Positions 1 to 64,000 of a stretch of DNA of 64,000 nucleotides are shown here, piece after piece (position 1 is the stretch's first letter; each line of letters begins with the position of its first letter). The stretch is taken from assembly GCF_900112175.1 (NCBI RefSeq), contig NZ_FOYT01000001.1, positions 1,426,001 to 1,490,000 of the forward strand, read 5' to 3'. The position numbers and the translations under genes are program-made. This DNA comes from Halogeometricum rufum (GTDB lineage: Archaea > Halobacteriota > Halobacteria > Halobacteriales > Haloferacaceae). The notes under the pieces were generated by a model. The model was not told where the DNA came from, made no database searches, and saw only the letters and a list, made by a program, of their open reading frames with translations.

Positions 1-28
1 GTGTGGGCCTGTCCGCGACGGTCCGGCG

Positions 29-559
29 TCACCACACCCTCACCACCAGTTGCCGCGTCCGGTCGTCGACGAGGACGACGCGCCGCGTCGTCGCCACGCC
101 CCGGTTGTCGGGCACGGGCGGCCCGGCGCGGAGTTCGCGGGTCGAACCGCCGATGCCGGGCGGTGCGTCGAGTTCGGCGACCGTCTCGCCGTCGTAGACG
201 GTGACGTTCACGGCGACGTGCTCCGCGCCGAGCGTCGCCGCGACGGTGTCCGTGCTGGCGTCGAAGCCGCAGTCCACGCCGGTGTCAGTTCCCGTCTGCA
301 CCTGCCTGAAAAACGACCACGTGCACGTCGCGTTCAACGCGCCCGGCGTCGCCGGGTCGCCGAGAGCGTCGCCGGTCAGCGTCGCGGCGAGTCTGTCGCT
401 CGTCTGCGTCCGGTCGGACGACGCGAACGGTTCGAAGATGCCGGGGACGAACGCGACGACGAAGACGACGACGAGGAGGAACACGCTGACGCCGACGACG
501 AAGTCCATCGTCGTCTGGGCCCTGTCGTTCGGTCGCGAGCGAGGGTCGCGCACGCTCAT
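29..559 (-). CDS. Pilin-like protein with N-terminal hydrophobic anchor (DUF7287-type)
   Basis: A 176-residue protein that starts with a short charged stretch (Arg/Asp-rich, residues 1-14), then QTTMDF and a strongly hydrophobic segment at about residues 20-40. This is the layout of a class III (prepilin-like) signal, although no cleavage site can be fixed. The rest is a small, Thr/Ala-rich extracellular domain with two Cys (in the ATCTW and VDCGF motifs) that could form a disulfide. Its ATG overlaps the stop of the PilC-like gene by 4 bases (ATGA type), so the two are translationally coupled. It is probably a minor pilin or pseudopilin of the pilus built by the two upstream genes. The family name comes from resemblance to haloarchaeal proteins found in this spot. 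The exact role is unknown. Confidence 0.75.
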   Translation of the reverse strand: MSVRDPRSRPNDRAQTTMDFVVGVSVFLLVVVFVVAFVPGIFEPFASSDRTQTSDRLAATLTGDALGDPATPGALNATCTWSFFRQVQTGTDTGVDCGFDASTDTVAATLGAEHVAVNVTVYDGETVAELDAPPGIGGSTRELRAGPPVPDNRGVATTRRVVLVDDRTRQLVVRVW

Positions 560-2604
560 CCGACCACCGCCCACACCGCCAGCGCGATGGTCTGGAGTAT
601 CACGACGAACTTGACGCCCGAGACGATGTCCGCGCTCCGGATGTAGCCGCTGATGAACCCCGAGAGCGTCGCCTGCAGCGTCACCGCGTGGAGGAAAAGC
701 AGCGAGAGCATCGCCGTGTCCACGGACCCGCCGAAACTCGGCCCGCCCTGAACCGCCTGCGACCCCGAACTGCTCGCACTCGCCTGCGAGGTGAGTCCGG
801 CCATCACGTCGAGGAACTGCGTCTTCAGGATGGCCATCACGGCCAGCAGCGTCAGGTACGTCATCAGGATGATGGCCACCTGCATCCGCGTCCGCGACTT
901 CCGCTCGCGTTCGATGTCGTCCTGGTTCTCCGACGCCTGCGCCGCCGTCGTCAGCACGTCCGTTATCTGGCTCGACGCCTCCTGCGCCTTCGAGATGAGC
1001 TTCACCGTCCGGGCGAGGCGGGGGATGTGGTACTTGTTGTTGAACTCGACGAGCGCCGACCGGAGACTCATCCCGTAGTTCACCTTCGCGTGCATCACGT
1101 CGAACTCGTCGGCGAGTTTGCCCGAGGAGGTGTCCGAGACGGTCTTGACGGATTCCAAGAGCGTCTGGCCGGTGTCGTTGGCGCTCGACAGTTTGCGGAG
1201 GTTCTCCGACAGTTTGCCGACGACGGCCTGTCGAGAGCGGTTGTTCCAGCCGTGGAAGAACGCCAGCGGGATGCCGACGACGTAGACGGGGACGTACCAC
1301 CAGACGAACGTCCCCCAGATGGGGTTCTCCAACATGCCGTCCCACGAGAGGGGGGCGGCCTCGCCGACGACGGCCGTCAGCACGAGGACGGACGCGGCCG
1401 GGACGGTGAGCACGAGCGTGTAGAGCGGGTGGTCCCTGAAGAAGAGGTGCGGGCGTTCGAGCAGCCGTTTCGTCTTGTACGTCCCCTCACGGGAGCGAAC
1501 CCGGTCGAAGAGGCGGGAGTCGCCGACGAAGCTCTCGACGAGTCCCATGTGAATCAGCCCCTCCCGGTGGCTCTGTTCGAGGCGGTCGGAGGCGCCGTCG
1601 GGTCTGAGGTAGCCGTCCCCCGGTTCGTCCTGCTTCACCGTCGAGACGAGGACGAGGAAGCCGACGCCGGTGAGCGGAATCAGGCCGTACACCGTCGCGT
1701 ACAGCAGCGACTGCTGGGCCTGCCCCAGCATGCTCATGATGACGAGGATGATGATGAGAAGCAGGGGGAACAGCGAGAGCGTCATGTACATCTCGCCGAA
1801 CAGTTCCAGCGTCTCCAGCGTCATCTCCTGCTCCTGTTTCGCGGTGCGGAGGTGCTTCTCCTTCTTGTCGTCGAGGAAGCGCTCCATGTTGCCGCCGGAG
1901 TTGACGATGGAGAGCATGTCGGTCAGGAACTGCGCCAGTTCGTCCGACGGCGTCACCATCGCCTGGTCGCGGATGGCGTTCCGGTAGTCGGTGCCGAAGT
2001 ACTCCGTCTCTTGGACGATGCTCTGGAACTCGCGGGCGACTTCGCCGTACGTGTCCTCGGCGCGACCCATCGCCTCCAGAATCTCCAGTTGGTTCAGCCC
2101 GCCCACCGAGAGGGCGTACATGAACGAGATGGCGTCGGGGAGGAGCATGTTTATCTCCCGCTTCCGACTCGACGCCTTCGAGAACGGGACGGCGACCAGC
2201 GTGCCGAACCCGGCGCCGAAGCCGATGCCGCCGAAGACGAGGCCGGAGACGAGGACGGCGAACGGCATCGTCAGCGACTCCAGCAGTTCGGCCGTCCGCG
2301 CGTCGGGCGTCGGGAGACCGATGCTGACCGTCTCCGCGGTGACGACGCCGAACGCGAACAGCGAGTAGCCGAGCAGCGACCCCAAGAGCCAGAGCGTCCC
2401 GCCCGCGAGAGCGCCGACGGCGAGGGCGCGCGCGAGGTACAACTCCACCGTCGCGGGCATCCGGGCCTGTTCGAGTTTCCGCTCGACGTCGTCCACGAAG
2501 TCGCCGTCCTCGTCGAACAGGAGGCGGAACAGCGGGTAGAACGCGTCGCCGAGCGTGTCGGTGTCCCGGTCGAAGCCGCCGGTTCCGGGCGAGTCGAGGC
2601 TCAT
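556..2604 (-). CDS. Type II/IV secretion system F-family membrane protein (PilC/TadC/ArlJ-like)
   Basis: A 682-residue polytopic membrane platform protein of a type IV pilus. It carries two T2SSF cytoplasmic modules, one at about residues 190-260 (FQSIVQETEYFGTDYR) and one at about 460-590 (KLSENLRKLSSANDTGQTLLES). They are separated and followed by hydrophobic helices, including a clear group near the C terminus (IILMTYLTLLAVMAI). In this family the protein anchors pilins and couples to the PilB ATPase, whose stop codon lies directly before this ATG. The archaellum homologue ArlJ is encoded separately at the right end of the window, so this is a second machine. The length is normal for haloarchaeal PilC proteins. 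Confidence 0.9.
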   Translation of the reverse strand: MSLDSPGTGGFDRDTDTLGDAFYPLFRLLFDEDGDFVDDVERKLEQARMPATVELYLARALAVGALAGGTLWLLGSLLGYSLFAFGVVTAETVSIGLPTPDARTAELLESLTMPFAVLVSGLVFGGIGFGAGFGTLVAVPFSKASSRKREINMLLPDAISFMYALSVGGLNQLEILEAMGRAEDTYGEVAREFQSIVQETEYFGTDYRNAIRDQAMVTPSDELAQFLTDMLSIVNSGGNMERFLDDKKEKHLRTAKQEQEMTLETLELFGEMYMTLSLFPLLLIIILVIMSMLGQAQQSLLYATVYGLIPLTGVGFLVLVSTVKQDEPGDGYLRPDGASDRLEQSHREGLIHMGLVESFVGDSRLFDRVRSREGTYKTKRLLERPHLFFRDHPLYTLVLTVPAASVLVLTAVVGEAAPLSWDGMLENPIWGTFVWWYVPVYVVGIPLAFFHGWNNRSRQAVVGKLSENLRKLSSANDTGQTLLESVKTVSDTSSGKLADEFDVMHAKVNYGMSLRSALVEFNNKYHIPRLARTVKLISKAQEASSQITDVLTTAAQASENQDDIERERKSRTRMQVAIILMTYLTLLAVMAILKTQFLDVMAGLTSQASASSSGSQAVQGGPSFGGSVDTAMLSLLFLHAVTLQATLSGFISGYIRSADIVSGVKFVVILQTIALAVWAVVG

Positions 2605-5600
2605 CTACGCGCCTCCCTCGGTTCCCCCGTCTCCGTCGGCGTCCGCGGTGTCTTCGTCGTCGCCGTTTCGGCCGCCGTCCGCGGTGTCTTCGTCGTCCTC
2701 GTCGGCTGCGGCGGCGTCCGTCTCGGCGTCGTCCCCGTCGGCGTCCGGGTCGACCACACCGTCCCCGTCGGCCTCGTCGGAACCGGTGTCGTCGCCGAGG
2801 GCGTCTTCGGGGTCGGCGTTCTCGAACTCGCCGAAACCCCACCCCTCCTTCTCCAACTCCTCGGAGGCGTCCTCGCCGAGGAGTTCCTCGATGAACTCCT
2901 CCTCCGAGGCGTCGGTGCCGCCCGCGGGTCGGTCGGAGTCGTCGCCGTCGTCCGTCTCGGGCGTCGCCGTCGCGTCCGCGTCGTCTCCCCCTTCGTCCGC
3001 GGACTCGCCGTCTCCGCCTTCGCCGGCGTCCAACGGAGGCGCGCCGCCGTCTTCCAGTTCGCCCGGTCCGTCGTCGTCGCTCGCGTCCAGTTCCGACGGG
3101 CCGTCCTCGCCCGCGTCGAGTTCGGGGTCCTGCCGCGTCGCCTCGTCCAGGGCGTCGAGGGCCGTTCGGTCCTCGTACCGCGCGCTCACGTCGGGTTCGT
3201 CCGCGATGTGCCGGAGGGCGTCGGCCACCTCGTCGGCGTCGCGGCCGCGGTAGTCGGGGAACAGTTCCTCCTCGGCGCGGGCGAGAATCTCCCGGCAGAG
3301 TTCGAGGACCTCCTCGGGCGGGTCCGGCCGCGGGACCATCTCCTCCTTCTTGGGGTCGACGTTGATGTGGACCGACTCCATCTCGCGGAGGTCTTCGAGG
3401 CTGCGTTCGAGGTCGTCCTCGGCCATCAGCGTGAGGATGGTCTCGGAGTCGTTGATGAACGCCTGCAGCGTCGCGGCCACCTGCGTGTACGTGTTGAGGC
3501 CGCGTTCGATGAGGTACGCGAGGACGACCTGCCGCACGAACAGTTCGTGCTGAAGCGTCTCCTCGGTCCACCCGCGGTCGAACCGAATCTCCTCCAACGT
3601 GTTCGAGGCGCCCATCTGCAGGAACTCGTCGGTCTCGGCCTGCCACTGGTAGACGTCCTGGACGTTTATCTCGTCGTTCTCGGCGTCGTAGTGGTTTATC
3701 TCGGTCAGGGACTTGTTCCGGCGGACCTTGTTCCCCTGCACCCGCGTCGACGTCTGGATGGACACCAGGTCGAGGGCGGAGAACATCGTCTTCGAGACGT
3801 TGATGGGGTCGGTCGTGAAGCGCTTCAGCACCTCGCCCACGCTGTCGGCGTGGAACGTCGTGTACGTCGTGTGCCCGGTGGACATCACCTGGAACAGCGT
3901 GCGCCCCTCCTCGCCCCGAATCTCTCCCATCACGATGTAGTCGGGTCGCTGTCGGAGTGCCGCTTCCAGCAGGTCGAACTCGTCCACGTCGCCCTTGTCG
4001 TCGTCGGAGAACGACGGCCGGGTGACGGAGGCGATCCAGTTTCGCTGCGGCAGTTCCACCTCCCGGGTGTCCTCGATGGAGACGATCTTCGAGTTCGAGG
4101 GGATGAAAAGCGACACCGCGTTCAGCGAGGTGGTCTTCCCCGAGGCCGTCCCGCCGGCGAAGATGAGCGACTTGTGGTTCTCGATGCAGAGCCACAGGAA
4201 CGCCATCTCCTCCAGCGAGAACGTGTTCCAGTTCACGAGGTCGATGGGCGTGAACGGGACGTCCTTGAACTGCCGGATGGTGTAGTTGGTCCCGTGGTCG
4301 GACACCTCGCGGCCCAGCGTGAGTTGCGCGCGGGAGCCGTCCGGCAGCGTCGCGTCCACCTGCGGCCGCCGCTTGGAGATACCCTTCCCCGACCGCTGGG
4401 CGAGTTTCACGACGAAGTCGTCCAACTCGGTCTCCTCGTGGAGGACGTTCGTGATTATCTGCTCGTAGTCGGAGTGGTAGACGAACACCGGGGAGTTGTA
4501 GCCGTCGCAGGAGATGTCCTCGACGTTGATGTCGTGTTTGATGCCGTCGATTCGCTCGTAGCCGATGAAGTCCCGGCGGAGGTAGTAGAGCAGTTTCTCG
4601 ACCTGATACTCCGTCAGCGTCTGGGCGTCGTCTTCGAGGACGGCCGGTTCGGGGCGGGCGGCGATGCCGTTCAGTCCGTCGTCCCGCCGCGACGGTTCGG
4701 CGAACAGGCCGCCGAGACGGCCGCCGAACGACGCCTCGTCCAGGCCGAGTCGGCGCGCGAACGACCCGAGCGACCCGTCGCGTGACTGCGACCCGCCGTC
4801 CGTCGCGGCACCGTCGTCCCCGAGTCCGAGACGGTCGAACAGACCGGCGACGGCGCCGGGGTCGGTCTCCTCGGTCGAACCATCGGGGCGGAACGAGAGC
4901 GAGAGTGCGTCCGAGTGGCCGTCGGGGCCGGGGTCGTACAGGTCGTACCGTTCCAACAGTTCGAGCGACTGTTGCTCGATGACGCGCCGGCGCGTCCCGT
5001 CGCCCGTCCCGATGCTGCTCTCGTCGTCGTACTTGATGGCCGTCCGCAACTTCCCGGTGAGAAACTCCGTGAGGTCCGTCTCGATGCGGTTCTGGTACGG
5101 TTCGACCACGTAGTACTTCTTCTCGTTCTCCTTGACCGAGTGGAAGAGGACGACGAACGAGTGGGGTTTGTTCACCCAGTACCGCTCGACTTCCCGAAAG
5201 TGGGTCTTCTTCTCCATCGGCACCGCCTTCTCGAGGTCGTAGCGGTTCGCCGCCGTCGTCCGGCCGCGTTCGTCCGAGAAGAAGGCGTCCTCGTCCAACT
5301 CCTCGTTCACGTCGACGGTTCGTTCCTCGACCACGTCGTCCAACTCCTCTGCGCGGTCTGCGCCGCGCGCGAGGGCGTTCTCGATAACGTCGGGGTCGAA
5401 CCCGAGAGCGTCCTCGGCGTCGAAGCGGTCTATCTCGCCGTCGTCGTCGCGGGGACGACTGCCGTCGTCCTCGTAGTAGTACTCCCGCTTGTAGTGCTCC
5501 CACATCCACGTGTCTTTGACGACGGGCGTGGTCTCGGGGTCGCAGAACTCGTCGAACGCCGCCTGGATGCGCTTGGCCTCGCCCGCCGCGTCCGCGATTT

Positions 5601-6030
5601 CGTCCTCGGTGTCGACGGGGTGGTGGCCGAGATACTGCTCGTCGGTCGGGTCCAGTTCGACGTTCTGCCAGTCGTCTCGCGTCGGCCGCGTCGGAGTGGG
5701 TGGTTCGTCGGCGTCGGCGTCGTCCCATCGGGACCCGCCGGACCGGTCGTGACTCTCCCGCGGGTCTCGCCCCCGGTAGAGCGACTCGACGTCCCCTTCC
5801 TCGCCGTACTCGTCGAGGAAGTGCGCCCACGTGTACTCGCCGACGCTGACCGTCGAGTCGTCCGCCTCGGCGGTCGCGTCCCGGTGGTCCCCGTCGGTCG
5901 CCGCGTCCCCCGGTGCGACGTCACCTTCCAGGGCCGCCCGGTCGCCGCCGACCTCCCCCTCCAACGCGTCCTCGTCGTCGCCGTCCGAATCCCGTCGGAC
6001 CGGCGAGGACGCGTCGTCGTCGGTAGCCAT
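2605..6030 (-). CDS. Type II/IV secretion system ATPase (PilB/GspE family) with long acidic tails
   Basis: A 1141-residue hexameric secretion ATPase that powers pilus assembly at the inner face of the membrane. The Walker A motif GGTASGKTTS lies near residue 625. The secretion-ATPase Walker B/Asp box region (DYIVMGEIRGEEGR) is near residue 700, followed by the conserved His box with TGHTTYTTFHADS. The first ~110 residues and the last ~200 are very acidic and low in complexity, which makes it roughly twice the size of ArlI (555 aa, 61535-63202). I chose the ATG at 6030. An ATG at 6054 is in frame, but the TATA-like TTAAAT at 6072-6077 would place transcription start downstream of it. It is the first gene of the operon with the PilC-like and pilin-like genes. 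Confidence 0.9.
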   Translation of the reverse strand: MATDDDASSPVRRDSDGDDEDALEGEVGGDRAALEGDVAPGDAATDGDHRDATAEADDSTVSVGEYTWAHFLDEYGEEGDVESLYRGRDPRESHDRSGGSRWDDADADEPPTPTRPTRDDWQNVELDPTDEQYLGHHPVDTEDEIADAAGEAKRIQAAFDEFCDPETTPVVKDTWMWEHYKREYYYEDDGSRPRDDDGEIDRFDAEDALGFDPDVIENALARGADRAEELDDVVEERTVDVNEELDEDAFFSDERGRTTAANRYDLEKAVPMEKKTHFREVERYWVNKPHSFVVLFHSVKENEKKYYVVEPYQNRIETDLTEFLTGKLRTAIKYDDESSIGTGDGTRRRVIEQQSLELLERYDLYDPGPDGHSDALSLSFRPDGSTEETDPGAVAGLFDRLGLGDDGAATDGGSQSRDGSLGSFARRLGLDEASFGGRLGGLFAEPSRRDDGLNGIAARPEPAVLEDDAQTLTEYQVEKLLYYLRRDFIGYERIDGIKHDINVEDISCDGYNSPVFVYHSDYEQIITNVLHEETELDDFVVKLAQRSGKGISKRRPQVDATLPDGSRAQLTLGREVSDHGTNYTIRQFKDVPFTPIDLVNWNTFSLEEMAFLWLCIENHKSLIFAGGTASGKTTSLNAVSLFIPSNSKIVSIEDTREVELPQRNWIASVTRPSFSDDDKGDVDEFDLLEAALRQRPDYIVMGEIRGEEGRTLFQVMSTGHTTYTTFHADSVGEVLKRFTTDPINVSKTMFSALDLVSIQTSTRVQGNKVRRNKSLTEINHYDAENDEINVQDVYQWQAETDEFLQMGASNTLEEIRFDRGWTEETLQHELFVRQVVLAYLIERGLNTYTQVAATLQAFINDSETILTLMAEDDLERSLEDLREMESVHINVDPKKEEMVPRPDPPEEVLELCREILARAEEELFPDYRGRDADEVADALRHIADEPDVSARYEDRTALDALDEATRQDPELDAGEDGPSELDASDDDGPGELEDGGAPPLDAGEGGDGESADEGGDDADATATPETDDGDDSDRPAGGTDASEEEFIEELLGEDASEELEKEGWGFGEFENADPEDALGDDTGSDEADGDGVVDPDADGDDAETDAAAADEDDEDTADGGRNGDDEDTADADGDGGTEGGA

Positions 6031-6567
6031 TGTTCCCCGGTGGTTGCCCCCCATCAAAAAGGCTTCTGGGGATTTAACGGTCTGTTTAGTGAGAATGCCA
6101 AGAGTTTGCACTCTGTACATTGTTGTATTTAATTTGGAAGTCGAGAATGCAACTCCCGTGGTGCTTTATACCTCGTTTAAGTCCCGTTTATCTAACATTC
6201 TTTTTTGCGATAACGTCGGACGTCGCCGCTCGGGTGTTCTGTCGCTTCTCGTAGGTCTAATACGAGATTAACTGACACGTTCGGCGGCTGTCGAGGTCGA
6301 ATCGAGCGCCGAAGCTCGCACCCAGTCGGGCGAGTCGGTCGCGTCGCTGTGCTATCGGTGACGAGTCGTGAGCGGGAAGTCGCGAACGGTGCTCTCGGTC
6401 GGAGTCCGATGCGAGTGACGTGGCGGGACGCGAGCGTAACGAGTGGCGGGATTCGAACCGTGCCGAGACTCGCTTCGCTCGCCGGAAAACGGGCGTGGCG
6501 GGACTCCCGCGAGCGCAGCGAGTGGGAGTACGCCACGTCCGCGAGACCGAGCGAAGCGAGGTCGAAG
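6031..6567. other. Gene-free spacer: AT-rich promoter region, then hairpin-rich repeats
   Basis: No convincing gene is seen here. The left part (6055-6260) is AT-rich and should hold the promoter of the pilus operon. The right part (about 6410-6567) is GC-rich and made of short inverted repeats around GAGCGAAGCGAG-type words and degenerate copies of the end of the neighbouring tRNA (annotated separately). Confidence 0.7.
6072..6077 (-). promoter_or_regulatory. TATA-like element of the pilus operon
   Basis: Read on the minus strand this is TTAAAT. It lies about 42-47 bases before the chosen ATG at 6030, which would give a leader of about 20 bases. It sits in an AT-rich stretch (roughly 6060-6200) that is unusual for this genome and holds further TTTATA/ATTAAAT-like words, so more than one promoter may exist. 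Confidence 0.4.
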
Positions 6568-6588
6568 CGGGCGTGGCGGGATTCGAAC
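6417..6588. repeat. Degenerate direct repeats of the tRNA-Arg 3' end, with nested inverted repeats
   Basis: The word GGCGTGGCGGGATTCGAAC, which is the T-arm and acceptor end of the tRNA read on the plus strand (6570-6588), recurs imperfectly at about 6441-6459 (GAGTGGCGGGATTCGAACC), 6491-6505 (GGGCGTGGCGGGACT) and 6417-6428. Between them lie hairpins such as ACTCCC...GGGAGT inside GGGCGTGG...CCACGTCC (6491-6540) and GACC...GGTC around GAGCGAAGCGA (6545-6563). The origin could be repeated integration at the tRNA 3' end or local repeat growth. No integrase is present. Confidence 0.5.
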
Positions 6589-6640
6589 CCGCGATCGAGA
6601 GGTTAGGAACCTCTCGCCCTATCCGCTAGGCCACACGCCC
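6568..6640 (-). tRNA. tRNA-Arg (anticodon CCT)
   Basis: A 73-base cloverleaf read on the minus strand. The acceptor stem is GGGCGTG paired with CACGCCC, with discriminator G. The D arm is GCC...GGC. The anticodon stem is AGAGG/CCTCT with loop TTCCTAA, so the anticodon is CCT, which reads AGG (Arg). The T arm is GCGGG-TTCGAAT-CCCGC. The 3' CCA is not encoded, as usual in haloarchaea. No intron is seen. Confidence 0.95.
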
Positions 6641-6770
6641 CGGCGTCGCTACGGGTGCGTCCCCTATAATACGTCCGAGTCGTGCGATTCGACCGCGCCG
6701 CGCGGCCGACGGTCGAACGCAGTCGCTCGGCGTGTCGCGTCGTCCGAGAAAGCCGGAGTGGAGAGAGCCT

Positions 6771-7040
6771 TCAGTTGGTTTCCGACGACGTCGAGGTGGA
6801 GGTGGAGGTGGCCGTCGTCGTCTCCTCGTCCTCCTCGTCGTCTTCGTCGCCGTTCTCCATCTGCTTGAGCTCTTCTTCGATTTCGTTGCGTCCGCGCTGG
6901 AACTCGCCCATGGCCTGACCCGTGGACCGAGCGAGCTTCGGAATCTTGTTCGCCCCGAACAGCAGCACGAGGACGAGCAGCACGATGAGGAGCTCCGGCC
7001 CACCCGGGATCCCTGGGAACAGGGGTACTATGGTTGACAT
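6771..7040 (-). CDS. tatA: Twin-arginine translocase subunit TatA/E family
   Basis: An 89-residue TatA/E-family protein. It has a short N terminus, one membrane helix at about residues 16-30 (ELLIVLLVLVLLFG), the family hinge and amphipathic helix (NKIPKLARSTGQAMGEFQ), then an acidic, Thr/Ser-rich tail. TatA oligomers form the membrane channel or weakening that lets folded proteins cross. Tat is the main export route in haloarchaea, and at least two proteins in this window carry Tat signals (the GDPD at 19992-21170 and the ABC binding protein at 31898). The gene stands alone with its own upstream region. Confidence 0.93.
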   Translation of the reverse strand: MSTIVPLFPGIPGGPELLIVLLVLVLLFGANKIPKLARSTGQAMGEFQRGRNEIEEELKQMENGDEDDEEDEETTTATSTSTSTSSETN

Positions 7041-7154
7041 CGCTAACTGGGCCTAACCTACTCGTAACTATAGGCTTTTTGCATCTCTCAGTCTCCTCGG
7101 CGGGCGTCCGAGCGGGCGCGAAAAACCGTCTCCGGCACCGTGAGTGCCTCTCGA

Positions 7155-7196
7155 CGCCGATATTCGGCGATAAAAGACAATCTGCGCAGACTGTCT
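7155..7196. promoter_or_regulatory. Two palindromes between tatA and doxX
   Basis: A perfect 6-bp inverted repeat, CGCCGA-TAT-TCGGCG (7155-7169), is followed after 5 bases by a 22-base near-perfect palindrome (7175-7196) with half-site AGACAATCTGC and only one mismatched pair. They lie about 115-155 bases before both divergent start codons. They could be an operator or an RNA hairpin. No binding protein is identified. Confidence 0.4.
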
Positions 7197-7312
7197 TCGA
7201 ATAGAACATTCTGTCGGAAAAAACCGCTATCGAACGACAAAGGGTCAGCGAAACCAGAGAGCCCCTCCCCGACCGTCAGGGTTTCTCGTCTTCTGGGCGT
7301 TCAGACGGACGC

Positions 7313-7696
7313 ATGCTAAACCGTCTGCTGTTCGTCGTGGCGAGACTGGCGTTCGGCGCCAAGTTCGCTCGCGACGGTTACGACAACCTCTCGAACCGCG
7401 AAGACATGGTCGGCTACGCCGAGAGTGTCGGCGTCCCGTTCGCGGACGTGCTGGTCCCGGCGGCGAGCGGTCTGCTCCTCGTCGGCGGCGTCCTGCTCGC
7501 GGTCGGTCTCGCACCCCTGTTCGGCGTCGTCGCCATCGCCGCGTTCCTCCTCGGCGTGACGCCGCAGATGCACGACTTCTGGAACATGGAGGGCGACCGG
7601 CGGGCCGACGAGCTCGACGCCTTCCTCCGCAACGCCTCGTTCCTCGGCGCGGCCATCGCGTTCGCGGTGGCCATGCGCGAAGGCGGCGAAAACTGA
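7313..7696 (+). CDS. DoxX family membrane protein
   Basis: A 127-residue protein with four hydrophobic segments and the DoxX-like pattern: an N-terminal LARLAFGAKF-type helix, then DNLSNREDMVGYAESVGVPFADVLVP, GLLLVGGVLLAVGL and a late LGVTPQMHDFWNME motif. DoxX proteins are small quinone-linked or redox-associated membrane proteins whose reaction is mostly unknown. A peroxiredoxin follows 44 bases later on the same strand, which supports a redox role, though this is inference. Confidence 0.85.
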   Translation: MLNRLLFVVARLAFGAKFARDGYDNLSNREDMVGYAESVGVPFADVLVPAASGLLLVGGVLLAVGLAPLFGVVAIAAFLLGVTPQMHDFWNMEGDRRADELDAFLRNASFLGAAIAFAVAMREGGEN

Positions 7697-7740
7697 CTGC
7701 GTTCGGAACGTTCAACCGCAGTCTCCGACGAGGGAAGGGT

Positions 7741-8220
7741 ATGCTCGAAATCGGAGACGAGGCCCCGGATTTCACCGCACCGCTCGCGAACGGCGACGTC
7801 GAGTCGTTCACGCTCTCTGACCGCCTCGACGAGGCCCCACTCGTCCTCGCGTTCTTCCCCGCCGCGTTCACGAGCACCTGCACGACGGAGATGTGCACGT
7901 TCCGCGACCGGATGGCGAACTTCGAGGACGTCGGCGCGGCGGTGTACGGCGTCAGCATCGACACGCCGTTCACGCTCAACGAGTTCCGCCGGCAGAACGA
8001 CCTCAACTTCGCCCTCGTCAGCGACACGAACCGCGAGATAATCCACGACTACGACGTGTCGATGGACTTCGACTCGCTCGGCGTCCGGAACGTCGCAAAG
8101 CGCGCGGTGTTCGTCGTCGACGCCGACGAGACGGTGTCGTACGCGTGGGTGTCCGACGACCCCGGCGCGGAACCGGACTACGAGGAAGTCGCGGCGGCGG
8201 CGGAGTCGGCGCGGAACTGA
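7741..8220 (+). CDS. Peroxiredoxin (AhpC/TSA, BCP-like)
   Basis: A 159-residue thioredoxin-fold peroxidase that reduces hydrogen peroxide and organic hydroperoxides. The active-site pattern PxxxTxxC is intact: Pro40, Thr44 and peroxidatic Cys47 in PAAFTSTCTTEMC. Cys52, five residues later, fits the resolving cysteine of the BCP/PrxQ type. The length is typical. It follows the DoxX gene with a short gap, so co-transcription is likely. Confidence 0.93.
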   Translation: MLEIGDEAPDFTAPLANGDVESFTLSDRLDEAPLVLAFFPAAFTSTCTTEMCTFRDRMANFEDVGAAVYGVSIDTPFTLNEFRRQNDLNFALVSDTNREIIHDYDVSMDFDSLGVRNVAKRAVFVVDADETVSYAWVSDDPGAEPDYEEVAAAAESARN

Positions 8221-8278
8221 CCCCCCGACGACGGGCGACCGGGGATTCTTTCACCCCGCGGACGTAGTGTGCGACGGC

Positions 8279-9097
8279 ATGGCCGAAGCAACAGACGACG
8301 TCACGGACAACGGCGGGCGGAAGTACGACCCCGAGGCGAGCCACAGTTTCCCGGACGAGAAACTCAACGAGATTCTCCCGACGCTCCTCGACGACCCCGA
8401 GGTGAACACGTACCTCAAGGCGCAGAACGTCAACGCCGTCACCCGAAAGGGGTACAACGACCACGGCGAGAAGCACATCGAAATCGTCCGCAACCGTGCG
8501 CTGCGCCTGTACGACCTCCTGAAGGCCGGCGGCGTCGAGTTCAACGGCGCCTCCGAGCAGGGACTGAACGAGGAGGACGAGGCGGTCATCGTCGCCCTCG
8601 CGGCCACCATCCACGACATCGGGCACGTGGTCCACCGGGACGACCACGCCTACTACTCGATTCCGCTCGCCGCCGACCTGTTGGACCGCTTCCTCCCGCG
8701 GTTCTACGACACCTCGGAAGTCGTCCGGATGAAGGCGGAAGTGCTCCACGCCATCCTCTGTCACCACACCGAGGAGGACCCTCTGACGACGGAGGCGGGC
8801 GTCATCCGCGTCGCGGACGCACTCGACATGGAACGCGGCCGGTCTCGAATCCCGTACGAGAAGGGCGGACGCGGCATCAACACGCTGTCCAGTCAGGCGA
8901 TAGACAACGTGACGCTCGAACCCGGCGACAGCAAGGCCGTCCTCGTCGAGATAGAGATGGTCAACGCCGCCGGCGTCTACCAGGTGGACAACCTCCTGAA
9001 GGCGAAACTCCACAAGTCCGGACTGGAGGACCACGTCCGCATCGTCGCGGTCAACACGAAGGCCGACGACCAACTCGTCGAGCGCATCGAACTGTAG
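8279..9097 (+). CDS. HD-domain metal-dependent phosphohydrolase
   Basis: A 272-residue HD-superfamily protein. The metal-binding HD pair is His112-Asp113 in ATIHDIGHVVHRDDH. An upstream His in HGEKH (about residue 66) and the later CHHTEEDP and RVADALDMERGR motifs complete the metal site. Such enzymes cleave phosphate esters or nucleotides, but the substrate is not predictable here. The ATG at 8279 was preferred over an upstream in-frame start because homologous haloarchaeal proteins begin near this point and the extra residues look non-native. Confidence 0.85.
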   Translation: MAEATDDVTDNGGRKYDPEASHSFPDEKLNEILPTLLDDPEVNTYLKAQNVNAVTRKGYNDHGEKHIEIVRNRALRLYDLLKAGGVEFNGASEQGLNEEDEAVIVALAATIHDIGHVVHRDDHAYYSIPLAADLLDRFLPRFYDTSEVVRMKAEVLHAILCHHTEEDPLTTEAGVIRVADALDMERGRSRIPYEKGGRGINTLSSQAIDNVTLEPGDSKAVLVEIEMVNAAGVYQVDNLLKAKLHKSGLEDHVRIVAVNTKADDQLVERIEL

Positions 9098-9136
9098 CAC
9101 GCGCCGGACGACGCGAGAACCGTTCGTTCCCTCGTC

Positions 9137-10063
9137 TCAGTCGTCGAGCGAACCCGAGACCTCTTGCAGGCCGGCCACCGTGAGTTCGCCGCCGAGCGTC
9201 CGGTTCGGGTACGGGATGTCGATACCCAGTTCGTCGAACCGCTGTTTGACTCGCTTGATGTACTCGGCCTTCGTCTTCACGAAGTCGGCGCGACTGGGGT
9301 TGGATATCCAGAACCGCGAGGTGAGGACGACCGAGGAGTCGCCCAGTTCGGTCAGACGGACCGTCGGAGCGGGGTCGTCCACAATCTCCGGGTCCGACTG
9401 CGCCTCCTCGACGATGACCTCCGTCGCGGCGTCGATGTCGGCGTCGTAGCCGATGCCGAACGGCACCTGCAGGCGGAGCGTGTCCTTGGCGACGGGGTTC
9501 TTGATGACGCCGTCGGTGAGTTGGGAGTTCGGCACGGTGAGCAGTTCGTTGTCGAACGTGCGGACGCGCGAGACGCGGAAACTGATGTCCTCGACGACGC
9601 CCGAGTTGCCGTCCCACTCGATCCAGTCGCCGATGCGGAACGGCTTGTCCGTGTAGATGAAGACGCCGGCGACGAAGTTCTGGAGCACGTCCTGCATCGC
9701 GAAGCCGATGGCGAGCGTCGCCGCCGCCGCGATGGTCGCCAGCGACTGCAGGAAGTTCGGAAGCCCCGCGGCGCCGAACGCGACGGTGACGGCGACGAAG
9801 ACGACGACGATTCCGAGGAGGCGACGGAGCGGTTTCTGTGCGTGCGCTTCGAGGTCGCGCGAGTTCATCACCCGGTCGGCGAGTGGGAAGGCGAGCCCCC
9901 GACCGAGCAGGTAGACGGCGGCGAACGCGGCGGCGAACGCGACGATTCGGCCGAGGAGTTCGGCGACGCCCGCCGGAATGCCGAACCCCGCGAGGAACTC
10001 GCCGACGGCCTCGTACAGGCCGGAGTCGGCGCTCTGTTGGAGGGCTACAGCACCGACACTCAT
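9137..10063 (-). CDS. Small-conductance mechanosensitive channel (MscS family)
   Basis: A 308-residue channel. It has three hydrophobic helices in the first ~140 residues, the pore-lining Gly/Ala-rich helix (AAATLAIGFAMQDVLQNFVAGVF) and the MscS beta domain (DWIEWDGNSGVVEDISFRVSRVRTFDN), followed by the alpha/beta vestibule. It should open under membrane tension and release solutes on hypo-osmotic shock, which matters for a halophile. Its ATG overlaps the stop of the YhbY-like gene by 4 bases, so it is coupled to a group of RNA-related genes. Confidence 0.93.
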   Translation of the reverse strand: MSVGAVALQQSADSGLYEAVGEFLAGFGIPAGVAELLGRIVAFAAAFAAVYLLGRGLAFPLADRVMNSRDLEAHAQKPLRRLLGIVVVFVAVTVAFGAAGLPNFLQSLATIAAAATLAIGFAMQDVLQNFVAGVFIYTDKPFRIGDWIEWDGNSGVVEDISFRVSRVRTFDNELLTVPNSQLTDGVIKNPVAKDTLRLQVPFGIGYDADIDAATEVIVEEAQSDPEIVDDPAPTVRLTELGDSSVVLTSRFWISNPSRADFVKTKAEYIKRVKQRFDELGIDIPYPNRTLGGELTVAGLQEVSGSLDD

Positions 10064-10308
10064 CGATGGACGACGCCGGTGTTCCCCCGGGTCTCGACGA
10101 CGTCGGCGTCCACCCGCCCCGCGAGTTCGTCGGTGAGTTCCTCGACGGTGGTGCCGGCGCGCGCCGACCGCAGGAACTTGATCTTCACCAGGTCGCTGCG
10201 CTTCAGTTGGTCGTCCAACTCCTCTTCGACGGCGCTGATTCCGCTCTTGCCGACCCAGACGGTCACGTCGAGGTCGTGCGCCTCCTTCCGAAGGTCGTGG
10301 TCAGTCAT
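10060..10308 (-). CDS. YhbY/CRM-family RNA-binding protein
   Basis: An 82-residue single CRM (YhbY) domain. The GKxG RNA-contact loop is visible in VWVGKSGIS, followed by a helix (VEEELDDQLKRSDLVKIKFL) and the C-terminal strand ending GNTGVVHR. YhbY proteins associate with pre-ribosomes or structured RNA. It lies between the RNase P subunit gene and mscS, all on the minus strand with short gaps or overlaps, a common haloarchaeal order. Confidence 0.92.
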   Translation of the reverse strand: MTDHDLRKEAHDLDVTVWVGKSGISAVEEELDDQLKRSDLVKIKFLRSARAGTTVEELTDELAGRVDADVVETRGNTGVVHR

Positions 10309-10358
10309 ACGTAGCTTCAACGGGTGGAGGGGTTTGAACGTTGAGGATTCGGCTCGTC

Positions 10359-10637
10359 TCACTCGAACGGGTAGCGCTCCGTCGCGCCGCACTCCAGACA
10401 GCGGACGACGACGCGCCCCCGGTGGACGCGGACGCGGGCGTTCCGACCCGGTCGGAGGTAGACGTCGCAGGCGTCGCAGGTCGAGCGCTGAAACGACTTC
10501 GGCAGACCGCACCGGTTCCGCTCCGCGAGGCGGCGGGCGAGACGGACGTACTCGCGAGCGCGGTCGTACTCGTCCTCGGTCGCCGCCTCGCGGGCGAGTT
10601 CGTGCAGGCGCTCGATGCGTTCCTCCGCGATGCTCAT
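10359..10637 (-). CDS. rnp4: Ribonuclease P protein component 4 (Rpp21/Rpr2)
   Basis: A 92-residue protein of the RNase P holoenzyme, which trims 5' leaders from pre-tRNAs. It has an N-terminal helical region (SIAEERIERLHELAREAA...ARRLAERNR) and a C-terminal zinc ribbon with two Cys pairs (CDAC and CLEC), plus a lone Cys before them in NRCGLP. The ATG at 10637 gives the usual size. It is the first gene of the rnp4-yhbY-mscS group. Confidence 0.93.
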   Translation of the reverse strand: MSIAEERIERLHELAREAATEDEYDRAREYVRLARRLAERNRCGLPKSFQRSTCDACDVYLRPGRNARVRVHRGRVVVRCLECGATERYPFE

Positions 10638-10752
10638 GTCCCGAGGAGAGAGACCGCCGGGCAAAGTCGTTCCGCTCCGACCGCGGCGGGGGCGCGCGGT
10701 CCGACCGCGAGTCGGTAGGGTGAAACCGTCCCCCGCGGAAGTCGGAGTGACC

Positions 10753-11823
10753 GTGAGTCTCCGCGCGCTGAACTACCTCGAACTCGAATCGCACCTCGAC
10801 CGGAGCGGAATCGGGACGGCGGCCGACCAGCAACGCGCGGCGCTCGAACGGACCGACGTGGACGTCGTCACCTCGCCGTGGCGGGGCGGGTCGCTCCCCC
10901 GCGCGGGCCTCTCTGCGGCCGCCGGCCGCGGCGCCTTCGCCGACTACGACGTCGCCCACTGCAACCTCATCGGACCGGGGTCCGTGGCCGTCGCCCGCCA
11001 CGCGAACGCCGAGGGGATTCCGCTGGTCCTCCACACCCACGTCACCCGCGAGGACTTCGCCGAGTCGTTCCGGGGGTCCAGCGCCGTCGGCCCCGCCCTC
11101 GGGCGCTACCTCCGGTGGTTCTACTCGCAGGCGGACCTCGTTCTCTGCCCCTCCGAGTACACGAAGTCTGTCCTCGAATCGTACCCCGTCGACGCCCCGA
11201 TTCGCCCGATGACGAACGGCGTCGACGTCGACGCGTTGGCGGGGCACGAGGACCTGCGGGCGGAGTACCGCGAGCGGTTCGACCTGGACGGCATGGTCGT
11301 CTTCGCCGTCGGCAACGTGTTCGAGCGCAAGGGACTCACGACGTTCTGCGAGGTGGCGTCCGACACCGACTACGACTTCGCGTGGTTCGGCCCGTACGAC
11401 ACGGGGCCGCACGCCTCCAAGACGGTGAAGCGGTGGGTGTCGAACCCGCCGGCGAACGTCACCTTCACCGGGTGGATAGACGACATCCGGGGCGCGTTCG
11501 GCGCGGGCGACGTCTACCTGTTCCCCACGAAGAACGAGAATCAGGGCATCGCCGTGCTGGAGGCGATGGCGTGCGGGAAGGCCGTCGTCCTGCGGGACAT
11601 CCCCGTCTTCGAGGAGTTCTACACCCACGGGCACGACTGCCTGAAGTGCGAGACGCGCGCGGAGTTCAGCCGCGCGCTCGACTTGCTCGCGCGGGACCCC
11701 GACCTGCGCCGTCGCCTCGGCGAGAACGCGCGCGAGACGGCCGCCGAACACAGTCTGGACCGCGTCGGCGAACGACTCGTCGCGGCGTACGAGGCCCTCC
11801 TCGACGGGCGCGTTCCCGAATGA
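10753..11823 (+). CDS. Glycosyltransferase family 4 (GT-B fold)
   Basis: A 356-residue GT-B enzyme starting at GTG (residues SLRALNYLELESHLDRSGIG follow). The N-terminal half should bind the acceptor. The C-terminal half has the nucleotide-sugar site with KNENQGIAVLEAMACGKAVV, including the conserved EX7E-type glutamates. Several in-frame GTGs lie upstream (10719, 10747), so the start is less certain than the body. It is followed closely by a second, divergent glycosyltransferase. Likely roles are glycolipid or glycan synthesis at the membrane, but sugar and acceptor are unknown. Confidence 0.85.
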   Translation: MSLRALNYLELESHLDRSGIGTAADQQRAALERTDVDVVTSPWRGGSLPRAGLSAAAGRGAFADYDVAHCNLIGPGSVAVARHANAEGIPLVLHTHVTREDFAESFRGSSAVGPALGRYLRWFYSQADLVLCPSEYTKSVLESYPVDAPIRPMTNGVDVDALAGHEDLRAEYRERFDLDGMVVFAVGNVFERKGLTTFCEVASDTDYDFAWFGPYDTGPHASKTVKRWVSNPPANVTFTGWIDDIRGAFGAGDVYLFPTKNENQGIAVLEAMACGKAVVLRDIPVFEEFYTHGHDCLKCETRAEFSRALDLLARDPDLRRRLGENARETAAEHSLDRVGERLVAAYEALLDGRVPE

Positions 11824-11847
11824 CGGGGCGGCGACGAGTCAGCACGG

Positions 11848-11853
11848 TTTATC
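11848..11853 (+). promoter_or_regulatory. TATA-like element for the second glycosyltransferase
   Basis: TTTATC lies 27-32 bases before the ATG at 11880, the normal spacing for a leaderless haloarchaeal transcript. The second glycosyltransferase may therefore be transcribed separately from the first. Confidence 0.5.
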
Positions 11854-11879
11854 AGGCCGGCCCGCACACCGAGGAACGA

Positions 11880-13004
11880 ATGCAGTCGGTCGCGGCGTTC
11901 ACGGACACGTACCTGCCAACCGTCAACGGCGTCTCCTACACCGTTCAGACGTGGCGCGACCACTGGCGAGAACGCGACGGGCGGATGGACGTGGTGTACC
12001 CCGGGACCGACGAGTACGTCCCCGACGAGGGCGAGTACCCCGTCAGGAGCGTCTCGTTCCCGTTCTACGACGGCTTCCGCCTCGGCGTGCCGCGCGTCCC
12101 GAGTCGCGTCGAGGACGTGGACGTCGTCCACGCGCACACGCCGTTCGCCCTCGGCCTCTCCGGTCTCCGTCTCGCCCGACGGCGGGACCTCCCGTTCGTC
12201 GCCTCCTACCACACGCCGACGGGGGAGTACGCCGACTACCTCACCTCCCGCGACTCCTTCGAACGGCGAATCGAGTCGCTGTCGGAGCGGTACGAGCGCT
12301 GGTTCTTCGGCCGCGCCGACGCCGTCCTCTGTCCCAGCAGGGACACCCGCGACCACCTCCGCGACGAGGTGGGCGTCGACACCGAGATTGTCGTCCTCTC
12401 GAACGGCATCGACACCGACCGGTTCGCGCCCGCCGACGCCGGGGCCGTCGAGGCGTTCCGTGACCGCTACGACCTGCCGGACGGCCCGCTGGTCGGCTAC
12501 ACCGGCCGGCACGGGTTCGAGAAGAACCTCTCGGAGTTCGTCCGCGCCGCCGAGGGACTGGACGCGACGGTGGTCTTCGGCGGCGACGGTCCGGCGCGCG
12601 AGGAGTTGGAGTCGCTGGCGACGGACCTGGGCGTCGAGGCGCACTTCCTCGGGTTCCTCCCGCGGGAGGAACTGCCGGCGTTCTACTCGGCGCTGGACGC
12701 CTTCGTGTTCCCGAGTCCCGTCGAGACGCAGGGGCTGGTCGCCCTCGAAGCGAACGCCTGCGGCACTCCGGTCGTCGGCGTGGACGAGGGTGCTCTCTCG
12801 GACACCGTCGACGACGGCGTGACGGGCTATCACTACCCGCTGGGCGACGTGGCGGCCTGCCGGGCGGCCGTCGAACGCGTCCTCGGCGAACGCGAGACGC
12901 TCTCGGCGTCGTGTCTCGACCGCCGCGACGCGGTGAGCGTCGAACACGCCGTCGACGAACTCGCGTCGCTGTACGACCGCGTGTGTTCTGAGAAAGGGTA
13001 CTGA
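11880..13004 (+). CDS. Glycosyltransferase family 4 (GT-B fold)
   Basis: A 374-residue GT-B enzyme. The N terminus AAFTDTYLPTVNGVSYT is the acceptor-side loop seen in lipid glucosyl/mannosyltransferases of this family. The nucleotide-sugar half carries GYTGRHGFEKN, VVFGGDGPAREEL and FPSPVETQGLVALEANACGTPVVG. These features fit a diacylglycerol- or polyprenol-type glycosyltransferase using a UDP- or GDP-sugar. The substrate remains inference. It is only moderately similar to the preceding gene product, so this is not a recent duplication. Confidence 0.87.
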   Translation: MQSVAAFTDTYLPTVNGVSYTVQTWRDHWRERDGRMDVVYPGTDEYVPDEGEYPVRSVSFPFYDGFRLGVPRVPSRVEDVDVVHAHTPFALGLSGLRLARRRDLPFVASYHTPTGEYADYLTSRDSFERRIESLSERYERWFFGRADAVLCPSRDTRDHLRDEVGVDTEIVVLSNGIDTDRFAPADAGAVEAFRDRYDLPDGPLVGYTGRHGFEKNLSEFVRAAEGLDATVVFGGDGPAREELESLATDLGVEAHFLGFLPREELPAFYSALDAFVFPSPVETQGLVALEANACGTPVVGVDEGALSDTVDDGVTGYHYPLGDVAACRAAVERVLGERETLSASCLDRRDAVSVEHAVDELASLYDRVCSEKGY

Positions 13005-13056
13005 GTCGACTGCTCGCGGCGTCGAGAGGCCGGCGTCGGCTACCGCGGCCGGTTCC

Positions 13057-13521
13057 TCAGTCGTCCAGGTCCTCGACGGCCTGCGCGATGCGCTGGAGTT
13101 GGCGCGTGGCGTCGCGCACTTCGTCGCGGAGTTGACGGACTTCCCGGACGAGTTCCTCGTTGCCCGCGGACTCGGACTCGCCGCGGCCGGCGCCGGGCGG
13201 GCCGCCGGGGCCGCCACCCATGCCGCCGCCGCCCATCCCGCCGGGGCCGCCGCCGCCCATCATGCCGCTCATCATCTGCGCGAACGGGTTGCCGCCGGGG
13301 CCGCCGCCGCCACCGCCACCGCCGCCCATCATCTCCTCGGGCGACGGTCGCTCGCCCTCTTCGCGTTCCTCCTCGCGGCGCTTGCGAATCTCCTCGACTC
13401 GCTCGCGGAAGGACATCTCGTCGTCGTCGCCGCCCTCGGCGGGCGTCTCTTCGGCGCCCTCGGCGGATTCCTCGACGTCGTCTGCCGGTTCGTCGGCGGG
13501 ATCGTCTGGCTTCTCTGACAT
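13057..13521 (-). CDS. Acidic Gly/Met-rich low-complexity protein
   Basis: A 154-residue protein of unknown function. It has three parts: an acidic N terminus (residues 1-35), a charged helix (MSFRERVEEIRKRREEEREE, about 36-55), a Gly/Met/Pro-rich disordered middle (EMMGGGGGG...MMSGMMGGGG, about 64-115), and a C-terminal coiled coil (NEELVREVRQLRDEVRDATR) of about 35 residues. The design suggests a self-assembling or scaffold protein. No family was recognised. It sits alone between a glycosyltransferase and DUF2797, converging with the former. Confidence 0.7.
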   Translation of the reverse strand: MSEKPDDPADEPADDVEESAEGAEETPAEGGDDDEMSFRERVEEIRKRREEEREEGERPSPEEMMGGGGGGGGGPGGNPFAQMMSGMMGGGGPGGMGGGGMGGGPGGPPGAGRGESESAGNEELVREVRQLRDEVRDATRQLQRIAQAVEDLDD

Positions 13522-13568
13522 GGAGTCTCCTTCTCGGTCCGACTGGAAAGGACTGACGGTCCCGGGCG

Positions 13569-14315
13569 TCACCCCCACGCGCCGAGACTCGACTGCACGT
13601 CTCTGGTCGTCGCCTCCGCGGTCACCTCGTGGCCCACCAGGTCCCGGAGGTCCACGGCGTACGTGCTCCCCGCGTGGTCGAGGACGAGGAGCCGACCCTG
13701 CACGCCGCGGACGGTGCCGGTGGCGATGACCTCCGCGACGGGCCGGGCGTCGAGTTCGAGTCCGTAGTCGAAGTCGAACCGGTCGAGCACGTCGAACTCC
13801 GAGAGCAACGACTCCCACGCCGCCTCGTCGACGGCGCGGCCGAGTCCGTCGCGCTTCGTCCGGACGCGGACCCGGTCGGGAATCTCTGCCGCCAGTCCGG
13901 CCTCTATCTCCCGGGCGATGCGACCGTCGGCGACCGTTCTGACGTGCGCCCCGCGGTCGGCCCCCTGTTCGCGCAGGCGCGTCTCCAGTCGCCACTCCTT
14001 CGTCACGCCCACCTTGAACACGTCGGGCGCGAACGCCGCGAGGTAGACGGCGTGGGGGTCGTGACAGTCCATCTCGTCTTTGAGACAGGTGCCGGTGCAC
14101 TTCGCGCACACCCACGTGGAGCGGTGGTCGCGACAGTGCGGCGCGGCGTCGTTCTCGCAGCCCCGGTGTTCGTCGTCGGTCACGACGCCCGCGCAGTGGC
14201 GTTCGCCCAGCGTGTAGCGCAGGTCCGTTCCGGGGTCGAGCGAGACGTACTCCACGTCGCCGTCGCTGGCGAGAAAGAGTCCCGGTCCGGCCGTGTCGTA
14301 TCCGACGAACTGCAC
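13569..14315 (-). CDS. DUF2797 domain protein with zinc-finger-like cysteines
   Basis: A 248-residue protein beginning at GTG (QFVGYDTAGPGLFL follows). The first half contains many Cys/His residues (RHCAGVV, GCENDAAPHCRDH, CAKCTGTCLKDEMDCH), suggesting one or two zinc sites. It is followed by AVYLAAFAPDVFKVGVTKEWR, a GIY-YIG-like segment often noted in this family. The function is unknown, and a nucleic-acid role is inferred from the zinc and GIY-YIG-like parts. The protein is of normal family length. Confidence 0.82.
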   Translation of the reverse strand: MQFVGYDTAGPGLFLASDGDVEYVSLDPGTDLRYTLGERHCAGVVTDDEHRGCENDAAPHCRDHRSTWVCAKCTGTCLKDEMDCHDPHAVYLAAFAPDVFKVGVTKEWRLETRLREQGADRGAHVRTVADGRIAREIEAGLAAEIPDRVRVRTKRDGLGRAVDEAAWESLLSEFDVLDRFDFDYGLELDARPVAEVIATGTVRGVQGRLLVLDHAGSTYAVDLRDLVGHEVTAEATTRDVQSSLGAWG

Positions 14316-14677
14316 GGGGAAGCGTCGGTGACGGCCGGGTAAAAACCGTGCGCTCGCTGCGACGCACGGTCGAGGCGTGGCGGTCCCACTCGAGGGAGGC
14401 CGCCAGCGACGCCGCGCGCCGCCTCGGCGCGAAACGACCGATGTGCGTACCGACGGGTTCGGCCGAGGCGGTGCGAACCCCGAAGGGGCGTCGTTCGGTG
14501 GCGTGTCGAAGAGTGATCCGCCGAACGAGGTGGGGCGCGGCGGACGTTCGACAGTCCGCCTCCACGTGGGAGACTGTGAAAGGGTCGGGGCAACGGTCCA
14601 CCGAGGCACAGGTGGGGTTGGGAATCTCCCGGATAGAACGTGGGAGGGAGCGGGTATCAAACCCGCTTGTAACCCGG
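14316..14677. other. Gene-free spacer with one strong hairpin
   Basis: No gene was recognised. At 14649-14667 there is a perfect 7-bp stem, AGCGGGT/ACCCGCT, with a 5-base loop, 10 bases after the stop of the small membrane protein gene on the minus strand. It may be a terminator. It also resembles a tRNA T-arm, but no complete tRNA can be folded around it. Confidence 0.55.
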
Positions 14678-15025
14678 TTAATGAACTGTACGGAAACGAG
14701 TGACAAACCGGCGGAGACGCTCGGCGTCCGAATCCGACTTCCGGTCCGGTCGAACGTCTCCGGTCACCGCCGCCATCGCCGAGAGACCCGCGACGCCGAG
14801 GAGGAACGCGGCGGCGAAGACGACGGCGTCGCCGCGGGCGAACAGGACCGTCGGTAGCCGGGCGGGCGGCAGGCCGACCCCCGTCAGGAGGGCTCCGACG
14901 GCGGTGGCGAGTGCCACCGCGGGGATACCGAGGAGAGCGAGCAGAATCAGCAACGGCGACGGCAGTCGGTCGTCACGCCGGTGTCCGGGGGTGCAACGTC
15001 GAATAGCCGTCGCATCGAGAGGCAC
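14678..15025 (-). CDS. Small membrane protein, unknown function
   Basis: A 115-residue protein if started at the GTG at 15025. It has two clear hydrophobic helices, SPLLILLALLGIPAVALATAV (about residues 20-40) and AVVFAAAFLLGVAGLSAMAAV (about 65-86), and a basic C-terminal tail (ERLRRFVTRFR). No family was recognised. The reading frame stays open further upstream without an ATG, so the start is uncertain. It lies alone between DUF2797 and the epimerase, all on the minus strand. Confidence 0.5.
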   Translation of the reverse strand: MPLDATAIRRCTPGHRRDDRLPSPLLILLALLGIPAVALATAVGALLTGVGLPPARLPTVLFARGDAVVFAAAFLLGVAGLSAMAAVTGDVRPDRKSDSDAERLRRFVTRFRTVH

Positions 15026-15187
15026 CGGACGGGGGCGCCGCGCTGACGGTAGCGCCGACTGTGGGGCAGAGCCGACCCGTCCCGTCGTCCGCCGGAGCAC
15101 GGCGTTCGGCGGCGCGAGGCGCCGGACTCGTCTGCGGACCGGCGGTCGACGGTATCGGCCGGCGCTCCGGACGTCCGGCGGCCGGCC

Positions 15188-16138
15188 TCAGGCTTCGACG
15201 CCGTACTCGGCGCGCAGTTCCGCGGCGAGTTCGCGCGCGGCGCGGCGCACGGCGTCGTCGCTGGAGGCGTCCGGTTCCCACCCGAGGGCGGACAGTTTCT
15301 CGATGGAGAGGCGCATCCGCGGCACGTCGCCCTCCCACCCGCGGTCGCCGCCGGTGAACTCGTACTCGGGGTCGACGTCCATCACGTCCGCGACGATGTC
15401 CGCGATGGTGGTGACGGAGGTGGTGGTCCGCGTGCCGAGGTTGTACGTGTTCATCGACTGCTCGGCGTTCTCGACGACGTGCGAGATGGCGCGCACGCAG
15501 TCCTCGACGTGGAGGTAGGACTTCTCCTGTCGGCCGTCGCCGAGGATGGTGAGCGTGTCGGGGTCCTCCAGCAGTTTCTCGATGAAGTCGGGGACGACGT
15601 TGCCTCGCTGTTTCGGGCCGACGATGTTGGCGAAGCGGAACAGCCAGACGGTGAAATCCTTCGAGTGGGCGTACGTGGAGAGCAGTCCCTCGTCGGCCAG
15701 TTTCGACGCGCCGTAGACGCTGATGGGTTCGAGGGGGGCGTAGTCCTCCGGCGTCGGACGCGGGGCCTCCCCGTACACCGTCGACGAGGACGTGAACGCG
15801 AGGTTCGAGACGCCCACCTCGTCCATGCGTTCGAGGACGTTGTACGTCATCTCCGTGTTCTCCTCGAACAGTTTGCGGGGGTCGGCGTAGTTCGTGTCCG
15901 TGTAGGCGGCGAAGTGGAACACCACGTCGACGTCCGCGGTGATGGCCTCGGCCACGTCGTCGGCGTCGGTCAGGTCGGCCTTCACGAACTCGACGCCGTC
16001 CGGGACGCGTTCGCGCGTCCCCTTCGAGAGGTCGTCGACGACGACCACGTCGTTGTCGTCGCGGAGGTGCTGTGCGAGATGAGAGCCGACGAGTCCCGCG
16101 CCACCGGTGACGACGACTCGCTTCTCGGAGAGTTGCAT
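15188..16138 (-). CDS. NAD-dependent nucleotide-sugar epimerase/dehydratase (extended SDR)
   Basis: A 316-residue extended SDR enzyme. The NAD-binding motif is GGAGLVGSHL near residue 12. The catalytic triad is visible as the Ser/Thr cluster SSSTVYGE and the YxxxK pair in YGASKLADE. Conserved NIVGP and DFIEKL segments follow. Such enzymes interconvert UDP- or GDP-sugars (for example UDP-glucose 4-epimerase) that feed glycan or S-layer glycosylation. The glycosyltransferases a few kilobases away make this plausible, but the exact sugar is not readable. Confidence 0.88.
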   Translation of the reverse strand: MQLSEKRVVVTGGAGLVGSHLAQHLRDDNDVVVVDDLSKGTRERVPDGVEFVKADLTDADDVAEAITADVDVVFHFAAYTDTNYADPRKLFEENTEMTYNVLERMDEVGVSNLAFTSSSTVYGEAPRPTPEDYAPLEPISVYGASKLADEGLLSTYAHSKDFTVWLFRFANIVGPKQRGNVVPDFIEKLLEDPDTLTILGDGRQEKSYLHVEDCVRAISHVVENAEQSMNTYNLGTRTTTSVTTIADIVADVMDVDPEYEFTGGDRGWEGDVPRMRLSIEKLSALGWEPDASSDDAVRRAARELAAELRAEYGVEA

Positions 16139-16185
16139 ACCGGCACTGGACCACCGGGCAGTAAGTTCGTTCTGGTCCCGCGCGC

Positions 16186-17145
16186 TCACTGCGAGGGGTT
16201 TTCACCGCGCGTCGAGTTCGGCGGGATGGCCTCCTCGCCCAGTCCGGTCAGGTCCGCGCTCACGTCCCACAGTCGCCGGCGGGTTCGCTCGTCGCGCGCC
16301 GCCGCCGCGGGCCGTTCGACCGCGCAGTCGGCGAAGTACTCGCCGGTGACGCCCTCGACTTCGGGGGAGGAGGCGAGGTAGACCGGGGTGTCGGACGCCT
16401 CGGCGGGCGTCCGGACGAACCGCGACGTGAGCGACTCGGGGAGGGCGTCGAGGACGGAGACGGCCGCGCGCACGGCGCCGCCGTACTCCCGCGAGAGCGA
16501 CGTTCCGGGCACCGCGCCGGGGTGGAGGCAGTTGGCGGTGACGCCCGTCCCCCGGAGTCGGTCGGCCGCCTCGAACGTGAACAGGACGTTCGCCAGTTTC
16601 GACCGGGCGTACGCGGCGGAGCCCGTCACGTCGTGGACCGAGCGGAGTTTCCGGAAGTCCATCCGGCCGTTGCGGTGCAGTTCCGAGGAGACGACGACGA
16701 CGCGCGCCTCTCCCGTCTCCGCCGCCGTCTCGCGGAGGCGGTCGGCGAGGCGGTTCACGAGGAGGAACGGCGCGAGGTGGTTCACCGCGAACGTCGCCTC
16801 GACGCCGTCCTCGGTGAGTTCGGGGTCGGAGAACCACGCGCCCGCGTTGCTGACGAACGCGTCGAGGCGGTCCACGTCGTCGTCGACGCGCGCCGCCAGG
16901 TCGCGAACGTCGCGTTGCGAGGCGAAGTCGGCGGTGTAGAGGGCGGCGTCGCCGTCGCCGGTCGCCTCGCTCTGCAGGTCGGCGACGGCCCTGCCCCCCT
17001 TCGCGGGGTCACGACCGGTCACGAGGACGCGCGCGCCGCGGGCGACGAGTCGGCGGGCCGTCTCGTAGCCGATGCCGTCGGTCCCGCCGGTGACGACCAT
17101 CGTCCGCCCGTCGAGTCGCGGCGGGTCCGGGCACGTCGAGACCAT
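16186..17145 (-). CDS. Short-chain dehydrogenase/reductase (SDR)
   Basis: A 319-residue classical SDR close to the retinol dehydrogenase/protochlorophyllide reductase-like group. The cofactor motif is TGGTDGIGYETA (about residues 19-30) with TGRDPAKG behind it, which favours NADP. SNAGAW, the catalytic Ser (VVVSSELH) and YARSK (Tyr, Lys) are intact. The substrate is unknown. A TATA-like GATATAT (minus-strand reading of about 17169-17176) lies upstream of the ATG at 17145. Confidence 0.87.
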   Translation of the reverse strand: MVSTCPDPPRLDGRTMVVTGGTDGIGYETARRLVARGARVLVTGRDPAKGGRAVADLQSEATGDGDAALYTADFASQRDVRDLAARVDDDVDRLDAFVSNAGAWFSDPELTEDGVEATFAVNHLAPFLLVNRLADRLRETAAETGEARVVVVSSELHRNGRMDFRKLRSVHDVTGSAAYARSKLANVLFTFEAADRLRGTGVTANCLHPGAVPGTSLSREYGGAVRAAVSVLDALPESLTSRFVRTPAEASDTPVYLASSPEVEGVTGEYFADCAVERPAAAARDERTRRRLWDVSADLTGLGEEAIPPNSTRGENPSQ

Positions 17146-17282
17146 ACCCGAGGTTCGGTCCCGACGCGGATATATCGTCGCGTCCCGGCGGTCCGTCGGA
17201 CGGTTCGGGCGGCGGCCGCGCAACCGGCGGCGCGGCGGCGAGAAGCGAAGGGCCTTAGCGCGCGGACCGACTCGCAGGCGGT

Positions 17283-17834
17283 ATGCAAGCAGAACCCGAA
17301 GTCGCCGTCCTGCGGTACGGCCACCGGCCGGGGCGGGACGACCGGATGACGACGCACGTCGGCCTGACGGCCCGCGCCCTCGGCGCGGACCGCGTCGTCT
17401 TCCCCGGCAACGCCGGGCAGTCCGCGGAGACGGTCGAGGACATCACCGGTCGGTTCGGCGGCCCGTTCGCCGTCGAGATGACCGACGCACTCGACGCGTT
17501 CATCCGCGACTGGGAGGGGGTCGTCGTCCACCTGACGATGTACGGCGAACGCGTGCAGGACGTCGAAGACGACGTGCGCGCGGCCCACGAGACGGACCCG
17601 ATTCTCGTCGTCGTCGGCGGCGAGAAGGTGCCGTTCGAGGTGTACGAGGCGGCCGACTACAACGTCGGCGTGACGAACCAACCCCATTCCGAAGTCGCGG
17701 GCCTCGCGGTGTTTCTGGACCGCCTGTTCGAGGGCCGAGAACTCGAACGGGAGTGGGCGGACGCCGACCGGCGGGTGATTCCGAAGGCGACGGGAAAGCG
17801 GGTGGTCGACCCCGACGCGGCCGACGGCGAGTAG
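17283..17834 (+). CDS. trm56: tRNA (cytidine(56)-2'-O)-methyltransferase
   Basis: A 183-residue SPOUT-class methyltransferase that adds a 2'-O-methyl group to C56 in the T-loop of archaeal tRNAs, using S-adenosylmethionine. Family signatures are the N-terminal LRYGHRPGRDDRMTTHVGLTARALGA, VVVGGEKVPFEVYEAADYNVGVTNQPHSEVAGLAVFLDRL (the knot), and the basic end IPKATGKRVV. The length is typical. It is the first of four same-strand genes with tfe. Confidence 0.95.
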   Translation: MQAEPEVAVLRYGHRPGRDDRMTTHVGLTARALGADRVVFPGNAGQSAETVEDITGRFGGPFAVEMTDALDAFIRDWEGVVVHLTMYGERVQDVEDDVRAAHETDPILVVVGGEKVPFEVYEAADYNVGVTNQPHSEVAGLAVFLDRLFEGRELEREWADADRRVIPKATGKRVVDPDAADGE

Positions 17835-17872
17835 GGGGAATCCGCGGCGACGAACCACGTCACATCCGGAGA

Positions 17873-17878
17873 TTTTAA
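17873..17878 (+). promoter_or_regulatory. TATA box of tfe
   Basis: TTTTAA lies 27-32 bases before the tfe ATG at 17905, the classic spacing for a leaderless haloarchaeal transcript. Confidence 0.6.
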
Positions 17879-17904
17879 ACGCCTTTGCGGCGGAACACAA
17901 CACA

Positions 17905-18432
17905 ATGGCTTTTGAAGGGCTGCTGAACGACCCTGTCATCCAGAAGTACCTCCACGAGTTGGTTGGACCGACGGGGATGCCGGTCGCGGCCGCGCCGCCC
18001 GACGGCGAGGTCACAGACGAGGAGTTGGCCGAGGAGTTGGGCCTCGAACTGAACGACGTCCGTCGAGCGCTCTTCATCCTCTACGAGAACGACCTCGCGT
18101 CGTACCGCCGCGTGCGCGACGAGGACTCGGGGTGGCTCACCTACCTGTGGACGTTCCACTACGAGAACATCCCCGAGAACCTCGAAGAGGAGATGTACCG
18201 CCTCCTCGACGCCCTCGAGGAGCGGTTGGAGTACGAGCGGACCCACGAGTTCTACCTCTCGGAACCCGCGGGTATCCGCTTCGAGTTCTCCGAGGCGATG
18301 GAACTCGGCTTCCAGTGTCCCGAGACCGGCGCTCCCCTCGAACCGATGGAGAACGACGACATGGTCGACGCCATGGAGCGACGCATCGAGGAACTGCGGG
18401 ACGAACTGAACGTCGAGGCGAAGGCCAACTGA
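17905..18432 (+). CDS. tfe: Transcription factor E (TFE-alpha)
   Basis: A 175-residue general transcription factor that helps RNA polymerase open promoters. The N-terminal winged helix (residues ~1-90) is normal, including EELGLELNDVRRALFILYENDLA and the WTFHYENIPEN linker. The C-terminal part aligns with the TFE zinc ribbon (FYLSEPAGIRFEFSEAMELGFQCPETGAPLEP), but three of the four zinc cysteines are replaced, leaving a single Cys. The fold must be metal-free or altered. The final helix (MERRIEELRDEL) is basic and acidic. Its stop shares one base with the start of the DUF2110 gene. Confidence 0.95.
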   Translation: MAFEGLLNDPVIQKYLHELVGPTGMPVAAAPPDGEVTDEELAEELGLELNDVRRALFILYENDLASYRRVRDEDSGWLTYLWTFHYENIPENLEEEMYRLLDALEERLEYERTHEFYLSEPAGIRFEFSEAMELGFQCPETGAPLEPMENDDMVDAMERRIEELRDELNVEAKAN

Positions 18433-19112
18433 TGGTCGTCCTCGCAACGAAATGTTACGTCGAAGGCGACGCGCGGACGCGTGCCCTCGACAGTCTGGAC
18501 TCGCTCATCCGCAACGACGTGGGCGAGTTGGACGTCTCGTGGGACATCGGCGTCCGCGACGACGACTTCGTCTCCGTCACCGTGACGGGCGACGACGCCA
18601 CCGCCGCGCGCAACCTCCTCGGCGACGAGTGGGGCGAGGTGACGCCGCACCTGCAGGAGGGCGAGACGTACGTCGGCACCCTCGACGAGTGGGACGACGA
18701 CGGCTTCGTCCTCGACGTGGGCTTTCACGACTACGTGCGCATCGAGGCGGACGAACTCGGCCTCGGCACCGGGACGCCGACGCAGATTCGCGACCGCTTC
18801 GGCATCGTCCAGCACACGCCGCTCTCGTTCGTCTACAGCGAGGACGGGTCGCGACTGGCCGACGAGACGCGCGACAGACTGTACGGCTGGACCCGCGAGG
18901 AAGGTGCGGGCCGCGTCAACGTCAACAGCGCGACGCGCGGGGAGGTCCGCGCGACGGTCAACCGCGCCGGGCACGCCGAGGACATCGTCACCGTCGAACG
19001 CCTCGGCCTCCTCGAACAGAGCATCGTCTGTCCCGAGGGGACGGACCCGCCGGGCCTCCTCGCCAGCATCGGGAAGTACCTCCGCGCGGAACTCAAGTGC
19101 GTCCTGACCTGA
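18432..19112 (+). CDS. DUF2110 family protein
   Basis: A 226-residue archaeal protein of unknown function, recognised by MVVLATKCYVEG at the start, an S1/OB-like middle (EGETYVGTLDEWDDDGFVLDVGFHDYVRIEADELG) and an ERLGLLEQSIVCPEGTDPPGLLASIG segment. The OB-like part suggests RNA binding. It overlaps tfe by one base (TGATG), so it is translated from the same message. The link with a transcription factor is conserved in haloarchaea, as far as I know. Confidence 0.85.
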   Translation: MVVLATKCYVEGDARTRALDSLDSLIRNDVGELDVSWDIGVRDDDFVSVTVTGDDATAARNLLGDEWGEVTPHLQEGETYVGTLDEWDDDGFVLDVGFHDYVRIEADELGLGTGTPTQIRDRFGIVQHTPLSFVYSEDGSRLADETRDRLYGWTREEGAGRVNVNSATRGEVRATVNRAGHAEDIVTVERLGLLEQSIVCPEGTDPPGLLASIGKYLRAELKCVLT

Positions 19113-19118
19113 GGAGAG

Positions 19119-19925
19119 ATGAATCGACGACTGCTCCTCGCCGTCGCGGCGTTCGCCCTCCTCGCGGTGACCGCCGGGTGTCTCGGCTTCGGCACGGGCG
19201 ACGTCTCCACCGAACGCGTCGACGCCGAACCGCCGGGTGACGGCTACGCGTGGGCGTCGAACGCGACGGTCCACATCGAGATTCGGGAGAACACGCAGTT
19301 CGCCGCCGTCTACGAACTGAACCAGACGGAGATTCAACTGTTCCGTCGCGACGGCTTCGGCGGGCGTAACCCCCTGTCCGTGCAGGCGGTGCGCTACCGC
19401 TACCCCAACGGCACCGTCATCACCGGGAGCGAGATGCGTAGCCGCGGCGCCGAGATACGGCAGAACCGCGACGTGACAACCGTCGTCCTGCCCGGCGACG
19501 CGCCCGACGGCGGGGGCGGCGAACTCGCCTTCACCAGCGGTGGGTCGCCCAAGCGGTTCTCGCTGCCGACGTACGTCGACGGCTCCTACGAGATCCTGCT
19601 CCCGCCGGACCGCAGCATCGACGCGCCCATCATCGGACAGGCGCGACCCGGCGGCTACGAGAAGTCCACCGTCGACGGGCAGGTCCTGCTCAGGTGGACC
19701 GCCGAGGAGATGAGCGCGGACACCGTCTCCGTGCAGTTCTACCTCGAACGCGACCTGTACATCTTCGGCGGCGTGTTCGCCCTGTTCGCGGTCATCGGTC
19801 TCGGCGGACTGCTCTACTACCGCCAGCAGATAGAGGCGCTGAAGGACCAGCGTGAGGAGATGGGCCTCGACGTCGACACCGACGACGACGAGTTCGACGA
19901 CGGCCCGCCGCCGGGGATGCGCTGA
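19119..19925 (+). CDS. DUF5803 lipoprotein with C-terminal membrane helix
   Basis: A 268-residue envelope protein. The signal peptide has Arg3-Arg4 and a lipobox ending at Cys21 (LLAVTAGC). A beta-rich extracellular domain follows. A membrane helix lies at about 208-232 (DLYIFGGVFALFAVIGLGGLLYY), with a charged cytoplasmic coiled tail (QQIEALKDQREEMG) and an acidic end. It starts 6 bases after the DUF2110 stop, so it belongs to the tfe operon. The function is unknown. Confidence 0.83.
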   Translation: MNRRLLLAVAAFALLAVTAGCLGFGTGDVSTERVDAEPPGDGYAWASNATVHIEIRENTQFAAVYELNQTEIQLFRRDGFGGRNPLSVQAVRYRYPNGTVITGSEMRSRGAEIRQNRDVTTVVLPGDAPDGGGGELAFTSGGSPKRFSLPTYVDGSYEILLPPDRSIDAPIIGQARPGGYEKSTVDGQVLLRWTAEEMSADTVSVQFYLERDLYIFGGVFALFAVIGLGGLLYYRQQIEALKDQREEMGLDVDTDDDEFDDGPPPGMR

Positions 19926-19939
19926 GTTCCCCGGCTTCG

Positions 19940-19982
19940 TTCAGTTTTCGTCACCGTTCAGTTTTCGTCACCGTTCAGTTTC
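19940..19982. repeat. Short tandem repeat, 17-base unit x2.5
   Basis: The unit TTCAGTTTTCGTCACCG occurs at 19940-19956 and 19957-19973, with a partial copy to about 19982. It lies in the spacer between the convergent DUF5803 and GDPD genes, next to the latter's stop codon. It may act in termination or be a slippage product. Confidence 0.8.
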
Positions 19983-19991
19983 TGTCGGCGC

Positions 19992-21170
19992 TCAGTCTCC
20001 GTCGTCGGTTCCGGTACTCGTCCCGTTCGCCGTCTCCGTCGGGGTGGCAGTCTCCGTGCTCGTCGCCGTCGCCGTCTCCGTCCCGGTTTCCGTCTCCGTC
20101 TCGGTTTCCGTCTCCGTCTCGGTTTCCGTCTCCGTCCCGGAGTCGTCGTCGCCGCCCCAGTCGGCCTCGTCGTCGGCCGTCCACAGCAGGTTCGGGTGGT
20201 CGGCGATGAGGCCGTCGACGCCCGCCTCGGCGAGGCGTTCGGCCTGATACCACGTGCCGACCGTCCACGTGTTCACCGTCCGACCCTCCTCGTGGGCGAC
20301 GGCGACGAGGTCCACGTCCGCGAACGGGCCCGAGAGGTAGTACTCGTCGCCGAAGAACGGCGTCCCCTGAATCATGTTGTACGGCGGGTGAATCGCCTCG
20401 CAGTCGTACTCCCGCGTTATCTCCAGTCCCGTCTCGATGGAGTCCCAGAACAGGAAGGCGATGGGAACGTCGGGGTCGATGTCGCGGACGACGGCGAGGG
20501 CCGCCTCGTGGAACGACGAGACGAGGACGTCGTTCGCCGCGTCGTCGGCTATTTCGAGCGCCGACTCGGCCATCGGCCGCCACACCTCCTTCTGCTGGGC
20601 GAGTGTCTCCTCGTTGAGTTTCTCCGCGAAGTAGACGTCCGTCGTTCCGGGGTTCTTGAACTCGATGTTGACGCCCGCCGAATCGGGAAGCGCGTCGAAC
20701 ACCTGCTGGAGACTCGGAATCGTCTCGCCACTCTGGAGCACTTCCGTCTCCCGCAGTTCCTCCCACGGGTGTTCCCAGACGTATCCGTCGAGGTCCGTGA
20801 GTCCGCGTTCGCCGCCGTCGCGACTGCTGAGTTTCGAGTCGTGGAAGACGACCACCGTCCCGTCCGACGACGGGACGATGTCTATCTCGACCATGTCGGC
20901 GCCGTCGCCCCACGTCGCCCGTCCCACCGCGCCGACGGTGTTCTCGGGATACTGCCCCGCGAACCCGCGGTGGGCGATTATCGTCGGGTCCGGCGCACCG
21001 CCTTCCGAACGCTCGCTCGCTGAACTCTCCTGCACGTCTGCCTCGCCCCGTGACGACGAGGTATTCCTTTCGGTCGCGCCCGCGACGCCGCCGAACGCCG
21101 ACGCGCCGATGACCGCGCCTGTGCCTGCCACGAACGACCGCCGACCGAGCTCCTGTCTGTCTTGTGACAT
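19992..21170 (-). CDS. Glycerophosphodiester phosphodiesterase, Tat-exported
   Basis: A 392-residue GDPD enzyme that hydrolyses glycerophosphodiesters to glycerol-3-phosphate and an alcohol. The N terminus has a twin-arginine signal (Arg10-Arg11 in LGRRSFVAGTG) and a hydrophobic stretch, so it is exported folded. The catalytic motif is His67-Arg68 in HRGFAGQYPENT, followed by MVEIDIVPSSDGTVVVFHD with metal ligands and the second catalytic His. The end is a long run of Thr-Glu pairs (about residues 340-385), typical of Thr-rich linkers on haloarchaeal surface proteins. The ATG at 21170 gives the correct signal. Confidence 0.9.
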   Translation of the reverse strand: MSQDRQELGRRSFVAGTGAVIGASAFGGVAGATERNTSSSRGEADVQESSASERSEGGAPDPTIIAHRGFAGQYPENTVGAVGRATWGDGADMVEIDIVPSSDGTVVVFHDSKLSSRDGGERGLTDLDGYVWEHPWEELRETEVLQSGETIPSLQQVFDALPDSAGVNIEFKNPGTTDVYFAEKLNEETLAQQKEVWRPMAESALEIADDAANDVLVSSFHEAALAVVRDIDPDVPIAFLFWDSIETGLEITREYDCEAIHPPYNMIQGTPFFGDEYYLSGPFADVDLVAVAHEEGRTVNTWTVGTWYQAERLAEAGVDGLIADHPNLLWTADDEADWGGDDDSGTETETETETETETETETGTETATATSTETATPTETANGTSTGTDDGD

Positions 21171-21312
21171 CACACGGGGGTTCTCCCGGCGGCGATAAAA
21201 CTGCTTGTAAGGGATATATATATCTGTATTATTATGATTGGTCGGAATGAGAGAACGTGAGCGCTCGGGAGCGTGCCGCGGGGCTTTTGCCACCCTCGTT
21301 CCAAGGAGACCC

Positions 21313-22008
21313 ATGCGAGTCGCAGTCGTGACCGTCGGGGACGAACTCCTCGCCGGTGACACGGTGAACACGAACGCCGCGTGGTTGGCGGACCGCCTGA
21401 CTGCGCGGGGCGTCCGCGTCGAACGGGTGACGACGGTGCCGGACCGCGTCGCCGACATCGCCCGCGTCGTCAACGAGTACCGCGCCGAGTACGACGCCGT
21501 CGTCGTCACCGGCGGTCTGGGCCCGACGCACGACGACCTGACGATGGCGGGCGTCGCCGCCGCCGTCGGCCGCGACCTGGTCGAACACGAGGAGGCGAAG
21601 GCGTGGCTGACCGAACACGGCGGCTACTCCGCCGACGAGTTGGCCGAGGGGACGACGCACCTCCCGGCGCGGGCGAAGATGCTCCCGAACGAGGAGGGCG
21701 TCGCCCCGGGCGCCGTCGTCGAGGGCATCTACGTCCTCCCCGGCGTCCCAGCCGAGATGAAGGCGATGTTCGAACTCGTCGCGGAGGCGTTCGACGGCGA
21801 GGCGACGTACGTCGAGACGGTCCTGACGAGCGAACCCGAGAGCGCACTCGTGGACCGACTCCGCGACGTGCAGGCGAAGTTCGACGTGACCGTCGGGAGT
21901 TACCCCGGCGACGGCGTGCGCCTGAAACTGACGGCGAGCGACGAGGGGGAACTGGCCGAGGCGGCCGCGTGGCTTCGGGGGCAGGTGGAACTCGCCGAGG
22001 AGGACTGA
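21313..22008 (+). CDS. CinA-like / molybdopterin-binding domain protein (competence/damage-inducible CinA N-terminal family)
   Basis: A 231-residue protein of the MoaB/MogA fold found at the N terminus of CinA. Signatures are VVTVGDELLAGDTVNTNAAWLADRL at the start, VVVTGGLGPTHDDLT (about residues 60-75) and the VLPGVPAEMKAMF loop. The C-terminal NMN deamidase domain of bacterial CinA is missing, as is usual in archaea. A good Shine-Dalgarno AAGGAG lies 7-8 bases before the ATG. Likely roles are pyridine nucleotide or molybdopterin metabolism; the reaction is not assigned. Confidence 0.88.
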   Translation: MRVAVVTVGDELLAGDTVNTNAAWLADRLTARGVRVERVTTVPDRVADIARVVNEYRAEYDAVVVTGGLGPTHDDLTMAGVAAAVGRDLVEHEEAKAWLTEHGGYSADELAEGTTHLPARAKMLPNEEGVAPGAVVEGIYVLPGVPAEMKAMFELVAEAFDGEATYVETVLTSEPESALVDRLRDVQAKFDVTVGSYPGDGVRLKLTASDEGELAEAAAWLRGQVELAEED

Positions 22009-22019
22009 CGCCGTCCGTC

Positions 22020-22136
22020 CTACCGATAGAGGTAGAGCAACCAGCCGACGGTCATCAGGATGGCGAGGATGAGGATGGTCGCCCCAGTCTCCATGATGGG
22101 GAACGGTTCGCCGGTGACTTCGAGCGGAATCATCAT
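22020..22136 (-). CDS. 38-residue single-span membrane peptide
   Basis: A very short gene encoding 38 residues. It has a polar N terminus (MMIPLEVTGEPFPIMETG), one membrane helix at about residues 19-37 (ATILILAILMTVGWLLYLY) and a final Arg. A purine-rich GGGAGAG lies 4 bases before the first ATG, and the stop is only 12 bases from the convergent CinA-like stop. Codon positions follow the GC bias of real genes. It may be a subunit or regulator of a membrane complex. No function is known. Confidence 0.65.
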   Translation of the reverse strand: MMIPLEVTGEPFPIMETGATILILAILMTVGWLLYLYR

Positions 22137-22244
22137 TGTCTCTCCCTTACCGGGCACCTTTCTTAAACGTTCGAGTTCCTGCACCGACGCGCGTTCGACG
22201 CCCGCACCGGCGGGCTTTTTGGGCGGCCGTCACTCGGTTCGAGT

Positions 22245-23315
22245 ATGCGAATCGGTGTCGTCGTGAACCCCATCGCGGGGATGGGTGGCCGGGTAGGACT
22301 GAAAGGGACCGACGGGAAGGTCGAAGAGGCCCGCGCCCGCGGTGCCGACCCGCGCGCGCCCAACCGCGCCCGGCGGATGTTCGAGACGTTGCGCGGCGCG
22401 AACGAAGCGGTCGAACTCCTCGTCTGGGGCGGCGAGATGGGCGAGTCGGAGGCGCGCGAGGTGGGTCTCTCGCCGACGGTCCTCGGCGAACCGGCGGCGG
22501 CGGAGACGACGGCGGCCGACACCCGTCGGGCCGTCGAGGCGTTCGTCGACGCGGACGTGGACCTCGTCCTGTTCGTCGGCGGCGACGGCACCGCCGCGGA
22601 CGTGGCCGAGACCCTCGACGGAACCGGCGTCCCGATGCTCGGCGCACCGGCGGGCGTGAAAGTTTACTCCTCGGTGTTCGCCGTCTCGCCCGAGGACGCC
22701 GCGACGGTGGCGACGACGTTCGACCGGACCGAACGCCGCGAAGTGATGGACATCGACGAGGACGACTACCGCGAGGGCGAGGTCCACCCGGAACTCCGCG
22801 GCGTGGCCCACGTCCCTGTCGCCGACGCGCTTCAGTCGTCGAAGCAACTCGGCGGCGGGACGGTGGACGCACTCGCCGCGGGCGTCGCCGACGACGTGCG
22901 CGAGGCGTCCGGCAAGACGTTCGTCCTCGGACCCGGCAGTACGGTCGGCGCGGTGAAGGCCGAACTCGGGTTCGAGGGGTCGCCCATCGGCGTCGACGTG
23001 TGGCGCGACGGCGACGTGGTCGCACTCGACGCCTCGGAGTCGGAGATTCTCGACTGCCTCGGACCCGAAGAGGAGAACGTCATCGTCGTCTCGCCCATCG
23101 GCGGACAGGGGTTCGTCTTCGGGCGCGGCAACCCGCAACTCTCGCCGGACGTGATTCGGCGGTGCGAGGTGGAGATAATCGCTTCGCGGGCCAAACTCGA
23201 CGGCATCGGCGAACTGCACGTCGACACCGACGACCCGGAGTTGGACGAGGAACTCCGCGGGTGGACGCGCGTCCGCGTCGGCCGGTTCGAACGGCGGATG
23301 ATGAAGGTCGTCTGA
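22245..23315 (+). CDS. ATP-NAD kinase-like protein
   Basis: A 356-residue protein of the ATP-NAD/AcoX kinase family. It starts GVVVNPIAGMGGRVGLKGTDG, has the diagnostic GGDGT motif (about residue 115) and GTGVPMLGAPAGVKVYSSVFA behind it, and GQGFVFGRGNPQLSPDV near the end. It is longer than the canonical haloarchaeal NAD kinase (about 270 residues) and belongs to the paralogous subgroup, so the substrate may not be NAD. The gene stands alone and diverges from the small membrane peptide. Confidence 0.85.
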   Translation: MRIGVVVNPIAGMGGRVGLKGTDGKVEEARARGADPRAPNRARRMFETLRGANEAVELLVWGGEMGESEAREVGLSPTVLGEPAAAETTAADTRRAVEAFVDADVDLVLFVGGDGTAADVAETLDGTGVPMLGAPAGVKVYSSVFAVSPEDAATVATTFDRTERREVMDIDEDDYREGEVHPELRGVAHVPVADALQSSKQLGGGTVDALAAGVADDVREASGKTFVLGPGSTVGAVKAELGFEGSPIGVDVWRDGDVVALDASESEILDCLGPEEENVIVVSPIGGQGFVFGRGNPQLSPDVIRRCEVEIIASRAKLDGIGELHVDTDDPELDEELRGWTRVRVGRFERRMMKVV

Positions 23316-23420
23316 CGCCGTTCGTGTCACTGGTTCGCAGTCTTATGTCCTCCGAGACGTAGGTGTACGTATAATCAGCATATAGTGAGGGTTAAGGTCA
23401 TCCCCAACAAGGGGTTCGAT

Positions 23421-24452
23421 ATGGAGACGCGTAAGGTACAGCGACTGGGACCCTCCACGCTGGCGATGACGCTCCCGGCAGAGTGGGCCAAAGAACACAA
23501 CGTGAACAAAGGCGACGAGGTGTCGCTTCGGATGGGCGGGAAGGGGACGCTGACGGTCCTCCCAGAGTCCGCGAGTCAGGAGGACGCGCTGGCGACCATC
23601 CGCGCGGACGCCCTCAACGCGGACGCCCTCGAACGGGCCATCGTCGCGCAGTACGTCCTCGGACGCCGAGTCATCCACATCGAGAAGAGCGAAGGCGCAC
23701 TCGACTCCGAACACATCAACGCCGTCTACAAGGCGGAGACGCAACTGATGGGGCTGGGCGTCATCGAGGAGACGCCCGAGCGAATCGCCATCCGGTGCTC
23801 GGTGGACCCCGAGGACTTCAGCCTCGACAATCTGCTCGAACGGCTGGAGAACACCGGGAGCACGATGCGCGGCGAGGCCATCAAGGCGCTGGCACACGGC
23901 AACCCGGACCTCGCACAGCGTGCGCTCAACCGCGAGCGGCAGGCGAACAAGATTTTCGTCCTCCTCCTCCGCCTCATCTTCACGGCGTATCAGAACCCGA
24001 ACCTGTGCCGGGCGGTGGGGCTGGAGTCGGGCTTCCCCCTCATCGGCTACCGGTCGGTGGCGAAGAACCTCGAACTCACCGCGGACAACGCCGAGGACAT
24101 CGCCAACATCGTGATGAACGCCGACGGACACTCGCTGGACATCGACTCGACGACGATGCGGCGCATCCGCGAGTTCACCGACCAGGTGGACGACATCACG
24201 TCGAAGGCCGTCCAGTCGGTCGTCGAACGCGACTACGACCTCACCGTCGAGTGCCGCGACCTGTTCCGCGACATCCGCGACAAAGAGCGCGACATCCTCG
24301 ACGACTTGGAGGAGATGGACAACCAGAAGCTCCTGCAGATTCGGGAGGTGCTGGTCAGTCTCCAGCAGACCGCACAGTACGCGATGCGGAACGCGGAGAT
24401 AGCGGCGAACCTCGCGCTCAACGAGGAGTCCGAGCACGTCACCATCGGCTGA
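23421..24452 (+). CDS. AbrB-PhoU fusion, phosphate uptake regulator-type
   Basis: A 343-residue regulator. Residues 1-45 form a SpoVT/AbrB-type DNA-binding domain (METRKVQRLGPSTLAMTLPAEWAKEHNVNKGDEVSL). Two PhoU helical repeats follow, the second with the metal-contact pattern QVDDITSKAVQSVVERDY and ECRDLFRDIRDKERDI. PhoU-type proteins damp phosphate import by contacting PstSCAB, and the DNA-binding part suggests direct control of genes. No pst genes are nearby. An in-frame GTG upstream at 23385 exists, but AAGGGG before the ATG at 23421 supports this start. Confidence 0.88.
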   Translation: METRKVQRLGPSTLAMTLPAEWAKEHNVNKGDEVSLRMGGKGTLTVLPESASQEDALATIRADALNADALERAIVAQYVLGRRVIHIEKSEGALDSEHINAVYKAETQLMGLGVIEETPERIAIRCSVDPEDFSLDNLLERLENTGSTMRGEAIKALAHGNPDLAQRALNRERQANKIFVLLLRLIFTAYQNPNLCRAVGLESGFPLIGYRSVAKNLELTADNAEDIANIVMNADGHSLDIDSTTMRRIREFTDQVDDITSKAVQSVVERDYDLTVECRDLFRDIRDKERDILDDLEEMDNQKLLQIREVLVSLQQTAQYAMRNAEIAANLALNEESEHVTIG

Positions 24453-24494
24453 GTCGTCGGTCGACGAACTCTCCGCGGGGGCCGTCCGAGGCGG

Positions 24495-24932
24495 TCAGTC
24501 GGCCGTCGCGTCCGCGGCCTCGTCCGTCGTATCCGCGGCCGTCGTCTTGACGACCGTCAGCGGGTTCCGACTGGTGACGTCGCAGTCGAACGCCGGATGC
24601 TCGCCGAAGTGGCGCACGACCATGTGTCGCCGCGACCCGGTGATGCCCGTCCGGCCGACGTCGTCGGCCGTGAACTCCTCGGGCAGGCGGTCGAACAGTC
24701 GGCGCAGGGCGTCGAAGTCGTCGAACACCTTCGTGTTGCCCGCGGAGTCGGCGCCGCGGCGCGAGACGACGTAACTGCCGTCGGTACGGTACTCGCCCGC
24801 CGTGCGAAGGAACTCTCGTTTCTCCGTGATGGCCGCGCCCAGCACGTCTTGCAACGCGGCGGCGTCGGCCCTGGACATCTCACAGGAACAGTCGCCGACT
24901 CGGACGACGACGGACTCGCCGTCCGTGGTCAC
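24495..24932 (-). CDS. Haloarchaeal protein of unknown function (DUF7528-type)
   Basis: A 145-residue protein starting at GTG. The N-terminal part contains CSCEMSRADAAALQDVLGAAITEKREFLRTAGEY. The middle is basic (VSRRGADSAGNTKVF, TGITGSRRHMVVRHF), and the end is an Ala/Asp/Thr-rich tail (TTDEAADATAD). The pattern matches a conserved haloarchaeal family without known role. No ATG is available in frame, so the GTG at 24932 is the best start. Confidence 0.65.
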   Translation of the reverse strand: MTTDGESVVVRVGDCSCEMSRADAAALQDVLGAAITEKREFLRTAGEYRTDGSYVVSRRGADSAGNTKVFDDFDALRRLFDRLPEEFTADDVGRTGITGSRRHMVVRHFGEHPAFDCDVTSRNPLTVVKTTAADTTDEAADATAD

Positions 24933-25046
24933 CGACAGTGGGGTCTCATCGCGCGCGAAGAACTCGATCAGGAGTGTGGCGACTCCGGTTCGTCATGTCC
25001 GCCCGTTTCGAGGGACTCAGTAAAAGCCTGTCGGCGAAACGGCAGG

Positions 25047-26327
25047 TCAGGGGGCGTCGCGGACCGCCGCCGCGGCCGACGGGAGGCGCGAGAGCAGTCC
25101 GTCGTCGGTCGTCGTCGCGGTTCCGTCGTCCGCCGCCGTCTCCGACGCCGGCGGGAGGGGAACAGTCGTCGGCGTCGCCGTCGGCGTCGATGTCGCCGTG
25201 TCGGTCGAACCGCCCGCGTCCGCGGGCGTCTCGGTGTCGTCGCCGAGGAGTACGCCGTCGTCGCTCTCCGTGGGCGCCGCAGTCGTCGTCGCCGATTCAG
25301 TCGCTGTCGCCGTCGCCGTCGTCTCGGCGTCGGCGCTCTCACCGTCCTCGCCGCCCGTCTCGTTCGTCGTCGGCTTGGTGCCGAAGAAGTCCGTCTCGAC
25401 GGTCTCGGTGTACGTCACCGCGTCGAGGGGGACGCGGACCGTCTGCCCCGACAGGTCGAGTCGGGCGTGGAAGTCGATTCGGAGGTCCGTCACCTGGTTC
25501 CGTTCGAGGTGACTCACCCACCACTCGTCGAGGCGGTCGTTGCGGACGTACGTCGTCGTCTCGATGGTCTTCGCCGACTCGGGCGGAATCACGTGTCCCG
25601 ACTCGCTGGTGCCGTCGCCGACGGCCACGTCGTTCATCGAGATGTCGTAGCCGAGGCGCGAGACGGTGACGGGGTACGGCTTGGGGTTGTAGACGACGAA
25701 CCGGAGGTGAAGCGGCGTCACCGACTCGTTCACCGCGCCCCACCGCGCACCCGTCTCGTTGACGTAGAGGACGGGGTCCGAGACGACGGGCGCGTCCGCG
25801 TTCACCGGCCGCGTCTCCGTGGAGTTGAACTGCGAGAGCATGTCGGTGTCCACCTCGCGCGTGACGTTCGGCGCGTCGAACGTCCGGCCGAGCGTCGAGG
25901 ACCGAACCGCGGGGTCGACGGTGACGACGGTGTGTTCGCCGTTCCGCACGTGGGACCGCCACCACGGGACGATGCGTTCGTTGCGCATCCGCGTGGTCGC
26001 GTTCACCGTCGCGTTCCCCGTCTCGACGGCGACGCCGGACTTCTCGCCCCCCGCGATTCGCACATCGTTCATCCGAACGTCGTAGGTCACCGTCACGCCG
26101 CCGAGGCGCAGGCCGAGGGGGGTCGGGTTCGACACGGCGACGGTCGTCTCGATGGTGGTCGTCTCGTTCGTCACGTCGCCGAAGCGGTTCTCGACGCCCG
26201 ACACGGACGGTGCGCCGACGACCCCCGCGGCGACCAACGCGCCGCCGAGGACGACGAGGAGTGCCACGGCCGTGGCCGCGACTCCGAGTCTGCTCCGCAG
26301 TAGCACCGACGCAATCTGCCCGGACAT
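25047..26327 (-). CDS. LEA type 2 (WHy-domain) family membrane-anchored protein
   Basis: A 426-residue secreted or membrane-anchored protein. One N-terminal helix (VAATAVALLVVLGGALVAAGVVG, about residues 14-36) is followed by two tandem LEA-2/WHy beta-sandwich domains (VSNPTPLGLRLGGVTVTYDVRMNDVRIAGG and VYNPKPYPVTVSRLGYDISMNDVAVGDG). The C-terminal third is a Thr/Ala-rich linker typical of the haloarchaeal cell surface. LEA-2 proteins are linked to water stress, and here the role is unknown. The two domains look like an internal duplication. Confidence 0.85.
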   Translation of the reverse strand: MSGQIASVLLRSRLGVAATAVALLVVLGGALVAAGVVGAPSVSGVENRFGDVTNETTTIETTVAVSNPTPLGLRLGGVTVTYDVRMNDVRIAGGEKSGVAVETGNATVNATTRMRNERIVPWWRSHVRNGEHTVVTVDPAVRSSTLGRTFDAPNVTREVDTDMLSQFNSTETRPVNADAPVVSDPVLYVNETGARWGAVNESVTPLHLRFVVYNPKPYPVTVSRLGYDISMNDVAVGDGTSESGHVIPPESAKTIETTTYVRNDRLDEWWVSHLERNQVTDLRIDFHARLDLSGQTVRVPLDAVTYTETVETDFFGTKPTTNETGGEDGESADAETTATATATESATTTAAPTESDDGVLLGDDTETPADAGGSTDTATSTPTATPTTVPLPPASETAADDGTATTTDDGLLSRLPSAAAAVRDAP

Positions 26328-26354
26328 GCCCGTGGCGATTCGTCGCACCCATAT

Positions 26355-26371
26355 AGTCGGTTTGGCCGACT
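26355..26371. promoter_or_regulatory. Palindrome abutting the TATA box of the LEA-2 gene
   Basis: AGTCGG-N5-CCGACT is a perfect 6-bp inverted repeat. On the minus strand it is followed directly by ATAT at about 26351-26354, in TATA-box position roughly 25-30 bases before the ATG at 26327. It could be an operator for activation or repression. Confidence 0.4.
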
Positions 26372-26513
26372 GTCGCTGGAGGTGTTCTTTCTCTGTCGAG
26401 AATCGGTCGTCGGTCCGGACCGACACGGAACCGGGGGCCGCCGCCGCGCCGGGCGGAGCGTCCGTCTCGGCGGTTGTCGAATGAACTAAGTCGGTACCGT
26501 CGAACCCGAACGT

Positions 26514-26696
26514 ATGCAGACCAAGAACGTCCAATCGGACATGGGAATCGGCCTCGCAGTCCTCTTCTCCGTTCTCACCGCCGTGGCGGCGGCCGGGATG
26601 GTCGCCTCGGGCGACCAACTCACCACCGCCGTCGCGTTCGCCGTCGCCGTCGTCGCGGCGTCCCTCGCCGTCGTCTCCGCGCAGACGTTCTGGTGA
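26514..26696 (+). CDS. Small two-helix membrane protein (DUF7525-type)
   Basis: A 60-residue protein with two membrane helices, MGIGLAVLFSVLTAVAAAGMVA (residues ~10-31) and TTAVAFAVAVVAASLAVVSA (~37-56), joined by a short loop SGDQL. It is conserved in haloarchaea without known function. It is followed by another small gene (26755). Confidence 0.75.
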   Translation: MQTKNVQSDMGIGLAVLFSVLTAVAAAGMVASGDQLTTAVAFAVAVVAASLAVVSAQTFW

Positions 26697-26754
26697 TTTG
26701 ATACGCGTCTGACGAGAAACCGTTAAGACGGAAAAACACCTAGGACCGCTGAGA

Positions 26755-26979
26755 ATGAGCGAGTACACCGACGAAGAACAGCGGATCATCGGCTACCTGC
26801 GAGAGAGCGTCGGCGCAGGCGAGCGATACTTCCGGGCGAAGAACATCGCCGAGGCCATCGGCCTCTCCGCGAAGCAGGTCGGTGCGCGTCTCCCTCGACT
26901 CGCAGAGAAATCAGAGGACGTCGAGATAGAGAAGTGGGGGCGCGCCCGTTCGACGACGTGGCGCGTCACGATGGGTTAG
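26755..26979 (+). CDS. Small winged-helix protein (DUF7123-type)
   Basis: A 74-residue all-helix/wing protein (DEEQRIIGYLRESVGAGERYFRAKNIAEAIGLSAKQVGARLPRLAEKS...WGRARSTTWRVT). The helix pair and the final beta-wing fit a winged helix-turn-helix DNA-binding domain without any sensor part. It may be a small transcription factor or chromatin protein. A GTTAAG lies about 30 bases before its ATG. Confidence 0.82.
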   Translation: MSEYTDEEQRIIGYLRESVGAGERYFRAKNIAEAIGLSAKQVGARLPRLAEKSEDVEIEKWGRARSTTWRVTMG

Positions 26980-27019
26980 GTCGGGTGGCTTTTTTACCTG
27001 CCCTCCGTAGCCGTCGCAC

Positions 27020-27442
27020 ATGACGGTCCGTGTCAGGCGCGCGTTCGAGTTCGACGTTCCTCCCGAAGACGTCTGGAAGTTCATCTCCGACCCTCGAAAC
27101 CGCGCCGAAGCCATCAGCGTGGTCGAACGGTACGAGGTGGACCCGGAGACCAACGAGGCGACCTGGCACGTCTCGCTGCCGATTCCGTTCCTGAGTTCGA
27201 CCGCGAAGGTGGAGACGAAGGACGTCGAAGTCGACCCGCCGCGCTTCGTCAGGTTCGTCGGCAAGTCCAGCGTGATGCGCGTCACCGGCGAGCACACCAT
27301 CGAGGAGACGGAGACGGGGTGCCGCCTCCGCAACGAGTTCGTCGTCGACGGACGCGTCCCGGGCGTCGAGCGGTTCTTCAAGCGCAACCTCGACCGGGAA
27401 CTGGAGAACCTCGAGGCGGCGCTTCGAGACGAGTTGGAGTGA
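27020..27442 (+). CDS. SRPBCC/CoxG-family protein
   Basis: A 140-residue START-like (SRPBCC) fold protein. The N terminus VRVRRAFEFDVPPEDVWKFISDPRNRAEAI is the typical entry strand and helix, and the last helix is FKRNLDRELENLEAALRDELE. These proteins bind hydrophobic ligands in a deep cavity. The ligand is unknown. It follows the small winged-helix gene by about 40 bases. Confidence 0.87.
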   Translation: MTVRVRRAFEFDVPPEDVWKFISDPRNRAEAISVVERYEVDPETNEATWHVSLPIPFLSSTAKVETKDVEVDPPRFVRFVGKSSVMRVTGEHTIEETETGCRLRNEFVVDGRVPGVERFFKRNLDRELENLEAALRDELE

Positions 27443-27534
27443 CGCCCTCGCGCACGCGAAACCGTGCCACGGCGTGGCGTGCGACGCCATCGCTTCACCC
27501 GGTGCATTTATTCGTCTCCCATCCTTAGCCGCTA

Positions 27535-27797
27535 TCGCCGACAAAAAGACGCTTTTCTCGTCTACGTCGGCACGACCCGCCGCACCACGCCGTAGTGAAC
27601 GGGGTCCGCTACGGCACGACGCGCCTCTGGCGTCGGCGCGGATGCCCTCGAACCCGGCGAGGGTAGCCCGCCACCTCACACGCCACCACGCGCGCCCGTC
27701 GAACCGTTCGCGGCCAAGGAACGCCGCGGGACGGTTCACACTCCGACCCGGTCGAACCACGCTTCAGAAGAAAACCCGGCCCGGACGGCCGGTTTTC
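27535..27797 (+). ncRNA. Candidate structured non-coding RNA
   Basis: About 260 bases with a TATA-like TTTATT 25-30 bases before the proposed start and an intrinsic-terminator-like end. Perfect stems are: GCCGAC/GTCGGC (27537-27542 with 27566-27571) enclosing AGACG/CGTCT; GCCGTAG/CTACGGC (27589-27595 with 27609-27615); CCCTCG/CGAGGG (27645-27650 with 27658-27663); and a nested GAACCGT/ACGGTTC plus CGCGGC/GCCGCG hairpin (27701-27737). It lacks the signature words of SRP RNA and RNase P RNA that I know. The strand is inferred from the promoter-like and terminator-like ends, and chance folding of GC-rich DNA is possible. Confidence 0.35.
27771..27796. terminator. Intrinsic terminator-like hairpin
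   Basis: AAAACC pairs with GGTTTT and GGCC with GGCC, with one bulged base and a 5-base loop. The structure is symmetrical enough to serve both strands. It lies 7 bases beyond the stop of the aldehyde dehydrogenase gene. Confidence 0.5.
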
Positions 27798-27803
27798 GAC
27801 GCC

Positions 27804-29330
27804 TCAGTCGTCTCTGGTCTTGATGTCCGCCGAGAGACCCTGCGCCATCTGGATGTCCTTCGAGTTGTTCAGCGTCCACGCCGTCCGTTCGGTGACGGCT
27901 TCGATGACCTCGCGGGCACTCGGGTAGCCGTTCCCGGACTTCTTCACGCCGCCGAACGGCAGGTGAACCTCGGCGCCGATGCACGGGAGGTTACCGTACG
28001 CGAGTCCGATTTCGGCGTTGTCGCGGTAGTAGTTTATCTCGCGGTAGTCCTCGGAGATAATCGCGCCCGCGAGTCCGTAGTCGGTGTCGTTGTGAATCTC
28101 GACGGCCTCCTCGATGTCGCCGGAGTACTGCAGGAGGGCGACGTGGGGGCCGAACACCTCCTCGTGGGTGCAGCGCAGGTTCTCGTGTGCGTCGGCCTCG
28201 TAGACGAACGGACCGACCCAGTGGCCGTCCTCGTGTCCGTCGGGAATCTCGTCGTCGTTCAGTTCCGTCCGGTCGACGAGGACGTTCACGTCCTCGCGCT
28301 TTGCCAGTTCGTTGTACTTCGTCACCTTCTCGACGTGGCCCTCCTCGATGAGGGGGCCCATGAACGTCTGCTCGTCGAGGGGGTTGCCGACGGCGACGTT
28401 CTCCGCCGCTTCGACGAACCGTTCTTTGAACTCGTCGTACACCGACTCGTGGACGATAATGCGCTCCGAGGAGACACAGCGCTGCCCCGTGGTCTTGAAC
28501 GACGACATGACCGCCGAGTGGACGGCGATGTCGAGGTCGGCGTTCTCCGTGACGACGATGCCGTTCTTACCGCCCATCTCGCAGGCGGCCAGTTTGCCGG
28601 GTTCGCCGCCGACCTTCGAGGCGATTTCGTGGCCCACCTCGGCGGACCCCGTGAAGAGGACGGTGTCGACGCGCGAGTCGTCGACGATGGCCTCGCCGGC
28701 GTCGCCGAAGCCCTGCACCATGTTGAACACGCCCTCGGGGATGTCGGCGTCCTCGAACATCTCGGCGATTATCTGCCCGCACCACGGCGTCTGCTCGGCG
28801 GGCTTCCAGACGACGGTGTTGCCCTCGACCAGCGAGACGGCCATGTGCCAGAACGGGATGGCGACGGGGAAGTTCCACGGCGTGATACAGCCGACGACGC
28901 CGCGCGGCTTGCGGCGCATGTAGGCGTCCTTCGCGGGAATCTCCGAGGGCACCACGTCGCCCTTCGGGTGGCGGGCGTCGCCGGCGGCCCACTCGACCAT
29001 GTGCCACGCCTCGGTGACGTCGGCTTTCCCCTCGGAAATCTCCTTGCCGCACTCCTTGGTGACGACTTCGCCGAGTTCCTCGTGGCGGTCCTTCAGTTCG
29101 TGGTAGATGTCCCAGAGGTACTCCGCGCGGTCGATGTGCGAGAGCGCCTGCCACTCCTCCTCGGCCTCGTCGGCCGCCGCGAGTGCGGCGTCCACGTCCT
29201 CGGGTGTCCCGCGTCGGAACTCGCCCAGCGTCTCGCCCGTCGCCGGGTTCTCGCTCTCGAACGTCTCGTCTCCGGTCCCGTCAGTCCATTCGCCGCCGAT
29301 GTAGTGTTGGTACACTTCGCCGTTCGTCAT
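27804..29330 (-). CDS. Aldehyde dehydrogenase family protein, probably 1-pyrroline-5-carboxylate dehydrogenase
   Basis: A 508-residue NAD(P)-dependent aldehyde dehydrogenase. The catalytic site is intact: Asn153 in TPWNFP, Glu251 in CEMGGKNG and nucleophile Cys285 in QRCVSSER. Next to a proline dehydrogenase and a regulator, the likely substrate is glutamate semialdehyde/P5C, the second step of proline breakdown to glutamate. Family alone would also allow other aldehydes. The ATG at 29330 is preferred, although a GTG 24 bases upstream is in frame. It is divergent from the HTH-10 regulator gene. Confidence 0.88.
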   Translation of the reverse strand: MTNGEVYQHYIGGEWTDGTGDETFESENPATGETLGEFRRGTPEDVDAALAAADEAEEEWQALSHIDRAEYLWDIYHELKDRHEELGEVVTKECGKEISEGKADVTEAWHMVEWAAGDARHPKGDVVPSEIPAKDAYMRRKPRGVVGCITPWNFPVAIPFWHMAVSLVEGNTVVWKPAEQTPWCGQIIAEMFEDADIPEGVFNMVQGFGDAGEAIVDDSRVDTVLFTGSAEVGHEIASKVGGEPGKLAACEMGGKNGIVVTENADLDIAVHSAVMSSFKTTGQRCVSSERIIVHESVYDEFKERFVEAAENVAVGNPLDEQTFMGPLIEEGHVEKVTKYNELAKREDVNVLVDRTELNDDEIPDGHEDGHWVGPFVYEADAHENLRCTHEEVFGPHVALLQYSGDIEEAVEIHNDTDYGLAGAIISEDYREINYYRDNAEIGLAYGNLPCIGAEVHLPFGGVKKSGNGYPSAREVIEAVTERTAWTLNNSKDIQMAQGLSADIKTRDD

Positions 29331-29499
29331 ACTGGCAATATTCTCGATGGTCACTTAATAGTCGCTGACCCTCCCATGGACGGCTCCCGGGTCGGCGCGT
29401 CGTCGTCGTCGTCCCGGGGTGTCGGGCGAGTGGACCGCGTCGGCGGCCGTCTTCGCCGACGACGAACCGAGCGACTGCGCGGCGTGGTAAAGACAAACA

Positions 29500-29505
29500 C
29501 TATAT
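29500..29505 (+). promoter_or_regulatory. TATA box of the HTH-10 regulator
   Basis: CTATAT lies 28-33 bases before the ATG at 29533, the standard position for a leaderless transcript. Confidence 0.55.
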
Positions 29506-29532
29506 CCGAGAGCGGACTAACTCCGTCGTATC

Positions 29533-30261
29533 ATGGCCGTACGCGAAGCGACTCGGGCGGGGACGCGCTTGACGCTCGACCTGTGGCACCCGAACTGTTG
29601 GGCGATAGAGGCGACGGAGCGACACCCCGGGGGCATCCTCGCGCACGCAATCTACCACGCGCCGGAGACGGGGGCGACGACGGTGAACGGCCTGTTCACC
29701 GCCTACGGCGACACCGCGGCGGAGGTGGAGACGCTGCTCGACACCATCGCGGCGTCCGAACACGGCGGCGACGTGCAGGAGTTACAGGAGCGGTTCGGCA
29801 GGACCGCCGCACGGGTGGCACCGGGACGGGTCGCGCGCGAGTTCTTCCTCGAGTACGACCCCGGCGACATGATCTGTCCGACGCTTCTGAGACAGGGGTT
29901 CGTCCACAGCGCACCCACGCGCATCGAGAACGGCAGGGAGTACTGGAAGGTGTGCTTCGCCGGCGAACGCGGCGACATCGAGACGGCCCTGGACGCGGTG
30001 CGCGAGGAAGCGGGCGCGGAGATAACCGTCGAGCGAATCGCCACCTCGGACACGGTCGAACCCGAACGCGCCCGCCGCCTCGGGACGCTCACCGCGACGC
30101 AACGGGAGGTGTTCGAACTCGCTCGCGAACGCGGCTACTACCAGTGGCCGCGGGGGGTCTCGACGCGCGAACTCGCCGGCGAGTTGGACATCTCGAAGAC
30201 GACGCTGCTCGAACACCTCCGGAAGGCCGAGGCGAAACTGCTCGACCCCGAGTCGAACTGA
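29533..30261 (+). CDS. HTH-10 (Bat-like) transcriptional regulator
   Basis: A 242-residue archaeal regulator. The N-terminal ~170 residues form a sensor-like region. The C-terminal HTH-10 domain is LTATQREVFELARERGYYQWPRGVSTRELAGELDISKTTLLEHLRKAEAKLL, the hallmark of the Bat family. The gene lies between P5C dehydrogenase (divergent) and the USP and proline dehydrogenase genes (convergent side), so it is a good candidate to control proline catabolism. The inducer is probably proline or a derivative; this is inference from context. Confidence 0.9.
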   Translation: MAVREATRAGTRLTLDLWHPNCWAIEATERHPGGILAHAIYHAPETGATTVNGLFTAYGDTAAEVETLLDTIAASEHGGDVQELQERFGRTAARVAPGRVAREFFLEYDPGDMICPTLLRQGFVHSAPTRIENGREYWKVCFAGERGDIETALDAVREEAGAEITVERIATSDTVEPERARRLGTLTATQREVFELARERGYYQWPRGVSTRELAGELDISKTTLLEHLRKAEAKLLDPESN

Positions 30262-30316
30262 CCGACGTCGACCCTGCGCTCGACGCCCCTCGTCGACGGC
30301 GGCACCGCCGGGTCGC

Positions 30317-30790
30317 TCACGCCGTGAACACCGGAACGTCCAGCGCGCCGATGACCCGGTTCGTAATCGAACCGATGAGCGGCTTGTCGGGGTCAGAGCG
30401 CCCCCGCTTGCCCATGACGACGACGTCGACGTCGTTCTCCTCGACGTACTCGAGAATCGCCTCGATGGGCGTGTTCGACGTGACGGACGTGACGCAGGGC
30501 ACGTCCGCCTCCGCGGCGAGGTCCGCTATCTCGGCGACGTACCTCTCGCCCTTCTTCTGTAGTCGCTTCCGCGTCTGCTCGATGTCGCTCGGCACCGCGA
30601 CGTAGTCGGCGTCGCCCATGTCCATCGCGTACAGGACGTGCAACGTCGCCCCGTTGCGCTGTGCGAACTTGATGGCCTGTCTCGCGCCCGCGCGTGCGGC
30701 CTTGCTCCCGTCGGTCGGGACGAGCACGTCGTCGAAGTCCGCCTTCGGGCTCACGTTCGGGTCCAGAATCGCGTCGGTCTCTTCGTCCAT
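30317..30790 (-). CDS. Universal stress protein (UspA family)
   Basis: A 157-residue Usp-fold protein with an ~18-residue N-terminal extension. The first strand reads DVLVPTDGSKAAR. The ATP-binding signature is the late GxxGxxG-type segment MGKRGRSDPDKPLIGSITNRVI, which is close to the ATP-binding subclass. Its role is stress survival, not specific. It lies downstream of proline dehydrogenase on the same strand with a gap of about 95 bases. Confidence 0.9.
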   Translation of the reverse strand: MDEETDAILDPNVSPKADFDDVLVPTDGSKAARAGARQAIKFAQRNGATLHVLYAMDMGDADYVAVPSDIEQTRKRLQKKGERYVAEIADLAAEADVPCVTSVTSNTPIEAILEYVEENDVDVVVMGKRGRSDPDKPLIGSITNRVIGALDVPVFTA

Positions 30791-30886
30791 GTGTCACGAA
30801 CGTTCGGGCACGAAGGTAGTTCTAGCCCGTCCTTCCCAGTTCGTGAGAGTTCGATGCAGGCGTCGCGTCGCCCGTCGGGAGACGCC

Positions 30887-31717
30887 TCACCCGAGGACGG
30901 CGCGGAGGGCGAACAGGGCGTTCTCCTTCCGTTCGCGCACGCGTCGGGTGAAGTACGAGAACCACTTCGGTCCGTACGGGACGTACTGGTAGACGGGCAT
31001 CGACTCGGTGAGTTCGTCCTGCAGGTCCTCGCGGACGCCCATCAGCATCTGCACCTCGAACGGCGTCCCGTACTCCCGGTAGCGGTCGGCGGCGTAGTTC
31101 ACCATCTGCACGTCGTGGCTGCCGACGGCGATACCGCCGTCGAACTCGCGGAACATGAAGTCGAGATACTCGCGGTACTTCTCGTCCACCGTCGCCTTGT
31201 CGCGGTAGGCGATGCGCTTCGGTTCGTCGTACGCGCCCTTCACGAGTCGGACCTTCCCCGGCAGGTCCGCCAGTCGTCGCAGGTCCTCCTCGGTGCGCTT
31301 CAGGTTCGCCTGCACGCAGACGCCGACGTCGCCGTACGCGCGGGCGTTCTCCTCGAACGCGTCGAGGGTCGCGTCCGTCGTCTCGTGACCCTCCATGTCG
31401 ACCCAGACGAAGACGCCGCGGTCGTCCGCGCGTTCGACGATTCGGCCGAGGTTCTCCCGGAACGCGTCCGTCCCCACGTCGAGACCGACCTGCGATGGCT
31501 TCACCGAGACGCAGCAGTCGAGGTCCGCCGCGTCGATTCGCTCGACGAGTTCGAGGTACGTGTCGGTGTCCGCGGCGGCGTCGCTCGGGTCGTCGTAGTG
31601 CTCTCCGAGCAGGTTCACGATGCCGCGAATCCCTCGGTCGTTGATGTCGGCGACGTGCGAGAGGACGCCCTCGACGTCCTCGCCCGCGACGAAGTTGTTC
31701 GCAACCGGTGGTATCAT
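30887..31717 (-). CDS. Proline dehydrogenase
   Basis: A 276-residue FAD-dependent PutA-like (beta/alpha)8 barrel that oxidises proline to 1-pyrroline-5-carboxylate and passes electrons to the quinone pool. Recognisable parts are CVSVKPSQVGLDV, FVWVDMEGHETTDATLDAF, VRLVKGAYDEPKRIAY (substrate and FAD loop) and FEVQMLMGVREDLQDEL...YVPYGPKWFSYFTRR near the end. The ATG at 31717 gives the usual archaeal length. The partner enzyme and the regulator are encoded just to the left. Confidence 0.9.
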   Translation of the reverse strand: MIPPVANNFVAGEDVEGVLSHVADINDRGIRGIVNLLGEHYDDPSDAAADTDTYLELVERIDAADLDCCVSVKPSQVGLDVGTDAFRENLGRIVERADDRGVFVWVDMEGHETTDATLDAFEENARAYGDVGVCVQANLKRTEEDLRRLADLPGKVRLVKGAYDEPKRIAYRDKATVDEKYREYLDFMFREFDGGIAVGSHDVQMVNYAADRYREYGTPFEVQMLMGVREDLQDELTESMPVYQYVPYGPKWFSYFTRRVRERKENALFALRAVLG

Positions 31718-31864
31718 CGCTCGTGAGTGAGAGAGCAACGCCCTTAGTGGGTGACCCGACCATGTTCACCCTCCTCGGACGCGCGGCGAAACGGCCGTCT
31801 CGGGCGTCGAATCCCGACGATTCACCATCCGCGTGAGAGAAACCCGACCATGGTAGGTCGTGTC

Positions 31865-31870
31865 CTTATT
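31865..31870 (+). promoter_or_regulatory. TATA-like element of the LIV-type ABC operon
   Basis: CTTATT lies about 28-33 bases before the ATG of the binding protein at 31898, consistent with a leaderless transcript. Confidence 0.5.
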
Positions 31871-31897
31871 CCCGAACACCGGTGACGATACTCCGTC

Positions 31898-33229
31898 ATG
31901 CAAAGTGATGGCACGGGCGGACGTTTTGACCGCCGTACGCTGCTGAAACTGTCAGGTATGGGTCTAGTTGCGGGGATGGCCGGCTGTCTCGAAGACGCCG
32001 AATCGACGCCGACGAGTGGGGGCGGCGACACCGGCGGTGACTCCGGCGGCGACGCCACCGAGATGGAGACGGACACCGAGAGCGAGGACTCCGGCGGCCA
32101 GAGTTCCTACACCATCGGCATGGTGGACGCGCTCACCGGGTCGCTGGCTCCCTACGGCAAGCGGAACCAACGGGGGAAGGACCTCGCCCTCGCGGCCATC
32201 AACGACGCCGGCGTCGGCTCCGACGACGGCCAACTGGACATCACCGTCGAGGACTCCGAGTCGTCGAATCAGGCGGGCGTCACCGCCGCGCAGAAACTCG
32301 TCGAGCAGAACGGCGTCCCCCTGTTCATCGGCGCCGTCGGCTCCGGCGTCTCTATCGCCATGTACGACTCCGTCACGCAGGGCGCGGGCGTCGTCCAGAT
32401 TTCGCAGAACTCCACGAGTCCCGAACTCACCTCCCGGCCGGGACTGCTCCGGACGAGTCCCTCCGGGTCGGCCAAGGGGAAAGCGCTCGCGCAGTTCATC
32501 TCCGACGAGGGGCACGACGCCGTCGCCGTGACGTGGGTGAACAACGACTACGGGAGCGGCCTCTCCGGGGTGTTCGCCGAGAGCTTCGAGGGCGACGTCG
32601 TGTTCAACGAACCGCACGACCAGGGACAGTCTTCGTACAGCGGGACGCTGACGAAGATGGCCTCGACGAACGCGACGGCGTGGCTGTTCCTCACCTACGC
32701 CAACGAGATGACCGTTATGGCGAACGAGTCGTTCGACCAGGGCTACAACACCGGCGTGGACTACTACGGCGCCGAGTCCACCGTCGCGGAGGAGATTCTG
32801 GCGAACACGCCGGAGGGGAGCCTCGACGGCATGAAGGGAATCACGGAGTCCGCGCCCGCCGACCAGGAGAACTACCAGAACTTCGTCTCGCAGTTCGAGT
32901 CGGAGTACGACCAGACGCCGACGGTGTGGGCCGCCTACGCCTACGACGCCGTCACCATCGCCGCTCTCGCCATCGAGGCGGCCGACGAGTTCACCGGAGC
33001 CGCGCTGAACGAGGTGGTCCGCGACGTGACGCGCCCGGAGGGACAGGAGGTGTACTCCTTCGAGGAGGGCGCGTCGATTCTCCGTGACGGCGGCTCTCCG
33101 AGCGACGTGAACTACGAGGGCGTCAGCGGTCCGGTGGACCTAGACGAGAACGGCGACCCGCCGGGCCTCTACCAGGTCTACTCCGTGCAGGACCACGAGT
33201 ACGAGTACGGCGACTACGTCACGAGCTAA
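31898..33229 (+). CDS. ABC transporter substrate-binding lipoprotein (LivJ/branched-chain amino acid type)
   Basis: A 443-residue periplasmic-binding-type protein held at the membrane surface. The signal is twin-arginine (Arg12-Arg13 in DRRTLLKLSGMGL) with a lipobox ending at Cys30. A Gly/Asp/Glu-rich linker (residues ~35-70) precedes the Peripla_BP_6 fold starting at YTIGMVDALTGSLAPYGKRNQRGKDLA. Ligands of this class are branched-chain or other neutral amino acids, small amides or urea. It leads an operon with two permeases and two ATPases. The neighbouring proline genes raise the possibility of proline uptake. Confidence 0.92.
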   Translation: MQSDGTGGRFDRRTLLKLSGMGLVAGMAGCLEDAESTPTSGGGDTGGDSGGDATEMETDTESEDSGGQSSYTIGMVDALTGSLAPYGKRNQRGKDLALAAINDAGVGSDDGQLDITVEDSESSNQAGVTAAQKLVEQNGVPLFIGAVGSGVSIAMYDSVTQGAGVVQISQNSTSPELTSRPGLLRTSPSGSAKGKALAQFISDEGHDAVAVTWVNNDYGSGLSGVFAESFEGDVVFNEPHDQGQSSYSGTLTKMASTNATAWLFLTYANEMTVMANESFDQGYNTGVDYYGAESTVAEEILANTPEGSLDGMKGITESAPADQENYQNFVSQFESEYDQTPTVWAAYAYDAVTIAALAIEAADEFTGAALNEVVRDVTRPEGQEVYSFEEGASILRDGGSPSDVNYEGVSGPVDLDENGDPPGLYQVYSVQDHEYEYGDYVTS

Positions 33230-33277
33230 GATGGTTCGAACGGGTGCAGAGACGGGGCGTCGCCCCGGGAGGCGAGT

Positions 33278-34225
33278 GTGACGCTACTCGTCCCGTTGCA
33301 GGGGCTGAACCCGGTCCAGTTCCTCGTCAACGGAATCGTGTTCAGCAGCGTCATCGTGCTGGCCTCCATCGGCCTGTCGCTCGTGTACAGCATCGCCGAC
33401 TTCGCCAACTTCGCGCACGGCGACACGATGACCGTCGGGGCGTTCGGCGCACTCGCCGCCGCGGGCGTCCTCGCGCCGGCGATGGAGGGCATCCTCGTGC
33501 TCGGCTTCCCGGTGTGGATGTTCGTCGCACTGGTCGCCGGGATGGCCGCCGCCGCCGTCGTCGTCGTCCTGACGGAGTTCGTCATCTACCGTCCCCTCGA
33601 CACGGGCTCCATCGAACTCCTCATCACGAGCATCGGGGTGGCGCTCGCGTACCGCGCGGTCATCTTCCTCGCGTTCGGGACGGGCGCCTCGCGGTACGGC
33701 GTCCCCCGCGAGGGCCCGATACCGGCGGTTCGCGAGGTACTGAATCTCGCGGTGACGCCCCGACAGGTCGTCGCCGTCGTCTCGGCGCTCGTCCTCGTGG
33801 GCGGGCTCCACGTCGTCCTGCAGTACACGACGCTCGGCCGGAAGATGCGCGCCACCGCCGACGACCCGAACCTCGCTCGTGTGAGCGGGATTCGGACGAA
33901 GGAGGTCATCATCGCCATGTGGGTCATCGGCGGTGCGCTGGCCGCCGCGGGCGGCGTCTTCCTCGGTCTGGAGACGCTGGTCCGCCCGCGCATGGGCTTC
34001 GACATCCTGCTCATCGTGTTCGCGGCTGTCATCCTCGGCGGCATCGGCTCCGTCTACGGCGCGATGCTCGGCGGCCTCGTCATCGGGATGCTGTACGAAC
34101 TGACGCCGCTGTTCAGCCTCGTCGGCATCCCCATCGGCACCGAGTACGCCGCCGCCGTCGCGTTCGTCATCATGGTCGTCATCTTGCTGGTCCGGCCGCA
34201 GGGAATCGCGGGTGATGCGACGTGA
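33278..34225 (+). CDS. ABC transporter permease (LivH type)
   Basis: A 315-residue membrane permease with about eight hydrophobic segments. It starts at GTG after a GGGAGGCGAG ribosome-binding region. The family signatures are the first helix ...VFSSVIVLASIGLSLVYSIADFANFAHGDTMTVGAF and the cytoplasmic coupling loop GRKMRATADDPNLARVSGI. It forms the transmembrane channel with the LivM-type protein. Its stop overlaps the next start by 4 bases. Confidence 0.93.
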   Translation: MTLLVPLQGLNPVQFLVNGIVFSSVIVLASIGLSLVYSIADFANFAHGDTMTVGAFGALAAAGVLAPAMEGILVLGFPVWMFVALVAGMAAAAVVVVLTEFVIYRPLDTGSIELLITSIGVALAYRAVIFLAFGTGASRYGVPREGPIPAVREVLNLAVTPRQVVAVVSALVLVGGLHVVLQYTTLGRKMRATADDPNLARVSGIRTKEVIIAMWVIGGALAAAGGVFLGLETLVRPRMGFDILLIVFAAVILGGIGSVYGAMLGGLVIGMLYELTPLFSLVGIPIGTEYAAAVAFVIMVVILLVRPQGIAGDAT

Positions 34226-35310
34226 CCGACGCGGAATCCGCGGCCGACGGCGGGACGGAACGCGGCGGTCTGTACGACCGCCTCGTTCGCTCGCAGAGCG
34301 AGCGCAACGTCCTCGCGGGCGTCGCGGGCGCGACGGCAATCCTGCTGTTGGCGACGGCGCTCGGCGTCGTCCGCCTGCCGTTCCTCCTGTCGCTACTGTC
34401 GCTGGCCGGGATGTACGTCCTGTTGACGCTCGGACTGAACGTCCAGTGGGGCTACGCGGGCCTCATCAACTTCTCCGTCGCCGCGTTCTGGGGCATCGGC
34501 GCCTACTCGGCGGCGCTGTTGAGCGCGCCCACGTCGCCGCTCGGACTCGGGTTGCACCCCGTCGTCGGCTTCCTCGCGGCCATCGTCGTCTCCGCGATAG
34601 TCGCCGTCCTCATCGGCATCCCGACGCTGCGACTGCGCGAGGACTACCTCGCCATCGCCTCGCTGGGACTCGCCGAGGTGGTGCGCCGAATCATCCTCAA
34701 CGAGGAGCAGTGGACCGCCGGCTCCAGCGGTATCTCGGGCATCCCCCGACTCTTGGAGTCGCTGCCGCTGACGCAGAACGCGACGAACGTCGGCGTCGTC
34801 GTCGTCCTCATCGGCCTCGTCTACGTCTTCCTGCGACGCGTCCACCGGTCGCCGTGGGGGCGCGTCCTCCGGACGATTCGGTCCGACGAGGACCTCGCGA
34901 AGGCGCTGGGGAAGAACACCTACGCGTTCAAGATGCAGGCGTTCGTCCTCGGGTCGGTCATCATGGCCATCGCGGGGGCGTTCTACGTCCACGTCAACCT
35001 CTACATCGACCCCTCGGACCTCGTCCCCCTGACGACGTTCTACATCTGGGTCGCCGTCATCCTCGGCGGCACCGGGTCGAACCGCGGCGCGGTCCTCGGC
35101 GCGGCGACGGTCATCGCCATCCGCGAGGGGACGCGCTTCCTGAACGACGTGCAGGCGTTCACCGCCCTCGGCCTCGACCTGGCACCGCTCAGACTGCTGC
35201 TCGTCGGCCTGCTCATCATCCTCGTCGTCCGCCTGCGGCCCGAAGGGCTGCTGCCGCCGCGCGACGAACTCATCTGGCCCGGCGCGCGCCGGGGGGAGGG
35301 TGAGGAATGA
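34222..35310 (+). CDS. ABC transporter permease (LivM type)
   Basis: A 362-residue permease beginning at GTG. It has about ten membrane segments, GLNVQWGYAGLINFSVAAFWGIGAYSAA near the first helices, the coupling loop GRVLRTIRSDEDLAKALGKNTYAFKMQAFVLGS and the final GLLPPRDEL tail. It pairs with the LivH-type permease. The start and stop overlap both neighbours by 4 bases, so the operon is tightly coupled. Confidence 0.93.
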   Translation: MTDAESAADGGTERGGLYDRLVRSQSERNVLAGVAGATAILLLATALGVVRLPFLLSLLSLAGMYVLLTLGLNVQWGYAGLINFSVAAFWGIGAYSAALLSAPTSPLGLGLHPVVGFLAAIVVSAIVAVLIGIPTLRLREDYLAIASLGLAEVVRRIILNEEQWTAGSSGISGIPRLLESLPLTQNATNVGVVVVLIGLVYVFLRRVHRSPWGRVLRTIRSDEDLAKALGKNTYAFKMQAFVLGSVIMAIAGAFYVHVNLYIDPSDLVPLTTFYIWVAVILGGTGSNRGAVLGAATVIAIREGTRFLNDVQAFTALGLDLAPLRLLLVGLLIILVVRLRPEGLLPPRDELIWPGARRGEGEE

Positions 35311-36143
35311 GCGACCACGCCGGACAGACCGGCAGTCACGAGGAGATGACGTACGAGGGTGCGAACCTCGGGAAGTCCGACCCGGTGTTGCGGACGGAGG
35401 ACCTCCGGAAGACGTTCGGCGGACTGGTCGCCACGGACGACGTCTCGGTCGAAGTCGAACGCGGCTCCATCACCGGCATGATCGGTCCGAACGGCGCGGG
35501 CAAGTCCACGCTGTTCAACCTCATCTCGGGGTTCTACGACCTCGACGGCGGCCGCGTCTGGGTGAACGACACCGAGGTGACGGAGCTGAAACCGTACGAG
35601 ACCGCCAGACAGGGACTGGTGCGGACGTTCCAGACGCCGAGACGGTTGGAGGGGATGTCCGTCCGCGAGGCGATGCTCGTCGGCGCGACGAACCAGTCGG
35701 GCGAGTCCATCCTCCCCCTGTGGCTGTCGCCGTCGACGGTGACTCAGGAGGAACGCGCGAACGTCGAACGCGCGGAGCGACTGCTCGACCGGTTCGAGAT
35801 AGGCCATCTCATCGACCAGCCCTCGACCGAACTCTCCGGCGGGCAGTTGAAGCTCGTCGAACTCGCGCGGGCGTTCACGACGGACCCCGACATCCTGCTG
35901 CTCGACGAACCCGTCGCCGGGGTCAACCCGACGCTCGCGAACGACATCAAGCGGTTCATCCGCGAACTCAACGAGGAGGGCCAGACCTTCCTCATCATCG
36001 AACACGACATGCCGTTCATCATGGACCTCGCAGACCCGGTCATCGTCCTCGACCAGGGCAAAGTGCTGATGGAAGGGACGCCGGAGGCGGTTCGCTCCGA
36101 CCAGCGCGTCATCGACGCCTATCTCGGAGGTGCCGGCCCGTGA
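35307..36143 (+). CDS. ABC transporter ATPase (LivG type)
   Basis: A 278-residue ATPase subunit. Walker A GPNGAGKSTLFNL is near residue 65, signature LSGGQLKLVELARAF, Walker B ILLLDEPVAGVNP and switch His in IIEHDMPFI. The spacing between Walker A and the signature includes the long LivG-type insert (TFQTPRRLEGMSV...). It energises the amino-acid importer together with the LivF-type subunit, whose GTG overlaps this stop. Confidence 0.93.
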   Translation: MSDHAGQTGSHEEMTYEGANLGKSDPVLRTEDLRKTFGGLVATDDVSVEVERGSITGMIGPNGAGKSTLFNLISGFYDLDGGRVWVNDTEVTELKPYETARQGLVRTFQTPRRLEGMSVREAMLVGATNQSGESILPLWLSPSTVTQEERANVERAERLLDRFEIGHLIDQPSTELSGGQLKLVELARAFTTDPDILLLDEPVAGVNPTLANDIKRFIRELNEEGQTFLIIEHDMPFIMDLADPVIVLDQGKVLMEGTPEAVRSDQRVIDAYLGGAGP

Positions 36144-36892
36144 GTTCCGAAGACGCGGTCACCGAGGCGCGCGTCGAACGCGCGCTCGACGTCTCGGGCG
36201 TCGACTCCGGCTACGGCGAGGCACAGGTGCTCCACGACCTGAACCTCCACCTGAACCGCGAGGAGATCGTCTGTCTCATCGGCCCGAACGGGGCCGGCAA
36301 GTCCACGGTGCTGAAGACCATCTTCGGGCTCCTGAAGCCGTGGACGGGGACCGTCAGACTGGACGGCGAGGACATCACGGGCACCGAACCCGAGGACCTC
36401 GTCCGCATGGGCGTCGGCTACGTCCCGCAGGTGGACAACGTGTTCGGCTCGCTCACCATCGACGAGAACCTCCGCATGGGCGGCGTCGCCCGAAGCGGCG
36501 GCGTCGAGGAGGTCATCGGGCGACTGTACGACCGCTTCCCCATCCTCGACGACAAGCGCGAGGCGAAGGCGCGGACGCTCTCGGGCGGCCAGCGGCAAGT
36601 GCTCGCGTTCGCCCGCGCGCTGGTGATGGAACCGGACGTGCTCCTCATCGACGAACCGTCGGCGGGGCTGGCACCGAGCATCGTCGCCGACGTGTTCGAA
36701 GACGTGCAGACGGTGAACGAACTGGGAACCGCGATTCTCATGGTCGAACAGAACGCCCGGGAGGGCCTGTCCATCTCCGACCGCGGCTACGTCCTCGACC
36801 AGGGCACCGTCGCCTACGAGGACGAGGCCGACGGACTGCTCGACAACCCCGAGGTGTCGCAACTGTACCTCGGCGGCGCGGACTACGAGTAG
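36140..36892 (+). CDS. ABC transporter ATPase (LivF type)
   Basis: A 250-residue ATPase that starts at GTG overlapping the preceding stop by 4 bases. Walker A GPNGAGKSTVLKTIF, Q-loop YVPQVDNVF, signature LSGGQRQVLAFARAL, Walker B VLLIDEPSAGLAP and the LivF end VSQLYLGG are present. It completes the five-gene importer. Confidence 0.93.
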   Translation: MSSEDAVTEARVERALDVSGVDSGYGEAQVLHDLNLHLNREEIVCLIGPNGAGKSTVLKTIFGLLKPWTGTVRLDGEDITGTEPEDLVRMGVGYVPQVDNVFGSLTIDENLRMGGVARSGGVEEVIGRLYDRFPILDDKREAKARTLSGGQRQVLAFARALVMEPDVLLIDEPSAGLAPSIVADVFEDVQTVNELGTAILMVEQNAREGLSISDRGYVLDQGTVAYEDEADGLLDNPEVSQLYLGGADYE

Positions 36893-36896
36893 TCCC

Positions 36897-38363
36897 TCAC
36901 CGTCCGTTTCGTTTCCGAATCACCGCGACGGCGAGTAGCAACGCCGCGACGGCGGAGAGCACCCCGAATCCGGGCGTTCCGGTCTCGCTCGTCCCCGTCT
37001 CGACCGTCTCCGCTCCCGCCGTCCCGTCTTCGCCGGTCGGCGACGCCGTCTCGTGGGGCGTCTCCGTCGCCGCCTCGGTCCCGGTGGTCGTCCCGGCCGA
37101 CTCGAGCGTCCGAACGGGGACCCGCGCCGAGAGGTCGGGGTCGCCGCGGACGTGCCACGACACGTCCTCGTCGGTCAGGTTCCCGCTCCCGTCGGCGTCC
37201 CACATCACGAAGACGAAGGCGGTCCCGTCCTCCGTGACGGCCTCGCGACTCGCGTACAGCGTACGATTGACCGCCTCGCCCTCGGGGACGGGTGCGACGA
37301 CTGGCGGCCCGTCGTCGCCGACGGCGAGGAAGCCGTCGTCGGGCAGGCGGACCGTCCCGTCGACGCGGACCTCGCCGTCGCGTTCGCCTCCCTCGACGAC
37401 GGCGGCCGAGAGGTTCCCCATCCGCGGCATCTCGCCGACGACGACGGTCTGCCTCCACAGCGTTCCCTCGGGGCGTTCGACCGACAGCCGGAACGTGTCC
37501 GTCGGCGACAACGACCCGACGGAGAGGGTCGCCGCGAACGTCGACGGTCCGTGCGGTTCGGAGTCGTTGGCCGCGTCGGTGACGACGCGGTCTGTCGCCA
37601 GTACGGTCCCGTTCGCGTCGACGGCGCGGACGGTCAGCGTCGTATTCGCCCGCGCCGCGGTCGACCCGTTCACGGAGACGACGGTGGCGTTCGGGGCGAG
37701 GACGGTCGGCCTGCCGTCCAGTTCGAGCGAGGGCGACCGACTGTCGAGGTCCGTGTCGAGATGTTCGAAGACCACGTCGGCGGTCGATACCTGTCGGCCG
37801 CCGTCGCCCGCGGGCGCTTCGAGGACGACCCTGAACGACATGTGGTCGAGGTCGTAGTCGAGTCGGTCGCCGTCGTCGGCGACGAGCGTGACGTTTCTGG
37901 TGTCCACGAGGAGGAAGAACGTCTCGTTCGCCGGGTCCGGGACGACTCGGACGTCGCTCCGGCGGAGGGAGACGAACGCCTGTCGACGCTCCGGCGTCAC
38001 CGCGAACTGGGCGACGGAGAGGTTCGCGTCCGTCTCGTTCACCGCGCGGAACAGCCGTTCGGTGGCGTTCGCCCCGTCGCTGGCCTCGTAGGCTCGGGTC
38101 AGCCCTGGAGAGCGGAGTTCGACGAGGAGGCGGTCGCCGGGGAGTAGGTACGGCGGGTCGAACGTGGCGCCCGCGGCGCGCGCGCGGCGGACGGCCGTCG
38201 CGTTCGAGAGTGTGCCGGTAGCGTTCCCGCCGACGACGGCGACGGAGACGTTGCCGTCGGGCGCGTCGGGCGGTTGGTGGTCCGCGACGGCGACGCCGGT
38301 CGCCGCGGCGAGGAGGACGGCGGTCGTCACCGCTCCGAGGAGGGCCAATCGGGCGGACTGCAT
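36897..38363 (-). CDS. PGF-CTERM surface protein
   Basis: A 488-residue secreted glycoprotein-like protein. It has an N-terminal signal (LALLGAVTTAVLLAAATGVAVA) and a beta-rich extracellular domain with many N-x-S/T sequons. Towards the end (about residues 320-420) is a DUF7282-like stretch, followed by a Thr/Glu-rich linker (about 430-460) and the C-terminal sorting signal TPGFGVLSAVAALLLAVAVIRKRNGR, a PGF motif, hydrophobic helix and basic end. In haloarchaea archaeosortase A replaces this tail with a lipid. It should sit on the cell surface. The function is unknown. Confidence 0.87.
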   Translation of the reverse strand: MQSARLALLGAVTTAVLLAAATGVAVADHQPPDAPDGNVSVAVVGGNATGTLSNATAVRRARAAGATFDPPYLLPGDRLLVELRSPGLTRAYEASDGANATERLFRAVNETDANLSVAQFAVTPERRQAFVSLRRSDVRVVPDPANETFFLLVDTRNVTLVADDGDRLDYDLDHMSFRVVLEAPAGDGGRQVSTADVVFEHLDTDLDSRSPSLELDGRPTVLAPNATVVSVNGSTAARANTTLTVRAVDANGTVLATDRVVTDAANDSEPHGPSTFAATLSVGSLSPTDTFRLSVERPEGTLWRQTVVVGEMPRMGNLSAAVVEGGERDGEVRVDGTVRLPDDGFLAVGDDGPPVVAPVPEGEAVNRTLYASREAVTEDGTAFVFVMWDADGSGNLTDEDVSWHVRGDPDLSARVPVRTLESAGTTTGTEAATETPHETASPTGEDGTAGAETVETGTSETGTPGFGVLSAVAALLLAVAVIRKRNGR

Positions 38364-38528
38364 GCGGTGATGCTCTCGATACAGCAGCAAATATCCACCG
38401 CCGGCGGCGGGGCAGATGCGGCCCGCCGCTTCAGTCCGTCGCCGCCGCGCATCGCGGATTTTTTCACTATCTCCAGCGTTGTATATACGGCCACCAAAGT
38501 CACGAGTGGTGGGGTCGTAGTGAGCAGT

Positions 38529-38939
38529 ATGTCAGAGTCAGTAGTCTCTCTCGACGACGCGATGGACGAAGAGCTAGACGTCTCCACGGACGAACTCACC
38601 GCACAGGAGGAGAGCGCGCTCCGTCGAGTTCGCTTCCTCGCGGACCTGATGGACGAGGCGGTGACGATTCCCGGCACGAACAAGGGAATCGGCCTCGACT
38701 CCCTCGTCGGTCTCCTCCCGGTGTCGGGTGACCTCGTGACCGGCGCCGTCTCGCTCTACACCGTCGCGGAGGCGGCGCGCGCCGGTGCCGACAAGGGCGT
38801 CATCGCGAAGATGCTGTTCAACATCGTCGTCGACGTCGGCGTCGGTTCGATTCCGGTGCTGGGCGACGTCTTCGACGTCTTCTGGAAGTCGAACGTCAAG
38901 AACGCGGACCTCTTCGAGAAGCACCTCACGGGGCAGTAA
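38529..38939 (+). CDS. DUF4112 domain protein
   Basis: A 136-residue protein with the DUF4112 core (LADLMDEAVTIPGTNKGIGLDSLVGLLPVSGDLVTGAVSLYTVAEAARAGADKGVIAKMLFNIVVDVGVGSIPVLGDVFDVFWKSN). The hydrophobic Gly-rich helices suggest membrane association. The N-terminal ~35 residues are acidic. The function is unknown. TATATA-like TGTATATAC lies about 45 bases upstream of the ATG. Confidence 0.88.
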   Translation: MSESVVSLDDAMDEELDVSTDELTAQEESALRRVRFLADLMDEAVTIPGTNKGIGLDSLVGLLPVSGDLVTGAVSLYTVAEAARAGADKGVIAKMLFNIVVDVGVGSIPVLGDVFDVFWKSNVKNADLFEKHLTGQ

Positions 38940-38945
38940 CGCGGC

Positions 38946-39092
38946 TCACAGCGCGTCGTCGAGCCAGTCGTAGACGACGCCGTGCGCCAGCGAGGGGTTG
39001 CCGAGTTGGCAGTGGTCGGCCGCGCCCTCTTCTTCGGTGAACACGCGGAGCGTCTGGTAGTCGAATGTGCGGTCGTCGAAGCGGAGGCGCAT
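38946..39092 (-). pseudogene. C-terminal remnant of an alpha/beta hydrolase
   Basis: A 48-residue open frame. It contains EEEGAADHCQLGNPSLAHGVVYDWLDD, which looks like the very end of an alpha/beta hydrolase: HCQ holds the catalytic His, and LAH...VYDWL is the last helix. The nucleophile and all of the N-terminal fold are missing, and nothing upstream resembles them. It lies between DUF4112 and the RIO-like kinase. The likely history is deletion of the rest of the gene, although a short real protein cannot be excluded. Confidence 0.6.
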
Positions 39093-39132
39093 AGGAGAGG
39101 ATGGCGACGCCAGGAGAAAACGGCTCCCGCGG

Positions 39133-39930
39133 TCAGGACGCTCGGTGCCCGATGACGCCCTTCAGCGCGGCGGCGTCGAAGTCGTGGTCGGGACGGATGT
39201 TGACGAAGTCGAGGAAGTCGAGAGCGTCGAGGAGGGCCGTCGCCTCGTAGGACTCCAGAGCGGCGTCGACGGTGGCCTTCGCGCCGATGAGCGGTTCGAT
39301 AGCCGCGATGGCGCACGCGAGGTCGTACGACTTCGCGTCGGCCGCCCCCTCCTCGCTCACGTTCGTCGCGTCGATGAAGTACACCTCGTCGTCGACGATG
39401 AGGACGTTCTCCGCGCGCAGGTCGCCGTGGACGAGGTTGTGGTCGTGCATCGTCCGGAGCGAGGCGAACACCGCGGGCGCGAGTCGGGCCTCGGTCTCGC
39501 GGCCGAGTTCGTCCAGCGTCCGGAAGTCGTCGAGGTACTCGAGGACGAGGACGCCGAGACCCTGCACCTCGAACGCCTCGACGGGTTCGGGCGCGTTCAG
39601 CCCGATGTCGCGCATCCGGCGCGTCGCCTCCAGTTCGTGCTCGGCCATCTCCAACGGCGTCCCGAAGTGTTCGAAGAAGCCCTCGGTGCCCGAAGAGAAC
39701 GCGCCGAGGTTCCGGCCGGTGGTGAAGAGCGCGTGGACCAGCGAGTTCTGCCGCGAGACGACCTTCACGAACCACTCGTCGTCGACGACCATCGGCGTCG
39801 AGAGCCAGTTGTCGGCCTCCAGAAAGCGGACGTGCAACTCCTCGCGTCCGTACCGTTCGCGCAACTCGCGGACGACGGCCTCCAGTCGGGGCCAGTCCAC
39901 GCGCCCCCTGACGAGGCGGCGGAGTTCCAT
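39133..39930 (-). CDS. RIO-like protein kinase
   Basis: A 265-residue atypical kinase. The catalytic loop is HGDLRAENVL (Asp170, Asn175), the metal-binding Asp is Asp187 in YFIDATN, and Lys56 in FVKVVSR is the likely ATP-binding Lys. It is shorter than Rio1 and Rio2 and lacks the Rio2 N-terminal winged helix, so it is a divergent member. Roles may be in ribosome maturation or signalling, and the substrate is unknown. The ATG at 39930 is the best start, since further residues upstream are not conserved. Confidence 0.82.
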   Translation of the reverse strand: MELRRLVRGRVDWPRLEAVVRELRERYGREELHVRFLEADNWLSTPMVVDDEWFVKVVSRQNSLVHALFTTGRNLGAFSSGTEGFFEHFGTPLEMAEHELEATRRMRDIGLNAPEPVEAFEVQGLGVLVLEYLDDFRTLDELGRETEARLAPAVFASLRTMHDHNLVHGDLRAENVLIVDDEVYFIDATNVSEEGAADAKSYDLACAIAAIEPLIGAKATVDAALESYEATALLDALDFLDFVNIRPDHDFDAAALKGVIGHRAS

Positions 39931-40014
39931 ACCACCGGGTAAGGACCGCCGCGGGTTTAACTGTCCTGTCGGCAGCACGGCGTGCGAATCGCCGGACGGA
40001 ACCGACGACCCGCG

Positions 40015-40449
40015 TCAGTCCTCGGCGCGGACGGTCATCACCGGCACGTCGGCGGTGCGGACGATGCGTTCGGCGACGCTCCCGATCAGGTAGCGGTCGA
40101 TACCGGTCCGACCGTGCGTCCCCATCACGACGAGGTCACAACCCGCCTCGGCGGCGTAGTCGCGTATCTCGTTGCCCGGGATGCCCGTCCTGACGGCCGT
40201 CGTCGCCTCGACGCCCGCCGAGCGGATTCCCTCGGCCACCCGTTCGACCACCGCGTCGCCGTGGTCCTGTCCCGCCTCGTGGACCGCCTCGGCGTCGAGT
40301 GCCCACTCGCCCTGTCCGCTCACGCGCACGTCGACGACGTAGAGGACGTGCACCTCGGCGTCGTACTTCGAGGCCAGGTCGACGGCGTGGTCGACCGCTG
40401 CTTCGGCGCACTCGCTGCCGTCCGTCGGCACCAGAATTCGCTCGTACAT
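40015..40449 (-). CDS. Universal stress protein (UspA family)
   Basis: A 144-residue Usp-fold protein with the usual start ILVPTDGSECAEAAVDHAVDLA and the nucleotide-binding end VVMGTHGRTGIDRYLIGSVAERIVRTADVPVMTV, a full G-2x-G-9x-G(S) pattern that predicts ATP binding. It is the second Usp in the window and only distantly like the one at 30317. It is divergent from the acyl-CoA dehydrogenase gene. Confidence 0.93.
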   Translation of the reverse strand: MYERILVPTDGSECAEAAVDHAVDLASKYDAEVHVLYVVDVRVSGQGEWALDAEAVHEAGQDHGDAVVERVAEGIRSAGVEATTAVRTGIPGNEIRDYAAEAGCDLVVMGTHGRTGIDRYLIGSVAERIVRTADVPVMTVRAED

Positions 40450-40533
40450 GGGCGGCGATTCACGTTCCCCCGCCATAATCGCGGCGGAGTCTCGGCCGTC
40501 GGTTCGGCGGGTTCCTCACGGTCGTTCGATTGG

Positions 40534-40539
40534 TTTATT
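40534..40539 (+). promoter_or_regulatory. TATA box of the acyl-CoA dehydrogenase gene
   Basis: TTTATT lies 25-30 bases before the ATG at 40564, as for leaderless haloarchaeal genes. Confidence 0.6.
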
Positions 40540-40563
40540 GGGCCGTCGGCGGAACGAACGGGT

Positions 40564-41706
40564 ATGGACTTCGAGTTACCCTCCGAGCACCGGATGATAC
40601 GCGACACCGTCCGGGAGTTCTGCGAGGAGGAGATTTCCCCCATCGCACAGGAGATAGAGGACGAACACCGCTTCCCCGAGGAAGTGTTCGACGAACTCGC
40701 CGCCCTCGACATGCTCGGCGTCCCCGTCTCCGAGGAGTACGGCGGCCTCGGCGGCGACCAGTTGATGTACGCCCTCGTCACGGAGGAACTGGGCCGCGTC
40801 TCCGGCGGTATCGGGCTCTCGTACGCCGCACACGTCTCGCTGGCGTCGAAGCCCATCGAGATGTTCGGCACCGAGGAACAGAAGGAGCGGTGGCTCCGCC
40901 CCCTCGCCGAGGGCGAGCACATGGGCGCGTGGGCACTCACCGAACCCGGGTCGGGGTCGGACGCCAGCGACATGGACACGACCGCGGAGAAGGACGGCGA
41001 CGAGTGGGTGCTGAACGGCACGAAGCAGTTCATCACGAACGCGAACGTCGCCGGGTCGGTCCTCGTGAAGGCCGTCACCGCCCCCGGAGAGGGCTACGAC
41101 GGCATTTCGACGTTCATCGTGGACCCGCGGAACGACGACGGGTTCGAGGTGACCTCCGTGTGGGACAAGATGGGCCTGAACTGCTCGCCCACCTGCGAAC
41201 TCGCGTTCGACGACGTCCGCCTCCCCGAGGACCGCCTGCTCGGCGAGGAGGGCGAGGGCTGGACGCAGACGAAGAAGACGCTGGACGGCGGACGCATCTC
41301 CATCGCCGCCCTCTCGACGGGCCTCGCGCAGGGCGCCTACGAGGCGGCGAAGACGTACGCCGGCGACCGAGAGCAGTTCGGCAAGCCCATCTCGAAGTTC
41401 GACGCCATCCGCGACAAACTCGTCGACATGCACCGGAAGACCGAACGCGCCCGCCTGCTGACCCACAAGGCGGCGACGCGGTACGACGCCGGCGAGTCCG
41501 TGACGCGGGCGTCGGCGCTGGCGAAACTCGACGCGTCGGAGGCCGCCCGCGAAGTCGCCGAGGACGCCGTGCAGGTGCTCGGCGGCTACGGCTACACCGA
41601 GGACTTCGCCCCCCAGCGGTTCTACCGCGACGCCAAACTGATGGAGATAGGCGAGGGGACCAGCGAGATACAGCACCTCGTCATCGGTCGGGAACTGGGG
41701 CTATAG
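40564..41706 (+). CDS. Acyl-CoA dehydrogenase
   Basis: A 380-residue FAD enzyme that removes two hydrogens from an acyl-CoA in fatty-acid or branched-chain amino-acid breakdown, giving electrons to ETF. Signatures are AWALTEPGSGSD (FAD region), YGGLGGDQLMYALVTEELG and the end VQVLGGYGYTEDFAPQRFYRDAKLMEIGEGTSEIQ, where Glu364 sits in the catalytic-base position of the short/medium-chain group. Its last 6 bases overlap the end of a convergent gene. Confidence 0.93.
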   Translation: MDFELPSEHRMIRDTVREFCEEEISPIAQEIEDEHRFPEEVFDELAALDMLGVPVSEEYGGLGGDQLMYALVTEELGRVSGGIGLSYAAHVSLASKPIEMFGTEEQKERWLRPLAEGEHMGAWALTEPGSGSDASDMDTTAEKDGDEWVLNGTKQFITNANVAGSVLVKAVTAPGEGYDGISTFIVDPRNDDGFEVTSVWDKMGLNCSPTCELAFDDVRLPEDRLLGEEGEGWTQTKKTLDGGRISIAALSTGLAQGAYEAAKTYAGDREQFGKPISKFDAIRDKLVDMHRKTERARLLTHKAATRYDAGESVTRASALAKLDASEAAREVAEDAVQVLGGYGYTEDFAPQRFYRDAKLMEIGEGTSEIQHLVIGRELGL

Positions 41707-42207
41707 CGCGAACTCGGACCGCGAGAGGAGCACCGACAGCACCTTCTTCGGGTCGTCCTCCGGCGAGACGCGCCGCGCGTACCAGCGGAGCATCGCCGCG
41801 CAGACGACGCCGATGTCGTCGCTCTCGAAGCGCGCGTCGAACTCCCCCTCGTCGGTGCGCGCCGCGACGTCGAGGAAGTACTCCGGCGACTCGTCGGTCG
41901 CGTCGGCGTCCGCTGGTTCGGCGTCCGTCGCGTCGGCCTTCGCCGACTCGGCCGCTACCGCACCGGCCTCGTTCGTCACCGCACCGGGGTCGGCCACCGC
42001 GACGCCGCCGTCGGTGTCGAGTTCGCCCGTCGGGCGGGCGGACGGGGCGTCCGGTCGGCCGGCCGCGTCAGAGTCTCCGTCGGGCGTCTTCGCCGCGTCG
42101 TCCGGGGGGTCGGTGGCGACGACGTACCGGCCGTCGCCGAGTGCGGTCACGCTCGGGTCTCGCCGGAAGTCCAGTTCCGCCGGCGTGAGGTACGGGCTGT
42201 CGTCCAT
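41701..42207 (-). CDS. Haloarchaeal DUF7500-type protein
   Basis: A 168-residue protein of unknown function. A conserved N-terminal motif (YLTPAELDFRRDPSVTALGDGRYVVATD) is followed by a long Ala/Asp/Pro-rich disordered linker (about residues 35-105), then a helical C-terminal part (CAAMLRWYARRVSPEDDPKKVLSVLLSRSEF). A second gene with the same plan lies at 52819-53391 beside cheY. It converges on the acyl-CoA dehydrogenase gene and the two share 6 bases at their stops. Confidence 0.7.
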   Translation of the reverse strand: MDDSPYLTPAELDFRRDPSVTALGDGRYVVATDPPDDAAKTPDGDSDAAGRPDAPSARPTGELDTDGGVAVADPGAVTNEAGAVAAESAKADATDAEPADADATDESPEYFLDVAARTDEGEFDARFESDDIGVVCAAMLRWYARRVSPEDDPKKVLSVLLSRSEFAL

Positions 42208-42479
42208 ACCGGTGGTAGCCCGCCGACCGGTATCGTTATAGACCGCGTGAACCGCCGCGTTCGAGCCCTAACGAGTCGTTTCGGCGGTGCGTTCGTCGGT
42301 TAGCCTTCGGGTTCCGGGGCCCGACTGACACCCGTTCCCAGTTCTCACCAGTGATATCCGAGGCCGACATTTTAAGGCCGTGTTTTCCGTCGATATCGCC
42401 GAGAAAACCGTCCCTCGCGGAACTCCGCCGGCACCGACGAACGACCGAAAGGAGTCACCACCCCGATGCCACAGAACCG

Positions 42480-44717
42480 ATGACCCCACCGAGTCCGGCT
42501 CTCCTCTTCGTAGCCGGAGCGCTCTGTGCGTCGGTCACCATCGCCGTTCTGCTCCGACACCCGTTCTACTCGCGTCGCGTCCGCCTGCCGTTCTCGATAC
42601 TGACGCTCTCCTGTGCGGTCTGGGCGACGGCGTACGGCTTCCAGTTGACGGCGGCGTCGCTGGACGGCAAACTGCTCTGGGTCTGGCTGTGGTGGACCGC
42701 CGCGGCGTTCACGCCGACGCTCTGGTTCGTGTTCTCGCTCGCGTACGCGGGCGACGACTCGCTCCTCTCGCGTCGGACGCTCGCCGCCCTGTCCGTCGAA
42801 CCCGCCCTCGTCGCCCTCCTCGCGTTCGCCGGCATCACGGGGAGGACCGACCTCTTCGTCGCCGACTTCGGTCTCGTCTCCGCGCCGTCGGCCGCCTCCC
42901 TCTCGGTGTCGTACGGTCCGCTGTACGAGGCACACCTCCTCTACGCCGCCGCGCTGTCGGTCACCGGAACCGTCGCGGTGGGGCGGTTGCTCGTCCGCGG
43001 CGACGACTCCTATCAGCGCGGCACCGTCGTCGTCCTCGCGGCCGCCTCGATTCCGCTGGCGGCGTTCGCATCGCGCCTCCTCGGACTCTCACAGCGAGCC
43101 GACGCCCTGCCCGTCGCGCTCGGACTGGCCGCCCTCGTGGTGCTGTTCGGACTCCGGACGGACGACCTGTTCGACGTCACCCCCGTCGCGCGCGACTACG
43201 CCATCTCGGAGATGCGCGACGGCATCGTCGTCCTCGACGACCGGGCGCGCGTCGTCGAGTTGAACCCCGCCGCGCTCCCGCTTTTCACCGTCCCGCAGGA
43301 GGAGGTGGTCGGCTCGCACGTCGCCGACGTCAGCCACAACTCGCTCGGGATGTACGCACTGCTCGACGGCGACAGGGACCGTCTCGACCTCACCGTCGAA
43401 GTCGAGGAGGGAAGCCGCCACTACGAGGCGACGGCCACCGCACTCGGGAACGGCGAGGGACACGAACGCGGGTGGACGCTCGTCCTCCGGGACACGACCG
43501 AACGTCGCCGGACCGAGGCGAAGTTCCGCGCGCTCATCGAGAACTCGCGGGACCTCGTCAGCATCCTCGACCGGGACGGCACGCGCCGGTACACCAGTCC
43601 CGCGTCCGAACACGTCCTCGGCATCCCCCGCCACGAGTTCGAGGACAGCAACGCGTTCGACCGGATACACCCGGACGACCGCGAACAGGCGCGGGAACTG
43701 TTCGAGAAGATAGACTCCCGCGAGACGGCGCGGACGGAGTTCCGTCACGAACACGCCGACGGGTCGTGGCGGGTGCTCGACACCGTCGCGGTGAACATGC
43801 TCGACGACCCGGCCGTCGACGGCGTCGTCGTCAACTCCCGGGACGTGACCAACCGCCGCCGCTACCAGCAACGACTGCGCGTCCTCAACCGCGTCCTCAG
43901 ACACGACCTGCGGAACGACATGAACGTCATCCTCGGCCACGCCGACCTGTTGGCGGAGACGATCGACGACCCGGCGCGACGGAAGCACATCGAGACGATT
44001 CGGAAGAAGGCGCTGTCGCTCGTCTCGCTGGGCGAACGCGCACGCGAGGTGGACCAGACGCTCCACGGCGAGGACCGCGAACGCCAGCCAGTCGAGGTGA
44101 CGAGCGTCGTACGCGCGAAAGTCGAGGAACTGCGAGAGACGCACTCCTCGGTCGTCGTCAACACGCACCTCCCGGACGAGCAGTGGGTGCTGGCGACGAA
44201 CCACGTCGGCACTGCGCTCACGAACGTCGTCGACAACGCCCTCGAACACAACGACCGAATCCTCCCACGCGTCGGTATCTCCGTCTCCAGACACGCCGGG
44301 ACCGACGGCGTCGAGATACGCGTCGTCGACAACGGCCCCGGCATCCCCGCCTCGGAACTCGAAGCGCTCGAAGCCGGCATCGAGACGCAACTCCAGCACG
44401 CCAGCGGACTGGGACTCTGGCTGGTGAAGTGGATCCTCAACGGGTCGCACGCGTCCATCGACTTCGAGGAACGCGACGCACGCGGAACGGCCGTCGTCAT
44501 GCGCTTTCAACCGGCCTCGCCGCCCCGAGCGTCGACCGACTCCGCCGACGGAGACGAAGTGGTCCGCCAAGCGCGCGAGACGGGCGAGGACGACCGGACG
44601 GAAGCGGGCGAGGACGACCGGACGGAAGCGGGCGAGGACGACCGGACGGAAGCGGGCGACGACGACCGGACGGAGACGGACGACGACGAACGGACCGAGG
44701 CGCGCGTGAACCGGTGA
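42480..44717 (+). CDS. Sensor histidine kinase with 7TM N terminus and two PAS domains
   Basis: A 745-residue membrane kinase. Residues 1-215 form a seven-helix HisKA_7TM region. PAS domains follow at about 235-345 (DYAISEMRDGIVVLDDRARVVELNPAA) and 345-460 (ALIENSRDLVSILDRDGTRRY). The phosphorylatable His is in RHDLRNDMNV near residue 475, and the ATPase part has NALEHND and VVDNGPGIP. The tail (702-737) is a tandem repeat of an acidic EDDRTEAG unit. The stimulus and partner are not known, as no response regulator is adjacent. Confidence 0.9.
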   Translation: MTPPSPALLFVAGALCASVTIAVLLRHPFYSRRVRLPFSILTLSCAVWATAYGFQLTAASLDGKLLWVWLWWTAAAFTPTLWFVFSLAYAGDDSLLSRRTLAALSVEPALVALLAFAGITGRTDLFVADFGLVSAPSAASLSVSYGPLYEAHLLYAAALSVTGTVAVGRLLVRGDDSYQRGTVVVLAAASIPLAAFASRLLGLSQRADALPVALGLAALVVLFGLRTDDLFDVTPVARDYAISEMRDGIVVLDDRARVVELNPAALPLFTVPQEEVVGSHVADVSHNSLGMYALLDGDRDRLDLTVEVEEGSRHYEATATALGNGEGHERGWTLVLRDTTERRRTEAKFRALIENSRDLVSILDRDGTRRYTSPASEHVLGIPRHEFEDSNAFDRIHPDDREQARELFEKIDSRETARTEFRHEHADGSWRVLDTVAVNMLDDPAVDGVVVNSRDVTNRRRYQQRLRVLNRVLRHDLRNDMNVILGHADLLAETIDDPARRKHIETIRKKALSLVSLGERAREVDQTLHGEDRERQPVEVTSVVRAKVEELRETHSSVVVNTHLPDEQWVLATNHVGTALTNVVDNALEHNDRILPRVGISVSRHAGTDGVEIRVVDNGPGIPASELEALEAGIETQLQHASGLGLWLVKWILNGSHASIDFEERDARGTAVVMRFQPASPPRASTDSADGDEVVRQARETGEDDRTEAGEDDRTEAGEDDRTEAGDDDRTETDDDERTEARVNR
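44586..44681 (+). repeat. In-frame 24-base tandem repeats in the kinase tail
   Basis: Three identical units start at 44586, 44610 and 44634 (each encoding EDDRTEAG), and a fourth, diverged unit starts at 44658 (DDDRTETD). Exact identity at the DNA level points to recent slippage, and copy number may vary between strains. Confidence 0.9.
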
Positions 44718-44797
44718 CCTCGGTCTCCAGCGACATCGACTCGCGGCATTCGCCGGCGTGAGGTGGTTTCAACTACCCGCTGACCGTACGACGCCGC

Positions 44798-45781
44798 ATG
44801 ACTGACGACACCACGACCGACGGCGACGCGCCCCGCGTCGTCGTCGCCGGCGAGACGCTCATCGACTTCCTCCCCGACCGCGAGGGGCCTCTCCAGTCCG
44901 TGGAGTCGTTCTCGCGGCGCGCCGGCGGTGCCCCCGCCAACGTCGCCGTCGCCCTCTCGCATCTGGACGAGACGCCCGCGTTCTCCACGCGCGTCGGCGA
45001 CGACCCGTTCGGCGACTTCCTCGTCGAGAGGCTCTCGGAGGCCGGTCTCGACGCGGAGTTCGTCCAACGCGACCCCGACGCGAAGACGTCGCTCGCGTTC
45101 GTCGCCCTCGGTGAGGAGGCCGACCGGGGGTTCTCGTTCTACCGCGACCGGACCGCGGACACGCGGATGGAACCCGGCGCGGTCCCCGGGGCGACCCTCG
45201 ACGCCGCCGAGTGGGTCCACGTCGGCGGCGTCACTCTCGCGGACGAACCGTCCAGAGCGGCGACGTTCGACCTGATGCGCCGGGGGCGCGAGGCGGGCGC
45301 GACGGTGTCGTTCGACCCGAACGCCCGTCCCGAACTGTGGGACGAGTTCGACTTCGGCGACTCCGTCGCCGAGGCGTTCGAACTCGCGGACGTGGTGAAG
45401 GCGACGCCGGAGGACCTCGCCGAACTCGACTACGGGGACGACCCCGAGTCGACGGCCCGGGCTATCCTCGCGGACGGCCCGCACACCGTGTTCCTCACGC
45501 TGGGCGGCGAGGGGTCGCTCGTGGCGACGACGGCCGAGTCGCCGTGGGCCAGCGAGGAGACGGTGGTGTCACACGGGGGCTACGAGGTCGACCCCGTGGA
45601 CACGACGGGCGCGGGCGACGCCTTCACCGCCGGCGTCGTGGCGGCACTCGTCGAGGGCGAGTCGCTCTCGGAGACGCTGGCGTTCGCCAACGCCGTGGCC
45701 GCGGTGACGACCACCGCGGCGGGCGCGATGACTGCGCTGCCGGGCCGCGAGGCGGTCCGGCGGTTCAGAGAGGAGTCGTAA
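44798..45781 (+). CDS. PfkB-family carbohydrate kinase
   Basis: A 327-residue ribokinase-fold sugar kinase. The N terminus carries VVVAGETLIDFLPD and FSRRAGGAPANVAVALSHL (sugar-binding GG). The anion-hole and catalytic motif DTTGAGDAFTAG lies at about residues 268-279. The general pattern fits fructokinase or 2-keto-3-deoxygluconate kinase, but family alone does not decide. It transfers the gamma-phosphate of ATP to a sugar. It stands next to an actin-like gene with which it converges. Confidence 0.88.
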   Translation: MTDDTTTDGDAPRVVVAGETLIDFLPDREGPLQSVESFSRRAGGAPANVAVALSHLDETPAFSTRVGDDPFGDFLVERLSEAGLDAEFVQRDPDAKTSLAFVALGEEADRGFSFYRDRTADTRMEPGAVPGATLDAAEWVHVGGVTLADEPSRAATFDLMRRGREAGATVSFDPNARPELWDEFDFGDSVAEAFELADVVKATPEDLAELDYGDDPESTARAILADGPHTVFLTLGGEGSLVATTAESPWASEETVVSHGGYEVDPVDTTGAGDAFTAGVVAALVEGESLSETLAFANAVAAVTTTAAGAMTALPGREAVRRFREES

Positions 45782-45785
45782 CCGC

Positions 45786-46850
45786 TTACTTCGCGAGACG
45801 TTCGGCGATGCGACGGGCGCCCTCGGCGGGCGCGAGGTCCGGTCGGTCCGCCGAGATGCACTCCACGTCGCGGTTGAGTTCCGCGGAGAGACGCGCCTGG
45901 AACTCGTCGACGATGCCCGGGATGCAGGCCATCCCGCCCGTGAGGACGATGGGCTTCGAGAGCGCCAACTGGTAGGGCTTCATGTGGTCGTTGGCCAGCG
46001 TCGAGAGGAAGTTGTTCGCCACCTCGTCGACGGCGTCGTCGAGGTAGTCGTCCAGCGGTTCCATCACGGAGCGCTCGATGGTGAACTCGTGAGAGCCCCC
46101 GCCGGGTTGCTGAATCACGTCCGTGAACGGTTCGAACGCGTCGAAGTCGGCGTGTTCCTCCTTGTACTCGCGGGCCGTCGTCAGGTCGATGTTCACCCGC
46201 CCCTGCGTCTCCTCCTCGACGGCGTTGGCGATGCGGCGGTCCACCTCGTTGCCGGTGACGGCGCCCGAGACGAACGGCGACAGTTGCTCGCCGTGGCGGT
46301 ACGCCGAGGCTTCGAGGTTTGTCGACCCCATGTTGACCGCGGCGAACACGCTGTCGATGGCCTCCAAGTCGTCGCCGAACGCCGGGATGGCGCCGCAGAG
46401 CGACTCGGGGAAACTCCGGACGAGTGCGTCGCCAACCGGGCTCTCCTCGATGACGCGGTTGAGGTTGCGCAGGCCGGGTTCGTTGTCTATCGTGGGTATC
46501 GCGTAGACGACGGCGCTGTCGCCGTCGAGGCCGTTCGCGTTCACCAACTCGGTGAAGAACTTCTTGGCCAACTCCGCGCCCTCGTCGTCCTCGGGCAGAC
46601 CCGAGCGGAGCATGTACTCGACCCTGTCGGGGTACTCCTGTGCGGCCTGTTCGCCGTAGAGCACGCGTTCCTCACCGGTGATGGCGTCTTCGTACGTCGC
46701 CAGACAGGTGAGGGTGCGAACCGTCTCCAGTTCGCCGTCGTCGTCGTAAAACTGGAGTATCGTGCGGGTGCTCCCGAGTTTCACACCGACCGGCGTCGGT
46801 CCTTTCGAGTCGTCGAACGAGGCGTCTTCGTCTGTTCCATCCTCCGCCAT
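45786..46850 (-). CDS. Actin-like ATPase domain protein (possible volactin/salactin relative)
   Basis: A 354-residue protein of the actin/MreB/Hsp70 ATPase fold. Visible parts are the phosphate-1 loop region PVGVKLGSTRT, a second phosphate-loop region FAAVNMGSTNLEASAY and the adenosine loop region IVLTGGMACIPGIVDEFQARL. It is close in size to MreB and to the haloarchaeal cytoskeletal actins volactin and salactin, which affect cell shape. I infer the relation from fold and host only. It lies downstream of an ArlD/E-domain gene, 61 bases apart, at the edge of the motility island. Confidence 0.72.
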   Translation of the reverse strand: MAEDGTDEDASFDDSKGPTPVGVKLGSTRTILQFYDDDGELETVRTLTCLATYEDAITGEERVLYGEQAAQEYPDRVEYMLRSGLPEDDEGAELAKKFFTELVNANGLDGDSAVVYAIPTIDNEPGLRNLNRVIEESPVGDALVRSFPESLCGAIPAFGDDLEAIDSVFAAVNMGSTNLEASAYRHGEQLSPFVSGAVTGNEVDRRIANAVEEETQGRVNIDLTTAREYKEEHADFDAFEPFTDVIQQPGGGSHEFTIERSVMEPLDDYLDDAVDEVANNFLSTLANDHMKPYQLALSKPIVLTGGMACIPGIVDEFQARLSAELNRDVECISADRPDLAPAEGARRIAERLAK

Positions 46851-46853
46851 ACG

Positions 46854-46870
46854 CCTTTCGTAGCGAAAGG
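46854..46870. promoter_or_regulatory. Perfect palindrome just before the actin-like gene
   Basis: CCTTTCG-TAG-CGAAAGG is a 7-bp perfect inverted repeat 4 bases upstream of the ATG at 46850. A TTTTC stretch in TATA position lies further upstream, so the palindrome falls between promoter and start codon. It could be an operator site or an RNA hairpin hiding the start. Confidence 0.4.
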
Positions 46871-46911
46871 GGGTGAAAAGTCTTTGTTGTCGTCTGACGC
46901 GCGTCGTGCGG

Positions 46912-47838
46912 TTAGCGAAGTTGCGGCGGCGGCGACTCCGTCGGTTCGCCGCCCGCCATCGAGGCGAGTTGAGCGACGTAGACGAGGCTGAGGTGGTGGT
47001 CGTCCACGTCGAACTCCGTCGTGTTCGAGACGTTGCCCGAGAAGCCGATGAGATAGTCGTGCAGTTCCGTCTCCACGTCCTCGGTTATCCAGTCGACCGA
47101 GAGGTAGTAGCGAAGCGCGTCCATCGTCCGCTTGAACCCGCCCTTCAGGACGAGGAACTCCAGCCAGTCGAAGACGACGCGTTCGGCGGCGTACTCCTTC
47201 GGGATGGTCGAGAGGTACGGTTTCTCCAGCGACCCGCCCGCGGCGGCCGTCTCGTGGACGAGCAACTGTTCGAGTTGGTTGTGTCGAAGTGCCTCGCCGG
47301 CGCGCCCGCGGGGCCGGTCGCGGACCGGCTTGTCGAAGCGGAACTCGCCGACCTCGTCGAAGTCGTACGCCCGGTCGTCGCGAGAGCGGTCGTAGCCGAG
47401 TTCGTCGAACCCGCCGCGGCGGCCGTCGCGGCCGTCGTCTCGCCCGTCGCCGCGCCGGCCGTCGCCGCCACGTCGGCGCTCTCCCAGTCCGAAGTGGTTG
47501 GCGATGCGGTCCGCGCGGACGACTTCGTCGTGCGCGTCGGCGTGGTCGCTGTACCCCTCGCGGGGGCGACGGAGTCCGTCGTCCCGTCGGGACCGACTCC
47601 GCCGGTCACGGCGGTCGTAGTCGCCGTCGCCGTCGCGGCCGTCGCGTCTGTCACGACTGTCGCGGCCGTCACGGCCGGACCCGTCGCGCGACCGGCGTCC
47701 CTCGTCGCCGCGCCGGCCGCGGTCCTCGTCGTAGCCGCGGCGAGACTCTCGGTCGTTCGTCCCGTCTCGGTCGGAGCGTCGTTCGTCGGCGATGCGCCGG
47801 AGTTCGCGTAGGTCGTAGTTGTCGGGGTCTATCTTCAT
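46912..47838 (-). CDS. ArlD/ArlE-domain protein with Arg/Asp-rich disordered N terminus
   Basis: A 308-residue protein. Residues ~15-190 are extremely rich in Arg, Asp and Gly (runs such as DGRDSRDRRDGRDGD). Residues ~195-300 form an archaellum accessory D/E domain (PYLSTIPKEYAAERVVFDWLEFLVLKGGFKRTMDALRYYLSVDWITEDVETELHDYLIGF). This domain is also in ArlCDE (58479-59885), where it links the motor to chemotaxis. It should therefore act in the cytosolic motility scaffold, but lacks the ArlC part. Its promoter carries one of the shared palindromes. Confidence 0.82.
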   Translation of the reverse strand: MKIDPDNYDLRELRRIADERRSDRDGTNDRESRRGYDEDRGRRGDEGRRSRDGSGRDGRDSRDRRDGRDGDGDYDRRDRRSRSRRDDGLRRPREGYSDHADAHDEVVRADRIANHFGLGERRRGGDGRRGDGRDDGRDGRRGGFDELGYDRSRDDRAYDFDEVGEFRFDKPVRDRPRGRAGEALRHNQLEQLLVHETAAAGGSLEKPYLSTIPKEYAAERVVFDWLEFLVLKGGFKRTMDALRYYLSVDWITEDVETELHDYLIGFSGNVSNTTEFDVDDHHLSLVYVAQLASMAGGEPTESPPPQLR

Positions 47839-47928
47839 TGCCTCACCTCGCTCGCACGGCGTCGACGCCGTACGGCCGTCTCCCGCCTCGGAGACGGGTG
47901 CGTTGGTGCAGAAAAGCCACGGCTGCTT

Positions 47929-47963
47929 GATAAACCTGCCCCCGTGAATATCAGCTAAGATAA
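47929..47963 (-). promoter_or_regulatory. Motility palindrome site 1 plus TATA, before the ArlD/E-like gene
   Basis: On the plus strand ATATCA-GCTA-AGATAA (47948-47963) matches 10 of 12 positions of TTATCA-N4-TGATAA. On the gene strand it is followed, after 13 bases, by TTTATC (47934-47929), a TATA-like hexamer. The start codon is 110 bases away. Confidence 0.5.
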
Positions 47964-48047
47964 CGAAATCGCGTCACCGCGCTGACCGCCGCGTTCCCCG
48001 TCGCCTGTCGCGCTTCGCCGCACCCGTCAGTCGTCCGGCGGCGCCCG

Positions 48048-50420
48048 TCAGTCGTCCGCGTGGGTGGTCACCTCGTCGTCGGGACCGGTCGCCCCCTCGT
48101 TCGGACTGCCCGTCGCGCCGCCGACGGCGTCGGTGGTCGTCCCGTTCGGACCGGTGCCGGGTTCGTTCCCCGCCGACCCGTCCACGGCCGCGTCCCGGGC
48201 CTCGAACCGGTCGAGCATCGACACCAACTGCGCGGTGTCCGCCGACAGCGACTGCATCCGGTCGTCCACGTCGCCGAGCGTGTTCGTCTGCCCCTCGGCG
48301 GCGGTGGCGACGGCGCCCGCCTCGCCCGCCATCTCCTCGGCGATGCTCGCTATCTCGTCGGCCATCGCCAGCACGTCCTGCGCCGAGGCGGCCTGTCCGC
48401 TCGTGGCGTCGGTTATCTCGTGGACGCTCGCGTTCGTCTCCTCGACCTGTTCGACGATGTCGTCCAGCGACTCGATGGCCCCCTCCACGTCGGCGGCCCC
48501 GTCGCGGACGCCGGCGCGCATCCGTTCCATCCGCTCGACCACGCGTTCGCGCTGGTCGCCGATGTCCTCGACGAGCGCGGAAATCTCCTCGGCGGAGGCG
48601 CGCGTCTCCTCGGCCAACGACTTCACCTCGCGGGAGACGACGGCGAACCCCTCACCGTCTTCGCCCGCGCGCGCGGCCTCTATCTGCGCGTTCAGCGCCA
48701 GCACGTTCGTCTGTTCGGCCACGTCGGAGATGACCTCGACCACGTCGCCTATCTCGCCGAGTCGTTCGTCCAGTCGGTCCACCTCGGCGACGGCGCGTTC
48801 GGTCTCCGTGCGGATGTCGTCTAAGCCGTCGAGGGCGTCTCCGGCCGCCTCCGCGCCGCCGTGAGCCCGGTCCGCGGTCTGCGCGGAGAGCGACGCGAGT
48901 TCGTCCGCGGCCGACGCGATCTGCTGGACCGACGCCGAGAGGTCGTTCACCTCCTCGGTGACGCGGGTGAGACTCTCGCTCTGTTCCTCCGCGCCGGCGG
49001 ATATCTGCTCGATGGACTCGGCCACCTCCTGACTCGTCTCGCTGACGCGTTCGGTTCTCTCGGCGACCTCTTCGCCGAGGGCGGCGACCCCCTCGCCGAA
49101 CTCCGAGACGGTGACGATGGTCGCCTCCATCTCGTCCATCATCCCGTTGAACGACTCCGCGATGGTCGCCATCTCCATCGACCGACTGTCCTCGTCCATG
49201 CGGGCCGTCAGGTCGCCCGCGGCGGTTCGCTCCATCACCTCGCGGTACGCCTCGGCGTCCGCGCGCTGGTCGCGCAGGTCGTCTCGCATCTGGGCGACGC
49301 CCGCGAACACGTCGCCGAACTCGTCCTCGCGGTCCACGTCGAGGTCGGTGTCGAGTTCGCCCTCGCGCAGTCGCGTCACCGCCTCGGATAGGTTCCGGAG
49401 CGGTCTGACGGTGATGCGGCGGAGGAGGTAGCCGACGCCCGCGAGGGAGACGACGGCGAGGCCGACGATGAGGAGGACGTGCGTCCCGACGGTGTGCTGG
49501 AGGCCGTACGCCGTCGCCGTCGGGACGTAGACGAGGACGACCAGGCCGCGTCCGACGGGCGCGTACGCGAGGAGGTGCCGTTCGTCCATCGCGTCGGTCG
49601 GGCCGCGTTCGACGACGCCCGACTTGCCGCTGAACGCCTGTCCCAGCACCTCGGTGTCGGGGTCGACGTCGCTCGTCCCCGAATCGTCCGTCGCGAAAAG
49701 CGTCTCGCCGTCGGAAGCGGTGACGCGCACGAGCGACCCGTTCATCTCCGTGTCGAGGCGGGACCGGAGGACGGAGACGTCGGCGGTGACGACGACGACG
49801 CCGGACGGTTGGCTCTGCACGGCCGAGGCGAACGCCACGACGCGGTCGCCCGACGCCGCCGTGTAGGGGTCCGAACGCACGACGTTGTCGGCGAACGTCG
49901 TCCCGGCGCGAGAGACGAGCGACCCGTCGCTCCACGGCGTCGCGCCGACCATGGAGTCGTTGGAACTGGCGACCACCTCGCCGGAGTTCGCGTCGACGTA
50001 GTGAATCGCGGTGTATCCCAGCGGCAGTTTCGTCCGTTCGGTCTTCAGTTCCTCGCTCAGGAGGTCCGGGTGCGCGTCGTACATGTCGTACGAGGAGAGC
50101 ATCCGCGTCGTCTCGCGTCGTTGCTGCATCCACTCTCCCAGTTGGTTCGCCTGCAGTTCCGCCGTCTGCGCGACGTCGGACTGCGCGTTCGACTGTACCT
50201 CGGCGGCGACGGTCTGGTACTCGATGGCCGCGAACCCGGCGAACAGGACGATGACGACGAGAAACAGCGAGACGAGTTTCCGCAGATAGCTCTTCTGCAC
50301 CTGTCTCGGAACGACCGTCCACCCGCCGGACCGTCGCGGCGAACTCGGCGCGCCGTCGCGGCGCGACAGCGAGCGGACCCGTTCGCCGAGACGACTAATC
50401 ACGGCACGTAACCGACTCAT
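48048..50420 (-). CDS. Methyl-accepting chemotaxis protein (dCache-HAMP transducer)
   Basis: A 790-residue membrane receptor. TM1 is at about residues 48-67 and TM2 near 310-330. Between them lies an extracellular dCache-like sensor ([20 protein letters not shown]...[17 protein letters not shown]). A HAMP linker follows ([33 protein letters not shown]), then a long signalling coiled coil. The conserved hairpin tip [37 protein letters not shown] is near residue 565. It senses an external ligand and passes the signal to CheA/CheY. The start at 50420 is preferred to a GTG 6 bases earlier. Confidence 0.93.
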
Positions 50421-50445
50421 GCCCACTGGTCGCGGGGGTCATCGA

Positions 50446-50479
50446 ATAAAACCACGTGCCGGGAAATCATCAGTGATAA
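50446..50479 (-). promoter_or_regulatory. Motility palindrome site 2 plus TATA, before the chemoreceptor gene
   Basis: AAATCA-TCAG-TGATAA on the plus strand (50464-50479) has one perfect half. On the gene strand it precedes TTTTAT (50451-50446) by 12 bases. That hexamer is 26-31 bases before the ATG at 50420, so the transcript should be leaderless. The palindrome edge is 44 bases from the ATG. Confidence 0.6.
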
Positions 50480-50512
50480 CTGGGCGGCGGGGTCTCGCCG
50501 CGTCGAGCGGTG

Positions 50513-51019
50513 TCAGAGGGTCGCTTTGCCGACGTGCGCGCTCCGGACGTGGAGCGTCCCCGTGGCCTCGAGTTCGAGCGACCGTCCGTGTTCGCCGCCG
50601 ACGTCCTCGGCGACGATGGGAACGCCCTCGCGGGCGAGCACCTCTCGGACGGCGACGACGTTACGCTCGCCGATAGTGCCGTCCGCCGAGGAGAACTCGA
50701 ACATCGTGCTGCCACCGGCGAGTTTCGCTCTGACGCGGCCCGGGTCGGCACCGCGGTCCGCCATCTCGGCGAGGAGCGACGGGACGGCCGTGTCGGCGTA
50801 CTTCGCCTCGTTCGGGTCGCCCTCGGCGTAGGGAAGCATCGCGTGCGCGAGGCCGGCCACGCTGGCCCGACTGTCGTAGAGCGCGACACCGATGCACGAC
50901 CCGAGACCGCTGGTGGTCAGCGTATCGTCGCCCGTGACGACGGCGTAGTCGGCGATGCCGACTTTCGTCCGTTCGGCTCTCGTTCGCGTTTCGGTCGTGC
51001 TGCTCGTGTAAACTTTCAT
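50513..51019 (-). CDS. cheD: Chemoreceptor glutamine deamidase CheD
   Basis: A 168-residue enzyme that deamidates specific glutamines of chemoreceptors and, in archaea and Bacillus, also takes part in CheC-linked adaptation. The catalytic Cys42 is in GLGSCIGVALYD and His59 in LAHAMLP, both intact. It follows cheC on the minus strand with a gap of about 130 bases, so it is probably part of the same unit. Length is normal. Confidence 0.95.
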   Translation of the reverse strand: MKVYTSSTTETRTRAERTKVGIADYAVVTGDDTLTTSGLGSCIGVALYDSRASVAGLAHAMLPYAEGDPNEAKYADTAVPSLLAEMADRGADPGRVRAKLAGGSTMFEFSSADGTIGERNVVAVREVLAREGVPIVAEDVGGEHGRSLELEATGTLHVRSAHVGKATL

Positions 51020-51148
51020 CGTGGTTTGTTCGGGGGGAGAACGGCACGAGAGTCGAGGCGCCTCCGTGTCGTCACGCCCTCGCCGACAGACGTCGGGACG
51101 GGCGCGCCGACTCGGACGGTCCGGCAGACGCTCGTGGTCGTCTCCTGG

Positions 51149-52348
51149 TCAGGGTCGCTGTGCCTCCGCCGCGAGGTGGTCGAGGGCCTCGCGGAGTTCG
51201 GCTTCGTTCGGCAGCGCGTAGATGTCGCAGGTGAACTCGTCGTTCTGTGTCCGAATCGCCGAATCGATGAGGAACGCGTACTCCTGTGCCTGCGCGAGTT
51301 CGGTCGCCAGCGGGTCGATTATCGCCGACCCGATGTCGTCCACGTACGTCGGCGGGGAGATGTCGATGGTCGTCTCCAGCGCGTTCGCCCAGCCGTCGAT
51401 GAACCCGGAGGTGACGATGTTACCTATCTCTTGAATCGCGCTCTGCTGCATCGCGGCGTCGGCCTCCATGCCGGGCATGAGAGCGTCCGCGACGCGGTCC
51501 GCGGACGCGTCGTCGAACAGGATGGCGATGTAGCCCGAGGGCGTCCCCATGAACTCGAGGACGACGCCGCGTCTGGTCGCGTCCGTCAGTTCCATCGGCA
51601 CCGCCTCGATGGGGACGAAACTCAGTCGGCTGACCTCGACGACCGACTCCATGCCGGTCATCGCCGTCAGGTCGTCCGACGCCTGCTCGGCGCCGTCGGA
51701 GATCATGTTGGAGAACGAGGTGAACGTCTCTATCGGCACGGTCTTCGACCCGTCGCCCGCTATCTGGGAGATGGTCTCGATGGACTCGTGCGTCGGCAGC
51801 ATGTAGATGTGGAAGCCCACGTGCTGGTCGTCGGTGTCCAGTTGGTTCCGGAACGCGAGGACGTGGTCGTCGCCCGTCGCCATCTGGAATCCCGAGTCGC
51901 CCGTGATATCCTCGAGCGCACCCTTCGTGTCCATGTCCACGTACGTCGGCGTGGTGATGTCGATGGAGGTGTCGAGATACTCGGCCCACCCGTCGAGGAA
52001 CCCCCCGAGCATGATGTTGCCCAGTTCCTTCAATCCGCTCGTCGCCATCTCCCCGTCTGGCTGGTCCGCCGCCCCGGGAACGAGAGCGTCGACGAGTTGG
52101 ACGGCCTCCCGTCGGTCGAACGCCAGCACCGTCCGCCCGTCGATGCCGCCGTTGAACCCGATGTGGACCGTCACGAGGTCCTGTTCGCGGAACTCGCGTT
52201 CCACGTCCTCTCTCGTGCTAATCTCTATCTTGGTGACGTTGACGAACGTCTCGGCGCCGGTGAGTTGTGACAGAGACCCGGCGGCGCGTTCCGCCCCGGA
52301 GTGTGCGAGGCGGCTGAACGTCCGTAGCGACTGGACGTCCAGATTCAT
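51149..52348 (-). CDS. cheC: CheC, two-module CheY-P phosphatase
   Basis: A 399-residue protein with two CheC-like domains. The phosphatase signature (S/D-x3-E-x2-N) is complete in both: Ser104/Glu108/Asn111 and Ser303/Glu307/Asn310. A typical bacterial CheC has one domain of about 200 residues that itself contains two active sites, so here the module is doubled. It should hydrolyse CheY-P and interact with CheD. Its ATG overlaps the end of cheY by 4 bases. Confidence 0.93.
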   Translation of the reverse strand: MNLDVQSLRTFSRLAHSGAERAAGSLSQLTGAETFVNVTKIEISTREDVEREFREQDLVTVHIGFNGGIDGRTVLAFDRREAVQLVDALVPGAADQPDGEMATSGLKELGNIMLGGFLDGWAEYLDTSIDITTPTYVDMDTKGALEDITGDSGFQMATGDDHVLAFRNQLDTDDQHVGFHIYMLPTHESIETISQIAGDGSKTVPIETFTSFSNMISDGAEQASDDLTAMTGMESVVEVSRLSFVPIEAVPMELTDATRRGVVLEFMGTPSGYIAILFDDASADRVADALMPGMEADAAMQQSAIQEIGNIVTSGFIDGWANALETTIDISPPTYVDDIGSAIIDPLATELAQAQEYAFLIDSAIRTQNDEFTCDIYALPNEAELREALDHLAAEAQRP

Positions 52349-52713
52349 GCCTCGACGCTCACCACGTCGTCGATGGCCTGGAGGACGTTCGGTTTCTGGA
52401 ACGGCTTCGTGATGTAGCCGTCGGCACCGGCTTCGACGGCCTCGCGCATCTTCTCCTCCTGTCCGACCGACGTGCACATGATGACCGACGCGTTCGCGTC
52501 CAGCGACTTTATCTCGGTCGTCGCTTCGATGCCGTTCCGGATGGGCATCACGACGTCCATCGTCACCACGTCGGGGTCGAGTTCTCGGTACAGTTCGACC
52601 GCTTCCACGCCGTTCTCTGCCTCGCCGACCACTTCGTGTTCGCCATCCAGCAACTGCTTCAGCAGGTTCCGCATAAACGCTGAGTCGTCCACGACCAGTA
52701 CGGTGCTTGCCAT
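52345..52713 (-). CDS. cheY: Chemotaxis response regulator CheY
   Basis: A 122-residue stand-alone receiver domain. The phosphoacceptor is Asp53 (VTMDVVMP). Asp9-Asp10, Thr81 and Lys103 complete the active site. In haloarchaea CheY-P binds CheF-type adaptors and the archaellum base to change the switching. It is the first gene of cheY-cheC-cheD. The palindrome before its promoter is annotated below. Confidence 0.96.
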   Translation of the reverse strand: MASTVLVVDDSAFMRNLLKQLLDGEHEVVGEAENGVEAVELYRELDPDVVTMDVVMPIRNGIEATTEIKSLDANASVIMCTSVGQEEKMREAVEAGADGYITKPFQKPNVLQAIDDVVSVEA

Positions 52714-52737
52714 GCTCTTTCTTTCCGAGAAACCGGG

Positions 52738-52772
52738 TATAAACCCTTCCCCCTCATTATCAGCGCTGATAC
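52738..52772 (-). promoter_or_regulatory. Motility palindrome site 3 plus TATA, before cheY
   Basis: TTATCA-GCGC-TGATAC (52757-52772) contains a perfect 14-base palindrome. On the gene strand TTTATA (52743-52738) follows after 13 bases and is 25-30 bases before the ATG at 52713. The palindrome edge is 44 bases from the ATG, the same as for the chemoreceptor gene. Confidence 0.65.
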
Positions 52773-52818
52773 GCCTCCGCGACGACGCGTGAAGGCGGCG
52801 GCGTCGGGGCCGAACGCG

Positions 52819-53391
52819 TTACTCGCCGTCGGACGGAGGAATCTGGAGGCCGTCGCCGGCGAGTGCCTCCACCAGGTCGCCGATGGAGTCGTCGAGGGTC
52901 AGGTCGTGTTCCCGGAAGATGGGTGCGAGCACTTTCGTCGGGAACGTCACGTCCGTGTCCGACGCGAGGAGGAGGATGCCGAGCACCTCCGCGGGGGCGG
53001 CGTCGGCGTCGACCTGACTCGCGTACCACTGGGCGATGTCCCCGAAGGCGGTGGCGACGTCGTCGGAGAACAGTTCGCGTTGTTCGATGGCCCCCTCGAA
53101 CGCCGCGGTGAGTGCGAACCCGTAGTCGGCGTCTCGGTCGGAGACGTACCGGGCCGTCTGCTGTTTGGCGAACGTGCCGCGTTCCTCTATCGTTCGGTCC
53201 TCCTCGTCGGCGGGCGCGTCGCCGTCGCCGTCCACGTTCGGCGTCCCGTCGTCGTCCGTGGCGACGACGAACCGGCCCTCGTCCAGTTCGGCGACGCGAC
53301 TGCTGCTGGTGAAATCGAGTTCGTTGGGGCCGACGATTCCCTCCTCGCGTCGTCGCGCGGGATGCTCTCGGGGAGGGTCGTCGGAGGCCAT
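52819..53391 (-). CDS. Haloarchaeal DUF7500-type protein beside cheY
   Basis: A 190-residue protein with the same plan as the one at 41701-42207. The N-terminal motif is GPNELDFTSSSRVAELDEGRFVVATDDD, followed by an acidic linker. Its longer C-terminal part includes AFGDIAQWYASQVDADAAPAEVLGILLLAS and a final helical stretch (VLAPIFREHDLTLDDSIGDLVEALAGDG). No domain of known activity is seen. Position next to cheY suggests a link to taxis, which is inference. The ATG at 53391 is preferred to an upstream in-frame start. Confidence 0.7.
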   Translation of the reverse strand: MASDDPPREHPARRREEGIVGPNELDFTSSSRVAELDEGRFVVATDDDGTPNVDGDGDAPADEEDRTIEERGTFAKQQTARYVSDRDADYGFALTAAFEGAIEQRELFSDDVATAFGDIAQWYASQVDADAAPAEVLGILLLASDTDVTFPTKVLAPIFREHDLTLDDSIGDLVEALAGDGLQIPPSDGE

Positions 53392-53626
53392 GCCGGGAGG
53401 TGGCCGCGGCGAACTAATAAGACCATCGCCCACTCGAACCGGCGGCGACGGTCTCGCGCCCCGACACGACGGCGGAACGGGCCCGGTCTCAGCGGGCGAT
53501 AGCGCTACCAATCTGTCGGCTCTGCGAGGACCTTACGCCCCGATTAACCGCATCTTCGTTCACCCCGATTTCTCACCGAGATAACCAACACATTCACATT
53601 AGCTCACGACAGAAGTAATTCCATCT

Positions 53627-53965
53627 ATGGAGTCTGACAGGACCCTCTCAGCACTGGGCAACGATTACAACCCCGATATATTGCGCGCCGCGGACGAACC
53701 TCACTCGGCACAGGAGTTCAGCGAGATGCTCGACATCCCCATCGCGACGTGCTACCGCCGCATCGAGGAACTCACCGCGGCCGGCCTCCTCGAACTCCAC
53801 GACAGGGTCCTCTCGGACGAACACCGCCGCACCAACGTCTACCGTCGGGAGGTGGACGAGGTGCTCATCCGGTTCGACGGACAGGAGTGCAACGTGCAGG
53901 TCACCGAACGACCGGAGGTCAAGAACAAACTCGACGACGTCTGGCGGCAGATCGCACGGGACTGA
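53627..53965 (+). CDS. Small winged-HTH transcriptional regulator
   Basis: A 112-residue ArsR/IclR-like winged helix. The recognition unit is HSAQEFSEMLDIPIATCYRRIEELTAAGLLELHDRVLSDEHRRTNVYRREVDEV, ending with an acidic-basic helical tail. No ligand or metal site is visible. It lies between the chemotaxis genes and the archaellins, the position expected for a local motility regulator like EarA of other Euryarchaeota, although orthology is not shown. It is a candidate reader of the TTATCA-N4-TGATAA sites. Confidence 0.8.
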   Translation: MESDRTLSALGNDYNPDILRAADEPHSAQEFSEMLDIPIATCYRRIEELTAAGLLELHDRVLSDEHRRTNVYRREVDEVLIRFDGQECNVQVTERPEVKNKLDDVWRQIARD

Positions 53966-54329
53966 CCGCCCGTCGACTGGACACCCGCAGGCTCTCCTCG
54001 TCACCCTCCACAGGCCACGTTCTGCGACTCGGTATCGCCTCACACACTCTGGACTCGCCCTCGTCGGGACTCCGCTGCCGTCGCTCCCGCCGCCCGTCGT
54101 CTGCTCCTTCTGTGCCCCGTTACCACCGCTCTCTTGCGAGTCGTTAACTCCCAGTTAACCGCGGCCACGTGTACGCGTAGAATTTATTCCTCGTCGTGCC
54201 GGGGTTGACTTATCACGAGAGATAATCGGGACCGTAGCGTTATGTAGGTAACCCCGATTGTCCGTATCGTAGGTCTTCTCCTCCGGCGAGGGGGTGGGGG
54301 ACCGAACTGGAGATATACAGAAAAAACCC
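53966..54329. other. Gene-free region with the first archaellin promoter and leader
   Basis: No gene was recognised. The first part is ordinary GC-rich spacer. From 54170 on it becomes AT-rich and holds the palindrome at 54210-54225, a TATA-like hexamer at 54240-54245 and a leader that is repeated almost exactly before the third archaellin gene. Confidence 0.7.
54210..54245 (+). promoter_or_regulatory. Motility palindrome site 4 plus TATA, before the first archaellin
   Basis: TTATCA-CGAG-AGATAA (54210-54225) matches 11 of 12 positions. TTATGT (54240-54245) follows after 14 bases. It lies 85-90 bases before the ATG at 54330, so the transcript should have a leader of about 60-65 bases. Confidence 0.6.
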
Positions 54330-55010
54330 ATGTTCGAAAAATTTGACGCCGACCGCGGTCAGGTCGGTATCGGTACTCTCATCGTGTTCATCGCGATGGT
54401 CCTCGTGGCGGCGATTGCCGCCGGGGTCCTCGTGAACACGGCAGGCTTCCTGCAGGCGACTGCGCAGGACGCCGGGCAGGAAAGTGTTAACAAGGTTACG
54501 AACCGCGTCGACGTCGTCAGCACCCACGGTGTCGTCAACGACACCGGCGACGGTCTCACCGTCGATAGTCTGAACCTGACGGTTCGACTCGCGGCCGGGT
54601 CCGGCAGTGTGTCGCTGGAAGACACCACCATCAAGTACGTCAGCGACTCGACGGCGCGGAATCTCATTTACGATGACGCGTCGAGCGCCGACGGGGAGAG
54701 CCTCGGTAACGTCTCGCAGTGGCAGGACGACACCGGCGTCGGCGGAGAGGGTCTGAACGAAACCGAGTTCACGGCCTACGCGCTCGAAGACGGTGACGAC
54801 ACGTCCTTCCCCGTCCTGAGCGGACAGGGTGACCGCTTCGAACTCGTCATCAACACGTCCGTCGTCGAAGGCGCGGGCCAAGACGGCGTCAGCACCGGCG
54901 ACTCGGTGAAGCTCGAGATCACGAGCCGCTCCGGCGGCTCCAGTCAGGTCATCATGACGATGCCCCAGCAGCTGGCCGGCAAGAACGACAACGACCCCAT
55001 CGCTCTCTAA
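54330..55010 (+). CDS. Archaellin (type A, first copy)
   Basis: A 226-residue filament subunit of the archaellum. The class III signal [10 protein letters not shown] should be cut after Gly10 by the prepilin peptidase PibD/ArlK, leaving the conserved helix [39 protein letters not shown]. The rest is a beta-rich outer domain with N-x-S/T sequons (NLT, NVS, NET, NTS) as N-glycosylation sites and the C-terminal block [24 protein letters not shown] 36 bases upstream is in frame, but the ATG gives the proper signal. It is first in a bicistron with the B-type gene. Confidence 0.95.
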
Positions 55011-55022
55011 CTACTACGTAAA

Positions 55023-55658
55023 ATGTTCGACAAATTCAACAACGACGACCGCGGTCAGGTCGGTATCGGTACGCTCATCGTGTTCATCGCGATGGTCCTC
55101 GTCGCCGCAATCGCTGCGGGGGTCCTCGTGAACACGGCCGGCTTCCTGCAGGCGACTGCGGAGGACGCTGGAGAGGAGAGCGTGAACAAGGTCACGAATC
55201 GCGTCGAAGTGCTGAGCACGCACGGTGTGGTCGGCACGGAGCAGGACATCGACAACATCACGATGACGGTCCGCCTCGCGGCCGGGTCCAGCAGCGTGGA
55301 CATGAACGAGACGTCGATAAAGTACCTCAGCGCGGGGAACGTGACGACGCTCACCAACACCACCAACCTGGACGGCAACGGTGACCCCATCTCCTCCGAG
55401 AACACGTTCGCGCTGAACGAGGTCACCGACGACGACGGGTCGTTCGGCGTGCTCAACAGCATGAACGACCGCTACGAGGTGGAGGTCAACACGTCCGCCA
55501 TCGAGGGTAGCAACGACGCGAACCTCGGCGGCGGTCTCACCACCGGTGAACAGGTGACGTTCGAGATAACGAGTCGGACGGGTGGCACCACGCAGGTCAT
55601 CCTGACGATGCCCCAGCAACTCGCCGGCAAGGAACCGGGCGACCCGGTCGAACTCTAA
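55023..55658 (+). CDS. Archaellin (type B, first copy)
   Basis: A 211-residue archaellin with signal [11 protein letters not shown] (cleaved after Gly11), the same helical stem as type A and a different outer domain ([40 protein letters not shown]...). It has several sequons and the C-terminal block [20 protein letters not shown]. It starts 12 bases after the type A stop, so both are made from one message. Filaments with two or more archaellins are common in haloarchaea. Confidence 0.95.
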
Positions 55659-55702
55659 GTTCGCCGCCGCTCCGAATCGCGCTTTCGATTCATTCCTTTT
55701 CG

Positions 55703-55738
55703 TTATCAGTTCTAATAACTAGGACCGTAGCGTTATGT
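55703..55738 (+). promoter_or_regulatory. Motility palindrome site 5 plus TATA, before the third archaellin
   Basis: TTATCA-GTTC-TAATAA (55703-55718) matches 11 of 12 positions, and TTATGT (55733-55738) follows after exactly 14 bases, as at site 4. The flanking bases differ from site 4, so palindrome and spacing have been kept while the surroundings changed. Confidence 0.6.
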
Positions 55739-55816
55739 AGGTCTGCCTGATTGTCCGTATCGTAGGTCTTCTCCTCCGACGAGGGGGTGGGGGACCGAAC
55801 TGGAGATACACAACCC

Positions 55817-56500
55817 ATGTTCGAAAAATTTGACGCCGACCGCGGTCAGGTCGGTATCGGTACGCTCATCGTGTTCATCGCGATGGTCCTCGTCGCTGCG
55901 ATCGCTGCGGGGGTCCTCGTGAACACGGCCGGCTTCCTGCAGGCGACTGCGCAGGACGCCGGACAGGAAAGCGTCAACAAGGTCACGAACCGCGTTGACG
56001 TCGTCAGCACGCACGGCATCGTCAACGACACCGGTGACGGTCTCACCGTCGATAGCCTGAACCTCACGGTTCGGCTCGCGGCGGGGTCCGGCAGCGTGTC
56101 GTTGGAAGACACGACCATCAAGTACGTCAGCGACTCGACGGCGCGTAACCTCGTCTACGACAACGCGACGGCGAACGCCGACGGGACGGCCCTCGGCAAC
56201 GTCAGCAAGTTCGACGGCGAAGTCTACAACAGCAACGACGGTCTGAACGAGTCCGAGTACGCCGCGTACGCGCTCGAAGACGGGACGGACACCTCCTTCC
56301 CCGTCCTGAGCGGACAGGCGGACCGCTACGAGATCGTCATCAACACGTCCGTCGTCGAGGGCGCGGGCCAAGATGGCGTGGGCACGGGCGACTCGGTCAA
56401 GCTCGAAGTCACGAGCCGTTCCGGCGGTTCGACGCAGGTCATCATGACGATGCCCCAGCAACTCGCCGGCAAGAACGACAACGACCCCATCGCTCTCTAA
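55817..56500 (+). CDS. Archaellin (type A, second copy)
   Basis: A 227-residue archaellin nearly identical to the product of 54330-55010 in the signal ([10 protein letters not shown]), stem helix and C-terminal block. The difference is concentrated in a central loop of about 35 residues ([21 protein letters not shown]... here), the part expected to face outward. It carries N-x-S/T sequons (NLT, NAT, NVS, NES, NTS). An in-frame upstream GTG gives a 10-residue extension here against 12 in copy 1. Confidence 0.95.
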
Positions 56501-56512
56501 GGAGTGAGAACC

Positions 56513-57148
56513 ATGTTCGACAACTTCAACGACGACGACCGCGGTCAGGTCGGTATCGGTACGCTCATCGTGTTCATCGCGATGGTTCTCGTCGCCGCGA
56601 TCGCGGCGGGCGTCCTCGTGAACACGGCCGGCTTTCTGCAGGCGACTGCCGAAGACGCCGGGCAGGAGAGCGTGAACAAGGTGACGAACCGCGTGGAGGT
56701 GCTGAACACCCACGGCGTGGTCGGCGCGGAACAGGACATCGACAACATCACCATGACCATCCGCCTGGCCGCCGGGTCCAGCAGCGTGGACATGAACGAG
56801 ACGTCGATAAAGTACCTCAGCGGAGGGAACGTGACGACGCTCACGAACTCCACGAATCTGGACGGCGACGGTGACGCCATCTCCTCGGAACGCACGTTCG
56901 CGCTCTACAAAGTGACCGACGACGACGGATCGTTCGGCGTGCTCAACAGCATGAACGACCGCTACGAGGTCGAAATCAACACGTCCGCCATCGAGGGCAG
57001 CAACGACGCGAACCTCGGCGGCGGCCTCACCACCGGCGAACAGGTGACGCTCGAGATGACGAGTCGGACGGGCGGCACCACGCAGGTCATCCTGACGATG
57101 CCCCAGCAACTCGCCGGTCGGAACCCGGGCGACCCGGTCGAACTCTAA
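56513..57148 (+). CDS. Archaellin (type B, second copy)
   Basis: A 211-residue archaellin very like the product of 55023-55658, with signal [11 protein letters not shown] and end [20 protein letters not shown]. Differences are scattered single substitutions, including the segment [17 protein letters not shown] Shine-Dalgarno GGAG lies about 10 bases before the ATG, directly after the type A stop. It is the last archaellin. The next gene is convergent. Confidence 0.95.
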
Positions 57149-57427
57149 GTTCGCCGACTCGCTCGACTCACCGTTCGGCACCCCTTCATTTCTGAGACAT
57201 CCCGCCCCCGAGCGGCGGCGCCGTCTCGACGTGACAGATGGCGCGTCCGGCGGCGACACCGCCGTCGCTGCACCGTTCGACGGTTCGAGAGCGGGAGGAC
57301 GACGAGTGCGCCGTGAGAATCGAGGCCCGGGAGCGGAGCGTCGGAGAGACGCGGAAACGTCGGAGAGAGTTCGACGCGCAGAGGAGGAGACGAAGAGAGC
57401 GGTGCCGAGTCGAGAGCGGTCGAGCGC

Positions 57428-58174
57428 CTACTCCAGGTCGCCTTCTTCGCCGAACCACGGCGGCGACTCCCCGACCATCGAGAAGCCCGCCGCCTGTTCG
57501 TATATCTGGATGCCCCCGTCGTTTATCTCGAGAGGGAACATCGAGTTCTTGATGGACTGTTTGCGCATCTTCGCCACCCAGACGTAGCGGTTGCTCGTCG
57601 CGCCGGCGGGGCTCTGTATCAGGTAGATGTTCCCGTCGGTGAGGAAGTTCTCCAGCCCGATCTCCGTCTCGGGGAAGATGGCCGACTGCTCGGTCGTCAG
57701 CAGCGACGTCAGGTCGCTGTCCTTCAGGATGTCGATGAACTTCAGCAGGTACTGTCGCTGCTCTTTCTCGTCGTCGAAGAACAGTTGGAACATGGTCAGC
57801 GAGTCGAGGACGAGTCGATCGTACGACGTGTCCTGCAGGTCGCCGAGGATGCGGTCGAGCGTCGAGGAGAAGTCGCCGTCGCGGAGCAGCGCACGCTTGT
57901 CGTACACTTTGATCTTCCCCTCCTCGACGTACTCGGACCAGCGGTCGAAGCCGATGGACTCCGCCGCCTCCTGGATGTCGTCTTCGGCTTCCTCGAAGGT
58001 GAGGTAGATGCCCCCTTCGTCGTACTTGTCCACGCCGTTGTAGAGATACTGCAGACCGAGGATACTCTTCCCCGTCCCGGGGTTGCCGCTGATGAGTACC
58101 GCGGCGTTCTTGACGATGCCGCCGTTGAGGATGGAGTCGAGGCCTTCGACTCCGGTTTTTACGAACTCTGGCAT
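57428..58174 (-). CDS. KaiC-like/RecA-superfamily ATPase (ArlH paralogue)
   Basis: A 248-residue single KaiC domain. The N terminus VKTGVEGLDSILNGGIVKNAAVLISGNPGTGKSILGLQYL has Walker A at residues 30-38, followed by EGGIYLTFEEAEDDIQ and the Walker B-type DRLVLDSLTMFQLFF. ArlH in the same locus (60786) is related in fold but much diverged. Proteins of this type often act in signalling or gene regulation through ATP-dependent oligomers. It is transcribed against the archaellins and away from arlCDE, suggesting a regulatory role. The exact role is unknown. Confidence 0.85.
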   Translation of the reverse strand: MPEFVKTGVEGLDSILNGGIVKNAAVLISGNPGTGKSILGLQYLYNGVDKYDEGGIYLTFEEAEDDIQEAAESIGFDRWSEYVEEGKIKVYDKRALLRDGDFSSTLDRILGDLQDTSYDRLVLDSLTMFQLFFDDEKEQRQYLLKFIDILKDSDLTSLLTTEQSAIFPETEIGLENFLTDGNIYLIQSPAGATSNRYVWVAKMRKQSIKNSMFPLEINDGGIQIYEQAAGFSMVGESPPWFGEEGDLE

Positions 58175-58478
58175 AGATGATGACCCTCTGTATAGGCTAT
58201 CGGTACGCTCATCAGTCTTCCATCCGGTTAATTCTTCTCACACGCCCTGAGCCGTTCGTTGACCCGAGAACGAGGTGTCGTGATAGCGTATCACGGCTGA
58301 TAATTTGGTGGCAACATTCTTGTATTGATGACTGTATCGTTGAGTCAATGCTACCTGATTCCCCGACGTCGGAGTGCCCATCCGACCGGGTGTCGGCGCG
58401 ACACCGGAGTGAGGTCTGTGTGTCGTCGTCGGCCAGTGAGCGGAGCCAGTGGGCCCGCACGCGACGGAGGCGAGACGG
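58175..58478. other. Divergent promoter region between the KaiC-like gene and arlCDE
   Basis: No gene was recognised. The region holds the palindrome at 58288-58303, a TTGTAT at 58320-58325 and, near the end, a GGTGTCGG/CACC hairpin and a GGAGG ribosome-binding site (58466-58470) before the arlCDE ATG at 58479. Confidence 0.65.
58288..58325 (+). promoter_or_regulatory. Motility palindrome site 6, before arlCDE and the KaiC-like gene
   Basis: GTATCA-CGGC-TGATAA (58288-58303) matches 11 of 12 positions. On the plus strand TTGTAT follows after 16 bases, a weaker TATA match than in the other sites. On the minus strand no good TATA word lies at the same distance. Confidence 0.5.
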
Positions 58479-59885
58479 ATGGGAATGATGGACTGGATAG
58501 ACGGGGAAGACGAAGACGCGCGGTCCGACGAAGAGGGGACCGGCCTCGCGACTGACGGTCTCGGCTTCGACGAGGACCTCGACGACTTCGGAGACGACTT
58601 CGGCGACTTCGACGACGACGACATGGAGGGTTTCGACGACGAAGACGCCGACTTCGGCGGCGGCGGCGGAGGTGGCGGCGTCGACCCCGACACGGTCGCC
58701 GAACTGGAAGACCGCGTCTCCGACCTCGAGAACGAGGTCAGCGCCACGTCCTCCAGCGTCAACACGGTCCGCGAGGAGAACAAACAGATCGGCGAAACCG
58801 TCGAAGAACTCGACGACACGGTCCGCAAACTCCTCGACATCTACGAGATGGTGACTCGCGGCATCAACCCGTTCGTGGACGACGCCCGCGAGATGGGCGG
58901 ACTGGAGGGCGGCGGTTCGTTCGGCCTGTTCGACGCCGAGGAGGAGGAAGAAGAACACCTCGACCCCGACGTCGCGTCCGCGGACGCCGAGAGCTTCTTC
59001 GACGAGGACTTCGGCGAACTCGACGCCGACGCCGAAGCCGAGGAGGCCGAGTTGGCCGCCGAAGACGAACTCGCCGAGAACGAGGCCGAGGACCCGACAG
59101 AGGAGATTCTCGGCGACGAGGACCCGGTCGTCGAGGACGACGAGGACGACGCCGGCGGCGGGTCGAGTTTCGACGACCTCAAAGCCGAGTACGAGGAGGG
59201 CGAGGGTTGGGAAGAGGGCGAAGCGGAGGACGTCGACGACGGCCCCCTCGACGCGGACGACCTGGCGGTCGAGGACGACGACGTACCGACGACCGACGGA
59301 CTCGTCGGCGAGGAGGAAGAAACGGACGAAGAGGACGACGCGGCCGAAGACGGCATCGACGACGTCGAGGAGGAACTCGACGCGGCCGACGAGGACCCGG
59401 ACGCGGCGGCCGAACCGGACGCGGCGACCGAACCGGACACGGCGACCGAACCGGACGACACGGGGTCGTTCGAGTTCAGCGAACCGACGACCGAGACGGC
59501 GTCTCCGACGGACCGGGAGACGGAACAGTCGGAGGCGGAGGCCGACGTCTACCTCGCCACCCTGCCCGCGAGTTACGTCGCGGAGTCGGTGGCGCTGGAG
59601 TGGACCCGGTTCCTCGTCTCGGTCGGCGGCGCAATCGGCGCGGCGCGGGCGCTCCGACAGTACCGCGAACAGGAGTGGATCTCCCGCACCGTCGAGAGAC
59701 AGATGAACGCGCACGTGCGCAACGCCGCCGCCTCCACGACGGCCGAGGAGCCGCGTGACCTCCGCGTCGAACACCACAAAGAGAGCCTCACGTACGTCAG
59801 CCGACTCGCGGGCGACGTCGCCGAGGCGCGTCTGCTCGAAGAGCTGTCGCACCGAGGAGGGGGTCACCGTGGGATTCGGCGTTAG
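58479..59885 (+). CDS. arlCDE: Archaellum accessory fusion protein ArlCDE
   Basis: A 468-residue cytosolic protein joining two archaellum modules. An acidic start leads to an ArlC-type coiled coil at about residues 67-137 (ELEDRVSDLENEVS...GETVEELDDTVRKLLDIYEMVTRGINPFVDD). A very acidic linker of about 220 residues follows, then an ArlD/E domain at about 358-455 (YLATLPASYVAESVALEWTRFLVSVGGAIGAARALRQYREQEWI). In the family it forms the cytosolic ring that receives CheY-P signals via adaptors. It leads the arl operon, and a GGAGG site precedes the ATG. Confidence 0.9.
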   Translation: MGMMDWIDGEDEDARSDEEGTGLATDGLGFDEDLDDFGDDFGDFDDDDMEGFDDEDADFGGGGGGGGVDPDTVAELEDRVSDLENEVSATSSSVNTVREENKQIGETVEELDDTVRKLLDIYEMVTRGINPFVDDAREMGGLEGGGSFGLFDAEEEEEEHLDPDVASADAESFFDEDFGELDADAEAEEAELAAEDELAENEAEDPTEEILGDEDPVVEDDEDDAGGGSSFDDLKAEYEEGEGWEEGEAEDVDDGPLDADDLAVEDDDVPTTDGLVGEEEETDEEDDAAEDGIDDVEEELDAADEDPDAAAEPDAATEPDTATEPDDTGSFEFSEPTTETASPTDRETEQSEAEADVYLATLPASYVAESVALEWTRFLVSVGGAIGAARALRQYREQEWISRTVERQMNAHVRNAAASTTAEEPRDLRVEHHKESLTYVSRLAGDVAEARLLEELSHRGGGHRGIRR

Positions 59886-60330
59886 CGGTTCGACGGCCAT
59901 CATCTTCCTCGGCGTGCTCATCGCCACGGGCACGCTGTACACCGCCGCGGCGGGCACCGCGGAGACGCTCGAAGACGCCCACGACAGCGACGAGGAACGA
60001 CTGCTCGACCGGCGGAACACGGCGATAACCGTCGGGTCGGTGACGTTCAACAACAGCACCCCGAACTACCCGACCGACGTCAACGTCACGAACACGGGGA
60101 CGACGACGCTGTCGGTCAACGACACCTCGATGCTCGTCGACAACGAGTACAAAGACCTGAGCAGCGCGCCCTCCGTGACTGTCGACGGGACGTCGGGAAC
60201 CGACGTCTGGGCACCGGGAGAGACGCTCAGAGTGGAACTGAACCTCGACGATTCCCCCTCTCGCGTCAAAATCGTGACGGAGAACGGTATCAGCGCGGTG
60301 AACGCGACTCCCAACGAGGTGAACGTCTGA
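59869..60330 (+). CDS. arlF: Archaellum protein ArlF
   Basis: A 153-residue protein starting at GTG inside the end of arlCDE (17-base overlap), after a GAGGAGGGGG ribosome-binding site. It has one N-terminal membrane helix (STAIIFLGVLIATGTLYTAA) and a beta-sandwich ArlF domain (ITVGSVTFNNSTPNYPTDVNVTNTGTTTLSVNDTSMLVD) outside the membrane. ArlF and ArlG form the stator that binds the S-layer and lets the motor push against it. Confidence 0.93.
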   Translation: MGFGVSGSTAIIFLGVLIATGTLYTAAAGTAETLEDAHDSDEERLLDRRNTAITVGSVTFNNSTPNYPTDVNVTNTGTTTLSVNDTSMLVDNEYKDLSSAPSVTVDGTSGTDVWAPGETLRVELNLDDSPSRVKIVTENGISAVNATPNEVNV

Positions 60331-60333
60331 CCG

Positions 60334-60783
60334 ATGGCCGACGTCTCCGCACCCACGCTCATCCTGTTCATCGCCAGCCTCGTCATCGCAGCGGGCGTCT
60401 CGGGCGTCCTCATCAACACGGTGACCGACATCAGCAGCGCGCTCGACGACCGGGGCGCCGACGTGTCGAAGAACATCCGGACCGACGTGGAGGTCATCAG
60501 CGACTCCGAGTCGTCGGTGTACGACGACGGGAGCGGGAACCTGACGCTGTACGTGAAGAACACCGGCGACAGGACGCTCCCGGCGACGGGGGAGACGTTC
60601 GACGTCATCGTCGACGCGCAGTACCGGACCGACGTCACCGTCACCGTCGCCGACGGGAACACCGACTGGGCACCGCACGGCGTGGTCAAAGTCGTCGTCG
60701 GCGGTCTCTCTCTCGACAGCGGTGACCACCGCGTGAAGCTCGTCGTGGACGGCGACGAGGAAACCTTCAGATTCAGGACCTAA
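60334..60783 (+). CDS. arlG: Archaellum protein ArlG
   Basis: A 149-residue protein with an N-terminal membrane helix (SAPTLILFIASLVIAAGVSGVLINT) and a beta-rich ArlG domain (NLTLYVKNTGDRTLPATGETFDVIVDAQYRTDVTVTV). It starts 3 bases after arlF and is the partner stator protein. Normal size. Confidence 0.94.
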   Translation: MADVSAPTLILFIASLVIAAGVSGVLINTVTDISSALDDRGADVSKNIRTDVEVISDSESSVYDDGSGNLTLYVKNTGDRTLPATGETFDVIVDAQYRTDVTVTVADGNTDWAPHGVVKVVVGGLSLDSGDHRVKLVVDGDEETFRFRT

Positions 60784-60785
60784 TC

Positions 60786-61535
60786 ATGAAATCGAGCCAT
60801 TTCTCACTCGGGCTACAACAGCACGACCGGTTGCAGAAGGAACTCGGCGGGGGAATCCCGCGCGGGGCCATCGTCCTCATCGAGGGGGACTACGGCGCCG
60901 GCAAGAGCGTGCTCTCACAGCGGTTCACCTACGGCTTCAGTCAGGAGGACATCGTCACGTCGCTCATCTCCACGGAGTTGGGCGTCCGCGGGTTCCTCGA
61001 CCAGATGCACTCGCTGGAGTACGACATGGTGAAGCCGCTGCTCAACGAGGAGGTGCTCTTCATCCCCGCGGAGATAGACGCGTCGGGGGCGCTGACGGGT
61101 GGTAACGCCTCCGAGCGGAAACAGCTCCTCCGCCGCCTGATGGAGGCCGAGACGCTGTGGGAGGCGGACGTGACCATCATCGACACGTTCGACGCCATCC
61201 TCCGGAACGACCCGCAGTTCGAGGCGCTGGTCCGGCAGAACGAGGAGCGACAGGCGGCGCTGGAGATCATCTCCTTCTTCCGCGAGTTGACGACGAAGAA
61301 CAAGACCATCATCCTCACGGTGGACCCCTCGACGGTGGACGAGGACGCCATCGGCCCGTTCCGCTCCATCGCCGACGTCTACCTCCAGTTGGAGATGGTC
61401 GAAGTCGGCAACGACGTCCGCCGGAACATCTTCGTGAAGCGCTTCGCGGGGATGGGCGAACAGGTCGGTGACCGAATCGGGTTCTCCGTCCGGTCCGGAA
61501 TCGGCATCGTCATCGAGTCGAGGAGCGTGGCGTAA
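60786..61535 (+). CDS. arlH: Archaellum ATP-binding protein ArlH
   Basis: A 249-residue RecA/KaiC-fold protein. Walker A GDYGAGKS is at residues 34-41, and Walker B is replaced by the ArlH-type VTIIDTFDAIL. ArlH binds ATP, forms a ring beneath the ArlI motor and controls its assembly. Its stop shares one base with the arlI start, and it follows arlG by 2 bases. Confidence 0.95.
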   Translation: MKSSHFSLGLQQHDRLQKELGGGIPRGAIVLIEGDYGAGKSVLSQRFTYGFSQEDIVTSLISTELGVRGFLDQMHSLEYDMVKPLLNEEVLFIPAEIDASGALTGGNASERKQLLRRLMEAETLWEADVTIIDTFDAILRNDPQFEALVRQNEERQAALEIISFFRELTTKNKTIILTVDPSTVDEDAIGPFRSIADVYLQLEMVEVGNDVRRNIFVKRFAGMGEQVGDRIGFSVRSGIGIVIESRSVA

Positions 61536-63202
61536 TGGCGACCGAACACGGCTCCGCGAAACTGTCCGACGACCTGAAGCGGCACGCGATGCGCTGGGGT
61601 CACCTGCGCGACCACCTCAAGCGGTTTCGCCAGATAACGGGCGAGTTCCCGATGCTGGTCGAGGAGGCGTCCGGCGAGTACGAGTCCCGGCGCCCGAACA
61701 TCATCTACCACCTCGGCGGCCCCATCTACGCGCAGGTGTACGGCAACTTCGGCGAGACGACGAAGTACTACGCCATCGAACCGGAACTCGACGACCACGA
61801 ACGCGAAGTGTTCGACCTGGTGAAGGACAAACTCCTCGAGCGCTCCGTGTCGAAGCCGGCGCCCGAGGCCGACGTGGAGTACGAGGACCGCATCGAGGAA
61901 CTGCTCGAAGAGATCGTCGTCCTGGAGGGCAAGCAGACCGGCCGCGTCCACGAACTCATCCAGAAACTGGACATCGGCCCCGTGCAGATAACCGAGGAGA
62001 CGTACGAGAAGATTCAGTACCGCCTCGTGCGCGACATCGTCGGTCTCGGTCCGCTCGAACCCATCATGCGCGACCCGGCGAACGAGGACATTCACGTCAT
62101 CGGGCCCCAGCAGGTGGACGTCGACCACGGCGTGTTCGGCCTCCTCGAGACCACGGTCGAGTTCGGCTCGAAGGACGACTTCGACAACTGGCTTCGGAAC
62201 ATGGGTGAGCGCATCGGCGACCCCGTCTCCGACGCTCACCCCATCGTGGACTCGACGCTGCCGGACGGTTCACGTATCAACATCATCTACTCCGACGACG
62301 TGTCGCTGAAGGGGTCGAGCCTCACCATCCGTCAGGGCGACGACGTTCCGCTGTCGGTGTTCCAGATATCGAAGTGGGGGACGCTCTCGCCGGAGTTGTG
62401 CGGTTACCTCTGGATGGCGCTGGAGAACGAGCGCACCATCTTCGTGGTCGGCGAGACGGCGTCCGGGAAGACGACGACGCTCAACGCCATCCTCTCGTTC
62501 ATCCCGCAGGACTCGAAGATATACACGGCGGAGGACACCGCGGAGGTGCTGCCGCCGCACGACACGTGGCAGCAACTCCTCACGCGCGAGGGGCGCGGTG
62601 CGGACTCCGAGGTGGACATGTTCGACCTGGTCGCGGCCGCCCTGCGTTCGCGCCCCGACTACATCATCGTCGGGGAGGTCCGTGGCGAGGAGGGCCGGAT
62701 GGCGTTCCAGGCGGCCCAGACCGGTCACCCCGTGATGCTGACGTTCCACGCGTCCGACATCGTCTCGATGATTCAGCGGTTCACCGGCGACCCCATCAAC
62801 GTCCCCGAGACGTTCATGTCGAACTGTGACATCGCCCTGTTCCAGAACCGGGTGAAGCGGGGCAACGAGACGCTGCGTCGCGTGACCAGCGTGCAGGAGA
62901 TAGAGGGCTACTCCAAGGAGATGGGCGGCGTCGTCACCCGCGAGGCGTTCTACTGGGACCCCGTCGAGGACGAGATCGTGTTCCAGGGGCGGAACAACTC
63001 GTTCATCATGGAGGAGAAGATCGCGACGTTGCTCGGCTACGACGACACGCGGAAGATATACGACGACATCGAGTACCGCGCCGAAATCGTTCGTCGGGCG
63101 CAGCAGGAGAACATCACGGGCTACCACGAAGTGAACGAACTCATCGAGGACTTCCAGCGGGACGGCGCCGAGGGCCTCCCGTTCGACATGGCGAGGTTGT
63201 AA
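61535..63202 (+). CDS. arlI: Archaellum motor ATPase ArlI
   Basis: A 555-residue secretion-type ATPase that drives both filament assembly and rotation. Walker A GETASGKTTT is at about residues 306-315, the Walker B region DYIIVGEVRGEEGR at about 375-388, and the His box TGHPVMLTFHASD follows. The N-terminal domain (residues ~1-250) carries the ArlH/ArlX contact surface. The overlapping start with arlH indicates translational coupling. It is about half the length of the pilus ATPase at the left end of the window because it lacks the acidic tails. Confidence 0.96.
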   Translation: MATEHGSAKLSDDLKRHAMRWGHLRDHLKRFRQITGEFPMLVEEASGEYESRRPNIIYHLGGPIYAQVYGNFGETTKYYAIEPELDDHEREVFDLVKDKLLERSVSKPAPEADVEYEDRIEELLEEIVVLEGKQTGRVHELIQKLDIGPVQITEETYEKIQYRLVRDIVGLGPLEPIMRDPANEDIHVIGPQQVDVDHGVFGLLETTVEFGSKDDFDNWLRNMGERIGDPVSDAHPIVDSTLPDGSRINIIYSDDVSLKGSSLTIRQGDDVPLSVFQISKWGTLSPELCGYLWMALENERTIFVVGETASGKTTTLNAILSFIPQDSKIYTAEDTAEVLPPHDTWQQLLTREGRGADSEVDMFDLVAAALRSRPDYIIVGEVRGEEGRMAFQAAQTGHPVMLTFHASDIVSMIQRFTGDPINVPETFMSNCDIALFQNRVKRGNETLRRVTSVQEIEGYSKEMGGVVTREAFYWDPVEDEIVFQGRNNSFIMEEKIATLLGYDDTRKIYDDIEYRAEIVRRAQQENITGYHEVNELIEDFQRDGAEGLPFDMARL

Positions 63203-63204
63203 CG

Positions 63205-64000
63205 ATGTCCGAGACGAGTACCGGAGAGGGATTCGGCACGCAGACCAGACAGGTCAGAGCGTTCCTCGACTCCGTCCTGGAGTCGTACGAGCGGATGCCG
63301 ATGCCCATCAGACGCTACGGGCTGGTGGTGTTGCTGCCGGCGGCGGTGTTCTTCGCCGCCGCCCTCGTCGGCGCGATAGCGCTCCCGTTGCCGTTGCTCG
63401 TCCGCATCCCCATCTTCCTCCTCGGCGCACTCGTCGTCGTCGGCGCGGTGCTGTACCCGCGCCTCCTCGTCGAGGAGCAACGCCGCGGACTGGAGAACCA
63501 GATACACCTTCTCATCACCCACATGACCGTCCTCTCGACGACGAACATCGACCGGGTGTCGGTGTTCCGACAGCTCGGCCGGGAGGAGGAGTACGGCGAA
63601 CTCGCCATCGAGATGCGCCGCATCACCGAACTCGTGGACACGTGGAACCAGTCGCTCGACGACGCCTGTGAGCGTCGGGCACGGCAGGTGCCGTCGAAAC
63701 CGCTCGCGGACTTCCTCGACAGACTGGCGTACTCGCTCAGTGCGGGGCAGGACATCGACGACTTCCTCCTGGGCGAGCAGAACGCGATGGTCCAGAAGTA
63801 CATCACCGTCTACGAGAGCGCGCTCGGCAACCTCGAAGTGATGAAGGACCTCTACCTCTCGATGATTCTCTCGATGACGTTCGCCGTCATCAACGCCATC
63901 GTCCTCCCCATCCTCACGGGGACGGACGCGACGATGACCATCGCGGCGGTCATCGTGCTGTTCGTCTTCGTCCAACTCGGGTTCTACTACGTCATCAAGA
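63205..64000 (+). CDS. arlJ: Archaellum membrane platform ArlJ (partial, cut by window end)
   Basis: The first 265 codons of the polytopic ArlJ platform protein, beginning 2 bases after arlI. Two early hydrophobic segments (YGLVVLLPAAVFFAAALVGAIALPLPLL and IPIFLLGALVVVGAVLYP) are followed by the first T2SSF cytoplasmic module (QIHLLITHMTVLSTTNIDRVSVFRQLG...) and further helices. ArlJ anchors the filament and couples to ArlI. The gene continues off the right edge. Confidence 0.93.
   Translation, partial: MSETSTGEGFGTQTRQVRAFLDSVLESYERMPMPIRRYGLVVLLPAAVFFAAALVGAIALPLPLLVRIPIFLLGALVVVGAVLYPRLLVEEQRRGLENQIHLLITHMTVLSTTNIDRVSVFRQLGREEEYGELAIEMRRITELVDTWNQSLDDACERRARQVPSKPLADFLDRLAYSLSAGQDIDDFLLGEQNAMVQKYITVYESALGNLEVMKDLYLSMILSMTFAVINAIVLPILTGTDATMTIAAVIVLFVFVQLGFYYVIK

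Follow-up and report, generated by a model that had tools for sequence, protein, structure and literature searches.

Tandem duplication of an archaellin transcription unit, including a CsmR-type operator and a leader with a predicted hairpin, in Halogeometricum rufum

The window analysed here is a stretch of 64,000 nucleotides from Halogeometricum rufum (contig NZ_FOYT01000001.1); all coordinates are those of the window. Two units, each with an A-type and a B-type archaellin gene, lie in tandem (54211-55658 and 55704-57148) inside this 1.87-Mb contig. The four genes A1, B1, A2 and B2 are all intact and match PF01917 with E values of 2.7e-33, 1.5e-35, 1.8e-32 and 6.2e-36, respectively. The locus contains the following features.

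53627-53965, plus strand: csmR orthologue, a 112-aa helix-turn-helix regulator adjoining the archaellin units (PF12840 HTH_20, E 6.9e-9)
54211-54224, no strand: CsmR-type box of unit 1, TATCACGAGAGATA, 9/10 match to TATCA(N4)TGATA
54240-54247, plus strand: TATA box of unit 1, TTATGTAG, 15 nt downstream of the CsmR-type box
54270-54329, plus strand: predicted 5' leader of unit 1, 60 nt, start site put at TATA+30
54272-54303, plus strand: predicted 5'-terminal hairpin of the unit 1 leader (folding)
54330-55010, plus strand: archaellin A1 (arlA1-like), 226 aa (PF01917)
55023-55658, plus strand: archaellin B1 (arlA2-like), 211 aa (PF01917)
55659-55703, plus strand: 3' flank of unit 1, leading directly into the next CsmR box
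55704-55717, no strand: CsmR-type box of unit 2, TATCAGTTCTAATA, 9/10 match to TATCA(N4)TGATA
55733-55740, plus strand: TATA box of unit 2, TTATGTAG, 15 nt downstream of the CsmR-type box
55763-55816, plus strand: predicted 5' leader of unit 2, 54 nt, putative start site
55765-55796, plus strand: predicted 5'-terminal hairpin of the unit 2 leader, differing from that of unit 1 by one base, in the loop
55817-56500, plus strand: archaellin A2, 227 aa (PF01917)
56513-57148, plus strand: archaellin B2, 211 aa (PF01917)
57428-58174, minus strand: cirA orthologue, a KaiC-like ATPase (PF06745, E 6e-51)

The first-pass annotation had described an operon duplicated in tandem together with its promoter and leader, and gene order, leader match and divergence of the copies all agree with this. 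The extent had to be corrected: instead of starting at 54231 and 55724, the shared segment begins at the palindrome (54211 and 55704) and stops shortly 3' of the B stop codon. When the two units were compared, no duplication was found further upstream than the palindrome. Downstream of B1, the flank of unit 1 is similar to the 3' flank of the congeners' B genes and therefore probably represents the ancestral 3' UTR. As read from the sequence, it is a whole transcription unit that is duplicated in tandem, with putative operator, TATA box, predicted structured leader, A and B.

CsmR is a motility regulator published in 2026 (HVO_1209, upstream of arlA1/arlA2) with the operator motif TATCA(N4)TGATA (PMC13286277). 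The Haloferax volcanii arlA1-arlA2 locus has the same order of csmR, A, B and cirA and a CsmR-type operator upstream of TATA, but one A-B pair where the window genome has two (PMC13286277). The orthologues in the Haloferax loci are 88-93% identical to those of the window. The window's genus stands near Haloferax, and the named B matches are four Haloferax species at 75-77% identity. The palindrome noticed in the first pass fits the CsmR operator, with a likely CsmR orthologue encoded just upstream. Both boxes agree with the motif at nine of ten positions; the deviation in the right half of the unit 2 box (TAATA), and that by one base in the unit 1 box too (AGATA), count against our preferred explanation. 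The spacing of 14 bases between palindrome and TATA was reported correctly: from the end of each palindrome (54210-54225 and 55703-55718) it is 14 nt to TTATGTAG (54240 and 55733). The window holds nine CsmR-type boxes with at most two mismatches, where 1.74 were expected and none of 100 shuffles reached nine, and in the whole genome 17 box-plus-TATA matches stand against 0 for the reversed control. In Haloferax, deletion of csmR raised the archaellin transcripts yet abolished motility (PMC13286277), and this paradoxical role leaves the direction of control unsettled. CirA is a counter-regulator there. Among the loci searched in 11 relatives, the csmR orthologue (88-96% identical) was in the same place in ten and was not found in that of G071; a cirA orthologue (92-96% identical) was likewise present in ten.

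Four congeners have a single A-B pair at the locus. In the first pass, absence of the duplication from related species together with evidence for an assembly artefact had been named as the finding that would speak against it. The absence thus holds for these congeners, but the artefact does not: with 25-29% of silent sites different between the copies, the duplication is neither an assembly artefact nor recent. In relatives, tandem repeats do cause breaks in the assembly, seen as an N gap in G084 and as contig ends in G085, and short-read assemblies probably undercount such copies; given the silent divergence in the window, the differing loop and the position inside a long contig, we regard an artefact as practically out of the question. 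A second unit acquired from another haloarchaeon is very improbable as well. The B genes of the window genome do not group firmly with those of the congeners in the tree; however, in both trees units 1 and 2 form sister pairs that leave out all relatives (A 99/97, B 99/94), and their leaders and 3' flanks match. At least three genomes of another Haloferacaceae genus (G090, G093 and G084) share the arrangement A-B-A-B, which arose at least once independently; in G090 the units are again sisters (A 99/96, B 98/94). A scan of 167 genomes of the family gave at least four with A-B-A-B among the matches listed, the window genome included; the check for tandem copies covered genera with less distant archaellins.

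The leaders, described as almost identical over about 95 bases, show 91% identity in a gapless alignment of 98 nt (54222-54319 and 55715-55812). In the 70 nt that precede the box, by contrast, 34 of 54 aligned sites differ. As proof of a recent duplication this similarity was ruled out, since other species are equally close: the unit 1 leader differs from that of unit 2 at 6 of 95 sites and from that of the congener G001 at 6 of 93. Judging by these distances, the leaders are alike through constraint, because unit 1 is as far from unit 2 as from another species.

Most haloarchaeal messages have no leader. Leaderless CsmR-type promoters have the ATG at TATA+29 to +31, and the start site was therefore put at TATA+30. 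In both units of the window the leader is then predicted to fold into a hairpin at the putative 5' end of the mRNA. Such a hairpin is found in 39 of 39 Haloferacaceae archaellin leaders examined (in six the TATA box was located by eye, at 15 nt in all six) and in 32 of 53 leaders of a wider sample of the order, in both cases with largely different sequences, and in unrelated sequences, too, the stem starts at the predicted 5' end. Leadered cheW mRNAs also have a predicted 5' hairpin, which is absent where cheW is leaderless. The wider sample was reduced from 103 candidate leaders to 53 at 48 loci (box-plus-TATA score at least 12/16, TATA-to-ATG distance at least 36 nt). It is not random, since its loci were taken as best matches at the protein level from families f4, f7 and f17, with few leaders of f7 reaching the score, and from chosen Haloferacaceae genera.

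The tests of pairing gave mixed results. Folding z-scores of the window leaders are modest (-1.8 and -2.1), and others are -0.6 (G001), -0.5 (unit 1 of G084) and +0.3 (G094). In a Haloferacaceae set of 21 leaders, Haloferax left out, 90.8% of cells were paired against 42-72% in slid controls, and the covariation was reached by 42 of 500 shuffles. The order-wide covariation was reached by none of 500 shuffles, but with 16 hand-picked arms of 20; since the four leaders left out (L143, L145, L202 and L206) have pairs off the G-Y-C-Y-G pattern, this count favours structure. For the arm swap, 49 leaders were reduced to 32 with a stem and to 20 after removal of similar 5' arms; these 20 arms, preselected for a stem, gave -14.3 kcal/mol in native and -7.8 in swapped combination. 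Within Haloferacaceae the swap was weak (11/32), as nearly every pyrimidine-rich arm can pair with the G-rich 3' arms found in the window's genus; we count this as a result against the hairpin.

The leader was ruled out as a known RNA family, with no gathering-score match to Rfam 15 in 53000-58500, and a search for it on plasmids found none. The term 'UTR' is absent from the main text of the Haloferax volcanii CsmR paper, and its passages on the locus do not mention a leader hairpin (PMC13286277). Folded leaders of this kind appear to be widespread, seem to lack an earlier description and are possibly new; their presence in the RNA and their function we infer from sequence. We see an even chance that leadered messages of the CsmR regulon (the archaellin operon, cheW and probably an arlCE-like gene) start with a stem-loop exactly at the 5' end. 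This would be a regulon-wide RNA 'cap', replaceable in sequence and fixed in place, that stabilises abundant messages or blocks ribosome loading of the leaderless type and is copied along whenever the archaellin operon duplicates. If so, motility mRNAs with a leader would carry a 5' hairpin locked in position, a simple element for RNA stability or translation that would join the recently discovered CsmR at these promoters.

Archaellins A and B are about 62% identical to each other. A1 and A2 are 87.6% identical in amino acids (dS 0.36, dN 0.088), B1 and B2 91.5% (dS 0.30, dN 0.044), the latter with scattered differences as noted before. Near-identity of the A copies outside a central loop had also been claimed; it holds for the protein only, the DNA having 29% silent difference along the whole gene. 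Divergence in windows, proposed in the first pass as a check, places 27.2 of the 42.5 non-silent A1/A2 differences within alignment columns 121-150, where pN is 0.39 against 0-0.08 in the remaining windows. The variable stretch may be the outer loop, in agreement with a low-confidence structure model that has a loop at 115-145 between two strands. An N-glycosylation sequon near residue 116, kept in A2 and in A of the four congeners, has been lost from A1 of the window genome; the first-unit A lacks it in three of four A-B-A-B genomes (not in G090), too few to mean much.

Does recombination between the copies shape this pattern? It had been suggested that the arrangement allows the copies to recombine and the outer loop to vary. 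Within the window, the runs test detected no conversion tract between A1 and A2 (55 silent polymorphic codons, p 0.995), and its only low values (A1/B2, p 0.007; B1/A2, p 0.08) carry little weight given six comparisons. In relatives, conversion of the core is indicated. The leaders of G093 and G084 are orthologous unit by unit (13% different between second units, 23% between first units, 34-38% between units within a genome), but a comparison of their A genes gives lower pS inside each genome (0.276 and 0.204) than across the two species (0.42-0.48). G093 A1 and A2 have no silent difference in columns 1-60, whereas in the loop window their divergence equals the between-species level. This indicates that the core is homogenised by conversion and the loop is spared. 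In G090, A1/A2 share a run of 15 silent codons (p 0.0035). Shuffling of the loop by conversion left no sign in the window, G093 or G084; in the latter two the loop lies outside the homogenised parts. Hence it is quite improbable that the locus is a contingency locus in which recombination shuffles loops and alters the filament surface, for example against viruses. Long near-identical stretches flanking the loop and the tracts in relatives would suit it; yet every copy is intact and bears a promoter, silent or promoterless donor cassettes are absent, conversion does not move the loop, and none was detected in the window, with one genome per species. The A-B-A-B genomes of the family thus offer a view of conversion homogenising the core of a filament subunit while its outer loop stays apart.

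A rival reading would be gene dosage alone, the second unit giving more of the same filament and the loop differences being ordinary drift. Promoter and leader are the same in both units, both copies are under strong purifying selection, the loop is the most variable part between species too, and the B copies scarcely differ (pN 0.043). Two divergent copies have nevertheless both been kept intact, and the protein change between the A copies (pN 0.083 at dS 0.36) exceeds that of two congener pairs at similar silent distance (G003/G004, 0.048 at 0.40; G001/G003, 0.045 at 0.50), although G062/G063 (0.120 at 0.41) does not fit. We give dosage alone somewhat less than even weight. That the units are strict ecoparalogues serving different salinities or temperatures appears unlikely. 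Separate promoters and the divergent outer loop and sequon would agree with it, and Haloarcula marismortui FlaB/FlaA2 is a precedent, with more than one archaellin under separate promoters, as here, and salt-dependent behaviour tested (PMC6528647). Its copies, however, lie on chromosome and plasmid and not in a tandem operon (PMC6528647), and the promoters and leaders of the two units here are so nearly the same that they offer no handle for differential transcription.

We consider it probable that a complete motility transcription unit was doubled and that two versions of the A/B pair enter the filament, the net effect being more archaellin and a mixed outer surface. CsmR would bind both operators, and each unit would yield a bicistronic mRNA of about 1.4 kb with a leader of 54-60 nt that opens with the hairpin. 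The hairpin might shield the 5' end of an abundant message or stop leaderless-type ribosome loading there, and B would be translated by reinitiation across the 12-nt gap. Purifying selection, joined by conversion in those relatives that permit a test, would preserve the likeness of the subunits in core and ends and leave the A outer loop free to diverge. A two-subunit filament as in Methanocaldococcus villosus, where two archaellins of one operon alternate, would explain why A and B were copied together; in that species the filament composition is known (PMC8821640).

As an example of filament genes amplified by copying of a whole transcription unit, the duplication is clear but ordinary, and it is not new in kind. 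Duplicated archaellin operons are already in print for Halorubrum, where a two-archaellin operon is likewise present twice; the passages on these operons do not describe operator and leader (Pyatibratov et al. 2020, PMC7349177). FlaB1 and FlaB2 of Halorubrum are strongly divergent (about 36-45% identical), in contrast to the closer A and B described here (PMC7349177).

The window covers 1426001-1490000 of a 1.87-Mb contig in a haloarchaeal genome of 4.19 Mb (99.8% complete). Between a helix-turn-helix gene and a KaiC-like gene it contains four archaellin genes, arranged A1, B1, A2, B2:

53627-53965: csmR-like helix-turn-helix gene, 112 aa, left neighbour of the archaellin genes
54211: palindrome of unit 1, TATCACGAGAGATA, 9/10 to the CsmR motif, TATA box TTATGTAG 15 nt on
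54330-55010: A1, first-unit archaellin A
55704: palindrome of unit 2, TATCAGTTCTAATA, 9/10 to the motif, TATA box TTATGTAG 15 nt on
55817-56500: A2, second-unit archaellin A
57428-58174, minus strand: KaiC-like gene, right neighbour of the archaellin genes

The alignable region of the two units starts at the palindrome and stops just beyond the B stop codon. Sequences upstream of the palindrome show no relationship (34 differences in 54 aligned sites), and the 45 nt 3' of B1 look like the sequence that follows the B genes of congeners. Thus the copied piece reaches from operator to 3' end and is a whole transcription unit. The tandem duplication of a two-archaellin unit with its promoter leader, as described in the first-pass annotation, was confirmed. 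Protein identity is 87.6% for A1/A2 and 91.5% for B1/B2, and about 62% between A and B. The silent divergence (dS 0.36 for A, 0.30 for B) indicates that the duplication is old and makes an assembly artefact, which the same annotation named as a possible refutation, impossible. A fifth, distant archaellin gene is found on another contig (L005/L048, second contig); each congener likewise has one archaellin gene outside the locus.

All four congeners carry a single A-B pair here and five archaellin-family genes each, versus seven in the genome studied (G000). Within the family a match to B1 was found in at least 143 of 167 genomes, and the arrangement A-B-A-B in at least four (G000, G090, G093 and G084). 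G084 has a run of N in the first B gene, and in G085 contigs end within the repeat. Tandem archaellin operons apparently break short-read assemblies (N run in a B gene, L052; two contig ends, L055/L056), and such duplications are likely to be undercounted there. Phylogenies of 37 A and 38 B proteins place the copies of the two units as sisters in G000 (A 99/97, B 99/94) as well as in G090 (A 99/96, B 98/94), implying two or more independent events or, alternatively, homogenisation that recurred. The A genes of G000 group with those of the congeners and its B genes do not do so firmly; recombination or transfer in B is possible. Pyatibratov et al. 2020 (PMC7349177) describe 9 of 47 Halorubrum species as having extra archaellin operons, and archaellin operon duplication is therefore already a known phenomenon.

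The dS between the G000 copies is slightly lower than the values separating them from G001, the closest congener (0.42 and 0.48 for A, 0.46 and 0.44 for B). This would fit a duplication that followed the split from G001, or an earlier duplication combined with a degree of homogenisation. The runs test revealed no A1/A2 conversion tract in G000 (55 silent polymorphic codons, p 0.995); A1/B2 (p 0.007) and B1/A2 (p 0.08) gave weak signals. Tracts were detected in A1/A2 (p 0.0035) and B1/B2 (p 0.021) of G090 and in A1/A2 of G093 (p 0.039). The best evidence for conversion comes from comparing G093 with G084. Each leader has its orthologue in the corresponding unit of the other species, from which it differs by 13% or 23%, as against 34-38% between the two units of one genome. 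The A genes of these species, by contrast, are nearer within a genome (silent differences, pS, 0.276 and 0.204) than between species (0.42-0.48), with zero silent differences in the first 60 alignment columns of G093 A1/A2. In columns 121-150, the loop window, pS within a genome (0.77, 0.63) is as high as between species (0.61-0.75). In these genomes conversion thus homogenises the filament core but spares loop and leader. The earlier interpretation, recombination between copies with variation of the outer loop, therefore holds in part: unit duplication and core conversion in relatives support it, but no A1/A2 tract was detected in G000 and loop exchange was not borne out.

That the A copies differ mainly in a central loop proved correct at the protein level, as 27.2 of 42.5 non-silent differences fall in columns 121-150. 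A structural model of A1, of low confidence within the loop, puts these columns in a loop (about residues 115-145) between two outer-domain strands. Non-silent divergence (pN) in this window is high in all four A-B-A-B genomes (0.39, 0.30, 0.26, 0.34). An N-glycosylation sequon near residue 116 is present in the second-unit A and missing from the first-unit A in three of the four (L051, L052), G090 being the exception; the single A of all four congeners has it.

In Haloferax volcanii, CsmR (HVO_1209) is encoded upstream of arlA1-arlA2 and binds the motif TATCA(N4)TGATA, located upstream of BRE and TATA, according to Nussbaum et al. 2026 (PMC13286277). The helix-turn-helix protein is at least 88% identical to the protein that occupies this position in four Haloferax loci and 93-96% identical to that of the four congeners; by place and family it is likely a CsmR orthologue. 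The equal palindrome-TATA spacing in both units was confirmed. With up to two mismatches the window holds nine CsmR-type boxes versus 1.74 expected (0 of 100 shuffles reach nine); those at 54554 and 56041, within the A genes, are probably chance matches. Box plus TATA spacing matches 17 times genome-wide versus 0 for the reversed control; across the order, 195 of 392 genomes contain it at least once at one mismatch. Further boxes (52758-52771, 50465-50478, 58289-58302, 42343-42356) adjoin cheY, a methyl-accepting transducer, an arlCE-like and a sensor-like gene; this cheY is leaderless, with its ATG at TATA+29.

The aspect most deserving further study is the hairpin leader, the duplication itself being a known kind of event. 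The leaders are near-identical, as noted before (6 of 95 sites differ), yet unit 1 is as far from G001 (6 of 93), so that the likeness is due to constraint. Order-wide, the operator also precedes leaderless genes with the ATG at TATA+29 or +30 (all 22 arlCE-like genes in family f17; TATA+29 to +31 in several G000 genes), which suggests that the archaellin message starts near TATA+30. In 39 Haloferacaceae archaellin leaders (32 distinct) a folded stem (-11.3 to -21.7 kcal/mol) starts at most 2 nt from this position. For 36-nt windows the mean folding energy reaches -18.0 at offset +30 as well as +32, versus -3.7 to -9.6 from -80 to +20; in 31 of the 39 leaders the most stable window has its start between +30 and +32. 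The Haloferax leader has another sequence and a hairpin at the same place. In a set of 53 leaders drawn from further genera and three more families, a stem of 6 bp or longer begins at TATA+28 or +30 in 32, compared with 0 to 15 at offsets -40 to +24.

In an alignment of 21 Haloferacaceae leaders, taken from the genus studied, neighbouring g15, and g19, base pairs fill 90.8% of cells versus 42-72% with one arm slid; the covariation signal is weak, since 42 of 500 shuffles reach it. Order-wide it exceeds all 500 shuffles, in 16 sequences hand-picked from 20, one pair being U-A in 8 and C-G in 6. Arm swapping weakens 20 non-redundant order-wide hairpins, preselected for a stem, from -14.3 to -7.8 kcal/mol; within Haloferacaceae the effect of swapping is weak, the native arm outperforming 95% of the foreign ones in 11 of 32 cases. 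In our view, a position-locked stem at the predicted 5' end of the leader has good support and the covariation is moderate. Our search, which covered open-access literature, found no description of a hairpin in an archaellin leader.

Since archaellin is so abundant, our first guess is that the hairpin would protect the 5' end of the mRNA. As a second guess, it could block end-loading by ribosomes; a third would be a target for small RNAs. Stabilising a 5' UTR stem-loop of the H. volcanii hp transcript lowered translation and destabilising it raised translation (PMC2636863), translation in haloarchaea is more efficient from leaderless than from leadered messages (PMC8241225), and deletion of sRNA63 in H. 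volcanii raised flgA1/flgA2 transcripts 16-fold (PMC3956466).

Predicted hairpin leaders also occur on other motility genes, in the window on an arlCE-like gene:

46912-47838, minus strand: arlCE-like gene with CsmR-type box and long leader
about 47839-47904: its leader, TATA-to-ATG 95 nt, with a strong hairpin where the mRNA is predicted to begin
47949-47962: its CsmR-type box

In G000 and six relatives (L236-L242; two genomes of its own genus, two of g15, one each of Haloferax, g26 and g19) cheW with a CsmR-type box is leadered, and all seven leaders have a hairpin, of unrelated sequence, no more than about 6 nt away from the predicted 5' end. A few loci are ambiguous, and in most other genera cheW has no leader of this type, beginning at TATA+24 to +34.
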